Below are positions 1-64,000 of a stretch of DNA of 64,000 nt, piece after piece. The notes beneath the pieces are model-generated. The model made no database searches and was not told the origin of the DNA. It saw only the letters and a list, made by a program, of their open reading frames with translations. The position numbers were made by a program, and so were the translations under genes. The stretch comes from Halobaculum gomorrense (GTDB lineage Archaea; Halobacteriota; Halobacteria; Halobacteriales; Haloferacaceae). The stretch is taken from positions 124,001-188,000 of the forward strand of contig NZ_FQWV01000001.1 of assembly GCF_900129775.1 (NCBI RefSeq). The letters run 5' to 3'. Each line of letters begins with the position of its first letter. Position 1 is the stretch's first letter.

Positions 1-549
1 TCATCGACTCACCAACTTGATTGCGAGCCGTCCGTTCCCGCCGGTCACGGTGACCGCTGTCTTCGCACCGCTTCGCCACGTTCCGGTGACCGACGCGACG
101 CGGTCGGGGACCGCCAGCCGCAGCGTTCCTCCGATCGACGGATTCGGGTGATCGAGCGTCACCCTCCCGTCGGCGGCGACGACGCGGTAGCCGGCGCCGC
201 GGATCGTCGCCGGGAGGTCGACGCGTCGTTCGATCCGCGCCGCCGTCGCCGGCGGCGGAACCGCCCCCTCGATCTCCGTCGCCACGCCGGCGAGGGTCCG
301 GTCGGCCACGCGATCCCCCGCGGCGTCGCGGTAGTCGGGGACGATGCCCCCGAACAGCGCCGTCGTTAGTCCGCCGACGAACAGCAGCACGAGCCCGATC
401 TCCAGCGTCTTCGAGACGACCGGGGTCACCGCGCGGTCAGGTTGAGGCCGCCGGTCGGGTCGCGGGCGTCGGTCACGCCGAGTGGACCGGTCGCGATGCG
501 GGCGGCGGTTCCGTCCGATGCGCCGCTCGCTGCGGGTTCGCCGGCTCAT
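1..549 (-). CDS. pilin-like secreted membrane-anchored protein (DUF7266-like)
   Basis: 182 aa. About 40 Arg/Asp-rich residues are followed by the segment AVTPVVSKTLEIGLVLLFVGG, a single hydrophobic helix near residues 48-70 that looks like a type IV pilin N-terminus. The rest (residues 75-182) is a beta-rich extracellular domain without a recognised catalytic motif. The ATG at 549 overlaps the stop of the upstream gene (ATGA), so it is the last gene of the pilus-type operon. Haloarchaeal proteins of this shape are annotated DUF7266 to my recollection. The role as a minor pilin or pseudopilin is inferred from helix and context. The long basic leader is odd, and a start nearer the helix is possible. 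Confidence 0.72.
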   Translation of the reverse strand: MSRRTRSERRIGRNRRPHRDRSTRRDRRPRPDRRPQPDRAVTPVVSKTLEIGLVLLFVGGLTTALFGGIVPDYRDAAGDRVADRTLAGVATEIEGAVPPPATAARIERRVDLPATIRGAGYRVVAADGRVTLDHPNPSIGGTLRLAVPDRVASVTGTWRSGAKTAVTVTGGNGRLAIKLVSR

Positions 550-1268
550 CGACCCGCCTCCGCGTGCAACCGGTGGACCACGAGGTGGAACTCGCGCGTC
601 CCGGGAAACCGGGCGACGACGCTGTCGACGCCGTCGCCGTCGAAGTCGCGGACGCTCGTCACTGCGCCTCGCTGCTCGAAGAACGCGCGCCACGGACGCG
701 CCGTCGCGGTCTCGACGGCGACCCGCCACTCGCCGTCGCCGTGGACGGTGCGGCTGTGGCTCACCCGCGTCGAGACGGGGACCCGTCCTCCGCCGGCGTA
801 CGAGAAGCGCGCGTCGCCGAGGACGGCGACGCCGACGACGGCCGTCCTGGCCGAGAGCGCGAGCGCCGGATCGGCGTCCATGACGGCGTTCCCCGGCGGC
901 CCGCGGACGACGGCGCCGGCGACGAACGCCACGCGGTGTCCGTGACTCGACCAGACTACGCCGCCGGCGTCCACGCGGCGAACCTCCCCGCTCGCGTTCA
1001 GTATCCGGACGGTGCGCTCGACGGTGCGGAGGCGACCGTCCGTGTACGAGACGATGCCCCGGTGGTGACCGGTCACCTCGACCGGAGCGAACGCGGCGTC
1101 GAGGTCCGCCGACACACGGCCCGCGTCGACGCCCGCGGTGTTCGACTCGACGACGGTGCCGACGGTCGCGGTGAGGCCGGCCATCGACAGGGCCGTGATC
1201 CCGAGGAGGAGCGCGACGCCGATGACGTGCGACTGCGCCCGGCCGCCGGGGCTTCGCTCGGGGGTCAA
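546..1268 (-). CDS. pilin-like secreted protein (DUF7289-like)
   Basis: 240 aa from a TTG start at 1268 that overlaps the stop of the preceding gene by four bases (TTGA). No ATG or GTG lies at a suitable place, so the TTG is preferred. The N-terminus, TPERSPGGRAQSHVIGV, is followed by one hydrophobic helix (residues about 13-35), the usual arrangement for haloarchaeal class III pilin-like proteins. The extracellular part carries a DFDGDGVDS stretch resembling a calcium-binding Asp loop (about residues 205-215). It sits directly after the ATPase and platform genes, so it is probably a structural or minor pilin exported by them. The family label DUF7289 is from memory. Confidence 0.7.
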   Translation of the reverse strand: MTPERSPGGRAQSHVIGVALLLGITALSMAGLTATVGTVVESNTAGVDAGRVSADLDAAFAPVEVTGHHRGIVSYTDGRLRTVERTVRILNASGEVRRVDAGGVVWSSHGHRVAFVAGAVVRGPPGNAVMDADPALALSARTAVVGVAVLGDARFSYAGGGRVPVSTRVSHSRTVHGDGEWRVAVETATARPWRAFFEQRGAVTSVRDFDGDGVDSVVARFPGTREFHLVVHRLHAEAGR

Positions 1269-3196
1269 AGCAACCCCGCGGCCGCGAACACGGCATAGCA
1301 GAGGGCCACGAGCGTTCCGGAGTGCAGCAGCATCGCGTAGCCCCCGCGACCGGCGGCACCCGCGAACAGCCCGGACGCGAGCACCGTCGCCTGCGCGACG
1401 ACGTAGAAGCGGCGGCGGTCCCGCTCGGGATCGACGGCGGTCGGATCCAGCGCGCCGCCGCCGGTCGACAGCGACGCGAGGTCCGCGAAGCCGTCGAGGA
1501 CGGTGAGGTTCACGGCGACGACGATGCCGACGACCAGCAGCGCGGTCGTCCAGCCGACGGCGACGTAGACGAACATGTTGGCGCGCAGCGCGCGCTTCTC
1601 GTGATAGAGTCGCCCGACCTCCGCCTGTAACGTCTCGAACACCGCCTCGGCGTCGCTCCCGGCGTCGAGCGCCCCGGAGACGAGACCGATCGTCTGGGCC
1701 GCGAGCGGCGTACCGACGCGCTCGGTGAAGCGTTCCAGTGCACCCGTCCGGAGGTCCTCGTCGCGACCGCTTCCGATCGCGAGCGCGAACGCGAGGTCGG
1801 CCACGTCCGGGTTCAGCGGTCCGAGATCCACGTTGCACGCGGCGTGATCGACCGCGGCCGAGAGCGGCTCGCCGAGAGAGACGCGCCCCGCGACCGCGTG
1901 GACGAAGTCGCTGATCTCGCGGTCTTTGGCGTCGTCGCGCCGGCCGCACCGGAGTGCGACGCCGCCGACGGGGACGGCGTACGCCGCATAGCCGAGTAAC
2001 GCCGCGTTCAGGGCGTCGACGCCGCTGGCGACGAGGCCGGCGAACACGGCGGCCCCGACCGGCGCGAGCGCAACGGCGGCGCTCGCGGGATTGCTCGGAA
2101 CCGACCCCAAGAGCGCACTCGGGTCACGCGGGAGCGCGTACGTGGCCCGCTGGCCGGTCGGTCGAAGCTCGGAGACGAACGCGGCCGCGCTCGTGCCGAC
2201 GACGAGCACGGCCCCGGCGGCGCCGTACACCGCGATTGCCCGTCTGGTGGTCGTTCCGATCGGGGTCGCGATCTCAGCCGAAAGCCCCGGCGCGAGCACG
2301 CTCATCACGGTGAGGACGATGACGAACAGCGCGGGAAGCACGAGGAGGACGACGAACAGCTCCGCGACGAGCTCCATCACGTCGGCGTTGCGCTCGCGTG
2401 ACTGCTCGCTGCGGTGGCCGAGCATCCGCGACTCTAGCCGGAGATACCCCGCCAGCGCGTCGTCGCCCTGCGCGGCGTGCTCGCGGAACTTCAACAGGAA
2501 CGGCGACAGTGCGTCCCGCGAGGGCGTGTCGCGGGCAACGCGGCCGATCCCTTCGTTGAGGCTCCCCGTGAGCGCCGCGGTCGTGAGCGCCGCGCGGATC
2601 GAGACGGCCGTCTCGCCGTAGGCGTCGTTGTCGGCGACGCGACGGAGCATCGCGCGCGGGCCGTCGCTGCCCGACGACAGCGCCGTGAGAAACCGCGCTG
2701 CCCCGGGAAGCGTCCGTTCGATCCCACTTCGACGGGCCTTGGTCCGCCACCGGAGGCGGGCGCCGGCCAGCCGAACCGTGGCGTACTTCGCGACCGTCCC
2801 GGCGAAGCCGGCGACCGCCGCGGCGACGTACAGCGGCGAGGGCGTCCCGATGTCCGGTCCCCCGACGGCGACGAGCGCGGCTCCCACCTGGGATCCGAGT
2901 GGCGACGGCAGCGCGGACACGACGGCGAGGGTCCACACGAGCACGAGTGCGCACACGATCCACGAGAGGCCGTACGCCCGCGCGACGTACACGTCGAAGC
3001 TCGTCGACATCGCCGCGCCCCGGTACCGCTTCCGGTCGACGACGTGACGACGGGCGTCCGCGTGGCGCGAGAACAGCGCGTACAGCGCCCGGTCGAACAC
3101 CGAGAGGTCGCTCGCGCCGTCCAGCCCCACCCGCGTTCGCCGTGGCGATCCCCCGCCGTCGGAGGATGTCCCGTCGCTCGCGGCCAGATCACTCAC
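1265..3196 (-). CDS. type IV pilus/T2SS-family inner-membrane platform protein (PilC/TadC type)
   Basis: 643 aa polytopic membrane protein. It has a cytoplasmic N-terminus (to about 70), paired helices near 70-135, a cytoplasmic T2SF-type domain (about 165-255, with 'TALSSGSDGPRAMLRRVADND'), helices near 270-345, a second block of helices and T2SF-like domain (about 375-530), and C-terminal helices. Two such domains are typical of haloarchaeal PilC proteins. The platform works with the ATPase encoded just upstream to push pilin-like subunits out of the membrane. The ATG at 3196 overlaps the ATPase stop by 8 bases, so the genes are co-transcribed. Confidence 0.87.
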   Translation of the reverse strand: MSDLAASDGTSSDGGGSPRRTRVGLDGASDLSVFDRALYALFSRHADARRHVVDRKRYRGAAMSTSFDVYVARAYGLSWIVCALVLVWTLAVVSALPSPLGSQVGAALVAVGGPDIGTPSPLYVAAAVAGFAGTVAKYATVRLAGARLRWRTKARRSGIERTLPGAARFLTALSSGSDGPRAMLRRVADNDAYGETAVSIRAALTTAALTGSLNEGIGRVARDTPSRDALSPFLLKFREHAAQGDDALAGYLRLESRMLGHRSEQSRERNADVMELVAELFVVLLVLPALFVIVLTVMSVLAPGLSAEIATPIGTTTRRAIAVYGAAGAVLVVGTSAAAFVSELRPTGQRATYALPRDPSALLGSVPSNPASAAVALAPVGAAVFAGLVASGVDALNAALLGYAAYAVPVGGVALRCGRRDDAKDREISDFVHAVAGRVSLGEPLSAAVDHAACNVDLGPLNPDVADLAFALAIGSGRDEDLRTGALERFTERVGTPLAAQTIGLVSGALDAGSDAEAVFETLQAEVGRLYHEKRALRANMFVYVAVGWTTALLVVGIVVAVNLTVLDGFADLASLSTGGGALDPTAVDPERDRRRFYVVAQATVLASGLFAGAAGRGGYAMLLHSGTLVALCYAVFAAAGLL

Positions 3197-5471
3197 TCCG
3201 ATGCACCTCCGACCCGCTGTCGGGAGCGGTGCCGGCGGCGCTCCCCGGCGATCGGGTGCCGCCGCGCTCGTCGCTGGCGCGAGCGGCGGTCTCCCGACGG
3301 ACGCGCTCGACGGTCGCCGCCTCGTCGGTACGGAGGTCCGCGAGGAAGTCGAACGTCTCCTCGATGTCGGTCACGCCCTCGCGGACGAGGTACCGGACGT
3401 ACCGGTGCTTCCGGTGGAACTCCGCCTCGACGGCCTCGACCGTTCGATCCGTCCGGGCGGCGATGCCGTGGAACACGCGGTGATCGAGCCGCCGCGTCGC
3501 GTCGCCCAACTCCGGGTGGTCGTACGCGAACGCGAACTCGCCGCTCGGATCGCGGTCGAAGACGCCGTTCCAGCCGATCGCGGTGCCGTCCTTCTCGATT
3601 ACGCCGTTCGCCCCGGTGCAGTCGTCGAACGCGCCGGCCGGACCGATCTCGATGGCCTCGCCGACGTAGCGGTCGCCGTCGGCGTTGTGCGGGAACACGA
3701 CGAGGTCGATCTCTCCGAGGAGATACGGCGGCAGCCCCTGCTCGATCACGCGGTTGACGAGCGCGTCCACGTCGTCGGCGTGGGTCGTCCCGAGCACGCC
3801 GTGGCCGGTGTTGAGGCTCTCGCCGAACGTCTCGAACGACGCGGGGGTGTTGACCTCCGCGATGACCTCGATATCGGGGTTCAGGTAGTTCGTCTCCGTC
3901 ATCAGGTCCGCCATCGTGACGCGCTTGAACTCGTTTTCGTGATCGCGCGTCGTCAGCGAGATGCCCGTCTCGTGCGGGAGCACCACCTCTCGGCTCCCCT
4001 CGTCGATGGAGACCGGCCGCGCGTCGAAGGGGATAAACGGCGTGTGCGCGTTCATCAGCGTCGTCTTTCCGGCGCCGGTCGCCCCGGAGAACAGCACGAC
4101 GCCGCGGTGCTCGTACAGCTGCCACAGGAGGGTCACCAATTCCGTCGGGAGCGTCCCGGAGTTCACGAGGTCCACGGGAGTATGCGGATCTGCCGACTGC
4201 TTGCGCACGGAGAGGTGCGGCCCGTCAGTCGAAATGACCGGGAGCGCGACCGCACACCGGATCGTGTCGGGGACGCCGTCGAGGTCGACGTTCACCTTCG
4301 CGCTGGGGTTCGAGGCGTTCAGCTCGGTCCCGTCGAGCGCCGCGAGCTGCGTGACGACGTTGACGAACGCCGCCTCAGAGTCGAACGCGAGGTTCGTCGG
4401 CACGCGCCCCTCGGCGCCGAGGCCCGATCGAGGAACGACCTTCACGCGCTCGCCGACGCGGTTGGCCTCCACGTCCTCCAGGTGGGAGTCGCGCAACGGG
4501 ATCGTGAGCACGCCCTGACCGACGTAATCGCGCAGAACGTAGTACACGAGGTCCGCGAGTCTGTCGGGCGCGTACCGGGAATCGACCGGCGGCACCGCCA
4601 GGTCGTACTCGGCGAGCGCGGACCGCACCCGATAGCCGGTCGCGTCGACCCACGCGCGGGTGTCACGGGCGGTGAGCCGCCGTGCGAGGAAGCGACGGGC
4701 GCGCTCGCGCACGAACGCCGCGCGGTCCTCGACGACCTCCGTCGCGGTCGTCTCCCAGACGCGCTCCTTGCACTCGGCGATCAGCTCCTCGTCGCCGGGG
4801 AGCAGCGGCGGCTCGCGGACGGCGTATTTCGTCGCGAAGCGGTCGTCACCTAGCAGCCGATCGCGGTACACCGCGACCTCGACGGCGAACCCCTCGAAGC
4901 TCACCTCGTAGGTCCGCAGGCGCTCGCTTGCGACCCGGCCGACGTACAGCGCGTTCACGGGCACGTCAGTGACCGCCGGCGCGAAGTCGCTCGTGTGGAC
5001 GACGACGCGCCCGTCCTCGCCGGTCACGTCGGCGACCTCGACCCGGTCGTCGAGCGCGAGCGGCGTCACGCGGCCGAGCAGGCGAAACTCCCGGAGCGTG
5101 TGGTAGTCGACCCGTCGGCGCAGCGCGGGCGTCGCGTCGATGAGTCGGTCGATCGCGCGCTCGTACTTCGGCTCGAACCCGTCGTCGGCGCGCTCGACGG
5201 CGCCCGCGCGGGTGAGGGGCCGCCGGTGCTGTCCGGCGTCGAAGCGGTTGGCGACGGCGCCGACCGCGCGCTCGCCCGCTGCGCCGAGGCTCGGCTCGCG
5301 CGTCTCGTAGCGGAACTCGCTTCCGGCGGCGCCGCGGCGCTCGCGAACGGTGGCGACGACGCCCGGATACAGCTCGTACTGCGCCCGAACGTCCGGCGCG
5401 TACCAGGCGTCGGCGGAGCCGGGCGGTTCGGGCGCTGGTACGGTCGGCAGATCGCCCGTCTCTACTGTCAT
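3189..5471 (-). CDS. type II/IV secretion system ATPase (PilB/TadA type)
   Basis: 760 aa ATPase driving assembly of type IV pilus-like filaments at the cytoplasmic membrane. The Walker A loop is GATGAGKTTLMNA (about residue 460). The Asp box and Walker B region follows with NPDIEVIAEVNTP, and the His box is HGVLGTTHADDVDALV. A long N-terminal region (about 1-300) is typical of haloarchaeal PilB paralogues. The C-terminal 40 residues are low-complexity. It is the first gene of the operon, with an ATG at 5471 preceded by a TATA box at 5494-5502, so the transcript is probably leaderless. Which paralogue (PilB1 to PilB5 type) cannot be told here. Confidence 0.9.
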   Translation of the reverse strand: MTVETGDLPTVPAPEPPGSADAWYAPDVRAQYELYPGVVATVRERRGAAGSEFRYETREPSLGAAGERAVGAVANRFDAGQHRRPLTRAGAVERADDGFEPKYERAIDRLIDATPALRRRVDYHTLREFRLLGRVTPLALDDRVEVADVTGEDGRVVVHTSDFAPAVTDVPVNALYVGRVASERLRTYEVSFEGFAVEVAVYRDRLLGDDRFATKYAVREPPLLPGDEELIAECKERVWETTATEVVEDRAAFVRERARRFLARRLTARDTRAWVDATGYRVRSALAEYDLAVPPVDSRYAPDRLADLVYYVLRDYVGQGVLTIPLRDSHLEDVEANRVGERVKVVPRSGLGAEGRVPTNLAFDSEAAFVNVVTQLAALDGTELNASNPSAKVNVDLDGVPDTIRCAVALPVISTDGPHLSVRKQSADPHTPVDLVNSGTLPTELVTLLWQLYEHRGVVLFSGATGAGKTTLMNAHTPFIPFDARPVSIDEGSREVVLPHETGISLTTRDHENEFKRVTMADLMTETNYLNPDIEVIAEVNTPASFETFGESLNTGHGVLGTTHADDVDALVNRVIEQGLPPYLLGEIDLVVFPHNADGDRYVGEAIEIGPAGAFDDCTGANGVIEKDGTAIGWNGVFDRDPSGEFAFAYDHPELGDATRRLDHRVFHGIAARTDRTVEAVEAEFHRKHRYVRYLVREGVTDIEETFDFLADLRTDEAATVERVRRETAARASDERGGTRSPGSAAGTAPDSGSEVHRSE

Positions 5472-5493
5472 TACGGCTGATGCTTCGTAATAG

Positions 5494-5502
5494 TATTTAA
5501 TA
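5494..5502 (-). promoter_or_regulatory. TATA box for the pilus-type operon
   Basis: TATTAAATA on the minus strand, centred 27 bases before the ATG at 5471, in the only AT-rich stretch upstream of the operon. The spacing predicts a transcript beginning at or next to the start codon. Confidence 0.65.
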
Positions 5503-5641
5503 CTTTATTTCGGAAAAGAATCGTGCCGTTGCCCGGTCGCGACCACCCGGGGTTCGGTCCCCTGTCGCGGTCCCGCACGCCGTCGCCGTCGACGGGCTCA
5601 CCGGGCTCGAGCGCACGGTGCGGGCCAGACGACGAAGGCCG

Positions 5642-6634
5642 TCAGACCGTCCGTGCCAGCGCGTCGCGGTGGAACCTGACGGCCGCCTCCCGACCGAGTT
5701 CGGGATACCTCGGGTTCGTCACCGCGCCGGTCGAATCGACCGCGGTGTCAGCGATCGCGAGTGCGCGAGACAGCGAGTCGAGTTCGGGGTATCGGCGGAC
5801 GGCCTCGTACCCCGCTCGAAACGCCGCGCGCTCCGCGCTCGGGTCGTCGAGGTACCAGTCGACGACGAGGTACTCGGCCTTCGCGACGGCGAGCGCCGCC
5901 GGCGCCGCCATCGGCGACTCCCAGTCCAGGACGGCGGCGACGCCGTCCTCGTCGACGAGGGCGTTCCCTGGGCGGAGGTCCCACGGGAACAGCACCGGCT
6001 CGGAGTCTCGACCGGCTGCGTTCGCCACCGCGTCGGCTGTGGCCTCGTCGAGCCGTCGCCGGATCCGGGCGGCAACTGCGTCGAACGCCGGCGGGAGCCG
6101 GTCGAGCGCGGCGCGTCCGTAGCGCCTGAGCCACGCGACCGGCTCCGTGTGCTCGCGAACCGCGAGCGTCGAACTCTGCGCCTCCGTCGGCCACTCGTCG
6201 GCCGCCCACTCCTCGCCGCTCGGCGCCACATCGCCGAAGCGCTCGAAGGTGGCAGCGGCGTGGACCTCGCCCAGGTACCGGCCGAAGGCACGCGCGACCT
6301 CGCGCCGTCGCCCGGGGTCGAGCCCCGCGAACCGCTCGTGGAGGTCGTCCCCGCGCACCCGTTCGGTGATCATGTACGCGTCGCCGCCGGCGACGCCGCC
6401 GGCGATTACCGTCGCCACGGGAATCGATGTCGCGTCATCGAGCAGCATCGTCACGGCCGCCTCCGACCGAAGCGCGTCGATGTCGCTCGCGGTCTGCACG
6501 ACGACCGACGGGTCGGCCGCGAACTCGACGACCGTAGTGGTCTTGCGGTTCCCGCGGCGAACCGGCGAGACCGATGCGACGTTCCGGTCGGGGAACGCTC
6601 GGTTGACGGCCGCCCTCGGGTCGATCCCCGTCAC
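5642..6634 (-). CDS. aminoglycoside phosphotransferase-fold (APH/choline kinase-like) phosphotransferase
   Basis: 330 aa, GTG start. Motifs are those of the APH family: a small N-lobe with TTTVVEFAADPSVVVQTA (ATP-lobe strand), an acidic helix, the catalytic loop region FPWDLRPGNALVDEDG (about residues 225-240, Brenner-type D-x-x-x-x-N) and the metal-binding AVLDWES. Members phosphorylate small molecules (aminoglycosides, choline, homoserine, sugars); the substrate cannot be told. The HxD His is replaced (PWDLRPGN instead of HGDLHPGN), which is tolerated in some members. It is followed by a HAD phosphatase gene on the same strand 75 bases upstream. It is more likely a small-metabolite kinase than a resistance gene. 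Confidence 0.75.
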   Translation of the reverse strand: MTGIDPRAAVNRAFPDRNVASVSPVRRGNRKTTTVVEFAADPSVVVQTASDIDALRSEAAVTMLLDDATSIPVATVIAGGVAGGDAYMITERVRGDDLHERFAGLDPGRRREVARAFGRYLGEVHAAATFERFGDVAPSGEEWAADEWPTEAQSSTLAVREHTEPVAWLRRYGRAALDRLPPAFDAVAARIRRRLDEATADAVANAAGRDSEPVLFPWDLRPGNALVDEDGVAAVLDWESPMAAPAALAVAKAEYLVVDWYLDDPSAERAAFRAGYEAVRRYPELDSLSRALAIADTAVDSTGAVTNPRYPELGREAAVRFHRDALARTV

Positions 6635-6709
6635 GGCACCCTCGTGTCGTCGGCTCCGACTGCTCGGATCACGCCCGAGTCGACCCCGGCCGTCGAACCG
6701 CCGGTCTGG

Positions 6710-7399
6710 TCAATCACCCGATTCATCCGAGCCCTCCAGCACGGTGTCGAGCGCGTCGAGTGAATCGAGCGTCCACGTCGGACGGTACCCTTCGTCGTCG
6801 GCGTCCGGGTCGGGCCTGAGCCAGACAGAGTCCAGTCCGGCGGTGAAGGCGCCGGCGATGTCGTACTTCAGGGAGTTCCCGACGTAGACGGTGTCCGCCG
6901 GCGCGACGTCGAGCGCCGCGAGCGTGCGGTCGAACGGCTCGGCGTGGGGCTTTCGACGCGGGAGGTCGCCGGCGTACACGACCGTCTCGAGACGGTCGGC
7001 GAGTCCGAGCGTCTCGACCTTCGGCGACTGCCTGCTCCGGGGGCCGTTCGTCACGAGTCCGGTTCGGGCCGTCTCCGCAGCGCGGTCGAGGGCCGCCTCC
7101 GCACCGGGCGTGAACTCGACGGCACCGTGGTCGGCGGCGGCGACGAACGCCGTCGCCAGCGCCACCGGGTCGACCCGCCGGTCGTGGATGGCCGCCAGCC
7201 TGGCGAACCCCGCCGCGAGGTACCCGACGTGGTCGTCGGGGTCCGGCGGGCCGTCCAGCAGCGGCCAGAGCGCGCCCGGCTCGCCGAACGGGTCGATGCC
7301 GACCGATTCGAAGGCAGCCTCGTACGCCGCCGTCACGTCCCCGGTTTGCCGGCAGAGCGTCCCGTCGAGGTCGAAGAGGATACCCTCGTATCTGCTCAC
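6710..7399 (-). CDS. HAD-superfamily hydrolase (phosphoglycolate phosphatase-like)
   Basis: 229 aa from a GTG at 7399. Motif I is ILFDLDGTLC (Asp nucleophile and acid/base), motif II is VTNGPRSRQ, the motif III Lys lies in RRKPHAEPF, and motif IV is VGNSLKYDIAGA. All catalytic residues of a HAD phosphatase are present, with an alpha-helical C1 cap between motifs I and II. The substrate is unknown. A TATA-like AATAAAC at 7421-7427 (minus strand TTTATT) lies 25 bases upstream, pointing to leaderless expression. Confidence 0.85.
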   Translation of the reverse strand: MSRYEGILFDLDGTLCRQTGDVTAAYEAAFESVGIDPFGEPGALWPLLDGPPDPDDHVGYLAAGFARLAAIHDRRVDPVALATAFVAAADHGAVEFTPGAEAALDRAAETARTGLVTNGPRSRQSPKVETLGLADRLETVVYAGDLPRRKPHAEPFDRTLAALDVAPADTVYVGNSLKYDIAGAFTAGLDSVWLRPDPDADDEGYRPTWTLDSLDALDTVLEGSDESGD

Positions 7400-7633
7400 A
7401 CCCCTCCCTTCGACCGACCGAATAAACCTGTTCGGTCGGCGGTCGGCGTGCGAGGCCCGTTGCTGTGCGGCGCCGAGGCTCGATTCACGCGCCTCGGAGC
7501 CCGGATCGCTGTCCGCGGTAGCGGTCTGCGGCGCTCGCGGTCCAGGGTCCGCCGTCGCTCGGTTCGCCGTACCCGGACGCGACCAGCCCGACGGACCACA
7601 GAGTTAATCCCCCGGGGATGACAGTCACGCCCC
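7400..7633. promoter_or_regulatory. divergent promoter region
   Basis: This gene-free stretch separates the HAD gene (minus) from the MaoC gene (plus). It contains a minus-strand TATA-like element at 7421-7427 and a plus-strand AGTTAATC at 7602-7608, each placed for near-leaderless starts at 7399 and 7634. Nothing else is recognisable between them. Confidence 0.5.
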
Positions 7634-8179
7634 ATGTCCGAGCGACGACTCGCGGAGGGGTGGCAGGGCCGCTACTACGAGGACTTCGAGGTCGGCGACG
7701 TGTACAAGCACCCGTACGGGCGGACGGTCACGGAGACGGACAACGTCTGGTTTACCAACGTCACGATGAACCTCAACCCGATGCACTTCAACGAGGCGTA
7801 CGCCGCCGAGACCGAGTTCGGCGAGCGCCTCGTCGACGGCACGTTCGTCATCGCGCTGTCGGTGGGGATGAGCGTCATCGACGTGAGCGCGAACGCGACG
7901 GCGAACCTCGGGTACGACGAAGTCCGCCATCACGCGCCCGTCTTCCACGGCGACACCCTCTTCGCCGAGAGCGAGGTGCTCGACAAGCGCGAGTCCGACT
8001 CGCGCGAGCACGTCGGCATCGTCACCACGGAGCTGCGGACGTACAACCAGGACGACGAGCTCGTCCTCTCGCTGGAGCGCACGCCGATGGTGCTGAAGCG
8101 CGAACACGCCGAGCCGTCGGCGGCCCGGCCGACCGGGTGGCCCGAGGGGATCGGAACCCAGCCCGAGGACGTGGAGTGA
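7634..8179 (+). CDS. MaoC family (R)-specific enoyl-CoA hydratase/dehydratase
   Basis: 181 aa hot-dog fold protein. The MaoC signature is visible in TNVTMNLNPMHFNEAYAAE (the Asp-x4-His hydratase motif region, here with Asn at the usual Asp position and His conserved, about residues 47-65) and in GERLVDGTFVIALSVGM. Members hydrate enoyl-CoA thioesters. In haloarchaea a related hydratase acts on mesaconyl-CoA in the methylaspartate cycle, but the fit here is not specific enough to assign that. The CoA-dependent genes at 10.8-14.1 kb are possible partners. Confidence 0.8.
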   Translation: MSERRLAEGWQGRYYEDFEVGDVYKHPYGRTVTETDNVWFTNVTMNLNPMHFNEAYAAETEFGERLVDGTFVIALSVGMSVIDVSANATANLGYDEVRHHAPVFHGDTLFAESEVLDKRESDSREHVGIVTTELRTYNQDDELVLSLERTPMVLKREHAEPSAARPTGWPEGIGTQPEDVE

Positions 8180-8315
8180 CCCGCGGCGTCGTGCGCCCCG
8201 GCGACGCCCGAAACGTTTTGTCCACGCCTCCGAGTGTGGGTCGATAATGACGCGGGCGTCGCCGCGGGCGGTCGACGGACGGGCCGACCGGACGCGGAGT
8301 CGTGAGCCGACGCCG

Positions 8316-8323
8316 GGAGGTGA
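8316..8323 (+). promoter_or_regulatory. Shine-Dalgarno GGAGGTGA deciding a GTG start
   Basis: GGAGGTGA is complementary to the 3' end of archaeal 16S rRNA and lies six bases before GTG 8330. It supports that start for the MFS gene and shows that not all genes here are leaderless. Confidence 0.7.
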
Positions 8324-8329
8324 CCGGCC

Positions 8330-9553
8330 GTGAACGCGAACGACCGCGCGATCACGGGGTTCACGATGCTGGGCCACGCGCTGTTTCACACCTACGAGCT
8401 GTCGATACCGGTGTTCCTCGTCGCGTGGCTGGACGCCTTCGACGCCTCGGCGGCGGTGCTCGGCACCGTCGTCGGGGTGGGGTACGCCCTCGTCGGCGCG
8501 GGGGCGCTGCCCGCGGGCGTGCTCTCCGACCGGATCCCCTCGCGGACGCTCGTGCTCGCCTCGCTTGCGGGGATGGGCGGGGGATTCCTCGCGCTCTCGG
8601 CGGCGCCGAACGAGTGGGTGATCGCCGTCGCGCTCGCGGTGTGGGGGGCGGCTGCGAGCCTCTATCACCCGGCGGGGCTCGCGCTGCTGTCCCGAGGGAC
8701 CCGCGAGCGCGGCGAGGCGTTCGCCGCCCACGGGGCCGCCGGCAACGTCGGGACTGTCCTCGGGCCGCTGCTGGCGGCGGTCGGCCTCTCGCTGTTCGAC
8801 TGGCGGACGGTCGCGCTGGCGTTCGTCCTTCCGGCAGTCGTCGGTGTCGCCCTCTCGGTGCGGATCGACTTCGACGAGACCGCCGCGGTCGACGGCGGAC
8901 CGGCCGAGCCTGACGGCGGCACGGCCCGGGCGGGGGTCTCCTCGGTCGAGGAGTTCCTCACGGAGTCGCGCCTGCTGTTCACGGGCGGGTTCGTCCTCGT
9001 CTTCCTCGTCGTGATGCTGTACGGGCTCTACTACCGTGGCGTGCTCACGTTCCTCCCGGAGGTGCTCGCCGGCCTGCCGGTGTTCTCCCCAGTCGAGATC
9101 GCCGGCGCGACCGTCGAACCCGGCAGGTACGCGTACGCCGGCCTGCTCGTCGTCGGCATCGGCGGACAGTACCTCGGCGGCCGGCTCACCGACGAGTACG
9201 ACACCGTCCGCCTGCTCGTCGGCGCCTTCGCCGGGCTGGTCGTCGTCTCGCTCGCGTTCCTCCCCGCGGCGGCCGCCGGGATCGCCCCCCTGATCGCGGT
9301 GTGCGTCGTGCTCGGGTTCGGGGTCTACTTCGTCGCGCCCGTCTATCAGGCGACTATCGCGGACCACGTCGCCTCCGAGCGCCGCGGGCTCTCCTACGGC
9401 TTCACCTACCTGGGAATGTTCGGGGTCGGCGCGCTCGGCGCCGCGCTCGCGGGGTGGGTTCTCACCGTCGCGAGCCAGACCGCGCTGTTCACCGTGCTCG
9501 CGGGGATCGTCGGCGCCGCGGCCGTCGTCGCAGGGGTTCTCCTGCGGCGGTGA
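8330..9553 (+). CDS. major facilitator superfamily transporter
   Basis: 407 aa, about 12 predicted membrane helices in two halves, joined by a charged cytoplasmic loop at about residues 180-205 (DFDETAAVDGGPAEPDGG). MFS loop motifs are visible at GVLSDRIPSRTL (2-3 loop) and GGRLTDEYDTVR (8-9 loop). No substrate signature is recognised. The first helix region, MLGHALFHTYELSIPVFLVAW, resembles the fosmidomycin-resistance/efflux-like branch. The GTG start is supported by a strong ribosome binding site. It is full length, in contrast to the shortened MFS gene at 25.3 kb. Confidence 0.85.
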   Translation: MNANDRAITGFTMLGHALFHTYELSIPVFLVAWLDAFDASAAVLGTVVGVGYALVGAGALPAGVLSDRIPSRTLVLASLAGMGGGFLALSAAPNEWVIAVALAVWGAAASLYHPAGLALLSRGTRERGEAFAAHGAAGNVGTVLGPLLAAVGLSLFDWRTVALAFVLPAVVGVALSVRIDFDETAAVDGGPAEPDGGTARAGVSSVEEFLTESRLLFTGGFVLVFLVVMLYGLYYRGVLTFLPEVLAGLPVFSPVEIAGATVEPGRYAYAGLLVVGIGGQYLGGRLTDEYDTVRLLVGAFAGLVVVSLAFLPAAAAGIAPLIAVCVVLGFGVYFVAPVYQATIADHVASERRGLSYGFTYLGMFGVGALGAALAGWVLTVASQTALFTVLAGIVGAAAVVAGVLLRR

Positions 9554-9583
9554 CCGACGGCGGCCGCGGTCCGCCACGCCCCC

Positions 9584-10390
9584 TCACGCGTAGGCGATGT
9601 TCAGCTCCAGTTCGTTCACCGTGCCCAGCAGCAGGTCGGGCAGCTCCGACTCGAAGCGCTCGCCTTTCATCCGGTGGGTCGGCCCCGAGACGCTGATCGC
9701 GCCCAGGGGCCTCCCGTCGGGGAGCTCGACGGGCGCGCCAACCGCCCTCAGTCTGGGGGTGTTCTCGGCGCAGTTCGTCGCGTAGCCTCGCTCGCGCACT
9801 GTCTCCAGCTCTGCGAGCAGCGCGTCCACCTCCGTCACGGTGTTGTCGGTGATCGGATCGAGGTTGTCGCCGACAAGCTCGCGGACCCGGTCGTCGTCGT
9901 GGTGCGATAGCAGCGCCTTCCCGGCCGCGGTCGCGTATAGCGGGACGTGGCCGCCGATCGCCGAGTCGGTGTGCACCGCGTCGGGGCCAACCTCGCGGTG
10001 GACGTAGATCGCGCGGCCCGCCTCCTCGACAATGAACTGCGATCGCTCGTTCGTCTCGTTGGCGAGCTTCTCGACTTTCTCGCGCGCTATCTCGTACGCC
10101 TCGTCGCGCGAGCGCGCCGCCTCGCCCAGCCGGAGGAACTCCATCCCGAGCCGATACCCCTCCGGCGCGCGGACGACGTACCCCCGCTCGGCGAGCGTCG
10201 AGAGGTGGTCGTGGGCGGTGCTCTTGGCGACCCCCAGCTCCTCGGCCACCGCTGTGACGCCGAGCGTCGTCTCGGTCGCGAGCAGTTCCGCGATGTCGAA
10301 CGCGCGACCCACCGACGAGATGCCGCCTCCGCGGTCGCTTCCGCCCGATCCATCGGTTTCAGCGGGCGTGTCGTTCGTGTGTCCGGACAT
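9584..10390 (-). CDS. IclR family transcriptional regulator
   Basis: 268 aa. A winged helix-turn-helix (about residues 25-85, LGVTAVAEELGVAKSTAHDHLSTL) precedes an IclR effector-binding GAF-like domain (about 95-265, with VPLYATAAGKALLSH, GYATNCAENTPRLRAVGAPV and LGAISVSGP). IclR proteins bind small carboxylates and repress or activate catabolic operons. The catabolic genes at 10.8-14.1 kb lie just upstream on the same strand. A 28-base imperfect palindrome 47-74 bases upstream of the ATG is a plausible autoregulatory site. Confidence 0.92.
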   Translation of the reverse strand: MSGHTNDTPAETDGSGGSDRGGGISSVGRAFDIAELLATETTLGVTAVAEELGVAKSTAHDHLSTLAERGYVVRAPEGYRLGMEFLRLGEAARSRDEAYEIAREKVEKLANETNERSQFIVEEAGRAIYVHREVGPDAVHTDSAIGGHVPLYATAAGKALLSHHDDDRVRELVGDNLDPITDNTVTEVDALLAELETVRERGYATNCAENTPRLRAVGAPVELPDGRPLGAISVSGPTHRMKGERFESELPDLLLGTVNELELNIAYA

Positions 10391-10436
10391 CCCTGTTACG
10401 TGTGCTTCGGACTCCGTGGACTAAGCTGTTCCGAGT

Positions 10437-10464
10437 GAACGAACACGATCGATCAGATTCGTTC
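10437..10464. promoter_or_regulatory. imperfect 28-bp palindrome upstream of iclR-type gene, operator candidate
   Basis: The arms GAACGAA and TTCGTTC flank a perfectly symmetric GATCGATC core on the same dyad axis; 11 of 14 base pairs match. The position (47-74 bases before the start codon) suits binding by the dimeric or tetrameric IclR-type regulator encoded downstream. The binding role is inferred. Confidence 0.5.
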
Positions 10465-10790
10465 GGGTTCCTTCTGGCGACCCCGAGCGTGACGGCGTCC
10501 GTGTCCGTCCCGACGGCGGGCGGGGACCGGCCGTTCGGACGGTATCGGGTCCCGCGATCCGGTCCCCGAGCAGGGCACCGACGACGCGAGAGACGCCGCG
10601 AACGCGGCCATATAACAAATCTTTGCGTGCGTGCGTGCGCACGAGACTTATCTAACACTCCACGCCGTTCCGATCTAGTCCTCATCTAGCTCTCCACGCC
10701 GCACGCGTCGCGGTTGGGGACCGTGCCGGCACCGTCGCGACCGTTCCCTCGTGCCGACGTGTACGGCCTTGCGGAACGGAGTACTTCCGG
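10465..10790. other. gene-free spacer with AT-rich element
   Basis: No coding sequence can be supported here. It holds an AT-rich patch (ATATAACAAATC, about 10611-10622) followed by a GTGC-rich run (TGCGTGCGTGCGTGCGCAC, about 10623-10641). This could be a promoter, but no gene is correctly placed downstream of it on the plus strand. Confidence 0.35.
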
Positions 10791-11999
10791 TCAGTACGAG
10801 CGGGGGAGGCCGAGGGACTTCTCGCCGATGAAGTTGAGCGCGAGCTCCTGGGTGATGGGGACGAGCCGCGCGAGGCGGGCCTCCCGGAAGTACCGCTCCA
10901 CGTCGTACTCGCGGGCGACGCCGAAGCCGCCGTGGGTCTGGACGGCGGCGTCGGCCGCCTCGAACGCGGCGTCGGCGGCGAGGTACTTCGCCGCGTTGGC
11001 GTATGACCCGAGCCGCTCGCGGGGGGCGTCGTTCGCGGAGGCGTCGGCCCCCTCGAACGTGACCGACCGAGCCGCCAACAGGCGGGCGTACGCCTCGGCG
11101 AGGGGGTGCTGGACGGCTTGGTTCGCGCCGATGGGTCCGCCGAAGACCTCCCGCTCGCCGGCGTACTCCGTAGCCGTCCGGAGCGCGAGTTCCCCCAGAC
11201 CGAGGCACTCGGCGGCGATCACGAGCCGCTCCTCGTTGAGACCGTCGAGCACTTGGTAGAACCCCTCGCCCTCGTCGCCGATCAGGTGTTCCTCGGGTAT
11301 CCGGAGGTCCTCGAAGAACAGCTCGAAGGAGTGGACGAACTCGCTGGCGGTCTTGTCGATCTCACTGATCTCCAGGGCGTCCTGGGCGTAGGCGTCCTCG
11401 AGGTCCACGAGAAACATCGAGATGCCCTCGGTGCGCCGCTTGACCGCCGAACGCGGGGTCGTGCGGGCGACGAGCACGATGTAGTCACTCTGGTCGACCC
11501 GCGAGATCCAGATCTTCTCGCCGGAGACGACGTACTCGTCGCCTTCCCGTCGTGCGCGCGTCTCGATCGCCGTCGACTCCGAGCCTGCGTTGGGTTCCGT
11601 CAGTCCGAACGCCTGGATCGACGTGTCGCCGGCGGCGACCGCCGGGAGCAGCTCCTCCTTGAGCGACTCATCGGCGTACTCAACAAGCGGGACGGAGTTG
11701 TAGATGCCGCCGTGGACGGCCTGCGCGGCGGCGAACCCGCCGCCGCAGGCGGCGATCTCCTCCATCATCACCGCCGTCTCCCGGGTGGACATCCCGGCGC
11801 CGCCGTACTCCTCAGGGATCAGGATACCGAACCAGCCGGCGTCGGCGAGTTCGTCGACGAACTCCTCGGGGTACTCGCCGGTCGCGGCGTGCTCGCGCCA
11901 GTACTCGTCGTCGTAGCCGTCGCAGATGTCGCGGATGCTCCGGCGGACGAGCCGCTGCGTCTCGGTCAGATCCCCGGTCTCGCGCGGGTCGACCCGCAT
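10791..11999 (-). CDS. acyl-CoA dehydrogenase
   Basis: 402 aa flavoprotein of the acyl-CoA dehydrogenase family. An alpha-helical N-domain (about 1-120) is followed by the FAD/substrate segment QAFGLTEPNAGSESTAIET, the beta-domain (VSGEKIWISRVDQSDYIVLVA) and the C-terminal helical domain with QTHGGFGVAREYDVERYFREARL. It would oxidise an acyl-CoA to the enoyl-CoA and pass electrons to ETF. CaiB-type CoA-transferase and enoyl-CoA hydratase genes lie upstream on the same strand, so a CoA-dependent carboxylate degradation route is likely. A 13-codon reading frame ends two bases before its ATG. Confidence 0.92.
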   Translation of the reverse strand: MRVDPRETGDLTETQRLVRRSIRDICDGYDDEYWREHAATGEYPEEFVDELADAGWFGILIPEEYGGAGMSTRETAVMMEEIAACGGGFAAAQAVHGGIYNSVPLVEYADESLKEELLPAVAAGDTSIQAFGLTEPNAGSESTAIETRARREGDEYVVSGEKIWISRVDQSDYIVLVARTTPRSAVKRRTEGISMFLVDLEDAYAQDALEISEIDKTASEFVHSFELFFEDLRIPEEHLIGDEGEGFYQVLDGLNEERLVIAAECLGLGELALRTATEYAGEREVFGGPIGANQAVQHPLAEAYARLLAARSVTFEGADASANDAPRERLGSYANAAKYLAADAAFEAADAAVQTHGGFGVAREYDVERYFREARLARLVPITQELALNFIGEKSLGLPRSY

Positions 12000-12001
12000 G
12001 G

Positions 12002-12043
12002 TCAGGCCGCCCCCTCACGCCCGGCTTCGGGTGCGTCGTGCAT
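12002..12043 (-). CDS. possible 13-codon leader reading frame before the acyl-CoA dehydrogenase
   Basis: ATG at 12043 opens MHDAPEAGREGAA and stops two bases before the ATG of the dehydrogenase gene. A TATA box (TATTTTA, 12070-12076) is centred 30 bases upstream of this ATG, so the transcript may begin at this mini-cistron and pass ribosomes on to the next gene. It may equally be an accidental frame in a short 5' leader. Confidence 0.3.
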   Translation of the reverse strand: MHDAPEAGREGAA

Positions 12044-12069
12044 CGCCCGTGGTGTCACAGCACCGCACG

Positions 12070-12076
12070 TAAAATA
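12070..12076 (-). promoter_or_regulatory. TATA box ahead of acyl-CoA dehydrogenase
   Basis: TATTTTA on the minus strand, in the 135-base gap after the CaiB-type gene. It suggests the dehydrogenase has its own promoter in addition to read-through from the upstream pair. Confidence 0.5.
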
Positions 12077-12134
12077 CCTCGGGTCGCGGCGGTCGCCGGT
12101 GGGCCTGCGGCTCGGGGGTCGGTCCGGTTCCGAT

Positions 12135-13358
12135 TCAGTCGTCGACCGGGCCAAAGGCGCCGGCAGCGGTCCACTCGTCGAGGGTGGTCTGGTCGCTGGC
12201 GACCTCTTGGAACACCGCCTCGGTGTGTTCACCCAGCCGCGGCGCCGGCCGGTCGATGGTCGTCTCGAAGTCGGGGAAGTTGACCGGGTGGCCGGGCAAG
12301 AGCACCTCGCCGGCGTCGGGGTCGTCGAACTCGCGAACGAGCCCTCGCGCCTCGGCCTGCTCGTGGTCGACCACGTCTGCGAGGTCGTTGAGCGGTCCGT
12401 TCGGGAACCCCGCGTCCGTGAGCGCCTCCAGCCAGTGGTCGACGGGCTCCTCGCGGAACTCCTCCTCGAGGACCGCCCGGACTGCTTCCCTGTTCGCCAT
12501 GCGCTGCTCGTTCGTCGGGTACTCGCGCAGCTCCTCGCGGCCGACGAGGTCGACGAAGTCGTCCCAGCGCTCGTCGCTCGGGACACCGGTGACGAAGTGG
12601 CCGTCTGCCGCCTCGAAGAGCCCGTACGGGCACATCGACTGGTGGGTCGTCCCCTGCGGGCCGGGCACCCGCCCGTCCATCGAGTGGAACGTGACGTACT
12701 CGTTCATCACGCTGACGATGGCGTCGAACAGGCCGACGTCGAGCTTCCCGGTGAACGCCTCGACGGCCGCGCGGTCGTCGTCGTCGATCCGCTCGCGCTC
12801 GTGGAGGCGGGCCAGCAGCGCGACCGTCGCGAACAGCCCCGCCGTGAGATCGCCGATCGCTTGGCCGACCTTCACCGGGTCACCGTCCTCGGGCCCGGTG
12901 ACGGACATGATCCCGCCCTCTGCCTGGAGGATGAGGTCAAGCCCCTTCTTTTCTCGGAGCGGGCCGGTCTCGCCGTACCCCTTGACGCTGGCGTAGACGA
13001 TGTCCTCGTTGCGCTCGGCGATCGCCTCGTAGCCGAGCCCGAGCTTCTCGGCGACGCCGTAGCCGAAGTTCTCGATGAACACGTCCGCGTCCGCCAGCAG
13101 CTCCAGGGCGGCCTCGGTGCCCGCATCGGACTTGAGGTCCAGTTCGACGGACCGCTTGTCGCGGTTGTTCGCCATGAAATACCCCGACCTCCCCTCCGGG
13201 CCGACGCCCTGCACGCGCGAAGGGTCGCCGACGCCGGGGCGCTCGATCTTGATCACCTCGGCGCCCAGGTCCGCGAGCATCGCGCCCGCGAACGGCCCGG
13301 CGCGGTGGACGGTGAGCTCGACGACCGTCAGGTCCGAGAGGGGGCCGGTCTCGGTCAT
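12135..13358 (-). CDS. CaiB/BaiF family CoA-transferase (class III)
   Basis: 407 aa from ATG 13358, which overlaps the hydratase stop (ATGA). Class III features: VVELTVHRAGPFAGAMLADLGAEVIKIERP at the N-terminus (in two parts), NRDKRSVELDLKSDAG, DVFIENF before the mobile loop (about residue 92), and GGIMSVTGPEDGDPVKVGQAIGDLTAG. The region FIENFGYGVAEKLGLGYE carries the usual post-Asp pattern. The enzyme moves CoA between carboxylates by a ping-pong mechanism. Operon partners point to activation of an organic acid for beta-oxidation-like steps. Confidence 0.92.
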   Translation of the reverse strand: MTETGPLSDLTVVELTVHRAGPFAGAMLADLGAEVIKIERPGVGDPSRVQGVGPEGRSGYFMANNRDKRSVELDLKSDAGTEAALELLADADVFIENFGYGVAEKLGLGYEAIAERNEDIVYASVKGYGETGPLREKKGLDLILQAEGGIMSVTGPEDGDPVKVGQAIGDLTAGLFATVALLARLHERERIDDDDRAAVEAFTGKLDVGLFDAIVSVMNEYVTFHSMDGRVPGPQGTTHQSMCPYGLFEAADGHFVTGVPSDERWDDFVDLVGREELREYPTNEQRMANREAVRAVLEEEFREEPVDHWLEALTDAGFPNGPLNDLADVVDHEQAEARGLVREFDDPDAGEVLLPGHPVNFPDFETTIDRPAPRLGEHTEAVFQEVASDQTTLDEWTAAGAFGPVDD

Positions 13359-14143
13359 TCCGACCCCTCGTTGAACTCGTCGACCAGCTCGCGGCGCTCG
13401 TCGGTGGCGAACTGCTCCCACCAGATCTCGGCTTCGGTCTCGCGGGCGGTCTCGAGGTCCGGCGCCTCGACGGCGGCGTCGATTGCGCGCTTGGAGGCCT
13501 TCACCGCCTCGCGGCCAGTGTCCTGGATGGCCGCGACGAGTTCCGCGACGGTCTCGTCGAGGTCCTCGCGGGCGACGATGTCGTTGACGAGTCCGATCCG
13601 ATGGGCCTCTTCGGCGTCGATCATGCCCGCCGTGTACACCAGCTCTTTCGCTTTCGCCTCGCCGACCAGCTGGGCCGCGCGGTACGTCGACCCGCCGGTT
13701 GGGATCTGGCCGATGTCCGTGACGGGGACGCCGAACTTCGCCTCGTCGACGGCGACCCGGAGGTCGCAGTACATCGCGAAGATGAGCCCGCCGCCGACAC
13801 AGTAGCCGTTGATCTTCGCGATCACCGGCGCGTGGACGTTCTTGGCGGCCGCGTAGATGTCGAAAAAGAGGTCCTGGCGGTCTTTCTGCATCGGGTCGTG
13901 CTCCTCGGCGGGGCCCGCGTACTGCTGGATGTCCGCGCCAGCGGAGAACGCGTCATCCCCCTCGCCGGTGACGACGATCACGTCGATGGAGCGGTCGAGC
14001 CGGAACTCCGAGAACGCCCGTTGCAGGTCGAGCATCGTCTCCGTGTTCAAGGCGTTGTACTTCTCCGGTCGGTGAAAGCACACCTCGGCGACGCCGTCCT
14101 CGACGTCGACGGAGATGTGCTTATAGGAGTCGTAATCGAACAC
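13355..14143 (-). CDS. enoyl-CoA hydratase/isomerase (crotonase) family protein
   Basis: 262 aa from a GTG at 14143. The frame is open further upstream, but a TATTA-type box (TTTTATCA, 14165-14172) is centred 26 bases before this GTG and the protein would begin FDYDSYKHISVDVEDGVAEV, matching crotonase N-termini. Oxyanion-hole segments are ALNTETM/FSAGADIQQY and CVGGGLIFAMYCDLRVA; the second Glu region reads DIGQIPTGGSTY. It is co-transcribed with the CaiB-type gene. With the acyl-CoA dehydrogenase the set recalls CaiA/CaiB/CaiD of carnitine metabolism, but the substrate is unproven. Confidence 0.9.
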   Translation of the reverse strand: MFDYDSYKHISVDVEDGVAEVCFHRPEKYNALNTETMLDLQRAFSEFRLDRSIDVIVVTGEGDDAFSAGADIQQYAGPAEEHDPMQKDRQDLFFDIYAAAKNVHAPVIAKINGYCVGGGLIFAMYCDLRVAVDEAKFGVPVTDIGQIPTGGSTYRAAQLVGEAKAKELVYTAGMIDAEEAHRIGLVNDIVAREDLDETVAELVAAIQDTGREAVKASKRAIDAAVEAPDLETARETEAEIWWEQFATDERRELVDEFNEGSE

Positions 14144-14164
14144 CAAGCGCACGTAATCGAGCGG

Positions 14165-14172
14165 TGATAAAA
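14165..14172 (-). promoter_or_regulatory. TATA box for the hydratase-CaiB operon, in a divergent promoter
   Basis: TTTTATCA (minus strand) is centred 26 bases from GTG 14143. The complementary TGATAAAA could also serve the plus-strand gene at 14204, since it is 32-39 bases before that ATG. Confidence 0.55.
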
Positions 14173-14186
14173 CGTTTTGGACCACG

Positions 14187-14198
14187 GTGACGCGTCAC
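14187..14198. promoter_or_regulatory. perfect 12-bp palindrome GTGACGCGTCAC in the divergent promoter
   Basis: The palindrome lies between the shared TATA region and the ATG at 14204, a position where a bound protein would block the plus-strand transcript. It could be an operator for the nearby IclR-type or another regulator; this is inference from position and symmetry only. Confidence 0.35.
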
Positions 14199-14203
14199 AC
14201 CCC

Positions 14204-15364
14204 ATGGCGTACGACTCCACGGCGGCCGAGGTCGAGCGCGTCGAGGCGGTGCCGCTCCGGCGCGATCTCGACGGACGCTTCGCGAACGCACAGAAGTGAA
14301 TCGGGACGCGCGAGTACTGCCTCGTCCGAATCGAGGCCGGCGGTGCCGTCGGCTGGGGCGAGTGCTGGGGCCCGATCGCCGGCAACCACGCGGTCGTTGA
14401 GGAGACGATTGCCCCCCTCGTCGAGGGGAGAGACCCCGGGAACGTCGAGGCGATCTACGCGGACCTCCGGCACGCGCTCCGTTCGGCACACCACTCCTAC
14501 GAGCCGGTCGGGGCGCTCTCGGGCGTCGACATCGCCTTGTGGGATCTGAAGGGTCGGCTGCTCGGCGAGTCGGTCGCGTCGCTGCTCGGCGGCCGCCGCC
14601 GTGACGCCGTGTCGGCGTACGCGACCGGCGGGTTCTTTCCGGAGGCCGACGCGGTCGACGACGTGCGCGAGGCGGTCGCCGCAGAGATGGCGGGGCACGT
14701 CGACGCCGGATTCCAGGCGGTGAAACAGAAGATCGGGCTCTCGCGGCACTTCGACGCCGACCGCCGGGACGACGTCTCGCTCGTCCGGGCGGTCCGCGAC
14801 GCCGTCGGCCCGGACGTACGGCTGTTCGTCGACGCCAACCACGCGTACGACCTCGCGGACGCCCGGTGGGTCGCCGATCGCCTGGCTGACCTCGACGTGG
14901 GGTTCTTCGAGGAGCCGCTGCACCCCGAGCGGCTGGACGCATACGAGCGGCTCGCCGCCCGCTCGCCGGTGCCGCTTGCGGCGGGCGAGTGTTGGGCGTT
15001 CGAGCCGCGGTTCGCCGAGGCGGCCGACCGGGGGCTGATCGGGTACGCTCAACCGGACGTGACGAGCGCCGGCGGGTTCACCGCGGCGCGGCGGACCGTC
15101 GAGGCCGCGTGGGCCCGGGGCGTGCAGCCGTTCCCGCACGTGTTCGGGAGCGCGGTCGCGCTGCACGCGAGCCTCCAGCTCCTCGCGGCGACGCCGGGCG
15201 ACCCGATGGTAGAGTTCGACCGGACGCCGAACCCGATCCGTGACGACCTGGCCCGCGATCCCATCGAACCCGACGGTCCCGCGGTCTCGATCCCGGAGGA
15301 ACCCGGAATCGGCCTCGAGGTCGACCCCGACGTGCTCGACGCGTTCCGGGTCGACCGACCGTGA
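14204..15364 (+). pseudogene. mandelate racemase/muconate lactonizing enzyme (enolase superfamily) gene interrupted by in-frame TGA
   Basis: Apart from one TGA (codon 32, 14297-14299) the frame reads through 386 codons. The N-terminal capping domain starts AYDSTAAEVERVEAVPLRRD, then FANAQK, the stop, and IGTREYCLVRIEAGGAVGWG. In relatives the stop position is usually Trp, so TGG to TGA is the simplest change. The barrel keeps the catalytic set: KQKIG Lys, metal ligands in FVDANHAY, FFEEPLHPE and AGECW, and a C-terminal His in PHVFGS. No ATG or GTG occurs in frame until TTG 14537, so re-initiation would lose the capping domain. It was probably a sugar-acid or dicarboxylate dehydratase/racemase. 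Read-through or a sequencing error remain possible. Confidence 0.8.
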
Positions 15365-15476
15365 GCGAGCGGCGGCCGGTCCCGGGGTCCGGTCGGCGGC
15401 CCGTCCACCGAGCGGCCGACTCCCCGCCGTCCGATCGACCCCCCCGGCCTCGACCGCTCGCGGCAGCCGGCGGCTC

Positions 15477-15482
15477 TATATG
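15477..15482 (+). promoter_or_regulatory. TATA box TATATG for the dehydrogenase gene
   Basis: It is centred 27 bases before GTG 15506, giving a leaderless transcript independent of the broken gene upstream. Confidence 0.6.
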
Positions 15483-15505
15483 TTCCGTGAGAGCACACCG
15501 CGGAC

Positions 15506-16582
15506 GTGACACACGACATCGCACTCGTTCCGGGTGACGGTATCGGCCCCGAGGTCATGGCGGACGCGATCCCGCTCGTCGAGCGGGTCGCGGCGGCCCA
15601 CGGCGTCGACCTCGCGTTCACGGAGTACGACTGGGGAAGCGAACGGTACCTAGAGACGGGAGCGATGGCTCCCGAGGGGTTCCTGGGGATGCTCGCGGAC
15701 CACGACGCGATCCTGTTGGGGGCGGTCGGCCACCCGGAGGTTCCCGATCACGTCTCGCTCCACGGCCTGCTCTTGCCGATCCGAAAGCGATTCGACCAGT
15801 CTGTCTGTCGGCGACCCTCGATACTGTTCGACGGAGTCGAGAGCCCGCTGCGGGGGTACGACGGGGGCGATATCGACTTCGTCGTCTACCGGGAGAACAC
15901 CGAGGGGGAGTATGCGGACGTCGGCGGCCGCGAACACGTCGGCCATGCGCACGAGGTGGCCGTCCAGTCGGCAGTGTTCACCCGCCGGGGGACCGAGCGG
16001 GTCGTCCGCGCAGCCTTCGAGGCGGCCGCCGACCGAGAGGGGCGGCTCACGAGCGTCACGAAGTCGAACGCCCAGGCGCACTCAATGCCGTTCTGGGACG
16101 AGATCGTCCGCGAGGTGGGCGCGGAGTACCCCGAGGTGTCAGTCGAGTCGCTGCTCGTCGACGCGGCGGCAATGGACCTGGTTCGCCGGCCGGATGCGTT
16201 CGACGTAATCGTCGCCTCGAACCTCTTCGGCGACGTGCTCACCGACATCGGCGCGGAGGTGACAGGGAGTATGGGGCTCGCCCCCTCCGCGAACGTCGAC
16301 CCCGGCGGCGAGCATCCCTCGATGTTCGAGCCGGTCCACGGTTCTGCGCCCGACATCGCCGGCGACGGGGTCGCGAACCCGCTCGCGACTGTCCTGTCGG
16401 CGTCGATGCTGCTGGCGCACCGCGGTGAGGCCGTCGGGGACGCCGACGCGAGCGCCGCGGGCGAGACGCTGTGGGGGGCAGTCGAGGACCAACTCGCGGA
16501 CAGCTCTGCCCCGCGGACGCCTGACCTCGGAGGAGACGCCGGGACGGCTTCCGTCCTGGCGGATCTCCGCGACCGAGTGTAG
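15506..16582 (+). CDS. isocitrate/isopropylmalate-family decarboxylating dehydrogenase, tartrate/D-malate type
   Basis: 358 aa beta-decarboxylating dehydrogenase. VPGDGIGPEV opens the protein; LLGAVGHPEVPDHVSLHGLLLPIRKRFDQ (in parts) resembles tartrate/D-malate dehydrogenases more than LeuB. YRENTEGEY carries the catalytic Tyr, SVTKSNAQ the catalytic Lys, and ANLFGDVLTDIGAEVTGSMGLAPS the Asp ligands of the divalent metal; EPVHGSAPDIAG follows. NAD-dependent oxidation and decarboxylation of a 2-hydroxy diacid is expected. Next to an enolase-superfamily gene it suggests a hydroxy-diacid pathway, now perhaps broken by the upstream nonsense codon. Isopropylmalate dehydrogenase is the alternative. 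Confidence 0.85.
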   Translation: MTHDIALVPGDGIGPEVMADAIPLVERVAAAHGVDLAFTEYDWGSERYLETGAMAPEGFLGMLADHDAILLGAVGHPEVPDHVSLHGLLLPIRKRFDQSVCRRPSILFDGVESPLRGYDGGDIDFVVYRENTEGEYADVGGREHVGHAHEVAVQSAVFTRRGTERVVRAAFEAAADREGRLTSVTKSNAQAHSMPFWDEIVREVGAEYPEVSVESLLVDAAAMDLVRRPDAFDVIVASNLFGDVLTDIGAEVTGSMGLAPSANVDPGGEHPSMFEPVHGSAPDIAGDGVANPLATVLSASMLLAHRGEAVGDADASAAGETLWGAVEDQLADSSAPRTPDLGGDAGTASVLADLRDRV

Positions 16583-16595
16583 CTGCCGGTCGAAC

Positions 16596-17159
16596 TCAGT
16601 CGCCGTCGGTCCCCTCCTGCGGGCCGACGAGTTGTTCCATCGGCGTGTTGAGCGCGAAGTGATATCGTCCCAGCCCGATTGTCACGATCGCGACGAGCGC
16701 CAACGGAGCCGCGACGATCGTGAGCAAGCCGGCGGCGCCGGCGATCATGACGAACAGCCAGCGGCGGCGCTGCCGAGCGAAGCGCGTCCCCAGCCCCAAG
16801 AGCACCGAGACGACACCGAACTGAACGGTCGCGAGCGCGAGCCGCGAAGGGGCGATGCCGACCGCCGCCTCCGTGAGAAAGGCGTATCCGAAGAACGCGG
16901 CGCCGGCGACGGTGACAAGCGCCGCGGCCGCGAGACAGCCCGCACCGAGCGTGACCGGCCACTCCGGGACACGCGCGAGCACCGGCACCGATTCGGGCTC
17001 GATCGCCTCGCCGCCGTTGGAGTCGCCGGTGCCGGTCGATTCGATCGGCCGGCGCCGCTCTCGGTCGCCCACGCCCCCCTCGTACACGTCGACGGCCGCG
17101 TCGGCCTCCTCCTCCTCGTCGGGAGGGCTGTTCCCCGAACTGGCTCGTTCATCGGCCAT
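16596..17159 (-). CDS. hypothetical membrane protein with acidic N-terminus
   Basis: 187 aa from ATG 17159, chosen because a TATA element (17183-17190) is centred 27 bases upstream; the frame extends further without homology-like sequence. Residues 1-65 are highly acidic and cytoplasmic. Four hydrophobic segments follow (about 68-94, 104-124, 131-149, 150-165). No family is recognised. The C-terminus, ALNTPMEQLVGPQEGTDGD, is soluble. It is convergent with the dehydrogenase gene, and no function can be offered. Confidence 0.75.
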   Translation of the reverse strand: MADERASSGNSPPDEEEEADAAVDVYEGGVGDRERRRPIESTGTGDSNGGEAIEPESVPVLARVPEWPVTLGAGCLAAAALVTVAGAAFFGYAFLTEAAVGIAPSRLALATVQFGVVSVLLGLGTRFARQRRRWLFVMIAGAAGLLTIVAAPLALVAIVTIGLGRYHFALNTPMEQLVGPQEGTDGD

Positions 17160-17182
17160 ACCGGGCGAATTCCACCCCGACA

Positions 17183-17190
17183 AAATAAAC
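17183..17190 (-). promoter_or_regulatory. TATA box GTTTATTT
   Basis: Minus-strand element centred 27 bases upstream of ATG 17159; it decides the start of the membrane protein gene. Confidence 0.6.
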
Positions 17191-17257
17191 ACACGGTCCC
17201 AAACGCACCGGGCCTCTCGCCGAACCACCACTAAATGTGGTCACTACCCTGTGATTA

Positions 17258-17265
17258 TTTATACT
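17258..17265 (+). promoter_or_regulatory. TATA box TTTATACT
   Basis: Plus-strand element centred 26 bases before ATG 17287, inside a markedly AT-rich 40-base stretch. It may also serve the ABC transporter operon that follows 112 bases after the small gene. Confidence 0.65.
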
Positions 17266-17286
17266 AAATCTCTAAATTCCCCCGTC

Positions 17287-17526
17287 ATGGGAACAGGAGA
17301 CACCCGAGACAAGATATCACGGCGATATCCCACGTCCGTGGCGGTGGTGGTGTACGCGGCCCTGTGCATCCCGCTGTATTTCTGGCTGGAGGGCCCAGTC
17401 GGAGAGGCCGGAACCGTCGACGGGTCGGTTGCCGCCATTGGGCTGATCATCGCGTCGATCATGTTCGTTCCGGTGGTGCGCGCCGGGATCAGACGGATGA
17501 CCGACCCGAACGCGGGGGCGCGGTGA
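17287..17526 (+). CDS. small two-helix membrane protein
   Basis: 79 aa. Two hydrophobic helices (about 17-35 and 48-70) are separated by a short acidic loop; the C-terminus is basic (GIRRMTDPNAGAR). No family is recognised. It immediately precedes the ABC transporter genes and shares their strand, so it may be co-transcribed as an accessory subunit, although small membrane proteins are common next to many haloarchaeal operons. The start is fixed by the TATA box spacing. Confidence 0.7.
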   Translation: MGTGDTRDKISRRYPTSVAVVVYAALCIPLYFWLEGPVGEAGTVDGSVAAIGLIIASIMFVPVVRAGIRRMTDPNAGAR

Positions 17527-17638
17527 TTCCGGTCGCCGTCGATCCCGGCGGTTCCGCCGGAGTCGGGAGCGAGGCGAACCGGACGACGAACCAACGGACA
17601 TGGACGATCCGCGGGAACGACACGGAGGCATTTGACAC

Positions 17639-18832
17639 ATGGTAGACGCGAAACTCACGGACGTACGCAAGACGTTCAACGACGGACAGGTCGTGGCCAT
17701 CGACGACATCGATCTCCACATCGAGGACGGCGAGCTGTTGGTGCTCGTCGGCCCTTCGGGATGTGGCAAGTCGACGACGATGCGCTGTATCGCCGGGCTG
17801 GAAACCCCCAACGGCGGCACCATCGAGTTCGGCGGTCACGAGGTGACGAACCTCCCACCGAAGGACCGCGAGGTGTCGATGGTGTTCCAGAACTACGCGC
17901 TGTACCCGTCGATGACGGTGTATGAGAACATGGCGTTCGGCCTCAAGATGCGCGGGGCGGACCGCGAAACCATCGACGAACAGGTCCGATGGGCCGCCGA
18001 GACGATGGAGATCGGCGACCTGCTTGACCGGTACCCCACGCAGCTGTCCGGGGGACAACAGCAACGGGTCGCGCTGGGACGAGCCATCGTTCGGGACCCG
18101 GCGATTTTCCTGCTTGACGAACCGCTCAGCAACCTCGACGCGAAGCTCCGAGCGGTGATGCGCACGGAGATCCAAGAACTCCAGCAGGAACTCGACGTGG
18201 CCGCCGTCTTCGTCACCCACGACCAGGAGGAGGCGATGAGTATGGGCGACCGCATCGCAGTGATGAACGCCGGGCGCATCGAGCAGGTGGCCCCGCCCGA
18301 GGAGATCTACCACGACCCCAACTCGCTGTTCGTCGCCGACTTCATCGGCTCGCCAGCCATCAACTTCTTCGAGTGTTCGTTGACGGGGACGACCATCGAC
18401 CACGACGTGTTCAGCTTCGACCTGCCCGACAGCATCGCTGAGCCGCTCGCGGCGGGCCTCGACGGCGATCAGGTCGTAATCGGCATCCGCCCGGAGGACC
18501 TTGGCATCACCGACCCGGGACAGGGACTGTTCGACACGCGAGTGGAAGTTATCGAGCCGATGGGCGACCGGAAGATCGTCTACATGGACGTGGGCGACCG
18601 CCGGATGGAGGCGGTCGTCCCGTCGAACGCGGCCGTCGAGGAGGGCGACGACATCGGCGTCTCGGTCAACTGGCCGAACTCTCACTTCTTCAGCCCGAGC
18701 GGCCCGAAGGTGCTCAAGTGGGTCCACGCGGAGGACCCATCGGTCGAGGCGGGCGCGGACACCGGTGAGTTCGTCACCGACGGCGGTGACGGCAGGATCG
18801 ACGGGGACGACACCGGCGAGGTGGACGGCTGA
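17639..18832 (+). CDS. ABC transporter ATP-binding protein, MalK/UgpC type (CUT1)
   Basis: 397 aa. Walker A is GPSGCGKSTT (about residue 37), then the Q-loop FQNYALYPSMTV, signature LSGGQQQRVALGRA, Walker B FLLDEPLSNLD, and H-loop VTHDQEEAM. A C-terminal OB-like TOBE domain (about 240-375) is typical of sugar and polyol importers. An acidic tail of about 25 residues ends the protein. A GGAGG lies ten bases before the ATG. It energises import with the two permeases that overlap it downstream. The substrate class is carbohydrate or polyol-phosphate by family; the exact solute is unknown. Confidence 0.95.
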   Translation: MVDAKLTDVRKTFNDGQVVAIDDIDLHIEDGELLVLVGPSGCGKSTTMRCIAGLETPNGGTIEFGGHEVTNLPPKDREVSMVFQNYALYPSMTVYENMAFGLKMRGADRETIDEQVRWAAETMEIGDLLDRYPTQLSGGQQQRVALGRAIVRDPAIFLLDEPLSNLDAKLRAVMRTEIQELQQELDVAAVFVTHDQEEAMSMGDRIAVMNAGRIEQVAPPEEIYHDPNSLFVADFIGSPAINFFECSLTGTTIDHDVFSFDLPDSIAEPLAAGLDGDQVVIGIRPEDLGITDPGQGLFDTRVEVIEPMGDRKIVYMDVGDRRMEAVVPSNAAVEEGDDIGVSVNWPNSHFFSPSGPKVLKWVHAEDPSVEAGADTGEFVTDGGDGRIDGDDTGEVDG

Positions 18833-19788
18833 TGGCGACGATCGAACAGGACGACGATCGCTTCGGAGCCAGCCAACGGTCGTTCCTCGACCGGATCCTC
18901 GAGGAGTACGGCTCACTGCAGGGGCTGCTGTTCCTCCTGCCGACGCTCACCATTCTGTCGGTGATCGTCTTCTACCCGATGCTGGTCAACGGGCTTCTGC
19001 TCTCGTTCAAGCAGTTTACCATCCCGCCGACCGTGGCCGACCCGTGGGTCGGGCTGGAGAACTACAAGTACTGGCTCATCGGCGGCGGTCAAGCGCTGTT
19101 CGTGTTCAGCCTGAAGATGACCCTGCTGTACGAGTTCGTCGTCATCCCGCTCGACCTCGTGGTCGCGCTGGCGGCGGCGCTCGTGATGAACGAGGCGATG
19201 CCCGCGCGACCGCTCTGGCGGGGGATCATGCTCGCGGGGTACGCGAGCCCACCCATCGCTGCGGGGCTGGTGTTCGCCACGATGGAGCAGGCGGCAACGT
19301 ACGGAGTCATCTACCAGATACTCTCGCCGATCTTCGACATCCCAGCGGGTGGCGGCATGACCGCCAACTCCCCGTGGGCGTTTTGGGCCATCGTGCTCGC
19401 GAAGGTGTGGCGCGACTTCGGGTTCATGTACGTCGTGTTCCTCGCGGGGGTCCAGTCCGTCCCCAGCGAGCTGTACGAGATCGCGAAAGTGGACGGCGCC
19501 GGCCCGGTCCAGCGGTTCCGTAACATCACACTGCCCCACCTGCGCACCATCATCGTGACCGTCGTGATGATCCGGACGGTGTTCACCGTCGGCAAGGTCG
19601 CGATCCCGTGGGCGGTGACCAAAGGCGGCCCGGTGAACTACACCACGTTCCTCGGCGTCGCCATCTTCAAACAGGCGTTCATCAACTGGAGCATGGGGCG
19701 GGCGGCCGCGCTCGGCATGATCTTCGCCGTGATGGTCGTCCCACTGATCCTGATTTGGGTGAAGACCGAGACGGAGGACTTCTCATGA
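18832..19788 (+). CDS. ABC transporter permease, MalF/UgpA type
   Basis: 318 aa, about six membrane helices. The cytoplasmic EAA loop that contacts the ATPase reads YEIAKVDGAGPVQRFRNITLP (about residues 218-238). The start codon overlaps the ATPase stop by one base, showing tight operon coupling. Together with the MalG-type gene it forms the translocation path of the CUT1 importer. The N-terminal 25 residues are hydrophilic. Confidence 0.93.
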   Translation: MATIEQDDDRFGASQRSFLDRILEEYGSLQGLLFLLPTLTILSVIVFYPMLVNGLLLSFKQFTIPPTVADPWVGLENYKYWLIGGGQALFVFSLKMTLLYEFVVIPLDLVVALAAALVMNEAMPARPLWRGIMLAGYASPPIAAGLVFATMEQAATYGVIYQILSPIFDIPAGGGMTANSPWAFWAIVLAKVWRDFGFMYVVFLAGVQSVPSELYEIAKVDGAGPVQRFRNITLPHLRTIIVTVVMIRTVFTVGKVAIPWAVTKGGPVNYTTFLGVAIFKQAFINWSMGRAAALGMIFAVMVVPLILIWVKTETEDFS

Positions 19789-20744
19789 ACGACGAATCTA
19801 TACAGACCGGCGACACGACGACGCGCGCAGACGGGGGAACGCCCGCTGTCGACAGACGGGAGTTCGACTTCGAGTCCTCTGAGAATGGACTCAACTGGGA
19901 ACAGCACATCAAGCCTGTGGCGAAGTATGTCTCGCTCGCGGTGCTGGTGGCTGTGATGCTGTTCCCGGTGTATTACGCCTTCGCGAACAGCCTGAAGACG
20001 CCCGAACAGATCTTCACGTCGCCGCTCGGCATTCCGTGGGTCACGTTCGACCCGGCGGCGTGGTCGGAGATGGCGTGGAACACGATGTGGGAGGCGTTCC
20101 CGTTCGTGGAGTACACGCTTGCGACGTTCATCGTGAGCGTTGGCACGGCAGGGCTCGCGACCGTCTCGGCGGTGTTCGCGGCGTACGCGTTCGCCCGACT
20201 CGATTTCCCGCTGAAGAACACGCTGTTCGTGCTGAGCGTCGCCGGGTTCCTCTTCCCGGTTGTGCTGCTCGCGATCCCGATCTTCGTGCTGATGCAGCAG
20301 CTCGGGCTGTTGAATACGTATCTCGGGATGATCCTCGCGTTCACCGCGTTCACACTGCCGTACAACGTCTGGCTGCTGCGCGGCTTCTTCGAGGACCTGC
20401 CGGACAACCTCGAGGAGTCCGCCCGCGTCGACGGCTGCACGCAGATCGGCGCGTTCTTCCGCGTGATCCTGCCGCTCTCGCGGCCTGCGCTCGCGTCGGT
20501 GTTCCTGCTTGCGTTCCTGCTCGCCTGGCACAACTACGTCATGGCGTTCATCATCGGTAGCGACGAGCTCCACACGACGCTCGCGCCCGCGCTGATCGAA
20601 CTGAAGGGGACGTTCTTCGTCGCCAACTTCCACTACATCATGGCGGCGACCTTCTTGACCATGCTCGTCCCGATGCTGATGTACATGTACCTCCAGAAGT
20701 ATCTCGTGGAGGGGCTGACTAGCGGCGGCGGCGTCAAGGGCTGA
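19785..20744 (+). CDS. ABC transporter permease, MalG/UgpE type
   Basis: 319 aa from ATG 19785, which overlaps the preceding stop (ATGA). A 40-residue hydrophilic N-terminus is followed by six helices. The EAA loop is EESARVDGCTQIGAFFRVILP (about residues 208-228). It is the second half of the permease pair. T-rich sequence at about 20781-20802 after the stop may terminate the operon. The solute-binding protein gene is not contiguous; it lies 690 bases further on, beyond a gene on the other strand. Confidence 0.93.
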   Translation: MNDESIQTGDTTTRADGGTPAVDRREFDFESSENGLNWEQHIKPVAKYVSLAVLVAVMLFPVYYAFANSLKTPEQIFTSPLGIPWVTFDPAAWSEMAWNTMWEAFPFVEYTLATFIVSVGTAGLATVSAVFAAYAFARLDFPLKNTLFVLSVAGFLFPVVLLAIPIFVLMQQLGLLNTYLGMILAFTAFTLPYNVWLLRGFFEDLPDNLEESARVDGCTQIGAFFRVILPLSRPALASVFLLAFLLAWHNYVMAFIIGSDELHTTLAPALIELKGTFFVANFHYIMAATFLTMLVPMLMYMYLQKYLVEGLTSGGGVKG

Positions 20745-20961
20745 CTCCGCGCCCCGCCCGGGATCGGCCCGGACGGTTCGGTTCCGTTTCTCTGTTCTGT
20801 CGTTCAGTTCGTCCGACAAGCCACCGGCGTCGACTCCAACGTGAGGACGGACGAGCACGACTGGACGGGAGACGACCGGGCGCGACCACCGACCAGTCGC
20901 GACGGTCGCGGTCGGTGGACCCGTCGGTCAGGCGATGGCGAACGCGGAGAAGGGAGCGCGG

Positions 20962-21282
20962 TTATTCGCCGACGTCGACCGTCCACTCTTGGGTCTGGTC
21001 GACCTCCTCGGTACGGTGGGCCTCGATCTTGTCGCCAACTTTCGAGGCGAGGTAGCCGAGCACGAGGATCACGATCGCGGCGACGAACAGGCCGCTGTTG
21101 GCCGCCGGCTCGTCCGCGATGGCGAACCACGGGTAGATAGCGGTGCCCGAGAGCTTCCAGTCGGCGTAGAGTCCGCCGAGAAAGTGCAGGCCGGCGAGTG
21201 CGTACAGACCGGTCGAGATCTGAGCGAAATAATCTGGCAGCTCCCGTTCGCCGACTCCCCTCACGGCTGTCTGATTGGACAT
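20962..21282 (-). CDS. small hypothetical membrane protein
   Basis: 106 aa from ATG 21282, selected because a TATA-like GCTTAATC (21307-21314) is centred 28 bases upstream. Two hydrophobic segments (about 22-40 and 62-80) are separated by an external loop with several aromatic residues (YADWKLSGTAIYPWFAIAD). The C-terminus is charged and cytoplasmic. No family is recognised. It separates the transporter permeases from their probable binding protein but is read from the other strand, so a functional link is only positional. Confidence 0.7.
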   Translation of the reverse strand: MSNQTAVRGVGERELPDYFAQISTGLYALAGLHFLGGLYADWKLSGTAIYPWFAIADEPAANSGLFVAAIVILVLGYLASKVGDKIEAHRTEEVDQTQEWTVDVGE

Positions 21283-21397
21283 GTGACGGGGTATCATACG
21301 CCCCCCGATTAAGCCTTGCGCTCGCAGCGACGCCCGCACGACGCGCGTGTACGGCTCAGACCCCCGGCTAAGCCAGAGGAACTGCCGACGGGGAAAC

Positions 21398-21409
21398 TTA
21401 TATATAATA
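21398..21409 (+). promoter_or_regulatory. TATA box for the solute-binding protein gene
   Basis: TTATATATAATA, the strongest TATA-like element in this region, ends 29 bases before ATG 21438 and predicts a leader of only some 8-10 bases. A separate strong promoter fits the usual need for excess binding protein over permease. Confidence 0.65.
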
Positions 21410-21437
21410 CGGCTCGGAACGCGTTCGGTGTTAGCCT

Positions 21438-22925
21438 ATGACAGGCTCAAACGGACGCGGTGACGGTAGCATCGATCGGCGCACAGTTCTCAAAGGGCTG
21501 GGTGCAGGCGCAACGGCGACCGCGATGGCAGGCTGTACCGGCGACGGTGGCGGCGGCGATGGTGGCGATGGCGGCGGTGGTGGCGATGGCGGCGGCGGCG
21601 GTGGCGGCGCCACCAAGGGCGACACCTCGAAGCCGACGCTCAACATGTGGCTCGGGTACTACACGGAGGGTGAAGTCAAACGTGAGTACACCGACCAGGT
21701 CATGAAGCAGTTCGAGCAGAAGACCGGTATCACGGTCAACATCCAAGGCGTCCCCTACGCCGACATGGTCACGAAGTTCCGGGCGGCCCGCGCCGCCGGG
21801 GACCTCCCGGACCTGATCGAGGTGATGACGAACCCCGGCGTGATCGCTGGCGGCGGCGCCCGACCGGTCAACGACCTGTTCAAGTCGATGGAGCTGTCGG
21901 ACGTCGTTTCACAGTCGGTGATGAACCCCCACTACGTGTGGGGGAAGCAGGCGACCGGCAAGGACGGCGCACTCGTGACCATTCCACTGGGGGTACGGCC
22001 GTACCTCACCTGCTGGCGAACCGACTGGCTCGAACAGGCAGGCATCCCCAAAGAGCAGGTGAACTACAAGGCGGGCCAGCTCTCCTACCAGGATGACCTC
22101 CCGGGGATCTATCAGAAGCTCATGGACACGGAGCTGGGCCAGCAGAAGGGGTACTTCCCCGACGCGACCGGGATGAAACAGACCGACGAGGAGTACCTCT
22201 CGAACTACATCCCGCAGTTCGGCGGATCCCTCACGGGCGTCGTCACCGAGGACGGTAGCGAGGCCGCCATCGACACCAAGGAGGCCCGCGCAGCCATCAG
22301 CATGCAAAAGGAGTTCATCGAGAAGGGATACTTCGACGCGAACGCCATCAGCATGGGCGACGAGGAGGCGACGACCAAACACTGGGCCGGGAAGATCGCC
22401 GTCAACCACGTCCAGGACTCGACGGACCTGTGGGCCGGCTACCTCTCGAACAAGCCCGAGATGATGAAGAACGGCGGGTTCACGTGGGGGCTGCCGTACA
22501 CGGGCGGGGCCGACGCCGGCCTCTCGTGGCTCCCGGCTATCGCCTTCGTCGACGGGCAGTTCAAAGATCAGGCGAAGCTCGACGCCGCCGGGAAGCTGCT
22601 GGACTTCTGGGTCGCTGACAAGGACCGCGCGGTGCAGAACTCCAAGAAGCTCGGGTTCGTCCCGCCGACGCCCGACGCGATCAAGAAGCGGGACTTCTAC
22701 TCGAAGACCGACTACCACAAGGAGTTCTGGCAGGGCGCCGCCCTGAAGACCGTCGAGGAGGTCTCGCCGTCGACCATCCCCGCCGTGCCGGGTAACACGG
22801 CGATCACCTACAAGATCCCCAACAAGATGCATCAGCGCATCATGAGCCAGGGGATGAGCGTGAAGGAAGCAACCTCGAAGGCCGCCACCGAGATCAACGA
22901 GGTCCTGAAGCGGAAGCGGAGCTAA
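21438..22925 (+). CDS. extracellular solute-binding lipoprotein (CUT1 family)
   Basis: 495 aa. A twin-arginine signal (DRRTVLKGLGAGATATAMAG) ends in a lipobox with Cys 33, so the protein is Tat-exported and membrane-anchored. A Gly/Asp-only linker of about 25 residues (some 34-57) follows. The mature domain starts PTLNMWLGYYTEGEVKREY and matches the ABC-type sugar-binding fold (bacterial extracellular protein 1). It most likely feeds the importer encoded at 17.6-20.7 kb. Codon use is Lys-richer than in the neighbours (ending EVLKRKRS), but not enough to claim transfer. Confidence 0.9.
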   Translation: MTGSNGRGDGSIDRRTVLKGLGAGATATAMAGCTGDGGGGDGGDGGGGGDGGGGGGGATKGDTSKPTLNMWLGYYTEGEVKREYTDQVMKQFEQKTGITVNIQGVPYADMVTKFRAARAAGDLPDLIEVMTNPGVIAGGGARPVNDLFKSMELSDVVSQSVMNPHYVWGKQATGKDGALVTIPLGVRPYLTCWRTDWLEQAGIPKEQVNYKAGQLSYQDDLPGIYQKLMDTELGQQKGYFPDATGMKQTDEEYLSNYIPQFGGSLTGVVTEDGSEAAIDTKEARAAISMQKEFIEKGYFDANAISMGDEEATTKHWAGKIAVNHVQDSTDLWAGYLSNKPEMMKNGGFTWGLPYTGGADAGLSWLPAIAFVDGQFKDQAKLDAAGKLLDFWVADKDRAVQNSKKLGFVPPTPDAIKKRDFYSKTDYHKEFWQGAALKTVEEVSPSTIPAVPGNTAITYKIPNKMHQRIMSQGMSVKEATSKAATEINEVLKRKRS

Positions 22926-23049
22926 GACGGTCGATCCGCCCGCCTCCGTGCGGGCTCGTTCGCGTTCGTCCGGTCACAACCGGCGATCAAGGAAGCCGAA
23001 ACCGACCGAGTTCAGAACGGTTCGCGGTTTTTGCGGTGTTGCGGAAAAT

Positions 23050-23378
23050 CGAGGAGAAAGCCCCGTGCTTTAGCGCAGGGATGAATCCGACAAGCCCTCC
23101 ACAACCAATGTGAACAAGTAGCCCGGCGTCGTATTGTGCGGTAAGACAACTCGCGTAAACTCTCAATCGGAAGAATCGGGGTCGCTTCCCGCTGATACGG
23201 ACGGTTTCACGTCCACCACGGGCAACCCCGGTGGGGAGTACGTGGTTGAGGTTCATCCGCCGTCCTCACAGTACCCCTACCCGTCACTGGAGACGGTCGG
23301 AGTTGCCTTCGGGGTAGCGTTGGACAGCCGGACGCCCCACGGTGAATCCTCGCGCTTCAGCGCGGGGAGGATGTCAAT
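23050..23378 (+). mobile_element. IS605/IS1341-type remnant with two end hairpins (orphan omega-RNA-like region)
   Basis: Two hairpins of the kind that end haloarchaeal IS1341/TnpB elements lie about 290 bases apart in the same orientation. The left one (about 23057-23084, AAAGCCCCGTGCTTTAGCGC) has a partly decayed right arm. The right one (23347-23371) has an 8-bp stem CCTCGCGC/GCGCGGGG with loop TTCA, followed by AGGATGTCAA, the usual haloarchaeal right-end wording. No TnpA or TnpB frame survives between them or beside them. In intact elements this end is part of the TnpB guide (omega) RNA. The assignment rests on recalled end sequences. Confidence 0.5.
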
Positions 23379-25179
23379 TCTCCTCAGAGCGGAACGACTC
23401 GTGCCCGCACAGCCGTTCGGTCGGGTACCGCCCGTCGGCGGGCGTCCCGACCGCGAGCACGCGGGCCTCAGTCTCGGCGACGTTATGGAGGAGATGCGGG
23501 GCACCGGGGTCGAACGCGGCGGCCTCGTCGGCGGCGAGCGTCTCCCCGCCGTCTTCGGTCTCGACGGCGATCTCACCCGAGAGGACGTAGTACAGCTCCG
23601 TCTGTGTGGGGTGTCTGTGGTAGGCGTTCCCCGAGAGCCGCTCGCCCGGCGCGAGCGTCACAATGTTCACGTTCACGCCGTCGACACCGAGCGCCGTCGA
23701 GAGGTCCCGCCGCGTCCCGGGCTTGCCCTCGACCGCGTCGAGGTCGTCCGCGCTCGCGAGTCGGTAGCCGGCGTCGGGCGCGACGCCCCGCAGGAGCGTC
23801 GAGAGCGCGTCCTCGCCGGCGCGCAGCGCCGCCGCGCTCGGCGACTCGGTCAGCCCCTCGACCGCCTCGGCGACGGCGTCGACAGCCTCGGGGGACAGCA
23901 CCGCCCGTGCGCACTTGTCGTACTTCTCGCGGAGACGCTCCGGTAAAACGGGGTTGTCCGGCCCGCCCGGGGCGTGCGGCTCCTCGGCCACGTGGGTCTC
24001 GCCGTCGACGGTCTCGACGCGGACGCGGGCGCCGTAGCCCGCGAAGTCGCCGCCGAGGGCGTTCTCCTCGAAGTCCCGCTCGACGAGGTCCATGGCGGCG
24101 CGCGTCTCCGGCGCCCGGACGTACCCGTCGGTGAACTCGCGGACGCCAGCGTCGCCCTCGCGCAGCACCGCCGCGAGGCAGAACTCGATCGAGAACTTCG
24201 CCTCCAGCTCGGTGTCGGCGTCCGCGTGGATGAGCATCTCGTCTGCCGCCTCGTCGAGGGTGACGACGACCCGCTCGACCGTCTCGGGTGTGAGGTCGTG
24301 CTCGGCGACGAGGTCGCGCATCCCGTCCATCGCGGCGTGGGTGATGACCCCCGAGGGGTACGGCTTGAAGCCGATGTCCGTGACGGCCCACGTCTCGCCG
24401 AGCCCCTCGGTCACCGCGGTCGGGTCGTAGCCGTCGTCGCCGACGGTCATCACCGCCCCGTAGCCGATGTCCCCCTCGAGCACGTCCGGGTCGGCGGTAA
24501 GCCCCTCCTCGGCGAGGCGGGCGGCGCGGACGCCGACGGCGGCCGCGTGGCCGGCGTGGAGCGGTTTCGTGCCCGTCCCGAAGTTCGTCTTCAGCGCCGA
24601 CGAGCAGGAGGCAACGACGCCGAAGGCTCGCCTGGTCGTCTCGGCGTCGAGGTCGAGCACCGAGGCGGCCGCCGCGGCGGCACCGAACGCACCGACAGTT
24701 CCGGTAGCGTGCCAGCCGTTGTCGTAGTGGCTGGGGTAGGTCGCGTGGCCGACCCGGAAGGCCGCCTCACAGCCCGCAACGTACGCCGCGAGTACGTCCC
24801 GGCCGGTCACCTCCGGCGTCATCGACTCCTCACGGCGGGCCTGCGAAGCCGCGAGTGTGGCCGCGAACACGGGTGAAGTCGGGTGGATCACGATCGAGTC
24901 GAACGTGTCGTCGTAGTCGACTGCGTGGCCGAACGCGCCGTTCGCGAGCGCCGCGCCCGTCGGTGTCGTCGTGCCCCGACCGAACGCGGTGGCGGGTCCG
25001 CGACCGAACGCGCGGTCGGCGTACCGCCAGACCCGCTCGCCCACCTCGTGGGCCGACCCGTACAGCGCGACGCCGACGTAGTCGCGGATCGCGAGGGTCG
25101 CGTCCGCGACGACATCGTCGGGCACATCGTCGAGCGCGAGTTGCGAGACGAACGACGCGAGTGTGGCTGTCTCTCCCAT
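23374..25179 (-). CDS. MmgE/PrpD family protein fused to a C-terminal cupin domain
   Basis: 601 aa. Residues 1 to about 455 match MmgE/PrpD (2-methylcitrate dehydratase family): GRGTTTPTGAALANGAFGHAVDYDDTFDS, ATGTVGAFGAAAAAASVL, KPYPSGVITHAAMDGM. Residues about 490-600 form a cupin: YHRHPTQTELYYVLSGEIAVETEDG (metal-binding H-x-H and E) and FDPGAPHLLHNV (second-motif His). The family normally ends near 450-470 residues, so the cupin is an added module, perhaps a sensor or an isomerase-type partner. The dehydratase substrate is unknown. Its stop abuts the mobile-element end at 23374. Confidence 0.87.
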   Translation of the reverse strand: MGETATLASFVSQLALDDVPDDVVADATLAIRDYVGVALYGSAHEVGERVWRYADRAFGRGPATAFGRGTTTPTGAALANGAFGHAVDYDDTFDSIVIHPTSPVFAATLAASQARREESMTPEVTGRDVLAAYVAGCEAAFRVGHATYPSHYDNGWHATGTVGAFGAAAAAASVLDLDAETTRRAFGVVASCSSALKTNFGTGTKPLHAGHAAAVGVRAARLAEEGLTADPDVLEGDIGYGAVMTVGDDGYDPTAVTEGLGETWAVTDIGFKPYPSGVITHAAMDGMRDLVAEHDLTPETVERVVVTLDEAADEMLIHADADTELEAKFSIEFCLAAVLREGDAGVREFTDGYVRAPETRAAMDLVERDFEENALGGDFAGYGARVRVETVDGETHVAEEPHAPGGPDNPVLPERLREKYDKCARAVLSPEAVDAVAEAVEGLTESPSAAALRAGEDALSTLLRGVAPDAGYRLASADDLDAVEGKPGTRRDLSTALGVDGVNVNIVTLAPGERLSGNAYHRHPTQTELYYVLSGEIAVETEDGGETLAADEAAAFDPGAPHLLHNVAETEARVLAVGTPADGRYPTERLCGHESFRSEEN

Positions 25180-25343
25180 GGATAGCGGTAGGTGTGAACG
25201 AGCGACAAAGGTGTATCGACATCGGCGACGTGGACGGCGAGATGGACGAGTGGGAGCCGAGGGAGCGCGCGGGTTCGCCGGCTAGGGTGTCCGGGCGGGG
25301 CATCCTCGGACCCCAGATTCAAGATGTCACATCGGGAATCCGC

Positions 25344-26249
25344 ATGGAGGCGATCGACTGGTCGACCGACGGCGCGGGCGGGCCCGCGAGCGACCCGGTA
25401 CGCGTCGGCGACCGGCCGCGCGTGCTCGTGACGGTGAGCCTGACGCTCGTCGCCACGGTACTGACGTGGTTCAACTACCCGGCGGTGCTGCCGGCGGTCG
25501 CCGCCGAGTGGGGGTTGTCTGGAGTGGCTGCCGGCGCGCTGTTCGCTGCGTTCCAAGCGGGGTACGTCCTCGCCATCGTCCCCGCGGGGCGGCTCGCGGA
25601 CCGCCTTCCGAGGCGGTGGGTGATCGCCGCGGGCGCGGTGGGCTCGGCGCTTGCAACCCTCGGGTTCGCGTTGACGGCGACCGGTCCGATCGTCGGGGCG
25701 GGGTGGCGGGCGCTCGCGGGCGCTTGCACCGCGGGTGTGTACGTCCCGGGCATGCGTCTCGTCGCCGACTGGTACCGGGGCGACGACCGGGGGCGCGCGA
25801 TGGGCGTCTACGTCGGCTCGTTCTCGGCCGGCAGCGCCGCGGCGTACGTGCTGGGTCCGGCGCTCGCGAACGCCGTCGGCTTTCGGCTCGCGCTCGCGAT
25901 CACGGGCGCCGGCGGGCTGATCGCGGGACCGCTTCTGCTCGCGATCACCCGCGAGCACCCGAACGCGACCCAGCCGAGCGGCGGGTTTGACCTCGGCGCG
26001 CTGCGACGGCGGACGTACGGCTACGCGGTCGGCGTGTACGCGGGGCACAACTGGGAGCTGTTCGCCGTCCGCGCGTGGATCGGCGCCTTCCTCCTGTCGG
26101 CGCCGGCGATCGCGGGCCGGCCGAACGGCGAGACGCTCGCGGGCGCGGTCGCGCTCGGCTTCGCGGTGCTGCTCGGACGGGCGCGCGTGGCCGACGGCGA
26201 CGCGGCCGACTCCGACGGGCGCGGCGCAGGTTCCAGACCGGACGGATAG
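25344..26249 (+). CDS. MFS transporter with apparent internal deletion
   Basis: 301 aa from ATG 25344. The N-terminal half is a normal MFS (six helices; GRLADRLPRRWVI 2-3 loop; GMRLVADWYRGDDRGRAMG). Helices 7 and part of 8 follow (YGYAVGVYAGHNWELFAVRAW, GETLAGAVAL), but then the sequence jumps to GFAVLLGRARVADG and a hydrophilic tail, as if helices 8-11 (some 100-150 residues) had been removed in frame. Family members have about 400 residues and 12 helices. The product is probably non-functional, so the gene may be decaying; a genuine short protein is less likely. Confidence 0.7.
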   Translation: MEAIDWSTDGAGGPASDPVRVGDRPRVLVTVSLTLVATVLTWFNYPAVLPAVAAEWGLSGVAAGALFAAFQAGYVLAIVPAGRLADRLPRRWVIAAGAVGSALATLGFALTATGPIVGAGWRALAGACTAGVYVPGMRLVADWYRGDDRGRAMGVYVGSFSAGSAAAYVLGPALANAVGFRLALAITGAGGLIAGPLLLAITREHPNATQPSGGFDLGALRRRTYGYAVGVYAGHNWELFAVRAWIGAFLLSAPAIAGRPNGETLAGAVALGFAVLLGRARVADGDAADSDGRGAGSRPDG

Positions 26250-26288
26250 CCGTTACCGGAACCGTTAGGCTCACCGGCTATGGTATGA

Positions 26289-27374
26289 GTGAGCGTGACA
26301 CGAGTCGTCGTCTGTTTCGACGGGCTGGATCCGGCGTACATTGACGCGACAGGAACGCCGGAGTGGGACGACCTCGCAGCGGCGGGCGCCGCCGGCGAGT
26401 GCGCCGCGGCGATGCCGACGCTGACAAACGTGAACAACGTCGGGTTGGCGACCGCGTCGCCGCCGGCTGACCACGGCATTACGGGGAACACGTACTTCGA
26501 TCCCGAGACTGGCGAACGGTCGTACATGCGCACGGCAGACCACCGTCGCGCGGAGACGTGGTTCGCCGCGCGCGAGCGGGCCGGCGAGTCGGTCGCTGCG
26601 CTCGTGACGAAGGAGAAGCTCCGTGGGCTGATCGCGACGGAGGCGTCGACGGCCGCGAGCGCGGAAGCGCCGCCGGCGTGGCTGGAGTCGGCCGTCGGCG
26701 AGGCGCCCGACATCTACTCGGGCGACGCCTCCGCGTGGCTGCTGGATGCCGGCGTGCACGTCCTCCGCGAACACGAGCCGGACTGGCTGTACCTCTCGAC
26801 GACCGACGTGGTCCCGCACAAGCACGCGCCCGGGACGGAGGCGGCCGACGCGTGGGTCCGCGCTCTCGACGACCGACTCGGCCGCCTGGCGGCGGAGTCC
26901 GACGCGCTCGTCGCCACGGCGGACCACGGGATGAACGTGAAGACGCTCTGTGTCGACCCGGAGGCGATCCTCGCGGAACGGGGGGACGACGCCGAGGTGA
27001 TCCGTCTCATCCGCGACGCCCACACCTACCACCACCAAAACCTCGGCGGGGCGGCGTACGCGTACGCGACCGGGGAGACGGAGCCCGCAGACCTGCTCGG
27101 CCTCGCCGATGTCGACGGCGTCGAGGCGGTCTTAGAGCGCGCCGAGGCCGCCGAGCGGTTCGACCTCCCGCCGGACCGCATCGGCGACGTGCTCCTGCTC
27201 GGCACCGAGACGAGCGTGTTCGGGCCCGTCGAGGGGGGAGAGGCGACCCACGCCGAGGTGTCGCTGCGCTCGCACGGCTCGACCCACGAGCGGACCGTGC
27301 CGTACGTCTCGACGGAGCAAGGGAGTATCGACAACGGCTACGAGGCGTTCTCGCTGCTCGCGGACGCCGAGTAG
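26289..27374 (+). CDS. phnA: phosphonoacetate hydrolase (alkaline phosphatase superfamily)
   Basis: 361 aa, GTG start. The pattern follows bacterial PhnA closely: VVVCFDGLDPAYI (first metal Asp), MPTLTNVNNVGLATASPP (nucleophile Thr), DHGITGNTYFDPETG, VTKEKLRGLI, YLSTTDVVPHKHAPGT (Asp/His metal ligands), VATADHGMN, and LRSHGSTHERTVPYV near the end. PhnA hydrolyses phosphonoacetate to acetate and phosphate with two zinc ions. No phosphonate transporter is adjacent; the nearest importer is of sugar type. Start alternatives are GTG 26289 and GTG 26295. Confidence 0.83.
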   Translation: MSVTRVVVCFDGLDPAYIDATGTPEWDDLAAAGAAGECAAAMPTLTNVNNVGLATASPPADHGITGNTYFDPETGERSYMRTADHRRAETWFAARERAGESVAALVTKEKLRGLIATEASTAASAEAPPAWLESAVGEAPDIYSGDASAWLLDAGVHVLREHEPDWLYLSTTDVVPHKHAPGTEAADAWVRALDDRLGRLAAESDALVATADHGMNVKTLCVDPEAILAERGDDAEVIRLIRDAHTYHHQNLGGAAYAYATGETEPADLLGLADVDGVEAVLERAEAAERFDLPPDRIGDVLLLGTETSVFGPVEGGEATHAEVSLRSHGSTHERTVPYVSTEQGSIDNGYEAFSLLADAE

Positions 27375-27542
27375 CGGTCACGGGAGCCCGTCGTCCGACC
27401 ACGGGACCGTCAGCATGAGCCCTCGCCGGTGGCGACGGAACGACCCGTCGGTCGACCGTGGAAGCGTATCCACCGCCCGGGAAACGCCGCGCCGTCTGCC
27501 GCAGGAGGAACACCTTTGTACGGTACTCGATAGCACGCACGC

Positions 27543-28850
27543 ATGAGCGAACGCGACCGCGGGAGCCAGGCCGGCGATGGGAACGGCGGCGCAGAGGACG
27601 ACGACGGCGAGCGGGCCGGTATCCTCGACGGAGTGACGGTGGTCGACCTCTCGACGTTCGTGACCGGCGGGTTCGCGACGACGATGCTGGCGAATCAGGG
27701 CGCGGAGGTGATCAAGGTCGAACGCCCGGACGTCGGTGACGACTCCAGACACTCGGGGCCGCCGTTCGTCGACCCCGGCGACTACGACGGGCCCGGGACG
27801 GTGGCGAACGACAACGGCGAATCGCCGTACTTCTGGACGGTCAACTACGGAAAGCGGTCGGTCGAGCTCGACCTGAAGACGGACGCGGGGCTCGCCGCGC
27901 TGTACGACATCGTAGAGGAGGCGGACGTGTTCGTCGAGAACTTCCGGCCCGGCACGGCCGACCGGATCGGCGTCGGCTACGAGGACATCCGCGCGGTGCG
28001 CGAGGACGTGGTCTACTGTTCCATCTCGGCGTTCGGCGACTCCGGCCCGTGGCGCGAGCGCCCCGGCTACGACCTGCTTGTCCAGGGGACGAGCGGCATC
28101 ATGTCCGTGACGGGCGAGGAGGACGGCGACCCGGTGAAAGTGGGGCTCCCCCAGACGGACCTCATCACGGCCATGTGGGCGGCGTTCGGCGTCGTCTGCT
28201 CGCTGTTCCGGCGGGAGCTCACCGGCGAGGGCGACCGCGTGGAACTCGCGATGCACGACGCGGCGCTACCGTGGCTCACCAAGCAGGCCGCGAAGGCGTT
28301 CCAGGGCGAGGAGCCCGGCCGGATGGGGACCCGTGACCCCGTGATCGCGCCGTATCAGGCGTACCCGACCGCGGACGGCTACCTGAACGTCGGCTGTGCG
28401 AACCAGAAGCTCTGGCGGGAGCTGTGTACGGCCATCGGCCGCGAGGACCTCTTCGAGGACGATCGGTTCGCCACGAATCCCGACCGGGTCGACCACATGG
28501 ACGAGCTGGAGGCGGAGCTTTCGGAGACGTTCCGCGAGCGCACGACCGACGAGTGGGTCGACCGCCTCGCCGACGAGGCGGGGCTTCCGGTCGGGCCGGT
28601 GAACACGGTTCCGGAGGCGCTCGCCTCCGAGCAGACCGAAGCCCGCGGCGTCGTCACCGAGCTCGACCACCCGGCCACGGGGCGGATGAAGGCGCTGGAG
28701 CACCCCCTCAACTTCGCGGGCGCCGAGTCGGGGTTCGAGGAGGCGCCGCCGCTGCTCGGGGAGGACACCGAGGCGGTGCTCCGGGAGGCGGGCTACGACG
28801 ACGAGCGCCTCGCGGCGCTCCGCGAGGCCGGCGGGATCCCCGACCGCTGA
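27543..28850 (+). CDS. CaiB/BaiF family CoA-transferase
   Basis: 435 aa. The hydrophilic first 20 residues are followed by the class III fold: VVDLSTFVTGGFATTMLANQGAEVIKVERPDVGDD (in parts), NYGKRSVELDLKTDAG, DVFVENFRPGTADRIGVGYEDI (catalytic Asp region about 125), YDLLVQGTSGIMSVTGEEDGDPVKVGLPQTDL. It is a close family relative of the transferase at 12.1-13.4 kb but not a recent copy. It stands alone here, between phosphonoacetate hydrolase and a haloacid dehalogenase, so its CoA acceptor is unknown. Confidence 0.92.
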   Translation: MSERDRGSQAGDGNGGAEDDDGERAGILDGVTVVDLSTFVTGGFATTMLANQGAEVIKVERPDVGDDSRHSGPPFVDPGDYDGPGTVANDNGESPYFWTVNYGKRSVELDLKTDAGLAALYDIVEEADVFVENFRPGTADRIGVGYEDIRAVREDVVYCSISAFGDSGPWRERPGYDLLVQGTSGIMSVTGEEDGDPVKVGLPQTDLITAMWAAFGVVCSLFRRELTGEGDRVELAMHDAALPWLTKQAAKAFQGEEPGRMGTRDPVIAPYQAYPTADGYLNVGCANQKLWRELCTAIGREDLFEDDRFATNPDRVDHMDELEAELSETFRERTTDEWVDRLADEAGLPVGPVNTVPEALASEQTEARGVVTELDHPATGRMKALEHPLNFAGAESGFEEAPPLLGEDTEAVLREAGYDDERLAALREAGGIPDR

Positions 28851-29006
28851 TAGCGATTACTACGACGATGTACCGGTGCGACCGCACGCCGTCGTGCGGT
28901 CGATCCCGGACTGACTCGTCGCAATCACTACGAGGCGGGCGCCGGCGGCTCGGGGGTCCCTGACCGCTCCGCCCGCTCCCGCCGCGGCCCGCCCCGGTCC
29001 GGTCGC

Positions 29007-29726
29007 TCACAGCAGCGCGTCGGCTAGCGCCGCCGGGTCCGGCACGCGCAGGTCCGGTCGCCGGTCCCACCCGCCGTAGGGGCGGTCGTGGCGGTTCAGG
29101 TAGACGCCGGCCATCCCGGCGGCCGTCGCGCCGACGGTGTCGAAGGTGTGCGCCGAGACGAACGCCACGTCGGCGGGGGCGACCCCGTACCGGTCGCACA
29201 ACAGCTCGTACGGCGCGGGGTTGGGCTTGTAGCGCCCGGCTTCGGCGACCGACACCCAGCCGTCGAGCGGCACCGCGAGGTCCTCCGTGACGGCCGAGAG
29301 CATTCCCGGGTCGCCGTTGGAGAGGCCGACGAGCGCGTACTCGTCGGCGAGTCGCTCGAACGGCTCGACGCAGTCGGGGTAGGCGTCGAGCTCCCGCCAG
29401 GACTCGACGAACGCGCGGACCTCCGCGTTGGTTGCGGGGACGCCGACCTGGTCGAGCCGGTAGCGGAGCGCCCGCTCGGTGATTGTCTCGAAGGGGGTGT
29501 GGTCGCCGCCGACGAGCGAGTCCACCAGCGAGTCGCGAAAGTGCATCGCAAGGTAGCGTCGCAGGAGCACGCCGGCATCTGCGTCGGCGCCGTGGGCGTC
29601 GAGGATCCCCGCGAGCGCGGGTTCGAGCGTGGACACCCGGTCGAGGACGGTGTCGTAGAGGTCGAACGCGAGCAGTTCGGTCCCGGTCGGGTCGACCGGC
29701 GTCGTCGGGTGGTCGTCGGGATGCAT
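29007..29726 (-). CDS. haloacid dehalogenase type II-like HAD hydrolase
   Basis: 239 aa from ATG 29726. Motif I is LAFDLYDTVLDRV (nucleophile Asp and the Tyr typical of L-2-haloacid dehalogenases), motif II VGLSNGDPGMLSAV, motif III Lys in YKPNPAPYELL, and motif IV VSAHTFDTVGATAAGM. Type II dehalogenases replace the halogen of 2-haloacids by hydroxyl; several homologues are phosphatases instead, so the activity is not certain. It lies divergent to the methyltransferase gene, with 107 bases between starts. Confidence 0.8.
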   Translation of the reverse strand: MHPDDHPTTPVDPTGTELLAFDLYDTVLDRVSTLEPALAGILDAHGADADAGVLLRRYLAMHFRDSLVDSLVGGDHTPFETITERALRYRLDQVGVPATNAEVRAFVESWRELDAYPDCVEPFERLADEYALVGLSNGDPGMLSAVTEDLAVPLDGWVSVAEAGRYKPNPAPYELLCDRYGVAPADVAFVSAHTFDTVGATAAGMAGVYLNRHDRPYGGWDRRPDLRVPDPAALADALL

Positions 29727-29833
29727 GGGCGGTAGTTCCCTCCCCCGGGCGAACGGTCCCCAGGACAATCGGGCTACCGGCGGTGCCGGCCGTCCTCACA
29801 AGCTTGATTGTGTTCGGCGGCGACCCCCGACCG

Positions 29834-30595
29834 ATGAGCGACGCCGACGAGTGGGACGTCGACCGCTACGAGGAGTCGCACGGCTTCGTCCACGAGTACG
29901 GCGCGGACCTCCTCGACCTGCTCGACCCCGTGCCCGGCGAGCGCGTGCTCGACCTGGGCTGCGGCACGGGCCACCTCACCGCACGGATCGGGGAGCGCGG
30001 CGCGGAGGCGGTCGGCGTCGACGCCGACCAGGCGATGCTCGCGGAGGCCCGGGCGTCGTACCCGTCCGTCGAGTTCCGCGAGGCCGACGGCCAGTCGTTC
30101 TCGGTCGGTGAACCGTTCGACGCGGTGTTCTCGAACGCCGCCCTCCACTGGATGCCCGACCAGGACGGCGTCGCCGACTCCGTCCGGGGGGCGCTGCGCC
30201 CCGGCGGCCGGTTCGTCGCCGAGCTGGGCGGCCACGGGAACGTCGACCGGGTCAGGGAGGCGCTGCGCGAGGAGGCGGCGGCCGCCGGCGCCGACGCGAC
30301 CGACCCGTGGCACTTCCCCCGCCTCGGCGAGCACGCGAGCCTGCTGGAGGGGCACGGGTTCGAGGTGCGGTTCGCCCGGCTGTTCGACCGCCCGACGGCG
30401 CTCGACGGCGCCGAGGGCCTCCGCGAGTGGCTCCGGACGTTCGCCGGGTCGTTCGTCACCGGGCTCGACGAGGACGGCCGCGCGGCCGTCCTCGACCGCG
30501 TGGCGGAGCGGCTCCGCTCCGACCTGTACGACTCCAGGAACGACGAGTGGACCCTCGGCTACCGCCGCCTGCGGTTCCTCGCCGTCAGGGAGTAG
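29834..30595 (+). CDS. class I SAM-dependent methyltransferase
   Basis: 253 aa from ATG 29834. Motif I is VLDLGCGTGHLTARI (about residues 40-54), the acidic loop GVDADQAMLAEA follows, then FDAVFSNAALHWMPD (motif IV region) and RPGGRFVAELGGHGN. This is the trans-aconitate/ubiquinone-type methyltransferase class (Methyltransf_11/25). The neighbouring PrpD-type gene makes trans-aconitate-like or methylcitrate-derived acids conceivable substrates, but this is only a suggestion from context. Confidence 0.85.
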   Translation: MSDADEWDVDRYEESHGFVHEYGADLLDLLDPVPGERVLDLGCGTGHLTARIGERGAEAVGVDADQAMLAEARASYPSVEFREADGQSFSVGEPFDAVFSNAALHWMPDQDGVADSVRGALRPGGRFVAELGGHGNVDRVREALREEAAAAGADATDPWHFPRLGEHASLLEGHGFEVRFARLFDRPTALDGAEGLREWLRTFAGSFVTGLDEDGRAAVLDRVAERLRSDLYDSRNDEWTLGYRRLRFLAVRE

Positions 30596-30668
30596 CCGGC
30601 GGGCGCGCGCGGCGCGACCGTCGGCGGTCGCCCGGGGATTTATCGCCCCGCACGCGCCGTGTGCGCAC

Positions 30669-32123
30669 ATGACGGACACGGCGACCGACACGCTGATCGA
30701 GCACTGCCGCTGCGCCCCCGACCGCGACCGGCCGCCGGCGGTGGACCGGGCGCTCCGCCGACACCTCCTCGACACCGTCGGCGTCGCGCTCGGCGCGCGC
30801 GAACACGCCGGGTCGAGCCCGTCGATCGAACGCGCGGCGCGACGCCTCGCGGGCGCGTCCGGGTCGGAGGGGACCGGCGCGGGCGCGGACGCCGGCGCGG
30901 CGACCGTGTGGGCGACCGGCGAGCGCCTGCCCGCCGGGGAGGCGGCGCTGCTGAACGGCGCGCACGCCCACAGCCTCGACTTCGACGACACCCACCGGGA
31001 GTCCTCGCTGCACCCGGGTGCCCCGGTCGTGCCCGCGGCGCTCGCGGTCGCCGAGCGGCGCGCCGCGGCTGGCGACCCCGTCGACGGCGAGCGCGTGCTC
31101 GCGGGCGTCCGCGCCGGCTACGACGTGGCGTGCGCGGTCGGGCGGGCGGTCGACCCCGACGCCCACTACGACCGCGGCTTCCACGTCACCGCGACCTGCG
31201 GGACCTTCGGCGCGACCGCGGCCGCGGGCGTCGTCGCGGGGCTGAGCGAGGCGGGGTTCGCGGACGCCTTCGGCGTCAACGGGAGCCAGGCGGCGGGGTC
31301 GCTGCAGTTCCTCGCGAACGGCGCGTGGAACAAGCGGCTCCACCCGGGGCTTTCGGCCCGCCGCGCGGTGGAGGCGGTCACGCTCGCCGCCGAGGGGTTC
31401 CGCGGCGCCGCGGACGCCGTCGGCGGCGAGCACGGCTTCCTTGCGGGGTACACGCCGTCGGCCGACCCGGGGGAGCTGGCGGACATCGGCGGCCGCGAGG
31501 CGGTGCTGGAGACGGCGCTGAAGCCGTACCCCTGCTGTCGGTACATGCACTCGGCGCTCGACGCGCTGTGCGGCCTCGCAGACGAGGTCGATCCCGACGC
31601 GGTCGAGCGCGTCGTCGTCGACCTCCCGAAGCCGGGCGTGACGCTCACCGGCGACCCGATCGGGGCAAAGCGTCGCCCGGAAAACCTCGTCGACTGTCAG
31701 TTCTCGATGCCGTTCGGCGCCGCGCTCGCGCTCTCGACGGGCGAGGCGGGCCTGAAGGCGTTCCTCGACGCGCGGGATCGTCTCGACAACCCTGCGCTCC
31801 GGCGGCTGATGGACGCGACAGAGGTGGTCTCTACCGAGGCGACCGCCGAGCCGTTCCCGGAGCGGTGGGCTGCCGCCGTCGTCGTCGAGACCGACGACGG
31901 CGACCACCACGAGCGGTTCGTCGAGGCCGCCCCCGGTGAGCCCGAGCGCCCGCTCGACGCCGACGCGGTCGAGGAGAAGTTCGCGTCGTTGGCGGGGAGC
32001 GCCGGCGCCGACGCCGACGCGGTGGAGGCGGCGTTGGCCGCCGCCCGCGCCGACCCCTTCGACCTCGACGCGTTCCTCGATGCGGTCCGGGCGGGCGTCG
32101 CAGAGGCACCGGCCGAAGCCTGA
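30669..32123 (+). CDS. MmgE/PrpD family protein (2-methylcitrate dehydratase-like)
   Basis: 484 aa from ATG 30669, with an ATTTATC box at 30638-30644 centred 28 bases upstream. Family motifs: LLNGAHAHSLDFDDTHRESSLHPGAPVVPAAL (in parts), HVTATCGTFGATAAAGVVAGL, NGSQAAGSLQFL, LKPYPCCRYMHSALDALCGL. It is likely a dehydratase or isomerase of a tricarboxylate or related acid. It is the second PrpD family gene in the window and lacks the cupin of the first. Its active-site loop GFHVTATCGTFG is intact. The true substrate is unknown. Confidence 0.9.
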   Translation: MTDTATDTLIEHCRCAPDRDRPPAVDRALRRHLLDTVGVALGAREHAGSSPSIERAARRLAGASGSEGTGAGADAGAATVWATGERLPAGEAALLNGAHAHSLDFDDTHRESSLHPGAPVVPAALAVAERRAAAGDPVDGERVLAGVRAGYDVACAVGRAVDPDAHYDRGFHVTATCGTFGATAAAGVVAGLSEAGFADAFGVNGSQAAGSLQFLANGAWNKRLHPGLSARRAVEAVTLAAEGFRGAADAVGGEHGFLAGYTPSADPGELADIGGREAVLETALKPYPCCRYMHSALDALCGLADEVDPDAVERVVVDLPKPGVTLTGDPIGAKRRPENLVDCQFSMPFGAALALSTGEAGLKAFLDARDRLDNPALRRLMDATEVVSTEATAEPFPERWAAAVVVETDDGDHHERFVEAAPGEPERPLDADAVEEKFASLAGSAGADADAVEAALAAARADPFDLDAFLDAVRAGVAEAPAEA

Positions 32124-32291
32124 TACTGTCGGACGTACGCACGTCACGACGTTCTCCACACCGGGTGGCGAATAGCTTCACGAAGGAACCTCCGACAGTA
32201 TGAGGCGGTCGGGAACGGTCGCGTCGATCTTCTAGCGGGGGACTGCTGGGATTATCGGCGCCCCGCCGCTGAGCCCCAAGACAGCTATGAC

Positions 32292-32513
32292 GTGAACGAC
32301 ATCGTCGTCAACGGTTGTACCGTCACGGGGATCGTCGAGGGCGACTCGAACCTCTCGGGGTTCATTCCGGACCTGATCGAACTGTCTCGCCAGGGGACGT
32401 TCACGTCCGACGAGCTCATCACGTACTACGACTTCGACGATGTCGAAAAGACGGTCGAGGACTCGGAGTCGGGCGAGACGACCAAGCCCGTACTGCGGGT
32501 GAGCGAGCCCTGA
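32292..32513 (+). pseudogene. C-terminal fragment of a zinc alcohol dehydrogenase
   Basis: About 73 codons read DIVVNGCTVTGIVEGDSNLSG, then FIPDLIELSRQGTF, DELITYYDFDDVEKTVEDSESG and KPVLRV. This matches the last 70 or so residues of medium-chain NAD(P)-dependent alcohol dehydrogenases. The codons just upstream (SYDV) also fit, but no catalytic or nucleotide-binding domain precedes them; homology starts abruptly at about 32280. It therefore appears to be a remnant left by deletion or rearrangement. It is unlike the intact dehydrogenase 70 bases away on the other strand, so it is not a local duplicate of it. Confidence 0.7.
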
Positions 32514-32580
32514 CGCGGTCGGGAAGCAGCCGACGGAGCGGTCCGCCTCCTGCTCGACGCGCCGACGGTGTCTCTCCGCC

Positions 32581-33642
32581 TCAGAACTCGTCGATCACCG
32601 GGATCCCCTCGGTCCCGAAGTCCGTCATCGCCGACAGCCTGTCGTTCACGTCGTCCAGCGTCACCGTCTCGCTGATCACGGCGCTGGGGTCGAGCTTGTC
32701 GCGGGCGACCATCCGGAAGATCTCGTCGTAGCGCGTCGGCGGCAGGCCCAGTGATCCGACGAACTCGATCTCTTTCATCACCATCGCGTCCGTCGGGAGG
32801 CCCACCATGCCCTCCTCCTCGGACGTGGTGAGGCCGATCTGGACGTGCGTGCCCCGCGTGCCGAGGCTGAGTACCGAGTTGCGGCACGTCTCGGCGATGC
32901 CGAGCGCGTCGACGGAGACGTGACAGCCGCCGCCCGCGAGCGCCTGCACCGCCCCCGGAACGTCGTCGGCCTCGCCGGCGTTGACCGTCTCAGCGGCGCC
33001 CAGTTCCACCGCCTTCGAGAGCTTCTCGTCGTCGAGGTCGACGGCGACGACGTTCGCGCCCAGGGCGTCGGCGATGTGGACCGCCGAGAGGCCGACCCCG
33101 CCGACGCCGTGAACGGCGACCCAGTCGCCCGCCTCGACGGGCGCCCGGTGGGCCAATCCGTGGAAAGCGGTCATGAACCGACAGCCCAGCCCCGCCATGT
33201 CGACGGAGCCGACGCCGTCCGGGAGGTGAACGAGATTGTGGTCGGCCGCGGGCACGTGGACCAGCTCGGCGAAGGCGCCGGGGACCGGCTCGACGAACCC
33301 CAGCGGCATCGGGTTCTCGCAGGTGTTCCCGTGGCCCGTCCGGCACTGCATACAGGTGCCGTCGCCGAGGTTGAACGGGACGGCGACGTGGTCGCCCTCG
33401 GCGAAGTTCGTCACGTCCTCGCCGACGGCGGCGACGCGACCCGCCGGCTCGTGGCCCAGGATCTGTCCCGGCTGGGGCTGGATCCCGAGCCAGTCCCAGT
33501 CGCCCTGCCAGCCGTGCCAGTCCGACCGACAGATACCGCACGCCTCGACCTCGACGACGACGCCCGTAGGCTCCGGCTCCGGATCCTCGACTTCGGTTAC
33601 GTCGAGCGGTTCCCCGTGCTCCCGCAGGACTGCTGCTCGCAT
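32581..33642 (-). CDS. zinc-dependent medium-chain alcohol dehydrogenase
   Basis: 353 aa. Catalytic zinc ligands lie in EACGICRSDWHGW (Cys) and GHEPAG (His-Glu), with the third ligand in GLGCRFMTAFHGL. The structural zinc lobe reads GTCMQCRTGHGNTC, where the first of the four usual Cys is Asp, so that site may be weakened. The Rossmann motif is VAVHGVGGVGLSAV (about residues 175-190). A TATA element (33664-33672) is centred 26 bases before ATG 33642. It oxidises alcohols or reduces aldehydes with NAD(P); the physiological substrate is unknown. Confidence 0.9.
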   Translation of the reverse strand: MRAAVLREHGEPLDVTEVEDPEPEPTGVVVEVEACGICRSDWHGWQGDWDWLGIQPQPGQILGHEPAGRVAAVGEDVTNFAEGDHVAVPFNLGDGTCMQCRTGHGNTCENPMPLGFVEPVPGAFAELVHVPAADHNLVHLPDGVGSVDMAGLGCRFMTAFHGLAHRAPVEAGDWVAVHGVGGVGLSAVHIADALGANVVAVDLDDEKLSKAVELGAAETVNAGEADDVPGAVQALAGGGCHVSVDALGIAETCRNSVLSLGTRGTHVQIGLTTSEEEGMVGLPTDAMVMKEIEFVGSLGLPPTRYDEIFRMVARDKLDPSAVISETVTLDDVNDRLSAMTDFGTEGIPVIDEF

Positions 33643-33746
33643 GACAGGTGCCTATTGGTGACAATTAACATAGCTTTTCCTGTCGGTCGTCCCGCTCGGC
33701 GGGATCAGGCGGGCGTCGGTAGCCGACGCGAGCGGGCCGTCGCGGC

Positions 33747-36428
33747 TCACGTGACCGGCAGGTCGACCGCGATCACCGTTCCGTCCTCGTCGGCCGAGAC
33801 CAATCGCAGGTCGCCGCCGTGCATGTCGGCGACCCACTTCGCCAGCCACAACCCCAGCCCCGAGGCGTGTTGCAGCTGCGTTATCTCGCGGTCGCCGGCG
33901 ACGACCGACCACTCCGCGTCGGGGATCCCCGGCCCGTCGTCGGCGACCGCGATCCGGACCGTCTCCTCGTCGAAGTCGACCACGCGGATCTCGACGGCCG
34001 ACTTCGGATCCGGTGTGCCGAACTCGACGGCGTTGTCGAGCAGCTCCGCGACGGCGCGGTGGATCGCGTCGTCGTACGGGACGGGACGGGCCACGTCGAC
34101 GTCGATCCGAACGTCCGCTTCCGAGGCGACCGACCGGACGAGCCGGACGAGTCGCTCCTCGATCGCCGCCGGCGGCACCGGGGCGCTGTCGCCCTCGCCG
34201 TCACGGAGCGTCCGCTGGATCGCCTGCGCCGTCTCGCTCGCGTCGACGAGCGACCGGCTCGCCTCCTCGATCGCCGCCGCGTGTTCGGCCGCGTCCTCGA
34301 CACTGTCGGCCGACCGGACCAGCCCCGCGCGCCCGAGGATCACGTTCGTCTGGTTGCGGAGGTTGTGCCGCAACAGGCGGTGAAGCACGCGGAGGTGGGT
34401 CTCCTGCTGTCTGACCTCCGTGATGTCGGTCAACACGACGAACGCCCGCTCGGCGCCGTCGTCGCGGTAGGGGACGTTCCGGAACAGGTAGTACCGAAGC
34501 CCGCGGGGCGTCTGGATTTCGACCTCCCGCTCGACCGTCCCGTCGACGTCGCCGAGTCCCGCCAGGGCGTCGGCGATCGCCGCGGGGATCGACGCGCGAA
34601 CCGCCGAGAGCGGCGCGTCCCGAAGGCTCGACCCCTCGGTGTCGGTCAGGGCGGCGAAGCGGTCGTTGACCGCCCGGATCGTCGCCCCGTCGTCCTCGAA
34701 GCTCAACTCCACGAGCGGGTCGGTGAGCGTCTCGAACAGCTCCGCGAACCGGCGCCGCTGCCGGGAGACCTCCGCCCTCGCGGTCCGGAGTTCGCGGATG
34801 TCTTGGACCGTTGCGACGACGCCATCGGCGCCGGCCCCGTCGATGGCGGAGACGGCTATCCGGGCCGGGATCACCTCGCCCTCTCGGGAGACCAGCTCGG
34901 TCTCCACCGTCGCCGACGCGGGGCCGGCCGGCGGGTCGAGGAGGTCGTCGACAGCTCCGGTATCGGCCAGCACGTCGGCGACGTGGGTCCCGACGAGGGC
35001 CGACTGGGTCGTCCCGAGCGTCGCCGCGAGCGAGTTGGTGACGAGCGTGAACTCACGCTCCTCGTCCAGCGTGAACAGCATGTCGTCGGCGGCCTCCACG
35101 GCGGCCTGATACCGACGGCGCTCCCGGTCCCGGTCGACGCGATCGAAGACCGACTCCGCGGTCGCCGCGAGCAGCTCGAGGAACTGTCGGCCGTCAGTAG
35201 AGAACGACTCGTCGCTGCGATGGCCGACGCTCAGCGTTCGCGTGTCGCCGATCGGCAGGTACGTGGCCGTCTCGTCCAGATCGGCGTCAACGTGGTCGAG
35301 GTCGTCGGTACTGACGACCCGATTCTCCGTGAACGCCGTCCCGACGGGCCCCTCGTCGGCGTCGTATCGCGGCCGGTCGCCCAGGCGGTCACGGACGGCG
35401 TCGGGGACCGCGATCGGCACGAGCTCGTCGGTCTCGGGGTCGTGCTCCCGGACAACGGCGCTCTCGGCTTCGATCGTGTTCATCGCGACGTCGACGACCC
35501 GCTCGGCGACGCCGGCGGCCGTTGCCTCCCGGACCATCTCCTGGGTCGCCCGCAGGAGGTTGTTCAAGATCCGTTCGCGCCGCCGCTGCTGGCTCACATC
35601 GCGGAGCGTCCCGACCGTGCCTGAAAACGAGCCGTCCTCGTGTGGCCTGAGCGTCATCCGGTCAGTGCAGGGCACCCGCCGTCCATCCTTTCTGACGAGT
35701 TCGACGTCGAGCTTCGCGATCGACAGCTCGCCGTCCTCGTTCCCGGAGTAGTCCCTGAGCAGCTCTCGTAGCGCGTCTTCCGCCTCCTCGACCGTCTCGT
35801 CGTCTTTGATCCGGTGTACCGACGACCCCAGCAGCTCCGCTCGATCGTACCCCGTCATCTCGCACAGCGCGTCGTTGACGAACGTGAACCGCCCGTCCTC
35901 GTCGAGGATGTACACGGCGTCGCCGACGGTCTTGACGAGGTACTCGTAGAGGGTGGCGTCGTGTTCGTCGCCCGCCAGCGGTCTCCGCTCCTGATCCGCC
36001 GGTTCGCGTTCCAGCGCCACCGGCGGTCCGTCGTCCGCACCGCTCGACGCGTCCTCGCGGGCCGAGAGCCGCCCGAGCTTCGCCGTGAGCAGGTCGATGT
36101 CGTCTCCGGGCCTCCAGACGATCGCGTCCGCGGCGCCCGCGTCGATGGCCGCCCCCGCGACTCCCGGGTCCGGCGTCGCCCAGACGACCGGTCGGTCGAG
36201 GCCCGCCACAACCGGGTCGGCTTCGGTCGCGAACACCACGGCGGGCGCGTCGGCTCCCCGAGCGGCGTCGCCGTCGAGTTCGTCGAGCGGCCGGAGCGCG
36301 TCGAGCGGAACGCCGGCGTCCGCCGAGAGGTCGTCGATCGTCGCCTCGAGCGCCTCGCGGCGGTCTCGGAACCCGTCCCCGTAGTACGGACTGAGCGTGT
36401 GCGCTGCGGTACGGGATCGGTCTTCCAT
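33747..36428 (-). CDS. multi-PAS/GAF sensor histidine kinase
   Basis: 893 aa, cytoplasmic (no membrane helix). The order is a receiver-like N-domain without a clear phospho-Asp pocket (about 1-125), PAS (about 158-285, DAVYILDEDGRFTFVNDALCEMTGYDRAELLG), GAF (about 290-440), PAS (about 445-560), PAS (about 575-690), dimerisation with H-box LLRHNLRNQTNVILGRAG (His about 708), then the ATPase domain with N-box ELLDNAVEFG, G1 DDGPGIPDAEW and GLGLWLAKWVADMHGG. It would autophosphorylate in response to redox, light or small ligands. A cytoplasmic chemoreceptor gene lies upstream on the same strand. No cognate regulator is adjacent. Confidence 0.92.
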   Translation of the reverse strand: MEDRSRTAAHTLSPYYGDGFRDRREALEATIDDLSADAGVPLDALRPLDELDGDAARGADAPAVVFATEADPVVAGLDRPVVWATPDPGVAGAAIDAGAADAIVWRPGDDIDLLTAKLGRLSAREDASSGADDGPPVALEREPADQERRPLAGDEHDATLYEYLVKTVGDAVYILDEDGRFTFVNDALCEMTGYDRAELLGSSVHRIKDDETVEEAEDALRELLRDYSGNEDGELSIAKLDVELVRKDGRRVPCTDRMTLRPHEDGSFSGTVGTLRDVSQQRRRERILNNLLRATQEMVREATAAGVAERVVDVAMNTIEAESAVVREHDPETDELVPIAVPDAVRDRLGDRPRYDADEGPVGTAFTENRVVSTDDLDHVDADLDETATYLPIGDTRTLSVGHRSDESFSTDGRQFLELLAATAESVFDRVDRDRERRRYQAAVEAADDMLFTLDEEREFTLVTNSLAATLGTTQSALVGTHVADVLADTGAVDDLLDPPAGPASATVETELVSREGEVIPARIAVSAIDGAGADGVVATVQDIRELRTARAEVSRQRRRFAELFETLTDPLVELSFEDDGATIRAVNDRFAALTDTEGSSLRDAPLSAVRASIPAAIADALAGLGDVDGTVEREVEIQTPRGLRYYLFRNVPYRDDGAERAFVVLTDITEVRQQETHLRVLHRLLRHNLRNQTNVILGRAGLVRSADSVEDAAEHAAAIEEASRSLVDASETAQAIQRTLRDGEGDSAPVPPAAIEERLVRLVRSVASEADVRIDVDVARPVPYDDAIHRAVAELLDNAVEFGTPDPKSAVEIRVVDFDEETVRIAVADDGPGIPDAEWSVVAGDREITQLQHASGLGLWLAKWVADMHGGDLRLVSADEDGTVIAVDLPVT

Positions 36429-36595
36429 TCGGCGAGATCTGATCTCCCCGCCACTTGAGGGTTCGTATGTCGAAGCCGACCCCCGAGGGACCGGTCAGCG
36501 CGCTCGCCCCTCCCGTGGGTGGGTTCGACGACCGCCGACTCGCGGGCGAGCGACGGCCGCGTCGCGTGGAGCGACAGGCGCCTCGGACCCCCCGA

Positions 36596-38179
36596 TCAGG
36601 CGTCGCGCAGCGCGCTCACGCGCGCCTCCAGTTCGGCGATCGCCTCGCTTTGATCGTCGGTTACCGCCACGATGTCGTCGACGGCCTCCTCGCTGTCCGC
36701 GGCGTGGTCGCGCGCCGCCTCGAGCGTCGAAGTCAACTCCTCGATCGTCTTCGCCTGATCGTCGGTCGTACGCGACACCTCATTGACCCCGTCGGCCGCT
36801 TGCTCGATGGAGGCCGCGATGTTCTCGAACGCCGCCAACACGTCCTCGATCTGGTCGCTCGCAGATGCGATCTCCCGGTACGACTGCTCGGCGGCGACGA
36901 CGGTGGAATCCGTCCGCGACTGGAGTTCGTCGATGTCTCGCGTGATCTGCTCGGTGTGTTGGCTCGTCTCGTCGGCGAGCGTTTTCACCTCCTCGGCGAC
37001 GACAGCGAACCCGTCGCCGTCCTCGCCCGCCCGGGCGGCCTCGATGTTGGCGTTGAGCGCGAGGAGGTTCGTCTGCTCGGCCACGTCGGAGATGACCTCG
37101 ACGATCGCTCCGATATCGTTCATCCGGTCGCCCAGCTCGGTCACGTTCTCCACGAGGTCCTCGCCGATGTCGGTCACCTCCTCGGTCGCCTCGCGGGCGT
37201 CCCTGGAGACCCCGAGGCCGTCGGTCGCGGCGTCGCGCGCCTGCTCGGCGGCGGTGTCGACCTCCTCGGCGGTCGCTGCGACCTCCTCCATCGACGCCGA
37301 GAACGTCTGGATCTCGTCGACGCCGTCGACCAGCAGGTCGTTCTGCTCGTGGACGTTCTCGGCGATCGCTTCGGCCGCCGACACCGCCCGCTCGACCGAC
37401 TCGCCCAGGTGGGTCGCCTGCTCGTCGACGCGGACGACAGTCGTTTGGAGGCGCTCGGCCGTCTCGTTGCCCTCACTGACGACGGTCGACAGGTTCGAGT
37501 CGATCGCGTCGCCGTCGTCGAACGACGCCCGCGCGTCGAGGTCGCCGCTCGACAGCGCCCGGAGCGTCTCCGAGACCTCGTCGACCAGCGCCTCGGTCGC
37601 CTCTTGTTGGCGACGCTCGTCGGTGAGGTCTTTGATCGTCTCGACGGCGCCGACGAGCTCGCCGTCCTCGTACAGCGGTGCCACGGTCACCCTGGCGTAG
37701 TGTTCGACGTTCCCCGAGCGGTCCGCGACGTGGTCCTCCTTCTCGTAGAGATGCCGGGACCTGTCCGCCACGGTCAGCCCGTACACCTCGTCGGCGGTCG
37801 TCGGCGCCGCCAGTACTTCTTCGATCATCGTCTCCTCGTCGCTCTCATAGAGGATCGTCCCGATGTCCGTCCGGTCGAGCGCCTCCGTCGCGGGGACGCC
37901 GGTCAGATCCGTCATCTCCGGACTCCAGGCCGTGATCTGCCCGTTCGTCCCGATGACGAACGTCGGCTGTGCGATCACGTCGACCAGCGTCTCCATCGAG
38001 GCGCCCGTCCTCCGGCCGTGTGGAGAACCGGAGCTGAGACCGTCGCCGCGGTCCGGGTCCGGCCGCTCGGGAGGAGCATCCAGCGTCGCGGTCGACCCTC
38101 CGTCGGGTCGAACCGAGCGATCGCCGTCGTCATCCCTGCCGAGATACGAGCGCAGTCTCCGGAGCGCGTTCGATATCAT
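36596..38179 (-). CDS. soluble PAS-containing methyl-accepting chemotaxis transducer
   Basis: 527 aa from ATG 38179, set by a GTTATCC element (38201-38207) 25 bases upstream. A PAS domain (about 65-185: [24 protein letters not shown]) is followed by a HAMP-like stretch (about 200-250: [19 protein letters not shown]) and the long coiled-coil MCP signalling domain, whose hairpin tip is [35 protein letters not shown] (in parts, about 400-435). No membrane helix is present. It would sense an internal signal and pass it to CheA/CheW, which are not in this window. An acidic linker occupies residues 15-55. Confidence 0.93.
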
Positions 38180-38373
38180 ACCGTCGGAACCCGACGAAGC
38201 GGATAACTGCTGGCTGTGTCCTGCCGTTCTCGTCGATACGTGGGTCGGGCGTTGGACGGGGACAACCGCCGGTCCGGCGGCAGTCGGACCGGCGGTCACC
38301 GGCCCGTTGCACCCGGCGACCGGCGGCCGCCGTCGCCGCACCCCTTATTCCCCGCGAACCACTACCTCACCCG

Positions 38374-39459
38374 ATGGCACCGACGACACCGGACGGACCC
38401 GCCCCCGCTCCGGACGGCACGCCCGCGCTCTCTGTCGAGGAGCTCTCGAAACGCTTCGGCTCCGGGGGCGACGCCGTCCGCGCGGTCGACGACGTGTCGT
38501 TCTCGGTCGAGCGCGGCTCGGTCGTCGGTCTGCTCGGGCCGAACGGGGCGGGCAAGACGACGCTGATCAAGTCGGTGTTGGGGACGGTCATTCCCGACGA
38601 GGGCACCGTCCGCGTGCTCGGACGCGACGCGGCCGACGGGCGGCGGGCCACCTACGCGAACGTGGACGCCATGCTGGAGGGCGCCCGCAACGACTACTGG
38701 CGCCTGACGGTCAGGGAGAACCTCCGGTACTTCGCGACCGTCGGCGGCGTCGCCCCCGACTCGGTCGCCGACCGCCACGACCGCCTGCTCGACCGACTGG
38801 ACCTGGCCGAGAAGGCCGACACCCCCGTCCGGGAGCTGTCGCGGGGGATGAAACAGAAGATGTCGCTGGCGAGCGTGCTCGCGGGCGGGGCAAAGCTGGT
38901 GTTCCTCGACGAGCCGACGCTCGGGCTCGACGTGGAGGGCTCGCGGACGCTCCGTCGGGAGCTCCGTCGACTCGCCGAAGAGGACGACCTCACGGTCGTC
39001 GTGAGCAGCCACGACATGCGCGTCATCGAGGACGTCTGCGACCGCGTGATCGTCATGTCGGCGGGAGCAGTCGTCGCGGACGACTCGGTCGAGCGACTGC
39101 TCGGCGCCGTCGACGACTACCGCGTGCGGGTCGCAAGCGAGGAGCTCTCGCCGGCGACGATCGACGACCTGCGCGGCCGGTTCGATGTCGTCGATGCGGA
39201 CGCGGGCGCCGACCCGCCGACCGTCGAGGTCCGCACCGACGGCGACGCGGCGTACGACCTGTTCGACGCCCTACGGGCGGCCGACGTGACGCTCGATCGC
39301 GTCGACACCGTCGAGCCGAGTCTGGAGGACGTGTTCGTGCGGCTGACCGGCGCGGGCGCCGGAGGCACGAGCGGCTCCGAGCCGGGCGACGAGGACGGCG
39401 CCCCGGGGACCGGGCGCCGGCGGGCGACCGTGGTCGGCGACGACGGAGGTGCGAGATGA
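38374..39459 (+). CDS. ABC transporter ATP-binding protein (ABC-2/drug-type exporter)
   Basis: 361 aa. Walker A is GPNGAGKTTLIKS (about 57), the signature is the variant ELSRGMKQKMSLASVL, Walker B VFLDEPTLGLD, and H-loop VVSSHDMRVIED. The region beyond about 240 resembles the accessory domain of NatA/CcmA-type ATPases, and the tail is acidic. A CTTATT element (38344-38349) is centred 28 bases before the ATG. It overlaps its permease by four bases. Such pairs export lipids, drugs or polysaccharide units, or act in gliding-type complexes; the substrate is unknown. Confidence 0.92.
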   Translation: MAPTTPDGPAPAPDGTPALSVEELSKRFGSGGDAVRAVDDVSFSVERGSVVGLLGPNGAGKTTLIKSVLGTVIPDEGTVRVLGRDAADGRRATYANVDAMLEGARNDYWRLTVRENLRYFATVGGVAPDSVADRHDRLLDRLDLAEKADTPVRELSRGMKQKMSLASVLAGGAKLVFLDEPTLGLDVEGSRTLRRELRRLAEEDDLTVVVSSHDMRVIEDVCDRVIVMSAGAVVADDSVERLLGAVDDYRVRVASEELSPATIDDLRGRFDVVDADAGADPPTVEVRTDGDAAYDLFDALRAADVTLDRVDTVEPSLEDVFVRLTGAGAGGTSGSEPGDEDGAPGTGRRRATVVGDDGGAR

Positions 39460-40364
39460 CGGCACCCGACGCCGCGGCCGGCTCGTCGACGGAGCACGCC
39501 GGCGCTCGCTCCAGCTCCACCTCTACTTCTACCGCCGCCGGCGACGGACCCGGGGACGGTGACGGAGCCCGGGTCGGTGACGACCCGCGCCCGGCGACGT
39601 ACGTCGATCTCGCTCGTGCGGTCCTCTACCGCGAGTACCTGATCTTCGTCCGCTATCCGGCGAACGCGATCGGGGGGATCGTCGTCTCGCTGGTGTTCTT
39701 CGGGCTACTGTTCTTCGGCGGACGGCTCCTGGCGGGGCGGGCGCTGGCCGACTCGCTTGAGGGGATCGTGGTCGGCTACTTCCTGTGGACGCTCGCGGTC
39801 GGCGCGTACTCGTCGGTGTCGAACGACATCGGGAGCGAGGTCCAGTGGGGAACCTTGGAGCGGCACGTCACGACGCCGTTCGGGTTCGCCCCGGTCGCGC
39901 TGCTCAAGGGCGTCGCGAAGGTTGTCCGGACGTTTCTCACCTCCGCGATCATCCTGGCGGTGATGATCCTCCTCACGGGGACGACACTGGCGATCGCGCC
40001 GGTGACGGTCGTCGTCATCGCGGGGCTGGCGGTCGTCTCCGTGCTCGGACTGGGTTTCGCCGCCGGCGGCGTCACCGTCCTGTACAAGCGGGTCGGCAAC
40101 TGGCTGAACCTCCTGCAGTTCGGCTTCGTCGTGCTCGTGTCGGCGCCGGTGCTCGACCGCCCGTGGCTGCGCGTGCTGCCGCTGGCCCACGGGAGCGCGA
40201 TGCTCCAGCGGGCGATGGTCGACGGCGTCCGCCTGTGGGAGTTCCCGCTCGCGGACCTCGCGCTGCTGGTCGGCATCGCCGTCGGCTACCTCGCGGTCGG
40301 CTCCCTCGTCTTCCACTACGCGACGCGGCGGGCGCGTCGCCTCGGCGTCCTCGGCGACTACTGA
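39456..40364 (+). CDS. ABC-2 family transporter permease
   Basis: 302 aa. A hydrophilic N-terminus of about 55 residues, including a Ser/Thr run (RSSSTSTSTAAG), precedes six hydrophobic segments (about 70-95, 105-125, 150-172, 178-200, 208-228, 268-290). GSEVQWGTLERHVTTPFG carries the cytoplasmic amphipathic motif of ABC-2 proteins. It forms the membrane half of the exporter with the overlapping ATPase gene (ATGA). Confidence 0.9.
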   Translation: MTAPDAAAGSSTEHAGARSSSTSTSTAAGDGPGDGDGARVGDDPRPATYVDLARAVLYREYLIFVRYPANAIGGIVVSLVFFGLLFFGGRLLAGRALADSLEGIVVGYFLWTLAVGAYSSVSNDIGSEVQWGTLERHVTTPFGFAPVALLKGVAKVVRTFLTSAIILAVMILLTGTTLAIAPVTVVVIAGLAVVSVLGLGFAAGGVTVLYKRVGNWLNLLQFGFVVLVSAPVLDRPWLRVLPLAHGSAMLQRAMVDGVRLWEFPLADLALLVGIAVGYLAVGSLVFHYATRRARRLGVLGDY

Positions 40365-40485
40365 GGCGCCCTCTCGGACGGCCTTGCTGGCGACCGGGGG
40401 TCGCGGTCCTCGCCGCGTGCGCGGACTGACGACGCTCCGACACGCCGGCGGTCGATTCTTGTACCCCTCGCGCGACTCGGGACGT

Positions 40486-41937
40486 ATGGACGAAGTCGGC
40501 TTCCTCGTGATCGGATCTGGGTCGGGCCTTGATGTCGCGAACGCGGCCGCCAACCAAGGGCAGTCGGTCGCGGTCGTCGAGAAGGGCCGCCTCGGGGGGA
40601 CCTGCCTGAACCGCGGCTGCATCCCGTCGAAGAAGCTGCTGTACCACGCGGAGGTACTGGAGACGATCGAACGGGCCGGCGAGTTCCACATCGACGCGAG
40701 CGTCGACGGCGTGGCGTTCTCGGAAATCGTCCGCGAGGTCACCGAGGAAGTCGAGGCCGACTCGGCGTCGATCCGCGAGGGACTCCGGTCGTCCCCGCGT
40801 CACGACCTGTACGAGGGGACCGGCGAGTTCGCCGACGACAGGACCGTCGAGGTGGTCGACGGCCCGGACGAGGGTGCGCGGATTCGCGCCGAGACGGTCC
40901 TCATCGCCGCCGGCACGCGGCCGTCGATCCCCCCGATCGACGGGATCGACGACGTCGAGTATCTCACGAGCACGGAGGCGCTCCGGTTGGAGACGCCGCC
41001 GGAGCACCTCGTCGTCGTCGGCGGCGGGTACATCGCCGCGGAGCTCGGACACTTCTTCGAGACGTTCGGCAGCGAGGTGACGATCGTCGGCCGGCGCCCG
41101 AACCTGCTCCCCGAGGCAGACCCCGAGGTCGCCGCGGCGTTCACCGAGCGCTACGCCGAGCGCATGACCGTCCACACGGGCCACGCCGCGACGGCCGTCG
41201 CCGAGTCCGACGGGGAGATCACCGTCGAGGCGACTCCCTACGAATACGGCTCCGGGGGCGACGCCGGCGAACTCGTCGACGACGCCGAGTCGGTCACTGT
41301 CACCGGCGACGAGCTGCTCGTCGCGGCGGGGCGGACGCCGAACACGGACACGCTGAACCTCGACGCGACTGGGGTCGAGACCGACGCGCGGGGGTTCGTG
41401 GAGACCGACGAGTACCTCCGGACGACGGCCGACGGCGTCTGGGCGCTGGGCGACATCGTCGGCGAGTACCTGCTGAAACACAGCGCGAACCACGAGGCGC
41501 AGGCGGTCGTTCGGAACCGCTTCGGCGACGAGCTCGAACCCGTCGACTACACCGCGATGCCGTTCGCGGTGTTCGCCTCCCCGGAGGTCGCGGGCGTCGG
41601 CGCGACCGAGGATGACCTCCGCGCTGCCGACCGCGAGTACGCCACCCGGGTGTACGAGTACGACCAGACGGCCCGGGGGAGCGCGATGCACGCGGACGGC
41701 TTCCTGAAGGCGATCATCTCGCTGGAGGGGGAGATCCTCGGGTGCCACATCGTGGGTCCCGAGGCGTCGAACCTGATCGAGGAGGTCGTCGTCTCGATGA
41801 CCGCCGGCGAGGGGACGGTCCGCGACATCCGCGAGGCGGTGCACGTCCACCCCGCGCTCTCGGAGGTCGTCCAACGGGGCTTCTCGGGGCAGTTCTCTCG
41901 CGGCGGCGATGGCGGCGACAGCGGCCACTCGCACTGA
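40486..41937 (+). CDS. FAD-dependent pyridine nucleotide-disulfide oxidoreductase (dihydrolipoyl dehydrogenase-like)
   Basis: 483 aa. The FAD-binding N-terminus GSGSGLDVANAAA is followed by the redox disulfide GGTCLNRGCIPSKKLL, the NAD(P) motif VVGGGYIAAELGHFFETFG, the second FAD motif VWALGDIVGEYLLKHSANHE, and C-terminal HVHPALSEVV with the His/Glu acid-base pair. Without an adjacent 2-oxoacid dehydrogenase complex it may instead reduce a low-molecular thiol. Haloarchaea use gamma-glutamylcysteine, whose reductase is a relative once called mercuric reductase. The choice cannot be made from this sequence. Confidence 0.85.
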   Translation: MDEVGFLVIGSGSGLDVANAAANQGQSVAVVEKGRLGGTCLNRGCIPSKKLLYHAEVLETIERAGEFHIDASVDGVAFSEIVREVTEEVEADSASIREGLRSSPRHDLYEGTGEFADDRTVEVVDGPDEGARIRAETVLIAAGTRPSIPPIDGIDDVEYLTSTEALRLETPPEHLVVVGGGYIAAELGHFFETFGSEVTIVGRRPNLLPEADPEVAAAFTERYAERMTVHTGHAATAVAESDGEITVEATPYEYGSGGDAGELVDDAESVTVTGDELLVAAGRTPNTDTLNLDATGVETDARGFVETDEYLRTTADGVWALGDIVGEYLLKHSANHEAQAVVRNRFGDELEPVDYTAMPFAVFASPEVAGVGATEDDLRAADREYATRVYEYDQTARGSAMHADGFLKAIISLEGEILGCHIVGPEASNLIEEVVVSMTAGEGTVRDIREAVHVHPALSEVVQRGFSGQFSRGGDGGDSGHSH

Positions 41938-42001
41938 GCGGCCGTCGTTCGTCGGGCCGTCGTTCGTCGGGCCGGTCGACCGCCCGCCGGACGCGGGATC
42001 G

Positions 42002-42009
42002 TATATAAA
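42002..42009 (+). promoter_or_regulatory. TATA box TATATAAA for the DsrE gene
   Basis: Strong TATA element 76 bases before ATG 42085. It implies a 5' leader of about 50 bases, longer than usual in this window. Confidence 0.6.
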
Positions 42010-42084
42010 CGCACCCCGTGGACGCGGCGGCGGCGCACGTCCGCGTACGGACTAAACCTCAGCCGGCAGAACGATGGAACACAC

Positions 42085-42441
42085 ATGACGAAAGCAGCGA
42101 TCATCATCCTCGCGGGCACGGACGGACACGACAACCTCGGCCGCATCGTGAACGGACTGGAGGCGGCAAAGGAGTTCGCCGAGAACGACGAAGACGAGCT
42201 CGAACTGATCTTCGACGGCGCCGGCACCACGTGGATTCCGGAGCTGGAGGACGAGGACCACGACTACCACGACCTGTATCAGGCCGTCAGCGACGACGCG
42301 GCGGTCTGCGACTACTGCTCCGGCGCCTTCGGCGTCGAGGACGCCGTCGGCGACGCCGGACTGGTGACTCTCGACGACCACGACGGCCACCCGAGCGTCC
42401 GCTCGCTGGTGGCGGACGGCTACGAAGTCATCACATTCTAA
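42085..42441 (+). CDS. DsrE family protein
   Basis: 118 aa. The N-terminal strand KAAIIILAGTDGHDNLGRIVNGLEAAKEFAE and the single conserved Cys pair in VCDYCSGAFGVEDAV (about residue 74) match the DsrE/YchN alpha-beta fold, whose members carry persulfide sulfur or act as accessory proteins. The protein is strongly acidic. It is followed 98 bases later by a glutaredoxin gene, so sulfur transfer or thiol redox is a reasonable setting. Confidence 0.85.
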   Translation: MTKAAIIILAGTDGHDNLGRIVNGLEAAKEFAENDEDELELIFDGAGTTWIPELEDEDHDYHDLYQAVSDDAAVCDYCSGAFGVEDAVGDAGLVTLDDHDGHPSVRSLVADGYEVITF

Positions 42442-42539
42442 TCGGCCGCCTCGCTCGCGGCTGACCTGCGACCGCGCTCCATCGATTTCACCTCCGCCGG
42501 CGCAACCCCTAACACGGTCGCGCCGGAACGGACGGTACT

Positions 42540-42953
42540 GTGACTTTCGACCCGACCGATCAGGGGATCGACGCCGAGGAAGCGCGCGAACGCGTGACCG
42601 ACGCCATCGCCGACAACGAGGTAGTGCTATTCATGAAAGGGAGCGCTCGGATGCCCCAGTGCGGCTACTCAAAGCGCGCGATCGGACTGATCAGCCAGTA
42701 CCGCGACGACGTGGCCACGGTTGACACGCTGAAGAACCTCGAGGCGTACCGCGAGGCGTTAGAGGCCGAGAGCGGCTGGGAGACGATCCCGCAGACGTTC
42801 GTCGACGGCGAGTTCGTCGGCGGCAGCGACATCCTCGCGGAACTGGAGGAGCGCGGCGACCTCGCTGAGACGCTCAACGCCGACGCCGACGCCGACACCG
42901 CCGCTGTCGATGCCGAATCCACCGGCGGCGCAGGGCCGGAAGCGCCGTTCTGA
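42540..42953 (+). CDS. monothiol glutaredoxin (Grx4/PICOT type)
   Basis: 137 aa from GTG 42540. The monothiol active site is QCGYSKRAI (CGYS, about residue 41), with VLFMKGSARMP before it and TIPQTFVDGEFVGGSDIL (cis-Pro and glutathione-type binding loop) after. The C-terminal 30 residues are acidic and disordered. Relatives bind or transfer [2Fe-2S] clusters. In haloarchaea gamma-glutamylcysteine would replace glutathione, which is inference. Confidence 0.9.
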   Translation: MTFDPTDQGIDAEEARERVTDAIADNEVVLFMKGSARMPQCGYSKRAIGLISQYRDDVATVDTLKNLEAYREALEAESGWETIPQTFVDGEFVGGSDILAELEERGDLAETLNADADADTAAVDAESTGGAGPEAPF

Positions 42954-42954
42954 G

Positions 42955-42970
42955 CCACCGATCCCGGTGG
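42955..42970 (+). terminator. short hairpin after the glutaredoxin gene
   Basis: CCACCG/CGGTGG stem with loop ATCC, two bases past the stop codon. No T-run follows, so a terminator role is uncertain. Confidence 0.25.
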
Positions 42971-43148
42971 AGTGACGCACAGTGCGCGTCTCGGTGACTG
43001 TCCCGGTCGATGCAACTCGGATGCGGATGCTTCTTCGACCGTGATCCGGTCTCGTGGATAGCTGCGGTGTCTCGTGTTCAGGCGTGTTCCTCTCGTCACC
43101 GGCTGATCGCCCGCCAAACCGCGACGAGACGGTCTCTTCGGCCTCCCG

Positions 43149-43550
43149 CTACGGTTCCGATCGTTCCAGCTTCTCGCGGCGCGGTTCGAACTCCTCGTTG
43201 GTGAGGTCGCCGCGGGCGTACGCCAACCGCAGTTCCTCCAGCGCGGGGGTACGGGTCGCGGGGTCATCACGCAGGCGACGCAAGAGGAGGGAGCCGCCGC
43301 CGATCACCACGAGCAGGACCGCAAGCGGGACGAGCATCCCGACGACGGGCCACCAGCCGACGCTCCCGCCGTACCCCATCATTCCGCTGTTCCCCATCAT
43401 TCCGCTGTTCCCCATCATTCCGCCGTTCCCCATCATCCCGCCGAATCCCAGTCCCAACCCCAGTCCCATCGTGAGCAGGGGAACCACGAGGATCGCTCCG
43501 AGGACCAACAGGAGCACGGTCGCGGTGTCGAGTTGGTCCGAGGAAGACAT
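43149..43550 (-). CDS. SHOCT-domain membrane protein with Met-rich repeat
   Basis: 133 aa. Helix 1 (about 10-33) is followed by a glycine/methionine loop of repeated GMMGN(G/S) units (about 36-61), helix 2 (about 66-90), and a C-terminal SHOCT domain (LEELRLAYARGDLTNEEFEPRREKLE). The loop faces outward if the SHOCT domain is cytoplasmic and resembles Met-rich Cu(I)-binding segments. The DUF302 gene precedes it by 6 bases on the same strand, and a multicopper oxidase lies further upstream. A copper-handling role is inferred. Confidence 0.85.
   Translation of the reverse strand: MSSSDQLDTATVLLLVLGAILVVPLLTMGLGLGLGFGGMMGNGGMMGNSGMMGNSGMMGYGGSVGWWPVVGMLVPLAVLLVVIGGGSLLLRRLRDDPATRTPALEELRLAYARGDLTNEEFEPRREKLERSEP
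43377..43442. repeat. 18-bp tandem repeat coding GMMGN(S/G)
   Basis: Three full and one partial copy of CATCATTCCGCTGTTCCC (plus strand), encoding the Met-Gly repeat of the SHOCT protein. In-frame repeats of this kind can change copy number between strains. Confidence 0.85.
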
Positions 43551-43556
43551 CGGCGA

Positions 43557-43973
43557 TCAGGCCTCCGGTTTGGGTCCGTGTTCGGTTGCGACCGCGGTCA
43601 ACATCCGCTTGAACCGCTCGGTGACCTCGGTCGCGACGGAGGCGAGCGCGTCGTTGTCCGCGATCCCGACCAACCGCTCGGGGTCGACCGCGCTCACCGC
43701 GACCTCGCCGTCGTCGGTCTCGTAGACGATGACGTTGCACGGGAGCAGCGCCCCGAGTTCGATCTCCTCGGTCAACCCCTCGTGTGCGAGCGGTGGGTTG
43801 CACGCCCCAAGGATGCGGTACTGGCGGAACTCCTCGCCGAGTTTCTCATCGAGCGTCGCTTGGACATCGATGTCGCAGAGGACGCCGAACCCCTCGTCGC
43901 CGAGCGCGTCGATCGTCGTCTCGACGACGGCATCGAAGTCGCCGTCCACCGCAGATTGTATTGTATACTTCAC
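43557..43973 (-). CDS. DUF302 domain protein
   Basis: 138 aa from GTG 43973, beginning KYTIQSAVDGDFDAVVETT. This start is chosen because GATAAAT at 43998-44004 (minus ATTTATC) is centred 28 bases upstream and relatives begin just so; the frame stays open to 44096. DUF302 features: GFGVLCDIDVQATLDEKLG, RILGACNPPLAHEGL, LGALLPCNVIVYETDDG. Function is unknown, though such proteins often neighbour copper or sulfur redox genes. The conserved Cys in GACNPPLA and LLPCNV could bind metal or heme. Confidence 0.88.
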   Translation of the reverse strand: MKYTIQSAVDGDFDAVVETTIDALGDEGFGVLCDIDVQATLDEKLGEEFRQYRILGACNPPLAHEGLTEEIELGALLPCNVIVYETDDGEVAVSAVDPERLVGIADNDALASVATEVTERFKRMLTAVATEHGPKPEA

Positions 43974-43997
43974 AGAATACTGTAGGGTCGTATGTGT

Positions 43998-44004
43998 GAT
44001 AAAT
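43998..44004 (-). promoter_or_regulatory. TATA box for the DUF302-SHOCT pair
   Basis: ATTTATC (minus strand) in an AT-rich 70-base tract, centred 28 bases before GTG 43973. It decides the start of the DUF302 protein and predicts a leaderless two-gene transcript. Confidence 0.6.
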
Positions 44005-44196
44005 GGTTTTTCTGAGTCGTATGGGTTAGTAATCGTGTACTGTTCGCGGTTGTCCGTACCGCGCAGGCGATCGACCGCCTCCGGCGCGCCCGGCAACGGG
44101 TCGGGCAGACCGTCTTCGCGGACCCTCAGCAGTCGCTTCGCGTCCGGACCTTCCGTTCGTGCCCCCGCGATCGACCGCCGCGGGTGGCTGCGTCGG

Positions 44197-45351
44197 TCAC
44201 TGCTGGTAGCCGGCGTACTCCATCAGTGCTCCGAAGATGTCGGTGTTCATCGCCTCCTTGTAGACGACTCCGGTGAGCATCCCGCCGGGATAGGCGTTCC
44301 CGTTCATCACGTGGTCGACCTTGTGGCAGTGCATGAGGTAGATACCGGGGTCGGCGTCGGCAGTGAACTCGACGGTATGGCGCTCGGCGGGGGCGACGTT
44401 GCATACGTCCATGTCGTGTCGAGCGACCTCCGGGATGACGCCGCCGTCCTTCTCGACGCGCCGGAAGCGGTGGTTGTGGATGTGCAGCGGGTGGCTCATG
44501 TACCCGGCATTGACCCAGTGAACCCGGACGGTGTCGCCCCGCTCGACGATCATGGGCGACCCGTCTTCCGGGTGGAGCGTCCGCGGCGCCACCTTGCCGT
44601 TCACCGTGAAGACGTCCGGATCGCGGGTCCGCGGGCTGTATGAGACGTCTTCACCGGCCATCTTGCGGTTGAGCCGCGAGTCCCAGTCCTTGACGGTCAT
44701 GAAGTACTCCCTGTCGGCCTCTTCGTACCCCTTCGGGTCGACGCGGAAGATCCCGTACATCCCCATGTCGATGTGCCGGTGGGTCTGGAAGTGACAGTGG
44801 TAAAAGTGGGTTCCGGGGACGTTCGCGGGGATGGTGTACGTGTGCGTTTCGCCGGGAGCGACCGTGATACCGGTCGTCGTGGGGACGCCGTCGTCCTTCC
44901 AGGCCGTCCGAGCGCCGTGGAAGTGGACGGTGTGCGGGCGCATCCCGTCGGTGTTGTCGAGGGTGACCTGGATGTCCTCACCCTCGGTGGTTCGAAGGAT
45001 CGGGCCGGGCACGCTGGGGTCGTGGTCGTCGGCCTGGAACGCCCAGACGCGCGGCAGCCGGACGGGACCGCCCATCGAGTCGAGCGGGTGGGCCTCGTGC
45101 ACCGCTGGCTGGGTCTTCAGGGTCACCGTTCCGCCCTGCTCGTCGACGTTGACGACCGCCGGCGGACCGGTCGTGGGGAGGTCCGGTCCGGCCGCGGTCG
45201 ACGCCGCGGCGGTCGACGGCTCCGACTGCGCGTTCTCCCGTCGTGTCGGTGCTTGACACCCGGCGAGCGACGCCGTCGCGACGCCGCCGGTCGCCGCCAG
45301 AAACTCGCGTCGCGACAGGCCCGTACCGGGCGCACCAAGGCGATCTCTCAT
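44197..45351 (-). CDS. two-domain multicopper oxidase, Tat-exported
   Basis: 384 aa from ATG 45351. A twin-arginine signal (SRREFLAATGGVATASLAG) ends in a Cys at a lipobox (GC), followed by a Ser/Thr/Ala linker. Cupredoxin domain 1 carries HTVHFHG and HCHFQTHRHIDM, which satisfies H-C-H-x3-H-x4-M for a type 1 copper. Domain 2 has HPLHIHNH and HCHKVDHVMNGN, with Asn at the axial position. Four His-x-His clusters would build a trinuclear site between subunits. It is a laccase- or CuNIR-like extracellular oxidase on the membrane. Copper-linked genes lie downstream on the same strand. Confidence 0.88.
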   Translation of the reverse strand: MRDRLGAPGTGLSRREFLAATGGVATASLAGCQAPTRRENAQSEPSTAAASTAAGPDLPTTGPPAVVNVDEQGGTVTLKTQPAVHEAHPLDSMGGPVRLPRVWAFQADDHDPSVPGPILRTTEGEDIQVTLDNTDGMRPHTVHFHGARTAWKDDGVPTTTGITVAPGETHTYTIPANVPGTHFYHCHFQTHRHIDMGMYGIFRVDPKGYEEADREYFMTVKDWDSRLNRKMAGEDVSYSPRTRDPDVFTVNGKVAPRTLHPEDGSPMIVERGDTVRVHWVNAGYMSHPLHIHNHRFRRVEKDGGVIPEVARHDMDVCNVAPAERHTVEFTADADPGIYLMHCHKVDHVMNGNAYPGGMLTGVVYKEAMNTDIFGALMEYAGYQQ

Positions 45352-45466
45352 GTACAGGTGGGTCAACGGGAGCCCCACGAATAGCGGGCGACGCTGACTC
45401 CCGCCCCCCGGTGCTGCGTTCGAACATATTCGCGCTTCGGTCGTGTCGCGCGCGAGCGCCCCGCCG

Positions 45467-46933
45467 TCAGGCCCGGTGAACGATCGCGAGGTCGCACTCC
45501 AGCCCCTGGATACGCTCGTACGTGGGCGGCGACAGCGCGCGTGAGGCGGGGCTGCGGTCGCTGCTGGCGCCGATGACCGCGAGGTCGTAGGCGCCCGCGT
45601 CGCGTTCGAGCACTTCCGCGGGTCCGCCGTATGCGATGACCGTCTCGATCGGTGCGGAGAACGCCTCGACGAGGCTGTCGAGGCGGCGCTCGGCGGCCCG
45701 TCGCTCCGTCGGGGACGAGACGCAGGTACAGGCGCTGAGCTCGCCGCCGTCGGGAAGCAGCCGCGCGGCGAAGTCCAGCATCGCGTTCGCGACCTCGCCG
45801 GAGGTCCGGACCATCACGAGCGCCCGTCTCCACGCCGTCCGACCGTTCGACGGCTGGAACGCGACCGAGTCGATCGGCCCCGTCAAGAGCCGCTTGACGT
45901 ACGGCGTCGGCGTCCCGTCTTCGCTGTCGTACGGACAGACGACGAGGTCACAGCGCTCGTCCTCGGCCGTCTGCAGCACGGTGTCGGCGCGTGACCCCTC
46001 CTCGACGGCCACGACGAGCTCACAGGACACGTCCGCGACTGCCCGCACGGACTCCCGGAGCCGTTCGAGCCGGGCGACGAGCGTGTCGGCGACGAGGCTC
46101 TCGGCGGCGTCGCGTTCGGCGGCCGTCAGCTGGGGGCCGTGAAATCGCGCCGGCGCGTCGTCGTCGTCGGCCGCGAGGTCGCCCTCGGCCGCGTCGATCG
46201 CCTCCTGGGACACGGTCTCCGCCAGCACGACCGACCCCGAGTCGTGGGCCGCCGCCAGCCGCGCGGCGAAGGCCGCCCGCGAGGTCGGCTCGTCGCCGTG
46301 GACGGGGACGAGGATCTGGTCGTCGCCGGTCGTCGACTGGAAGAGATACCGGGCGCGGTTCCGGTACACCTCGCGCCGCCAGAGCAGGAACGCACCCGCG
46401 ATCAGGGCGCTCGACACCGCGACCCCCGCGACGTACACCGGGCGCTGTGCCCCCGTCACCAACACCAACAGCGACGCGGAGAACGCCGTCGGAACCTCAA
46501 GATCCAGCAGATACGTCGCGGTGGCGGTGAGGAAGATGCTGACCGTGGCCGCGCCGGCGTGGACCTGGAGCTGCTCGGGCGGGACTACGTACCAGTACCG
46601 GGCGGCCACTTCGAGGGCGACCCAGCCGCACAGCGCCCCCGTGGTGACGCCGCCGACGAACCGCCGCGGGGACGCGTAGCGGCTCGACGGGTTCGCGAAC
46701 AGGGTGTACGTCCCCGACGCGAGCGGCGGGTACAGCAGGAACGACACGACCGGCGTGACGTTCGAGAGCCACGTCACCAGCCCGATCAACAGCGGGACGA
46801 ACACGAACGTCGAGAGCCGAACGACGTTCTCGCTCCGCTCGAGCCACCGGCGGATCGCCCTGGCTTCCCGCTGTTCGATCCGGTCGAGGCGGGCTCGGGC
46901 GATCCGGATACGGCGGACGAGCGGTCCGAACAT
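45467..46933 (-). CDS. HPP transmembrane domain fused to universal stress protein-like domains
   Basis: 488 aa from ATG 46933. A charged helix (1-40) leads into an HPP-type membrane domain of four or five helices (about 45-195; SFLLYPPLASGTYTLFANPSSRYASPRRFVGG in parts is the HPP signature region). Two soluble regions follow: about 210-360 (LVPVHGDEPTSRAAFAARLA, CDLVVCPYDSEDG) and 370-488 (RALVMVRTSGEVANAMLDFAARLL, YDLAVIGASSDRSPASRALSPPTYERI), each like a UspA fold. HPP domains are linked to nitrite transport in plants, and here a ligand-gated carrier is possible. Exact role unknown. Confidence 0.82.
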   Translation of the reverse strand: MFGPLVRRIRIARARLDRIEQREARAIRRWLERSENVVRLSTFVFVPLLIGLVTWLSNVTPVVSFLLYPPLASGTYTLFANPSSRYASPRRFVGGVTTGALCGWVALEVAARYWYVVPPEQLQVHAGAATVSIFLTATATYLLDLEVPTAFSASLLVLVTGAQRPVYVAGVAVSSALIAGAFLLWRREVYRNRARYLFQSTTGDDQILVPVHGDEPTSRAAFAARLAAAHDSGSVVLAETVSQEAIDAAEGDLAADDDDAPARFHGPQLTAAERDAAESLVADTLVARLERLRESVRAVADVSCELVVAVEEGSRADTVLQTAEDERCDLVVCPYDSEDGTPTPYVKRLLTGPIDSVAFQPSNGRTAWRRALVMVRTSGEVANAMLDFAARLLPDGGELSACTCVSSPTERRAAERRLDSLVEAFSAPIETVIAYGGPAEVLERDAGAYDLAVIGASSDRSPASRALSPPTYERIQGLECDLAIVHRA

Positions 46934-47016
46934 TCTCACGCGAAGCAACCGGGTACGGTTGGAAGTGTCTTGCCCTCCGCGATCGCGATCGAGGGCGTCT
47001 CGCCGCCGGCCCCGAC

Positions 47017-47262
47017 TTACTCCCGGAGGTAGCGTCTCGTCCGCGGGACCAGTTGCCGGTACCCGACGAGGTAGACCCCCCACACGAGCGCGAGCGTCCC
47101 GAGCGCGAAGTCGACGACCGCGAAGTCCGGTTGTGCGGCCGCATACGCGGCGAGCGCGTCCTGCTCGAACACGACGCCGATCCCGGTCAGCGCCACGGAC
47201 GCCGCCGCGACGAACACGTACTCGGCGACAGCCCAGGCCGTGTCGAAGAGCGATGTCTGCAT
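47017..47262 (-). CDS. small two-helix membrane protein
   Basis: 81 aa from ATG 47262, fixed by a TATA element centred 26 bases upstream. Helices lie at about 8-28 and 45-66; the C-terminus is basic (GYRQLVPRTRRYLRE). No family is recognised. Its promoter overlaps that of the divergent small membrane protein at 47343. Confidence 0.7.
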   Translation of the reverse strand: MQTSLFDTAWAVAEYVFVAAASVALTGIGVVFEQDALAAYAAAQPDFAVVDFALGTLALVWGVYLVGYRQLVPRTRRYLRE

Positions 47263-47285
47263 TGGCGAAGGGACGGAACCGCGCA

Positions 47286-47291
47286 TATAAA
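47286..47291. promoter_or_regulatory. TATA element shared by two divergent small genes
   Basis: TATAAA on the plus strand reads TTTATA on the minus strand. It is 26 bases from ATG 47262 (minus) and could start a plus-strand transcript near 47314, giving a leader of about 30 bases before ATG 47343. Confidence 0.5.
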
Positions 47292-47342
47292 CCGGTTTCG
47301 CTGGACCAAAAGATCGATGACCCGATGTCTGGATCTGGGCGT

Positions 47343-47573
47343 ATGGTCGGACGATACGGGGACGTGAACTATCCGAAACTGACGAAACTGAGCGTCCTGG
47401 CATTCTTCGCGCTGTTCGTCGTGACGGCGAGATTGAACGCGTGGCTTTCGATGACTGGCACGGCCGTCCCCGCGTGGGAGGAGGTGTTGCTGGTTGATAT
47501 TGAACTGCTCTCGGTCATCGGCGTGTTCCTCTCGGTGTTCGTGTTCGGCGTCCTCCTCCCGCTCACCGAGTGA
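47343..47573 (+). CDS. small haloarchaeal membrane protein, YGDxxYPxLTK type
   Basis: 76 aa, MVGRYGDVNYPKLTKLSVLA then two hydrophobic helices (about 15-33 and 47-70) and the ending GVLLPLTE. Short proteins with this N-terminal wording are frequent in haloarchaea, to my recollection, and have no known function. An upstream in-frame ATG at 47325 would add six residues; the shorter start is preferred from the shape of relatives. Confidence 0.7.
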   Translation: MVGRYGDVNYPKLTKLSVLAFFALFVVTARLNAWLSMTGTAVPAWEEVLLVDIELLSVIGVFLSVFVFGVLLPLTE

Positions 47574-47692
47574 TCGACGACTCTAAATATTGTATCTGAT
47601 TCCTCAACGGTTGGCTATTTGTGGATTCGACGAGAAGACTCGTCTATGGCTTCACGTACAACCGATCCGATGCGACGAGGCCCGGCAGCCCC

Positions 47693-48238
47693 GTGAGCGA
47701 CGACTCGAACGCGACCGTCCTCCTCGTCGACGACGAGGAGGCGCTCGTCTCCATGTACGAGGCCTATCTCGCGGACCGCTACGAGGTCCGGACGGCCACC
47801 AGCGGCGCGGAGGCGCTGTCGATCGCCGACGATACGGTCGACGTGGCGCTGCTCGATCGTCGGATGCCGGAGATGCGCGGCGAGGAGGTGCTGCGGGAGC
47901 TTCGCGCGGCCGAGATCGGCTGCCGAGTGGCGATGCTCACTGCGGTCCAGCCGACCGTCGACATCGTCGACATGCCGTTCGACGACTACCGCGTCAAGCC
48001 CGTCAACGAGGCCGAACTCGTCGGCGTGGTCGAAGTGCTGATCGAGCGTGCGGCGTACGGCGAGCGGAGCCAGGAGTTCTTCGCGCTCGCGTCGAAGAAG
48101 GCCGCCCTGGAGGTCGCCGGAGAGACCTCGTCGGACGCCTACGAGACGCTGTGTACGGAGCTCGACGAGGTCCGGGTGGAGCTGGATCGACAGCTCGACG
48201 CGGTCGGCGCGGAGGCGGCGTTCAGCGACCTGGCGTGA
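47693..48238 (+). CDS. response regulator with HalX domain
   Basis: 181 aa from GTG 47693. The receiver domain (about 5-115) has VLLVDDEEALVSMY (acidic pocket), LLDRRMPEMRG (phospho-Asp about 52), LTAVQP and the Lys in DDYRVKPVNEAEL. The C-terminal HalX domain (about 118-180) is a helical module found in haloarchaea, SKKAALEVAGETSSDAYETLCTEL. No DNA-binding domain is obvious. The frame is open to GTG 47621, but sequence before 47693 is not family-like. No partner kinase is adjacent; the kinase at 33.7 kb is a distant candidate. Confidence 0.9.
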   Translation: MSDDSNATVLLVDDEEALVSMYEAYLADRYEVRTATSGAEALSIADDTVDVALLDRRMPEMRGEEVLRELRAAEIGCRVAMLTAVQPTVDIVDMPFDDYRVKPVNEAELVGVVEVLIERAAYGERSQEFFALASKKAALEVAGETSSDAYETLCTELDEVRVELDRQLDAVGAEAAFSDLA

Positions 48239-48427
48239 CCGACGCTGTCCCGGACGCCGAACGCCCCGCAGCTATCCCCCTCGACTCGTCGGTCTGACGA
48301 CCGATGGGCCCGTTCGGACTCGCGGTTCGACATCGAGAGCTCGCGGAGCGACACTCGCCGACGGCGCGGTGAGCGCTCGTCACCTGTCGAAACCACTTAG
48401 CCCAGTCCCCCGGTAGCGAGTGACACT

Positions 48428-49459
48428 GTGGATCGACGGACGCTGGTCACCGCGGCGCTGGCCCTCTTGGCGGTGCTCGCGCTCGGCGTCGCCGCCGCGA
48501 CGCTCGATTCGGCGACGACGACGACCGCCAGCGGCGGCCTCGGCGCCGGGACCTCGCCGAACGACGCCGGACTCGGCGAGGACAGCGACGGCGCGCTCGA
48601 CCTCGGCGGCGAGCGGCCGTCGGGCGAGGCGCGCCTGCGGGTGAGCGTCTGCGTCGAGTTCCTCACCAGACCGGGGGTACAGCTCGGCCTGCTGGGCGGC
48701 GTCGGGGTGTTCCTCGGCGCGATGTACCGGACGACCCGGTCGTGGCTCATCAGCGGCCTGTTCGTCGCGGCGGCGCTGTTCCCGCTCGGCGTGCTGTATC
48801 TGGGCCTCATCTCCTGCGGGTCGAGCCCGACGGAGGTCGCCGTCGGCGCCGCCGAGTCGGCCGTCGAGAACGCCTCGCTGCTCCCGTCGGGCGGCGGCGC
48901 CGCGGGCGCGAACGCCGCCGGCGAGGCGGTGTCGGCGCCGACGGCGCTCGTCGGCCTCCTGTTGGTCGTCGCCATCCTCGGGAGCGTCCTCCTGTTGGTC
49001 GTCTCCACCGGCGACGACGAGGATGACCTCGCCGAGGCGCCGCCGGAGCCGCCGGCGCCCGAGCGCAGACGCGAGGTCGGTGCCCGGGCGGGCGAGGCGG
49101 CCGACCGACTGGAGTCCGACGCCGACCTGGAGAACGAGGTGTACCGCGCGTGGCGCGAGATGACGGGCGCGCTCGCGGTGGAGAACCCCCGGTCGACGAC
49201 GCCTGCGGAGTTCGCCGCCGCCGCCGTCGACGCCGGGATGGCGCGCGAAGACGTGAGCACGCTCACCGAGGCGTTCGAGGCGGTGCGCTACGGCGACGAG
49301 CCGGCGACACCTGAGCGCGAGCGCGAGGCCGTCGCCGCGCTGCGCCGGATCGAGGAGGCGTACGCTGGCGACGCCGCGGACGCCGCCGCCGCCGGTTCAA
49401 ACGACGCTTCCGCCGCCGACCGCACCGGGGGTCGCGACAGCGGAGGTGACGCCCGGTGA
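48428..49459 (+). CDS. DUF4129 domain membrane protein
   Basis: 343 aa, GTG start. A signal-like helix (about 7-25), a Gly/Thr-rich external stretch, helices near 85-105, 108-128 and 172-192, then a cytoplasmic DUF4129 domain (about 230-320: ENEVYRAWREMTGALAVENPRSTTPAEFAAAAVDAG). A disordered acidic tail ends it. It heads a four-gene run with stops and starts overlapping by four bases, followed by a convergent MoxR ATPase. In other prokaryotes such clusters include a transglutaminase-like protein, absent here. Confidence 0.85.
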   Translation: MDRRTLVTAALALLAVLALGVAAATLDSATTTTASGGLGAGTSPNDAGLGEDSDGALDLGGERPSGEARLRVSVCVEFLTRPGVQLGLLGGVGVFLGAMYRTTRSWLISGLFVAAALFPLGVLYLGLISCGSSPTEVAVGAAESAVENASLLPSGGGAAGANAAGEAVSAPTALVGLLLVVAILGSVLLLVVSTGDDEDDLAEAPPEPPAPERRREVGARAGEAADRLESDADLENEVYRAWREMTGALAVENPRSTTPAEFAAAAVDAGMAREDVSTLTEAFEAVRYGDEPATPEREREAVAALRRIEEAYAGDAADAAAAGSNDASAADRTGGRDSGGDAR

Positions 49460-50142
49460 GGGCCTCTGCGGCTCTCGGCGTCGCCGCGGTCGCGTTCGGC
49501 TTCGTGGTCGTCGTCCAGCGCGGACTCGCGGGGCTGTTCGACCTGACGTACGTGTTCGTCACCGGCGCGGGCGTGCTCGCGCTCGTGCAGGGGCTCCGGT
49601 ACGCGAACGAGGCCCGCACGGCCGAGCACCGCGCGACCGAGACCGGCGACCCCGAGGACCGCTACGAGGTTCCCGTCCCCGGCGACGCAGACGACGAGCT
49701 GATCGCCCGGCGGGGGTTCTCCCGCGCCAGCGTGAAGCGCCGCCGGGAGTTCCACCGTCGCCTCCGCCGGGTCGCCGAGGAGACGCTGCGCGCCCGCGGC
49801 GACTACGCGGACGGCGACGTGGCGGACGCCGTCGACGACGGCGCGTGGACCGACGATCCGGTCGCCGCCTGGTTCCTCGGGACGGACGTGCCGGCGCCGC
49901 GTGCGGCCCGCCTGCGGCGCCTGCTCGGCTCGGACGCCGAGTTCCGCTTCGGCGTCGCCCGCACCGTCGATGCGCTGGCGGCTGTCCGATCGGGCGCCGG
50001 CGTCGAGGCGTCCGGTGCCGAGGACGAGGCCGGTCCCGACCGACCACGAACCGCCGCCGAGCGCGTCGTCGCGACCGCCCGCCGGGCGGGTCAACGGCGG
50101 ATCGCGTCCGCCCGCGACGCGTTCGCGGAGGTGCGCCGGTGA
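49456..50142 (+). CDS. haloarchaeal DUF58-cluster membrane protein
   Basis: 228 aa, GTG start overlapping the previous stop by four bases. Two N-terminal helices (about 3-20 and 28-47) precede a charged cytoplasmic domain with ARRGFSRASVKRRREFHRRLRRVAEETL. No enzymatic motif is visible. It is found between DUF4129 and DUF58 genes in haloarchaea (named DUF7269 to my recollection). It is probably a structural part of the same membrane complex. Confidence 0.75.
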   Translation: MRASAALGVAAVAFGFVVVVQRGLAGLFDLTYVFVTGAGVLALVQGLRYANEARTAEHRATETGDPEDRYEVPVPGDADDELIARRGFSRASVKRRREFHRRLRRVAEETLRARGDYADGDVADAVDDGAWTDDPVAAWFLGTDVPAPRAARLRRLLGSDAEFRFGVARTVDALAAVRSGAGVEASGAEDEAGPDRPRTAAERVVATARRAGQRRIASARDAFAEVRR

Positions 50143-51500
50143 GCGGCCGCGGGTCCGACAGTCGCGCGTCGAGCGACGGGTCGACCGGCGCCAACGGCCG
50201 CAACGTCGACCCGCTCAACCCGATCCGCCCGCGGGGCGTCGTCCCGACGGGGAGGTGGACGGGAATGGCTGCGCTGGCGCTCGTGCCGGTCGGTCTCGGC
50301 GTCCTGCTGCGACACCCGCCGCTAGTGCTGGTCGGCGCGCTGGGCGTGGCGTTCGCCGCGTACGCCCGCGGCGACGCCGCGCCGGACCTCGACGTGACGA
50401 TCGAGCGCGACCTGTCGGACCCGACGCCCGACCCCGGCGACGAGGTGACGGTCACGCTGCGCGTCCGCAACGACGGTGACGGCGTCCTCCCGGACCTTCG
50501 GCTCGTCGACGGCGTGCCGGCGGCGCTGGCGACGGGCGCGCCCGCCCGGCTGGGGACCGCGCTTCGACCCGGGCGGACGGCAACGCTCACGTACCGCGTG
50601 ACGGCCGTTCGGGGCGCCCACGACTGGGATCCGGTGCACGTGCTCGCGCGCAACCCCAGCGGCTCGCGAGAGCGCGACGCCCGGATCGACGCGGGCGGGA
50701 CGACGACGCTGCGGTGCACGCCGGAACTGGAGGCGTCCGCGTCGCTCCCGCTCCGGGGACTCACGACCGTCTACTCGGGACGGGTGCCGACGGACGTGGG
50801 CGGCGCTGGCATCGAGTTCCACTCCACCAGGGAGTACCGCCACGGCGACCCCGCCAAGCGCGTGAACTGGGCGCGCTACGCCCGCACCGGCGAGCTCTCG
50901 ACGCTGGCGTTCCGCGAGGAGCGCGCGGCGACGGTCGTCGTCTGCATCGACGCCCGCGAGGGAGCGTACCTCGCTCCGGACGCCGAGTCGCCCAACGCCG
51001 TCGAGCGGAGCGTCGAGGCCGCCTCGCAGGCGGTGCCCGCGCTGCTGGACAGCGGCGACCGCGTCGGGGTCGCCGCGTTCGCCCCCGGCGACTGCCGGCT
51101 CGACCCCGGCGTCGGCGACGAGCACGCCGCCCGCGCCCGCAAGCTGCTGGCGACCCACCCCGCGCTGGCACCGACGCCGACCGACGAGCGCTTCCTCCCG
51201 ACGACGTGGGTGCGCCGCTTCCGGCGGTGGCTGCCCGCGGACGCGCAGGTGCTGTTCTGCACGCCGCTGCCTGACGACTACGCGGCGACGGTCGCCCGCC
51301 GGCTCGATGCCTACGGTCACGCGGTGACGGTGATCTCGCCGGATGCGACGGCCGACGACACGCCGGGCCACAGGCTGGCCGGCGTCGAGCGGGCCAACCG
51401 CGTCTCGCGGCTCCGCTCGGCCGGCATCCGCGTGCTCGACTGGGGCGAGGAGCCGCTGGCGACCGAGCTGGAGCGCGCAGCCGCGCGGTGGTCGCGGTGA
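50139..51500 (+). CDS. DUF58 domain protein (von Willebrand A-like)
   Basis: 453 aa, GTG 50139 overlapping the upstream stop by four bases. Two helices (about 43-75) precede a beta-rich domain (about 85-195) and the DUF58 signature GIEFHSTREYRHGDPAKRVNWARYARTGEL (in parts, about 225-255), leading to a vWA-like fold with VVVCIDAREGAYLAP (MIDAS-type Asp). DUF58 proteins work with MoxR AAA+ ATPases in assembly or insertion of metal or membrane complexes. The ATPase is encoded 540 bases downstream on the opposite strand. Confidence 0.9.
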   Translation: MSGRGSDSRASSDGSTGANGRNVDPLNPIRPRGVVPTGRWTGMAALALVPVGLGVLLRHPPLVLVGALGVAFAAYARGDAAPDLDVTIERDLSDPTPDPGDEVTVTLRVRNDGDGVLPDLRLVDGVPAALATGAPARLGTALRPGRTATLTYRVTAVRGAHDWDPVHVLARNPSGSRERDARIDAGGTTTLRCTPELEASASLPLRGLTTVYSGRVPTDVGGAGIEFHSTREYRHGDPAKRVNWARYARTGELSTLAFREERAATVVVCIDAREGAYLAPDAESPNAVERSVEAASQAVPALLDSGDRVGVAAFAPGDCRLDPGVGDEHAARARKLLATHPALAPTPTDERFLPTTWVRRFRRWLPADAQVLFCTPLPDDYAATVARRLDAYGHAVTVISPDATADDTPGHRLAGVERANRVSRLRSAGIRVLDWGEEPLATELERAAARWSR

Positions 51501-51991
51501 CGGTCACGCGCAGGCCGCCCCGGCTGGGCGTCGCGCTCGTGGCGCTGTCGGCGGCCGTCGGCGCGGCGGCGCTCGGGCTCGCATCGCCCGCGGCGGGCGG
51601 GCTCGGTGCCGCCGGCGTCGCGTTCGTGGCCGTCGGCACGCTCGTCGGCTCCCGGCGGACGTTGGGCACCGGTGCGGCGACGCTCGTCGCGGGCGTCCTG
51701 CTCGCCGGCGTGCTCGCCGCCGCCGGGCCGGGCCCGCTGCTCGTCGGCGGGCTCGCGGCGGCGCTGTCGTGGGACCTGGGCGAGCACGCGCTCGGGCTCG
51801 GCGAGCAACTCGGCCGCGAGACGGACGCGACCAGAAACGTCGCGACCCACGCGGCCGGCTCGGTCGCCGTCGGCGCCGTCGCCGCGGCGGTCTCGTTCGG
51901 CGTCTACTCGGCCGCTGCGGGTGGCCAGCCGGTCGTCGCGCTCGTGTTCCTGCTGGTCGGGGCGATCGCGCTGGTGAGCGCGGTCAGGTGA
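51497..51991 (+). CDS. multi-helix membrane protein at the end of the DUF58 operon
   Basis: 164 aa from GTG 51497, chosen because it overlaps the DUF58 stop by four bases like the others in the run (a GTG at 51488 is the alternative). Five or so hydrophobic helices cover most of the protein, separated by the more polar WDLGEHALGLGEQLGRETDATRN. It is rich in Ala, Gly and Val. No family is recognised with confidence (DUF7519 from memory). Confidence 0.72.
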   Translation: MTVTRRPPRLGVALVALSAAVGAAALGLASPAAGGLGAAGVAFVAVGTLVGSRRTLGTGAATLVAGVLLAGVLAAAGPGPLLVGGLAAALSWDLGEHALGLGEQLGRETDATRNVATHAAGSVAVGAVAAAVSFGVYSAAAGGQPVVALVFLLVGAIALVSAVR

Positions 51992-52038
51992 GCGCGGTAC
52001 GTCGGGGAGGCGAAACGGTACACGCGCGTCCGCCGCGG

Positions 52039-53013
52039 CTACCCTTCGGGCTCGGTCTCGGCGTCGCGGATGGTCGGCACCTCGACGCGGTCGAGTACCG
52101 CCCGGAGCACGTCCGCCTTCGCCACGTCGTCCACCTTGGCGTCCGGCGTGAGCACGAGCCGGTGGGCGAGCACCGGCGTCGCCACGCGCTTCACGTCGTC
52201 GGGGGTGACGTACGCGCGGCCCGCGAGCGTCGCCGCCGCCCGGGCCGCCTCGAAGAGACGCTGGGTGCCACGCGGCGACACACCGACATCGACCCGGCGG
52301 TCCTGCCTGGTGGCACGCGTTACGGCGGCCATGTACTCGAGCAGGTCGTCGTGGACGCGGACGGACTCGGGGGCTTCGCGGGCGCCCATCACGCGCTCCT
52401 CGTCGAGCACCGCCTCGACGCTGGGGTCCTGTTCGACGCGGCCCGCGCGCCGGCGCAGGAGTTCGACCTCGCCGCCGAGATCGGGGTATCCCATGGAGGT
52501 CTTCACGGCGAAGCGGTCGAGTTGCGCCTCGGGGAGGGGGAAGTTGCCGGCCTGCTCGACGGGATTTTGGGTCGCGATGAGAAAGAACGGCTCCGGGAGT
52601 TCGTAGGTCGTCCCGTCGACGGTCACCTGTTCCTCCTCCATCGCCTCCAGCAGCGCCGCCTGCGTCTTCGGCGGCGCGCGGTTGATCTCGTCGGCGAGGA
52701 CGACGTTCGCGAAGATCGGTCCCCCCGAGAACTCGAACTCGCCGGTGCCCTCGTCGTAGACGGTGGTGCCCGTCACGTCCGAGGGGAGCAGGTCGGGGGT
52801 GAACTGCACGCGGGAGAACGACAGGCCGAGCGCCGTCGCCATCGACCGCGCGGTGAGCGTCTTGCCCGTGCCGGGTACGTCCTCGATGAGCACGTGGCCC
52901 CGGGACAGCAGGGCGATGAGGATCTCCTCAAAGAAGGCGTTCTCGGCGACGATGGCGGCGCGGATGGTGTCGAGCACGTCCGTGCAGGCCGCGCTCGCGT
53001 CGGGAACGTCCAT
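52039..53013 (-). CDS. MoxR family AAA+ ATPase
   Basis: 324 aa. Walker A is EDVPGTGKT (about 42), Walker B NVVLADEINRAPPKTQAALLEAMEE, sensor 1 FFLIATQNPVEQAGNFPLPEAQLDRF (in parts), sensor 2 region VGVSPRGTQRLFEAARA and a lid domain with TPDDVKRVATPVLAHRLVLTPDA. MoxR proteins act as chaperones for vWA-type partners, here the DUF58 protein. It is convergent with the partner operon rather than in it, so expression is separately controlled. Confidence 0.93.
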   Translation of the reverse strand: MDVPDASAACTDVLDTIRAAIVAENAFFEEILIALLSRGHVLIEDVPGTGKTLTARSMATALGLSFSRVQFTPDLLPSDVTGTTVYDEGTGEFEFSGGPIFANVVLADEINRAPPKTQAALLEAMEEEQVTVDGTTYELPEPFFLIATQNPVEQAGNFPLPEAQLDRFAVKTSMGYPDLGGEVELLRRRAGRVEQDPSVEAVLDEERVMGAREAPESVRVHDDLLEYMAAVTRATRQDRRVDVGVSPRGTQRLFEAARAAATLAGRAYVTPDDVKRVATPVLAHRLVLTPDAKVDDVAKADVLRAVLDRVEVPTIRDAETEPEG

Positions 53014-53121
53014 GGGGTCTGGGGGCGTTCGACCGGCAAGAAGCCTCGGCTTCGGGGGACAGTGACATACGGTCGATCGAACCGAAACGGTTTACAGGCT
53101 GACCGTCCGATTTGAAGGCGA

Positions 53122-53206
53122 GCCGAGGTAGCCTAGCCTGGCCAAGGCGGCAGATTCGAAATCTGCTGTCCATTCGGACTCGGGAGTTCAAATCTCCCCC
53201 TCGGCG
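53122..53206 (+). tRNA. tRNA-Ser (CGA)
   Basis: 85 bases. The acceptor stem GCCGAGG/CCTCGGC is perfect, with discriminator G at 53206. The anticodon stem GCAGA/TCTGC encloses loop TTCGAAA, anticodon CGA at 53157-53159 (codon UCG). A long variable arm (TGTCCATTCGGACTCG region) marks a class II serine tRNA. The T-loop is GTTCAAATC. CCA is not encoded. No intron is visible. Its 3' end is repeated three times downstream. Confidence 0.93.
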
Positions 53207-53620
53207 CTTCTGGCGGCACACCGAGACGAACGGTGAGCGGAGCGAATCGTGAGGAGCCGTGCCGCCGAACGACTTCCGGGGAGATTTGAGCAGAGAGTGA
53301 AGCGAGCGAACGCGAGCGGAACGATCGTGTTCAAATCTCCCCCTCGGCGTTCTCCGGCGACACCACACCGCGAGCACCCCGTGTGCTCGAAACCGTGTCG
53401 CCGGTGTCGGCTGTGCGGGACGATTTGAACACGGAAGTCGCAGCGTCGAGCGAAGCGAGGCGACCGTCTTCAGGAGTTCAAACTCCTCCTCGGCGCTTTT
53501 CGCGCGAACCACACCGCGAGAGCCCTTCGTGGCTCTCACCCCCGGGAGCGCGAAACAACTTCCGGAGAGATCTGAGCGGGGGTGTGGCGCGATCGAGTTC
53601 AACCCTTCCCGGCGATTCTC
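53207..53620 (+). repeat. tandem array of degenerate tRNA-Ser 3' ends with inverted repeats
   Basis: The tRNA T-arm/acceptor 3' end (from GTTCAAATCTCC to CTCGGCG, 53186-53206) recurs at 53329-53349 (21 of 21 bases), 53476-53495 (a few changes) and 53597-53614 (more changes), at steps of 143, 147 and 121 bases. Between copies are paired arms: GGCGGCAC/GTGCCGCC (53212-53219 with 53259-53266), CCGGCGACAC/GTGTCGCCGG (53354-53363 with 53395-53404) and TTTCGCGC/GCGCGAAA (53498-53505 with 53548-53555). In addition GGGGAGATTTGA (53278-53289) is the reverse complement of 53331-53342. No coding sequence is supported. Confidence 0.8.
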
Positions 53621-54050
53621 GGCCCGTAGGGGCTGTGAAGCTAGCGTTTATAGTGGACCACGGCACCCCGATCCGCGAGCCTCGATCCACGCGATAAACA
53701 ACAGACCGCGATATTGAATCGGATATCTGAAGACACCCCAGAGTTTCGGAGTTTGGATTTTGATGCGTGCCTTATTTTCACGTGGTCTGTGGATGGATCG
53801 TCTTTCGTCCGGCGATTAGGCTGCAGTCGCGGAGTATGTCGCTCAGAAAAGTTTTCTGAGTGATAAAATTACGGAACCGCAAGACAGCTCCTGTTTCACA
53901 GGTCCTTCATATGAACAGAAGGCACACATCAAAGCCATCCTCCGAGGTTGTGGGATCGGCCGCGTCGCGTTCGACGCGTGCCGGTGGCACCGCCGAGCGA
54001 CGGCCGCTCCCGAACGCCCGAACGAATCGGGGAGGCGCCGGCGGCGCGAG
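53621..54050. other. AT-enriched gene-free region with a 19-bp palindrome
   Basis: The base composition drops well below that of the neighbours between about 53640 and 53930. A perfect palindrome CTCAGAAAAGTTTTCTGAG lies at 53842-53860, followed directly by TGATAAAATTA, a TATA-like element. Reading frames here have no coding character. It looks like foreign or remnant DNA next to an integration-prone tRNA gene. Confidence 0.5.
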
Positions 54051-54524
54051 TCAGGCGTCCTCGACGGCCGCCAGCAGCGCCTCGTAGTCGGGTTCGTTCG
54101 TGGGGTCGTCCGCCTCCCAGGCGTACGTGACGACGCCGTCGTCGTCCAGAACGTACACCGCGCGGTTGGCGATGCCGTGCAGTCCGAGCTCGGGGATGTC
54201 GATCGAGAGGCCGTACGCCTCGATCCCCTTGCCCGCCATGTCGCTGACGAGGTCGAACTCGAGGTCGTACTCGTCGGCGAACGCGCCCAGCGAGAACGCC
54301 GAGTCGGCGCTCACGCCGAACAGCGTCGCGCCCGCGGCCGTGAACTCGTCGTGGTGCTGTTGCAGGGCCACCATCTCGTTGGAGCACGGCGGCGTGAACG
54401 CGCCGGGGAAGAACGCGAGCACGACCGGCCCGTCGCCGAGGTGATCGCCGAGGTCGAACGACTCGTGGTCGCTGCCCTTGTACGTCGCGGTGAACGTCGG
54501 TGCTGCGTCGCCTTCGGCTATCAT
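54051..54524 (-). CDS. peroxiredoxin (AhpC/TSA family)
   Basis: 157 aa from ATG 54524. The peroxidatic Cys lies in FFPGAFTPPCSNEM, with the usual Pro/Thr frame (FxPxxFTxxC shifted), and RAVYVLDDDGVVTYAWEADDP carries the C-terminal Arg. No clear resolving Cys is seen, so it is probably a 1-Cys or AhpE-like enzyme. It reduces peroxides with a thiol donor. Cytoplasmic, no signal. The frame extends upstream to 54575, but homology starts at MIAEGDAAPTF. Confidence 0.9.
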   Translation of the reverse strand: MIAEGDAAPTFTATYKGSDHESFDLGDHLGDGPVVLAFFPGAFTPPCSNEMVALQQHHDEFTAAGATLFGVSADSAFSLGAFADEYDLEFDLVSDMAGKGIEAYGLSIDIPELGLHGIANRAVYVLDDDGVVTYAWEADDPTNEPDYEALLAAVEDA

Positions 54525-54596
54525 AACGACTGGTCCTACCGCCGCGTGACCCCTAAATCCTCCTCGGTTGTGCACCGGGCGCCGCCGGCGGGCGCG

Positions 54597-54926
54597 TCAC
54601 GTTCCGCCGTCGGTGTACGTCGACAGCGTTCCTGGGTCGCCGTCGTCACCGCCGCGGAGTCGGCGACGGCGCTTGTCGTAGGCCCCCTCGAGATCGAGCA
54701 GTTGACGCTGGCGGGAGACGAGGTACGCGTCGACCTCGCTCCTGTCTGCGGGGTGGGCTGCGTGGATCCAGACGGGCCGGTCGGCGCCCGTGGAGAGTCC
54801 CTCCGCCCACGCCTCCGCGGCGCCGCGGTCGTCGAACTCCCGACGCGTACCCTCGTGAAGCACGGCGTGGCCGACCGCCGCGTTCGCCTTGCGCGCGGAC
54901 GGCTTCACCTCGACGAGGTAGCTCAC
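54597..54926 (-). CDS. small hypothetical protein
   Basis: 109 aa from GTG 54926, chosen since a TATTTATC element (54949-54956) is centred 27 bases upstream; the frame is open to 54995. It begins SYLVEVKPSARKANAAVGHA and contains a helix ending in a basic cluster (LEGAYDKRRRRLRGG). No family is recognised. The mixed alpha-beta N-terminal half (about 1-65) could be a small binding domain. Confidence 0.65.
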   Translation of the reverse strand: MSYLVEVKPSARKANAAVGHAVLHEGTRREFDDRGAAEAWAEGLSTGADRPVWIHAAHPADRSEVDAYLVSRQRQLLDLEGAYDKRRRRLRGGDDGDPGTLSTYTDGGT

Positions 54927-55046
54927 GCCCGCCGATACGGCGGCATCCGATAAATACGTCCGGAGATCTGACGGCGTCGCCGCGGGCCGCGCCACCGACT
55001 GCTGGCGTCGCGGGGCGCTGCCCGGCGAGTCGCGGCCGCCTCCCCC

Positions 55047-55385
55047 CTACAGCAAGTGCGAGAAGTTCCACAGCCCGATCAGGACGAACCACGCCGCACA
55101 GCCCAGGTACACCGCCGCCCGGAGACCGGGCACGTACCACTCCGGCGTGTCGCCGCCGGCGAGGCGGTCGATGAGCACGCCTGACTCCGCGAGCAGGCCG
55201 ACGACGACCATCGTGACGGCGGTGAGCAGCGCCATCCCTCCGACGGGACCGAGCCACGCCATCAGCGCCCGCGAGAGCGGCACGGACTCGCGCACGGAGT
55301 CGGAGAGGCGGAGCACGACCACCGTCGAGACGGCGTCGAGGCCCTTCCCGACGAGCAGCGCGCCCGCGAGCGTGGCTCGGCGCAT
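55047..55385 (-). CDS. small membrane protein, DUF5658-like
   Basis: 112 aa from ATG 55385, with an ATTATCC element centred 28 bases upstream. Three hydrophobic helices are visible (about 4-25, 45-66 and 88-108). The N-terminus LVGKGLDAVSTVVVLRLSDSVRESVPLSRALMA (in parts) recalls the 'D-x-x-ST' pattern of the DUF5658 membrane family, which is a tentative placement. Function unknown. Confidence 0.65.
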   Translation of the reverse strand: MRRATLAGALLVGKGLDAVSTVVVLRLSDSVRESVPLSRALMAWLGPVGGMALLTAVTMVVVGLLAESGVLIDRLAGGDTPEWYVPGLRAAVYLGCAAWFVLIGLWNFSHLL

Positions 55386-55444
55386 GGTCCGCGCTTGGGC
55401 GCGATTCGGGATAATGGTACTCGCTCCGGCCGCGCGGGCGCCGG

Positions 55445-55825
55445 CTACTCGACGATTTCCACGCTGTCTCCGGGTTCTACGTCCTCGGCGGCGCCAGCCG
55501 GGAGCTCGATGACCGTGTCGGCGGTCCCCCAGCCGAGCCCGATCCACGGTCGAAGCCGCTTCACCTTCGTCACCTCGCCGTCGACGAGCCAGACAGCGTC
55601 GATCGCGAACGGGACGAACAGCATGTGGAGGCTCCGTGAGTCCGCCTCTTCGAACCGGAACATGAGCGCGTACTCCTCGGGAACCGACCGCCGGAACATC
55701 AGCCCCCGCGCCTGCGACCCGAACGAGTCGGCTACGTCGACTTGGGTCGCGAGCACGCGCTCTCGCGGCGCCGACGGCTCGTCGTCCTCGGGGTCGATCG
55801 CCGCGGACCGGTGAATCACTCGCAC
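55445..55825 (-). CDS. DUF192 family protein
   Basis: 126 aa from GTG 55825, placed 27 bases after a TTCATAG element (about 55850-55856). DUF192 motifs: SQARGLMFRRSVPEEYALMFRFEE, LHMLFVPFAIDAVWLVDGEVTKVKRLRPW (in parts), VIELPAGAAEDVEPGDSVEI. The fold is a small beta barrel. Many haloarchaeal members are membrane-anchored; here no helix is predicted at this start. The frame continues upstream, but the added sequence is not family-like. Function unknown. Confidence 0.85.
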   Translation of the reverse strand: MRVIHRSAAIDPEDDEPSAPRERVLATQVDVADSFGSQARGLMFRRSVPEEYALMFRFEEADSRSLHMLFVPFAIDAVWLVDGEVTKVKRLRPWIGLGWGTADTVIELPAGAAEDVEPGDSVEIVE

Positions 55826-56048
55826 GGGGCGTGTTCGACGGGCCGCCGCTATGAACGTATCCGTTCCACCGATACTGTTCGCGACGGCCGGTCGGTCGAC
55901 CTCGGACCGAGGTCCGCCTCGCGGCGAGCTGACAGTTGATCGAGACGGCTCCGGAGAACGCGGTCGATTCTGCACAAATAACGGAATTCTGGAAAAACCG
56001 AATGCAGGCGGTACGAATCGGAATAATATCGGGACAGTCACCACGTCG

Positions 56049-56057
56049 CTTATTATC
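56049..56057 (+). promoter_or_regulatory. TATA box CTTATTATC for the zinc-ribbon gene
   Basis: Centred 28 bases before ATG 56081, supporting expression of the 47-codon gene as a leaderless message. Confidence 0.6.
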
Positions 56058-56080
56058 GTGCGTATCGTTAACACGCGCTG

Positions 56081-56224
56081 ATGCGTCCAGACCCCTACCA
56101 CACCGGAACGGTGCGCATCTTCGAGTGCCGCGAGTGCTCGGCGCGAACCGAGGCGGAGCACAGTCCAGGAACCTGTCCCGAGTGCGGCGGCGACCTGCAG
56201 GACATCAGCGTCCCGCGGGAGTGA
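56081..56224 (+). CDS. rubrerythrin-like zinc-ribbon small protein
   Basis: 47 aa. FECRECSARTEAEHSPGTCPECGGDLQ shows two CxxC knuckles 15 residues apart, which would bind one zinc or iron as in rubredoxin and the rubrerythrin tail. The ending DISVPRE is typical of a haloarchaeal micro-protein family (DUF7129 from memory). Cytoplasmic; function unknown, possibly redox or RNA binding like other haloarchaeal zinc micro-proteins. It has its own TATA box. Confidence 0.8.
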   Translation: MRPDPYHTGTVRIFECRECSARTEAEHSPGTCPECGGDLQDISVPRE

Positions 56225-56258
56225 GCGATTTTTCACCGAGGCCGACGCGGGTACCGCC

Positions 56259-56864
56259 ATGGAGCGGACGCCAGACGGAACGCCGGTCGGCGTCGACGAC
56301 CCCTACGAGTTCGCCGGCCGTTGCGACTACCTGACCGGCGACGGCCGGTGTCGGTTCGCGCTCGAACGTGCGGGCGACGACCCCGCGTTCGCGGCCGAGC
56401 GTCGCCGCGCCGACTACGCCTGCGTCGCGGCCGACGAGGACGTCGACTGGCGCGACTGCCCACACTACCGGTCGACGACCGATGCGAAGGAGTGCGCGCG
56501 CTGCGGGCTGGAGGAGGTCCGGATCGCCCACGACGAGCGCCGGCCGCTCGTGGAGGAACACCATCTCTCGTACGGCGACGGCGTCGACGCTCGGGACCGC
56601 ACGAGTGGATCGCAGGACGGCAACGCGAATCGGAGCAATACCGGAGACCAACTCGGCAGCGGGGATGGGAGCGATGGCCCGTCCCACGAGATCACGATCG
56701 GGCTGTGCCGGTGGTGCCACGCGAAGGTGCACACGTCGTTCGCCCGCGTCAACGACGATGCGAGCCCCGACCCGGAGGCGATCGCCGAGCGCGAGAGCCG
56801 CCGCGGCGACGAACTCGGCGAGCTGGGGTTCTCGCCCGCGAGCGAGCGCTATGACGATGAGTGA
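56259..56864 (+). CDS. Cys/His-rich protein with HNH-like zinc motif
   Basis: 201 aa. The N-terminal part has CDYLTGDGRCRF, YACVAADEDVDWRDCPHY; the C-terminal half has CARCGLEEVR, VEEHHLSYG, and IGLCRWCHAKVHTSF. The sequence CxxC, HH, CxxCHxxxH is the layout of HNH nucleases. A disordered Gly/Asp/Asn insert (about 110-145) splits the motif. Whether it cuts DNA or is a structural zinc protein cannot be told. It lies between the micro-protein and the guanine nucleotide synthesis gene. Confidence 0.7.
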   Translation: MERTPDGTPVGVDDPYEFAGRCDYLTGDGRCRFALERAGDDPAFAAERRRADYACVAADEDVDWRDCPHYRSTTDAKECARCGLEEVRIAHDERRPLVEEHHLSYGDGVDARDRTSGSQDGNANRSNTGDQLGSGDGSDGPSHEITIGLCRWCHAKVHTSFARVNDDASPDPEAIAERESRRGDELGELGFSPASERYDDE

Positions 56865-56933
56865 GATGGGCACGTCCGTGCATCTCCCGGCGCGAAGCGG
56901 GTCGTTTTTCACCACGTCCGCGCAACTATCTGT

Positions 56934-57488
56934 ATGAGCGAGCCGCGCATCGTGGTCATCGACAACCACGGACAGTTCACACACTTGGAGGGCCGGGCGC
57001 TGCGCGACGTGGGCGTCGACTCCGAGATCCTCGACAACGACACCGACCCCGCCAACATCAACGCCGACGGGATCGTCCTCTCGGGCGGCCCGAGCATGGA
57101 CCGCGTCGGCCGCTGTGCCGACTACCTCGAACTGGGCGTGCCGGTGTTGGGCATCTGCCTGGGCCTCCAGTTCATCGCCGACGAGCTTGGCGGTCGTGTC
57201 GAGTCGGGCGACTACGGCGGGTACGCCGACGTGGACGTGCGGATCCTCGACGACGACGACCCGCTCGTCGGGTCGCTCGCGCCCGAGACGCGCACGTGGG
57301 CGAGCCACGCCGACGAGGTCGTCGAGGCACCCGACGGCTTCACGGTCACCGCCGACAGCGATGTCTGCGGTGTCGAGGCGATGAGCGACACCGACCGCGA
57401 CCTCTACGGCGTCCAGTGGCACCCGGAGGTGAGCCACACCGAGCGCGGGCAGGCGGTCTTCCAGAACTTCGCCGCGGTCTGCGAGTAG
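56934..57488 (+). CDS. guaAA: GMP synthase glutamine amidotransferase subunit A
   Basis: 184 aa class I amidotransferase. IVVIDNHGQFTHL opens the protein; the catalytic Cys is in GVPVLGICLGLQFIADELGG (about residue 78), and the His-Glu pair in YGVQWHPEVSHTERG. The length fits the separate archaeal subunit; the ATP pyrophosphatase subunit is encoded elsewhere. It supplies ammonia for conversion of XMP to GMP. No adjacent purine gene is seen. ATG 56934 is the natural start. Confidence 0.93.
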   Translation: MSEPRIVVIDNHGQFTHLEGRALRDVGVDSEILDNDTDPANINADGIVLSGGPSMDRVGRCADYLELGVPVLGICLGLQFIADELGGRVESGDYGGYADVDVRILDDDDPLVGSLAPETRTWASHADEVVEAPDGFTVTADSDVCGVEAMSDTDRDLYGVQWHPEVSHTERGQAVFQNFAAVCE

Positions 57489-57640
57489 TCACGTCCGCTC
57501 CGGTTCGTCGTTCCGTACCGTGGTTTCGTTCGCGATCGGCGGTGGCGTCGGTCCCCGACGCGGTCACCCGTGGACGAGCCCCCGCGCGGCGAGGTCGTCC
57601 TCTTTTTAACCACGGGCCGCGTTCGCCACCGCCAACGCGC

Positions 57641-59572
57641 ATGACTGCGACCCAGAGCAACCTCGCCGGCCTCTCGCGGTTCATCTTCCGCGCGCCGTCG
57701 TGGTACACGTCGGTCGCGTTCGCCCTCCTGCTTGCCGCTGTCGCGGGCGTCGGCGCCTTCGAGCACCCCGAGACGTCGGTCGTGTGGCGCGGCGTGCTGT
57801 TCGTCGGCCGCGACGCCTGGGAGGGCGTGTTCTTCATCGGCATTCCGACTGTCGTCGCCGGACTCGCCACCGCGTGGGTCGACCGCCTCGTCGGCGGGCG
57901 GCTCACCCCGAACCGCTCGTCGCTGCTCGCGCTGGTGTGTGAAGTCGTCATCGTCGCGTTCCTCGCGACGGGGGCGCTGCTGGCGTATCTGACGCCGCTG
58001 GCACAGCGGTTCGTCTTCGACGTGCTCGTCGTCGCGCTGGCGTCGGTGTTCGCCATGCGGCTGCTGGTTATTATGGCAGTCTCGCGCTCCTCGCTGCCCG
58101 TGGCTGCGGTTCCCGCGAGCATCCAGACCGCCGTCGCCGCGGTGCTGTTGTTCGTGTACAGCGGGACGCTCCGCGTGCTCGAAGTCGGGGGACCGTTCCT
58201 TGACACGTTCCTCATGCCGTACCTCTCCCGACCAGAGGAGGCACCGTCTGAACTGTCGGCGATCAGCCCGGACCACTTCGTCGTTCTCGGACTCATCTGC
58301 GGGCTGTATGCGGTCGCGGTGTGGACGTTCCTCTACGTCGTGGATCGGCCGTGGCGCAACACGCTGGGCGTCTCCGTCCTCGACTTCCTCCGCGGCTTCA
58401 TCGGCCACATCGCCGAGGGGACGCGCGAGTTGGAGGACTTCTTCGAGCAGCTGGGCGAGGAGGCGGTCGTTCCCGTGACGGTGCTGTCGATCCGAACAGA
58501 AGACGGCGACGAGAAAGCCCGGTGGGTGCTCCCGATGATTCACCCCGGCCCGATGGGCGAGATCGGCGGCGGGAACCTCCCGGTCCGGATCGCCGAGTCC
58601 ACCGACGGGCTCGCGTTCCCGCCGCACGCGACCGCCGGCCACGACTTCAACCTCGTCACAGAGCGCGAGGTCGACACCGTCGTCGCGGCGGTCGACCGCG
58701 CCCACAGCCGACTCACCTACTCGCCGACGGCAACCGAGAGCGTCCGCACGACCGCCGGCGAGGCGTCGGTGCTCGGGCAGGCGTTCGACGACGACGCGCT
58801 GCTCGTTTCGACGTTCGCCCCCGAGTTCGCGGACGACGTGGAGTACGCCGTCGGGCTCTCGACGGCCGCCGAGGCGCGCACCGCGGGACTGGACGACGTG
58901 CTGCTCGTCGACGCGCACAACTCCAACAACGGCCTTGACGGTCCGGACCTGGGCCACGTGACGCCCGGGTCGACCCGGTCGTTCGATATGATGCAGGCCG
59001 CGCGCCGGGCCGGCGAGCGGCTCGCGGTCGCCCCCAGGGGCGACCTCTCGGTCGGCGTGGCGTGGGAGCGGACCGACTGGACCCCGGAAGAAGGGATCGG
59101 CCCGCTCGGCATCCGAACGATGGTGGCCGAGGTCTCCGCGGGCGATGACGCGGACTCCCAGACGACCGCGTACGTGCTCGTTGACGGCAACAACATGGAA
59201 CCGGGGCTGCGCGGGCACCTCGTCGACGCCGTCGTCGACGCCGTCGACACCGACGAGGCGGAGGTGATGACGACCGACACGCACATCGTCAACACGGTGG
59301 AAGCGGACAACCAGGTCGGCGCGGTCGTCGATCGGGATGCCCTCACCGACGTGGTGGTCGACGTGGCGCGGGAGGCGGTCGCGGACACCGAACCGGTTGA
59401 GACCGGGATGGCCACCGAGCACGCCGAGGTAACGGTGTTCGGCAACGACCGCACTGAGTCGCTCGCGAGCCACGCCAACGCCGCCGTCTCGATGGGCGGC
59501 GCGCTCGCGGCGGCGGTCATCCTCGCGTCGCTGGCGATCTCGGTGGTACTGTTCTTCGTTACCGGCGCCTGA
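57641..59572 (+). CDS. DUF2070 family membrane protein
   Basis: 643 aa. Seven or so N-terminal helices (about 22-45, 60-85, 95-118, 125-145, 155-172, 200-225) precede a large soluble domain (about 250-610) with PMIHPGPMGEIGGGNLPVRIAE, HATAGHDFNLVTERE, LVDAHNSNNG, TTDTHIVNTV and VFGNDRTESL, and a last helix (about 618-640). The conserved His and Asp residues suggest a metal site (the region resembles archaeal DUF2070 wording). A TTTTTAA stretch at 57603-57609 may be its promoter. Function unknown. Confidence 0.9.
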   Translation: MTATQSNLAGLSRFIFRAPSWYTSVAFALLLAAVAGVGAFEHPETSVVWRGVLFVGRDAWEGVFFIGIPTVVAGLATAWVDRLVGGRLTPNRSSLLALVCEVVIVAFLATGALLAYLTPLAQRFVFDVLVVALASVFAMRLLVIMAVSRSSLPVAAVPASIQTAVAAVLLFVYSGTLRVLEVGGPFLDTFLMPYLSRPEEAPSELSAISPDHFVVLGLICGLYAVAVWTFLYVVDRPWRNTLGVSVLDFLRGFIGHIAEGTRELEDFFEQLGEEAVVPVTVLSIRTEDGDEKARWVLPMIHPGPMGEIGGGNLPVRIAESTDGLAFPPHATAGHDFNLVTEREVDTVVAAVDRAHSRLTYSPTATESVRTTAGEASVLGQAFDDDALLVSTFAPEFADDVEYAVGLSTAAEARTAGLDDVLLVDAHNSNNGLDGPDLGHVTPGSTRSFDMMQAARRAGERLAVAPRGDLSVGVAWERTDWTPEEGIGPLGIRTMVAEVSAGDDADSQTTAYVLVDGNNMEPGLRGHLVDAVVDAVDTDEAEVMTTDTHIVNTVEADNQVGAVVDRDALTDVVVDVAREAVADTEPVETGMATEHAEVTVFGNDRTESLASHANAAVSMGGALAAAVILASLAISVVLFFVTGA

Positions 59573-59646
59573 CGTTTTCAGTTCGAACGTCGAAGGGAGG
59601 TCGCGCTCGGCGCTGTGCTACCGGTCGGCCGCGTCGGGAGCCAGAC

Positions 59647-60565
59647 TCACTCCTGCAGCGACTCGACGACGGAGGCGATCTCGTTGGTCTGCTCTTCGAC
59701 GGCGGCGGCGATCTCGTCTGCCTCGTCGGCGATCTCATCGGCTTTCTCGGAGGCGCCCTCGACCATCGAGGAGACCTCCTCAGCTGAGGCGGCTTGCTCG
59801 TCGGTCGCGCGGGCGACCTCGGTGACGCCGGCGGAGGCCTCCGAGACGGTCTCGGAGATATCGCCCAGGTGGTCCATCGCCTCCTCGGTCCGCGCGACGC
59901 CCCGCTCGATCCGCTCGTTGCTGCCCTCGATCTCGGCGATCACCTCGTCCATCTCGGCTTTGATCTCGTCGACGGTCTCTTCGACGGCCTCGGCCTCCTC
60001 TTGGGTGTCCTCGGCGAGGCTCTTGAACCTCGTTCGCGACGACACCGAACCCGTCGCCCTCGCTGCCCGCGCGGGCGGCCTCGATGTTGACGTTGAGCGC
60101 GAGCAGGTTCGTCTGCTCGGCGATGTCGTCGATCACGTCGACGAACTCGGCGATGTCGTCGATCCGGCGGCCGATCCGCTCGATCCCGTCGGTCATCGAC
60201 TCGGCGGCGTCGGCGACGCTCCGGATCGCCTCCATCGCCTCGGCGGCCGACTGCTCGCCCCGGTCGGCCGCCTCTTCGGCCTCAGTCGCAGCCTGTGCGA
60301 CTTGCTCGGCCGAGGAGGCCACCTCCTCGATCGCCGCCGAGAGGTTCGTCATCTCGTCGCTCACGGCTTCCATGTCGTCGGACTGCTCGCCGGCCAGTCC
60401 CGCAATCTCCGTCGTCGACACCGCGACCTGTTCGGATGCCGCCTGCAGCCCCGAGAGCGCGTCGGCGGCGTCGTCGTCCACGTCGCCCTCTCCGGCCGCG
60501 ATCTGGTCGTCGATGTCAATGTCAGTGTCGATGTCGTCGCCGCCGTCGGATCGGCCGGTTGCCAT
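59647..60565 (-). pseudogene. short chemoreceptor signalling protein broken by a +1 frameshift
   Basis: Frame 1 (from ATG 60565) runs [20 protein letters not shown] through the hairpin tip [21 protein letters not shown] and [10 protein letters not shown], then goes out of frame. A second frame resumes [22 protein letters not shown] and ends normally at 59647. Removing one A (plus strand 60025-60026, GAACC instead of GACC) restores a 305-codon MCP domain, GFGVVANEV then KSLAEDTQ. No PAS, HAMP or membrane segment is present, so it was a cytoplasmic signalling module. A TATA element (60588-60595) is intact. Recent mutation or sequencing error. Confidence 0.78.
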
Positions 60566-60587
60566 GACAACGAAAACCTGTACCCGC

Positions 60588-60595
60588 AGTATAAC
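60588..60595 (-). promoter_or_regulatory. TATA box GTTATACT of the broken chemoreceptor gene
   Basis: Centred 27 bases before ATG 60565 (leaderless). The promoter is intact although the reading frame is not. Confidence 0.55.
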
Positions 60596-60675
60596 ACACG
60601 GAGGTAATATTATCAATTCAGGATCGTAACTTCGCTAAGCTACCGAAACAACTCGAAACTCGAAAGATTCTGTCG

Positions 60676-61281
60676 TTATCGGAACTCGATCGGGCCGCCC
60701 TCGGGTGTCTCGACGAACCGTCCGCCCGCCGCCTCGACGCCGCCGTCGACGGACGGGTCGGCGCCCACGTGGGTCAGGTCCCCCGCCCCGGCCCCCAGCG
60801 CGTCGGCGACGCGGTCGAACGCCCGCGGGTCGGGCTTGCGCCACCCGCAGGCGACGCTGCTCACGATCGCGTCGAAGTCGTCGCGCGCGAGATCGGAGCG
60901 CACGAGCACGCGACCGACCAGCTCGGGCACCGCGCAGTTCGCGAGCAACCCGACCGGGCCGTTCTCGCGTGCGTTGGCGACCGCCTCGACTGCCCTGCTC
61001 CGGGTGGTAACCGTCGGGTCGAACGCGGCGACGACGGCCCGCCGAGCGGCGTTGCCGGGGGCGTCGACGCCGCGGGAGGCGAGCGCCCGGCTCACGTGTG
61101 CAGGGAGCGGGATCTCGGCGCCCGCGGGCGCGTCGACGTGCGTCTCGCGGTAGGCGTCCGCCCAGTCGGCGGGGACCTCGACGCCGCGGGCGCGCAGTTC
61201 GTCCCCAACCGCCGCGGCCGGGTCCGACGGGAGATCCGCGTCGACGAGGGTGTCGAAGAGGGCGAAGGAAACGGCGCTCAC
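60676..61281 (-). CDS. HAD-superfamily protein lacking the nucleophile Asp
   Basis: 201 aa from GTG 61281, about 27 bases downstream of a TATA-like GTTCATG. The N-terminus VSFALFDTLVDAD aligns with the motif I wording SFDLFDTLVD but has Ala (codon GCC at 61264-61266) in place of the nucleophile Asp (GAC). Motif II is GLLANCAVPELV, the motif III Lys is in CGWRKPDPRAF, and motif IV is THVGADPSVDGGVEA. All later motifs look normal. If the base is correct, the protein cannot form the usual phospho-aspartate and would be a pseudoenzyme. Confidence 0.8.
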   Translation of the reverse strand: MSAVSFALFDTLVDADLPSDPAAAVGDELRARGVEVPADWADAYRETHVDAPAGAEIPLPAHVSRALASRGVDAPGNAARRAVVAAFDPTVTTRSRAVEAVANARENGPVGLLANCAVPELVGRVLVRSDLARDDFDAIVSSVACGWRKPDPRAFDRVADALGAGAGDLTHVGADPSVDGGVEAAGGRFVETPEGGPIEFR

Positions 61282-61444
61282 GCACGACGGTGCCCGCGGC
61301 GGCGACATGAACGTATCGAGGCGGGATCCGGATTCGATATCGCGGTTAGTGATATATGTCTGATCGCGCCTCTCGGCGCTCCGCGGTTCGAGACTATCGC
61401 GACGGACGGGAGAACGGCGGATCAGTGGTTTTCGTGGTCGATCG

Positions 61445-62629
61445 CTACCGGATGACGTTCGATTCTAGATCCCGCGGGAAGTAGGTCAGCCACTCGACGC
61501 CGCTCTCGGTGATGGCGATGGTGTCGGAGTGACGGTAGCCGTACTCGTCGGTGTAGACCCCCGGTTCGATGGTGTAGATCTGTCCCGCAGCCATGACCTC
61601 GTCACCCTCGTCGACGTACTCGTAGTCGTCCCACCCGCGGTCGATGTAGGGGGGCTCGTGGCCCCCGAGGCCGATGTTGTGGCCGACGTGGTGCTGGGCG
61701 GTGTCCTCGATACCCTGCTCCACGAAGTAGTCGTGGACGGCCTCGTCGACGCCGGCGATGGACGCGCCGGGCCCGAGCGCGTCGATCGCGACATCCTGCG
61801 CCTCCAGCATCAGCTCGAAGTAGTGGACCTGCTCGTCGCTCGGTTCGCCGACGAACATCGTCCGCTCCAGCTCGGAGTGGTAGCCGTCGACGTTCGCCGA
61901 GGCGCCGGTGATCAGCACGTCGCCCTCCGCGAGTCGTTCGTTGGGAGTGTGGCCGTGCGGGAGGGCGGTCTCCTCGCCTGAGATGTACCCCGCGTGGACG
62001 GGGCCGCTCCCCCGCGTCCGGACGGCGTAGCGGTCGCCGAGCGCGTCGAGCATCGCGCGGGAGGCGTCCGTCGTCGCCCGCTGGCTCACCGTCACCGGGT
62101 GGGCGCCGACCTCGGTGTAGTCGGCGAGGTAGCGGTGCGCCAGGTTCGCCCACTTCGCCGACTCGCGCACGAGGTCGACCTCGCTGTCGGTCTTCTCCCA
62201 GCGCATGCGGTCGACCCACGACTGGTCGTCGACCTCGACGAACTCCGAGAGGGCGGGCCCCTCGTAGCCCATCACGCCGGGGGCGCCGTCGGCGTCGGAG
62301 ACGACCGACTCGACGCCCATGCCGTCGAGCATCGCGGCGGCCGTCTCGATCGGCCGCCCCTGCGGGTAGTCGAAGTAGTGGTGGACCGCGTCGATCCGGG
62401 GGTTCGGCTCGACCCGTTCCACCTCCAGGCGGGGAACCGTGATCTCCATGCCATCCTGCGTGACCGCGAGAACGACCGGGCGCTCGGTCTGGATGTGGTG
62501 GAAGCCCGAGAGGTACTCGATGTTCGTCGCGTTGAAGAACGTCGCCGCGTCGGCGTCCGTGTCCGCGAGCCGCCCGCGTACCTCCGCGAGCCGCGCGTCG
62601 AACTCGGATTCGGGGAGCGTCGTCGCCAT
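61445..62629 (-). CDS. M24 family pita-bread protein, creatinase/prolidase-like
   Basis: 394 aa from ATG 62629 (GCTTATC at 62654-62660, centred 27 bases upstream). The N-domain (about 1-140) contains FFNATNIEYLSGFHHIQTERPVVLAV. The C-domain has GASANVDGYHSELERTMF, HHVGHNIGLGGHEPP, YTIEPGVY and RHSDTIAITESGVEWLT. The two metal Asp of peptidases (D...D) and the last Glu (R-x-E-D) are absent, while the His and one Glu remain. This pattern and the ending SNVIR resemble creatinase, a metal-free hydrolase. The substrate is unknown; a proline dipeptidase activity seems unlikely. Confidence 0.83.
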   Translation of the reverse strand: MATTLPESEFDARLAEVRGRLADTDADAATFFNATNIEYLSGFHHIQTERPVVLAVTQDGMEITVPRLEVERVEPNPRIDAVHHYFDYPQGRPIETAAAMLDGMGVESVVSDADGAPGVMGYEGPALSEFVEVDDQSWVDRMRWEKTDSEVDLVRESAKWANLAHRYLADYTEVGAHPVTVSQRATTDASRAMLDALGDRYAVRTRGSGPVHAGYISGEETALPHGHTPNERLAEGDVLITGASANVDGYHSELERTMFVGEPSDEQVHYFELMLEAQDVAIDALGPGASIAGVDEAVHDYFVEQGIEDTAQHHVGHNIGLGGHEPPYIDRGWDDYEYVDEGDEVMAAGQIYTIEPGVYTDEYGYRHSDTIAITESGVEWLTYFPRDLESNVIR

Positions 62630-62891
62630 GGCTCCGGGATTCGCCGCTCGCGGGATAAGCGTCGGGGAACCGGCGCGGGGGGACGAGTCGGGGACGATAC
62701 CCGGTCTGGCAATGCCGGCGACGGTGACCGGGGTCGGGATCCGAACGCACGACTCCGACATGCGGGCGTCGACTCGACGGACGAGGTCCGGTTCGTCAGG
62801 CGGGACCGCCGGAACGGGGGACAGGGAGGCGAACGTACGACCCGTCCGGCTCACTGCCCGCCGGTCGGCTGTGGGTCGGTCCGCCTGCGGT
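62630..62891. other. gene-free spacer
   Basis: Between the M24 gene start and the end of the next minus-strand gene. Apart from the M24 promoter (62654-62660) nothing recognisable is present. Confidence 0.5.
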
Positions 62892-64000
62892 TCACTCGGG
62901 ATGTGGCGACATGATCGCGTTGTCGTGGAACAGCGGATCGAACTGGTAGAAGACGAACCCCGACGCCCGTGCCCCCTCGATGGTGGTGGTGACGTCGCCG
63001 TTCCCCTTCACCGGGGCCCCCTGTGCGTACGTCTCGTCGATCCAGTAGCCGTCGCTGCCGTCGGTTCCGTTCCTGTACAGCGTCCCGTTCTCCGGGCTCA
63101 GATACCAGAACGGCTTCCACAGCGGCGTCGGCGGGATGATGTCGCCGCCGGCGTCGTCGGGGTTGCGGAGGAACTTCGGGAAGACGAGTTCCTCGTCCCC
63201 GTCGCCGTCGACGTCCATGTTCGTCAGTCCCCGCGGGTGGACGCCGCTGAGGTCGCCCGTGGGCATCTTCGCGACGCCGAACTGCTCCGTTCGACGACCC
63301 ATCAACAGCCCCTCGGTTCCGTCACTCTCGTGGAGCTTCTCGGCGCTCGGGTCGTCGGCGGTTCCGATGATCTCCTTCGGCGGGTCGAACCGCCAGGTGT
63401 TGGTCCCGTCGGTCGTGGAGAACCGGTAGCCTGCGTGCGCGTCGCCGCCGCCATCGGTCAACGACTCCAGTATCTCGCGGTCGGTCGATCGGGGGAACAC
63501 GTCGTACTGCCGGATCACGTCCTTGTGTGGACGGAACCCCCAGCCGGAGCGCCACTGCATCTCGGCGCTCTTGGGGCCGCCGTACAACGGCTTGAAATTC
63601 ATGATCTCGAAGCTGTGGCTCGCGCCCGACAGGTCCAGCGAGTCCGGGGCCGTCCGGATATCGTCGCCGACGCGGTAGCCGAAGTCGACCGCCCGGTAGT
63701 AGTGGGTGTGGTCGTCGAGGTTGATCACCTTCACCTCGAACTGGTCGCCCTGGCTCCACGGCTCCATCGTGTCGGCTCCGTCGGGGCCGTCGCCGTACAT
63801 CTCGTTGTTGGCGTAGACGGTGACGTAGCTGTACGGCCCGAACGTCCCGCGGTCGATACCCTCGCTCTCGAGGACGTCCCACGCCTCCGGGGGAAGCTGA
63901 AGCGGGTCGGTCATGAGATCGACCCACTCGTCGGCCGTTCCCCGCGGGTCGGTGCCGGGGTCGGTGAGCATCGCGTTGACCTCGCTCGGGTCGGCCGTGT
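62892..64000 (-). CDS. partial hypothetical protein cut by the window edge
   Basis: The frame continues upstream of the last methionine (63971) to the window end, reading TADPSEVNAM, so the N-terminus is missing. At least 368 residues are present. Motifs: TVYANNEMYGDGPDGADTM, INLDDHTHYYRAVDFGYRV, NMDVDGDGDEELVFPKFL (an FG-GAP-like Asp-rich calcium loop) and NGTDGSDGYWIDE (possible N-glycosylation site). This looks like an extracellular beta-rich protein; no enzyme family is recognised and the signal peptide, if any, lies outside. Confidence 0.7.
   Translation of the reverse strand, partial: TADPSEVNAMLTDPGTDPRGTADEWVDLMTDPLQLPPEAWDVLESEGIDRGTFGPYSYVTVYANNEMYGDGPDGADTMEPWSQGDQFEVKVINLDDHTHYYRAVDFGYRVGDDIRTAPDSLDLSGASHSFEIMNFKPLYGGPKSAEMQWRSGWGFRPHKDVIRQYDVFPRSTDREILESLTDGGGDAHAGYRFSTTDGTNTWRFDPPKEIIGTADDPSAEKLHESDGTEGLLMGRRTEQFGVAKMPTGDLSGVHPRGLTNMDVDGDGDEELVFPKFLRNPDDAGGDIIPPTPLWKPFWYLSPENGTLYRNGTDGSDGYWIDETYAQGAPVKGNGDVTTTIEGARASGFVFYQFDPLFHDNAIMSPHPE

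Follow-up and report, generated by a model that had tools for sequence, protein, structure and literature searches.

The tRNA-Ser(CGA) gene of Halobaculum gomorrense is followed by three hairpin units that each end in a copy of the tRNA's own 3ʹ end, and arrays of this kind are real, order-wide and linked to tRNA genes. The arrays have a common anatomy and sharp boundaries, adjoin tRNA genes, differ in copy number between congeners, have empty counterparts at the same genes and carry a conserved, covarying hairpin. We give about even credence to the reading that the feature is an RtT-like array, in which non-coding hairpin cassettes at tRNA 3ʹ ends are gained and lost as units. The main rival is a role for the host as trailer RNA.

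When loci are aligned side by side, the order within a unit is as follows: the tRNA tail (D), a hairpin particular to each locus (hp1), a reverse-complement tail copy whose end lies at the complement of T54 (I), a second hairpin (hp2) and a direct tail copy (Dʹ). The array at tRNA-Ser(CGA), in coordinates of the 64,000-nt stretch of DNA that we analysed (the window), consists of:

53122-53207, forward strand: tRNA-Ser(CGA) gene (ARAGORN; Rfam RF00005, 57 bits)
53187-53206, forward strand: tail of tRNA-Ser(CGA), T54-N73
53208-53277, forward strand: hp1 of unit 1, a locus-specific hairpin with stem GGCGGCAC...GTGCCGCC
53278-53289, forward strand: I of unit 1, inverted tRNA-tail copy GGGGAGATTTGA (inverted repeats I6 and I8)
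53290-53329, forward strand: hp2 of unit 1, class-a hairpin core GCAGAGAG...CGATCGTG (model R1)
53330-53349, forward strand: tail copy 1, 20/20 over T54-N73 and 21/21 with G53
53350-53416, forward strand: hp1 of unit 2, stem CCGGCGACAC...GTGTCGCCGG (inverted repeat I1)
53417-53429, forward strand: I of unit 2, inverted tail copy GGGACGATTTGAA
53430-53476, forward strand: hp2 of unit 2, class-c core CACGGAAG...CTTCAGGAG
53477-53495, forward strand: tail copy 2, with one substitution and one deletion
53496-53563, forward strand: hp1 of unit 3 (CTTTTCGCGCGAACCAC...)
53564-53575, forward strand: I of unit 3, decayed inverted tail copy GGAGAGATCTGA (sequence reading)
53576-53597, forward strand: remnant of hp2 of unit 3 (sequence reading)
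53598-53614, forward strand: tail copy 3, decayed, with several substitutions and a 3-base gap

The first-pass annotation had reported three tail copies at these sites, in steps of 143, 147 and 121. Both the copies and the steps are borne out, with the second step measured at 146–147. It did not include the inverted tail copy in each unit, the conserved hairpin core, or the spread through the genome and the order. Tail copy 1 is far above chance, since the best match to the tail in 2000 block shuffles of the same downstream 700 bp was 15/20. Tail copy 2 scores 15/20 ungapped, a value reached in 4 of the 2000 shuffles, and the support for copies 2 and 3 is their position in the array and not identity alone. 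The class of hp2 in unit 2 is also present at Ser-GGA, Tyr and Phe, and hp1 of unit 3 resembles the tRNA-adjacent unit of one congener (G006) and the second unit of another (G009). The flanking genes encode a MoxR-type AAA ATPase and a peroxiredoxin.

The boundaries of the tail copies are precise. At positions 53–73, identity between tail copies and the tRNA is ~0.9–1.0 (66 copies from within the genus, 42 from outside it), values that are inflated because the copies were selected on positions 54–73. Identity rises at 53/54 and drops at 73/74; outside the boundary it is 0.67–0.86 at position 52 and 0.53–0.67 at position 74, and this drop in the flanks is unaffected by the selection. The flank past the discriminator is only slightly more alike after the tRNA and the last copy than it is between loci, so a larger duplicated unit is not the general rule. 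Next to the universal T-loop part, the inverted copy has bases that are particular to its own tRNA (p ~1e-7 for nucleotides 62–66); a ranking of this specificity over 15 nt is uninformative for many tRNAs, and it is the narrower test that is significant. The inverted copy does not consistently track tail copies that have drifted, so pairing between the two is not always kept.

It is the second hairpin that recurs from gene to gene. Different tRNA genes have hp2 in common in 36 pairs at a level of at least 88%, and hp1 in one pair. Three classes of hp2 can be distinguished, namely class a (GCAGGGAG...CGACCGTG), class b (GTAGACG...CGTCTCGGCGTG) and class c (CACGGAAG...CTTCAGGA), and there are also unclassified cores. 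Tail copies behind the Thr and Arg-TCT genes have an extra T-loop base (GTTCACAATC, GTTCATAATC) in several genera (loci L111, L113, L117, L119, L120, L252 and L254), which suggests long vertical inheritance at these genes; at other loci the extra base sits in the inverted copy instead. Behind tRNA-Arg CCT in four congeners (L035, L181, L201 and L241), a tail-like copy, CGTGACTCCCGTCACGCCCG, lies 61–123 bp from the tRNA in a different arrangement, preceded by purine-poor palindromic sequence.

Arrays are common within the host genome. We located 42 tRNA genes in its 3.2 Mb and compared their surroundings. About 20 of the 42 have at least one copy (15–21/21) of their own 3ʹ end 50–480 bp downstream, for an expectation from shuffles of at most ~0.1 per gene. 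With a cut-off of 15/20 on T54-N73, 1–3 copies are found at 19 of the 42 genes, and the false-positive rate in shuffles is 0.2% per locus. No tail copy was found at 15/20 behind the Ala (CGC, GGC, TGC), Ile and Thr-GGT genes in any congener read; the same genomes have several copies at other tRNA genes.

The association with tRNA genes holds across the order. A scan of 84,980 genomes with the class-a 17-mer GGATTTGAAGCAGGGAG returned 86 stretches, 80 of which were covered by the analysis of position. All 34 matches that we take to be haloarchaeal (Haloferax, Halorubrum, Halobellus, Natronococcus, Haloterrigena, Halorhabdus and others) follow a tRNA tail and share its orientation: 32 are 30–208 bp behind a tRNA and two are behind a recognisable Thr-type tail. 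Nearly all have a copy of the tail in question after them. Of the other 46 matches, none is behind a tRNA. A covariance model, R1, built from 31 class-a hairpins matches unit 1 at 53276-53344 (37.6 bits, E=1.6e-7, E-values for this model being rough). R1, which detects mainly class a, was run on a 197-genome draw from the phylum: of the 33 genomes that belong to the same order or a nearer group, 28 have matches, and the genomes from outside the order have none. All ten matches in the host genome are behind tRNAs, as are, by coordinates, 37 of 42 in three genomes of other families; the other five comprise two at intron-bearing tRNA-Trp genes, one at tRNA-Pro, one antisense reading of a palindrome and one at a tRNA-Gly fragment. 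In one genome (G242; L249:811-1490), two tandem tRNA-Asp genes are each followed by an hp2 match, and the tRNA has apparently been duplicated with its array. Copies away from tRNA genes, named beforehand in the first-pass annotation as evidence against its reading, were not found: each unit examined adjoins a tRNA tail. We found no description of such arrays in haloarchaea in the open-licence full-text literature; one may exist elsewhere.

Across orthologous loci from up to six congeners and the host genome, the copy number at the same tRNA ranges from 0 to 3, gains and losses being unpolarised. Variation of this kind among relatives had been anticipated, and it extends to precise empty sites. 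At Gly-GCC, the tRNA of G000 directly joins the flank that in G006 and G009 comes after a whole unit; at Asp, G000 is empty, and in G007 a unit precedes a flank of the same kind. The Arg-TCT array of G006 is that of G009 plus one extra unit adjoining the tRNA, and at Ser-CGA it is G009 that has one tRNA-proximal unit more than G006. At Val-CAC in G007, the first and third units are identical at 112 of 115 positions, with a different unit between them. Copies follow the species-specific tails of their own tRNAs at Val-TAC, Phe and Ser-CGA. The cassette is not a strict unit, because hp1 and hp2 recombine with each other; they reassort at Ser-GGA, Tyr and Gly-TCC, and at Gly-TCC the junctions between G006 and G009 fall inside the repeated hp1 loop. 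Many of the copy-number differences could be deletions between direct repeats. The proposal that copies are pushed outwards as new ones form, so that position records age, fared less well: of the 15 arrays with several copies, eight have an outer copy that is less tRNA-like, five one that is equally so and two one that is more so, which is a weak tendency only. The suggestion that a small element inserts copies of itself at the end of the tRNA comes close to our preferred reading, and two of the comparisons above differ by one tRNA-proximal unit.

The units are strongly structured. The array stretch as a whole folds far better than shuffles (z -5.0), and so does the I-hp2-copy hairpin of unit 1 (-36 kcal/mol, z -4.9); the fold of I and hp2 in unit 2, with its decayed tail, is not significant (z -0.5). 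Covariation in the class-a alignment is 0.226; shuffles give 0.100 (0/500), and slid controls do not exceed 0.10. The outer arms covary as tail copies, and hence it is the inner stem that provides independent evidence; its first variable pair is CG in 17 sequences, UA in seven and GC in six.

What are these arrays related to? The closest likeness is to the RtT repeats of E. coli. At the tyrV locus (L255), copies of the tRNA-Tyr tail occur at +155, +333 and +511 (19/23) and inverted tail copies at +58, +236 and +414, with a period of 178. The classical RtT/tyrT repeats of E. coli K-12 (L255:1211-1737) thus hold an inverted and a direct tail copy in the haloarchaeal order. The Rfam family RtT (RF00391, rttR) covers the hairpin from the inverted to the direct copy at tyrT/tyrV, with four matches above 130 bits. 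In both groups the layout is tail, spacer, inverted tail, hairpin, tail: the haloarchaeal repeats, like RtT, lie directly downstream of a tRNA gene, contain an inverted copy of its 3ʹ end and finish with a direct one. However, the E. coli repeats were seen at one tRNA type and are near-identical tandem units, whereas haloarchaea have many tRNA genes with arrays, several hp2 classes and mixed units. In addition, the E. coli tail copy begins a few bases later and takes in the CCA, while the haloarchaeal copy starts at T54. RF00391 gave no match at E<=1 in 52900-54200 of the window and none at the gathering score in six related loci, and R1 gave none in the E. coli tyrT/tyrV locus. Since the models fail to cross-match, the haloarchaeal units look RtT-like but are not members by model test.

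We propose that a cassette consists of hp1, I, hp2 (in one of its several classes) and the direct tail copy T54-N73, and that cassettes enter and leave as whole units through recombination or copying at the G53/T54 boundary. With a break at this position, the tRNA would always keep a working tail, and the older tail would stay downstream with its cassette. A putative enzyme presumably recognises the folded tRNA-sense strand, which could be DNA or else RNA of the tRNA trailer, and new cassettes probably enter beside the tRNA in most cases. No circular form, RNA product or enzyme turned up in the analysis.

A possible, though less probable, explanation is that the hairpins are functional RNAs. 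They would be transcribed with the tRNA, freed by 3ʹ processing, and act as an RNA or trailer signal, as has been proposed for E. coli RtT; tail copies would be kept since I must pair, and turnover would be the birth and death of a useful, dispensable element. Conserved internal-loop sequences, an inner stem that covaries across genera and strong hairpins are consistent with this idea. Furthermore, the class-a alignment has tandem purine mismatches in many inner stems, similar to the tandem GA motif reported, with covariation support, for RtT (PMC7657543, PMC8250186). Both hp1 and hp2 fold better on the tRNA-sense strand than on its complement, in line with this idea, but the bias appears with DNA energies as well as RNA energies, and there is no excess of G-U pairs on the sense strand (141, versus 171 antisense). 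RNA and single-stranded DNA are therefore indistinguishable by this measure. A host function also sits uneasily with the turnover, since the same gene has 0–3 copies in congeners and about half of the tRNA genes lack units altogether.

We consider it rather unlikely that the arrays are a by-product of replication, in which template switching and slippage at palindromes near tRNA genes make tail-inverted-tail duplications, which then grow and shrink through recombination between short repeats. The order tail, inverted tail, tail is the one that two template switches would leave; the junctions in the repeated hp1 loop at Gly-TCC, the reshuffled pairs of hp1 and hp2, and the near-identical first and third units at Val-CAC are also of the kind that such a process would produce. 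However, it does not explain why hp2 classes are common to genera and to tRNA genes and absent elsewhere in the genome, nor why the T54 boundary is fixed at so many genes.

The mechanism set out above for RtT-like arrays can be taken further, to an integron-like system. An integron array is built from a fixed anchor, attI, and from cassettes that each close with a folded attC hairpin, whose parts are the inverted outer arms, the internal loop, the inner stem and a variable tip. By analogy, a putative recombinase would read the folded I-hp2-tail and insert non-coding cassettes at G53/T54 of many tRNA genes, and E. coli RtT would be the bacterial case; we regard this as a long shot. On paper, the anchor corresponds to the tRNA tail, a folded site ends the cassette, the boundary is G/TT and differences lie near the anchor. 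The likeness is structural only: the folded site, with its inverted arms, internal loop and inner stem, may resemble attC in shape, and the GTTCAAA of its outer arms differs from the integron GTTRRRY. Unlike those of integrons, the haloarchaeal cassettes contain no recognised genes, and none of 79 genomes of the order has an IntI (TIGR02249) above the cut-off. The main text of a survey of archaeal integrons names neither Halobacter* nor tRNA (PMC9668308).

The first-pass annotation favoured attachment-site duplication, in which each copy would mark the place where a tyrosine integrase once inserted a virus or plasmid, the element having since been lost. Here the anatomy largely refutes that reading, and we consider it very improbable. 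tRNA 3ʹ ends are normal integrase targets (PMC8371274), and as in the arrays the target is the 3ʹ part of the tRNA gene and the tRNA is restored. Indeed, an integrase element does occupy a tRNA gene in a related genome: behind tRNA-Gly(TCC) (L248:275-3510) lies a 2.9-kb element with a PF00589 integrase, a DUF7342 protein and one unknown ORF. The repeated part of the tRNA begins in the anticodon arm (CCTTCCAAGCTCATGGCCCGGGTTCAAATC...) and extends ~40 nt, as far as the end of the tRNA; at each end of the element stands a full hairpin unit. From this one element it can be seen how a duplication made by an integrase looks in this order. Because it uses a different attachment site, with whole units repeated beside it, the arrays are not ordinary attachment-site relics. 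The arrays differ in that they start at T54, contain an inverted tail copy along with a conserved core hairpin, are present behind many tRNAs and have no adjacent integrase; none was found among six neighbouring ORFs tested at the tRNA-Ser(CGA) locus. In IMG/VR, 16 stretches fit the class-a pattern (the one inspected is without a tail copy) and none matched the patterns of classes b and c; the hp2 motifs found nothing in a phage collection, and plasmids gave a tRNA body and one weak match.

Several other candidates were set aside. REP/BIME-type palindromic repeats are short intergenic hairpins in mosaic units, as are the arrays, but each haloarchaeal hp2 match examined is behind a tRNA tail. 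A MITE or DNA transposon was rejected because 34/34 motif matches and all examined model matches are at tRNA tails and not at varied sites; inspection of the body ends found no terminal inverted repeat. For the same lack of terminal inverted repeats, and because the body is conserved, a casposon or CRISPR-like target duplication was dropped. For a bulge-helix-bulge substrate of the splicing endonuclease, the relevant passages of a paper on Haloferax substrates report no such trailer (PMC7714728). tRNA-primed reverse transcription was also considered; the copies are without CCA.

RtT repeats have so far looked like a curiosity of one locus in E. coli. Their layout now turns up in one haloarchaeon behind about half of its tRNA genes, and it recurs throughout the order; turnover is fast and the hairpin is conserved. 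What was an anecdote becomes a testable class, for which numerous natural replicates are available, as well as empty sites and sister species, in organisms that are genetically tractable. It is also a warning that short copies of tRNA tails near haloarchaeal tRNA genes are not proof of past integration by a virus or plasmid.
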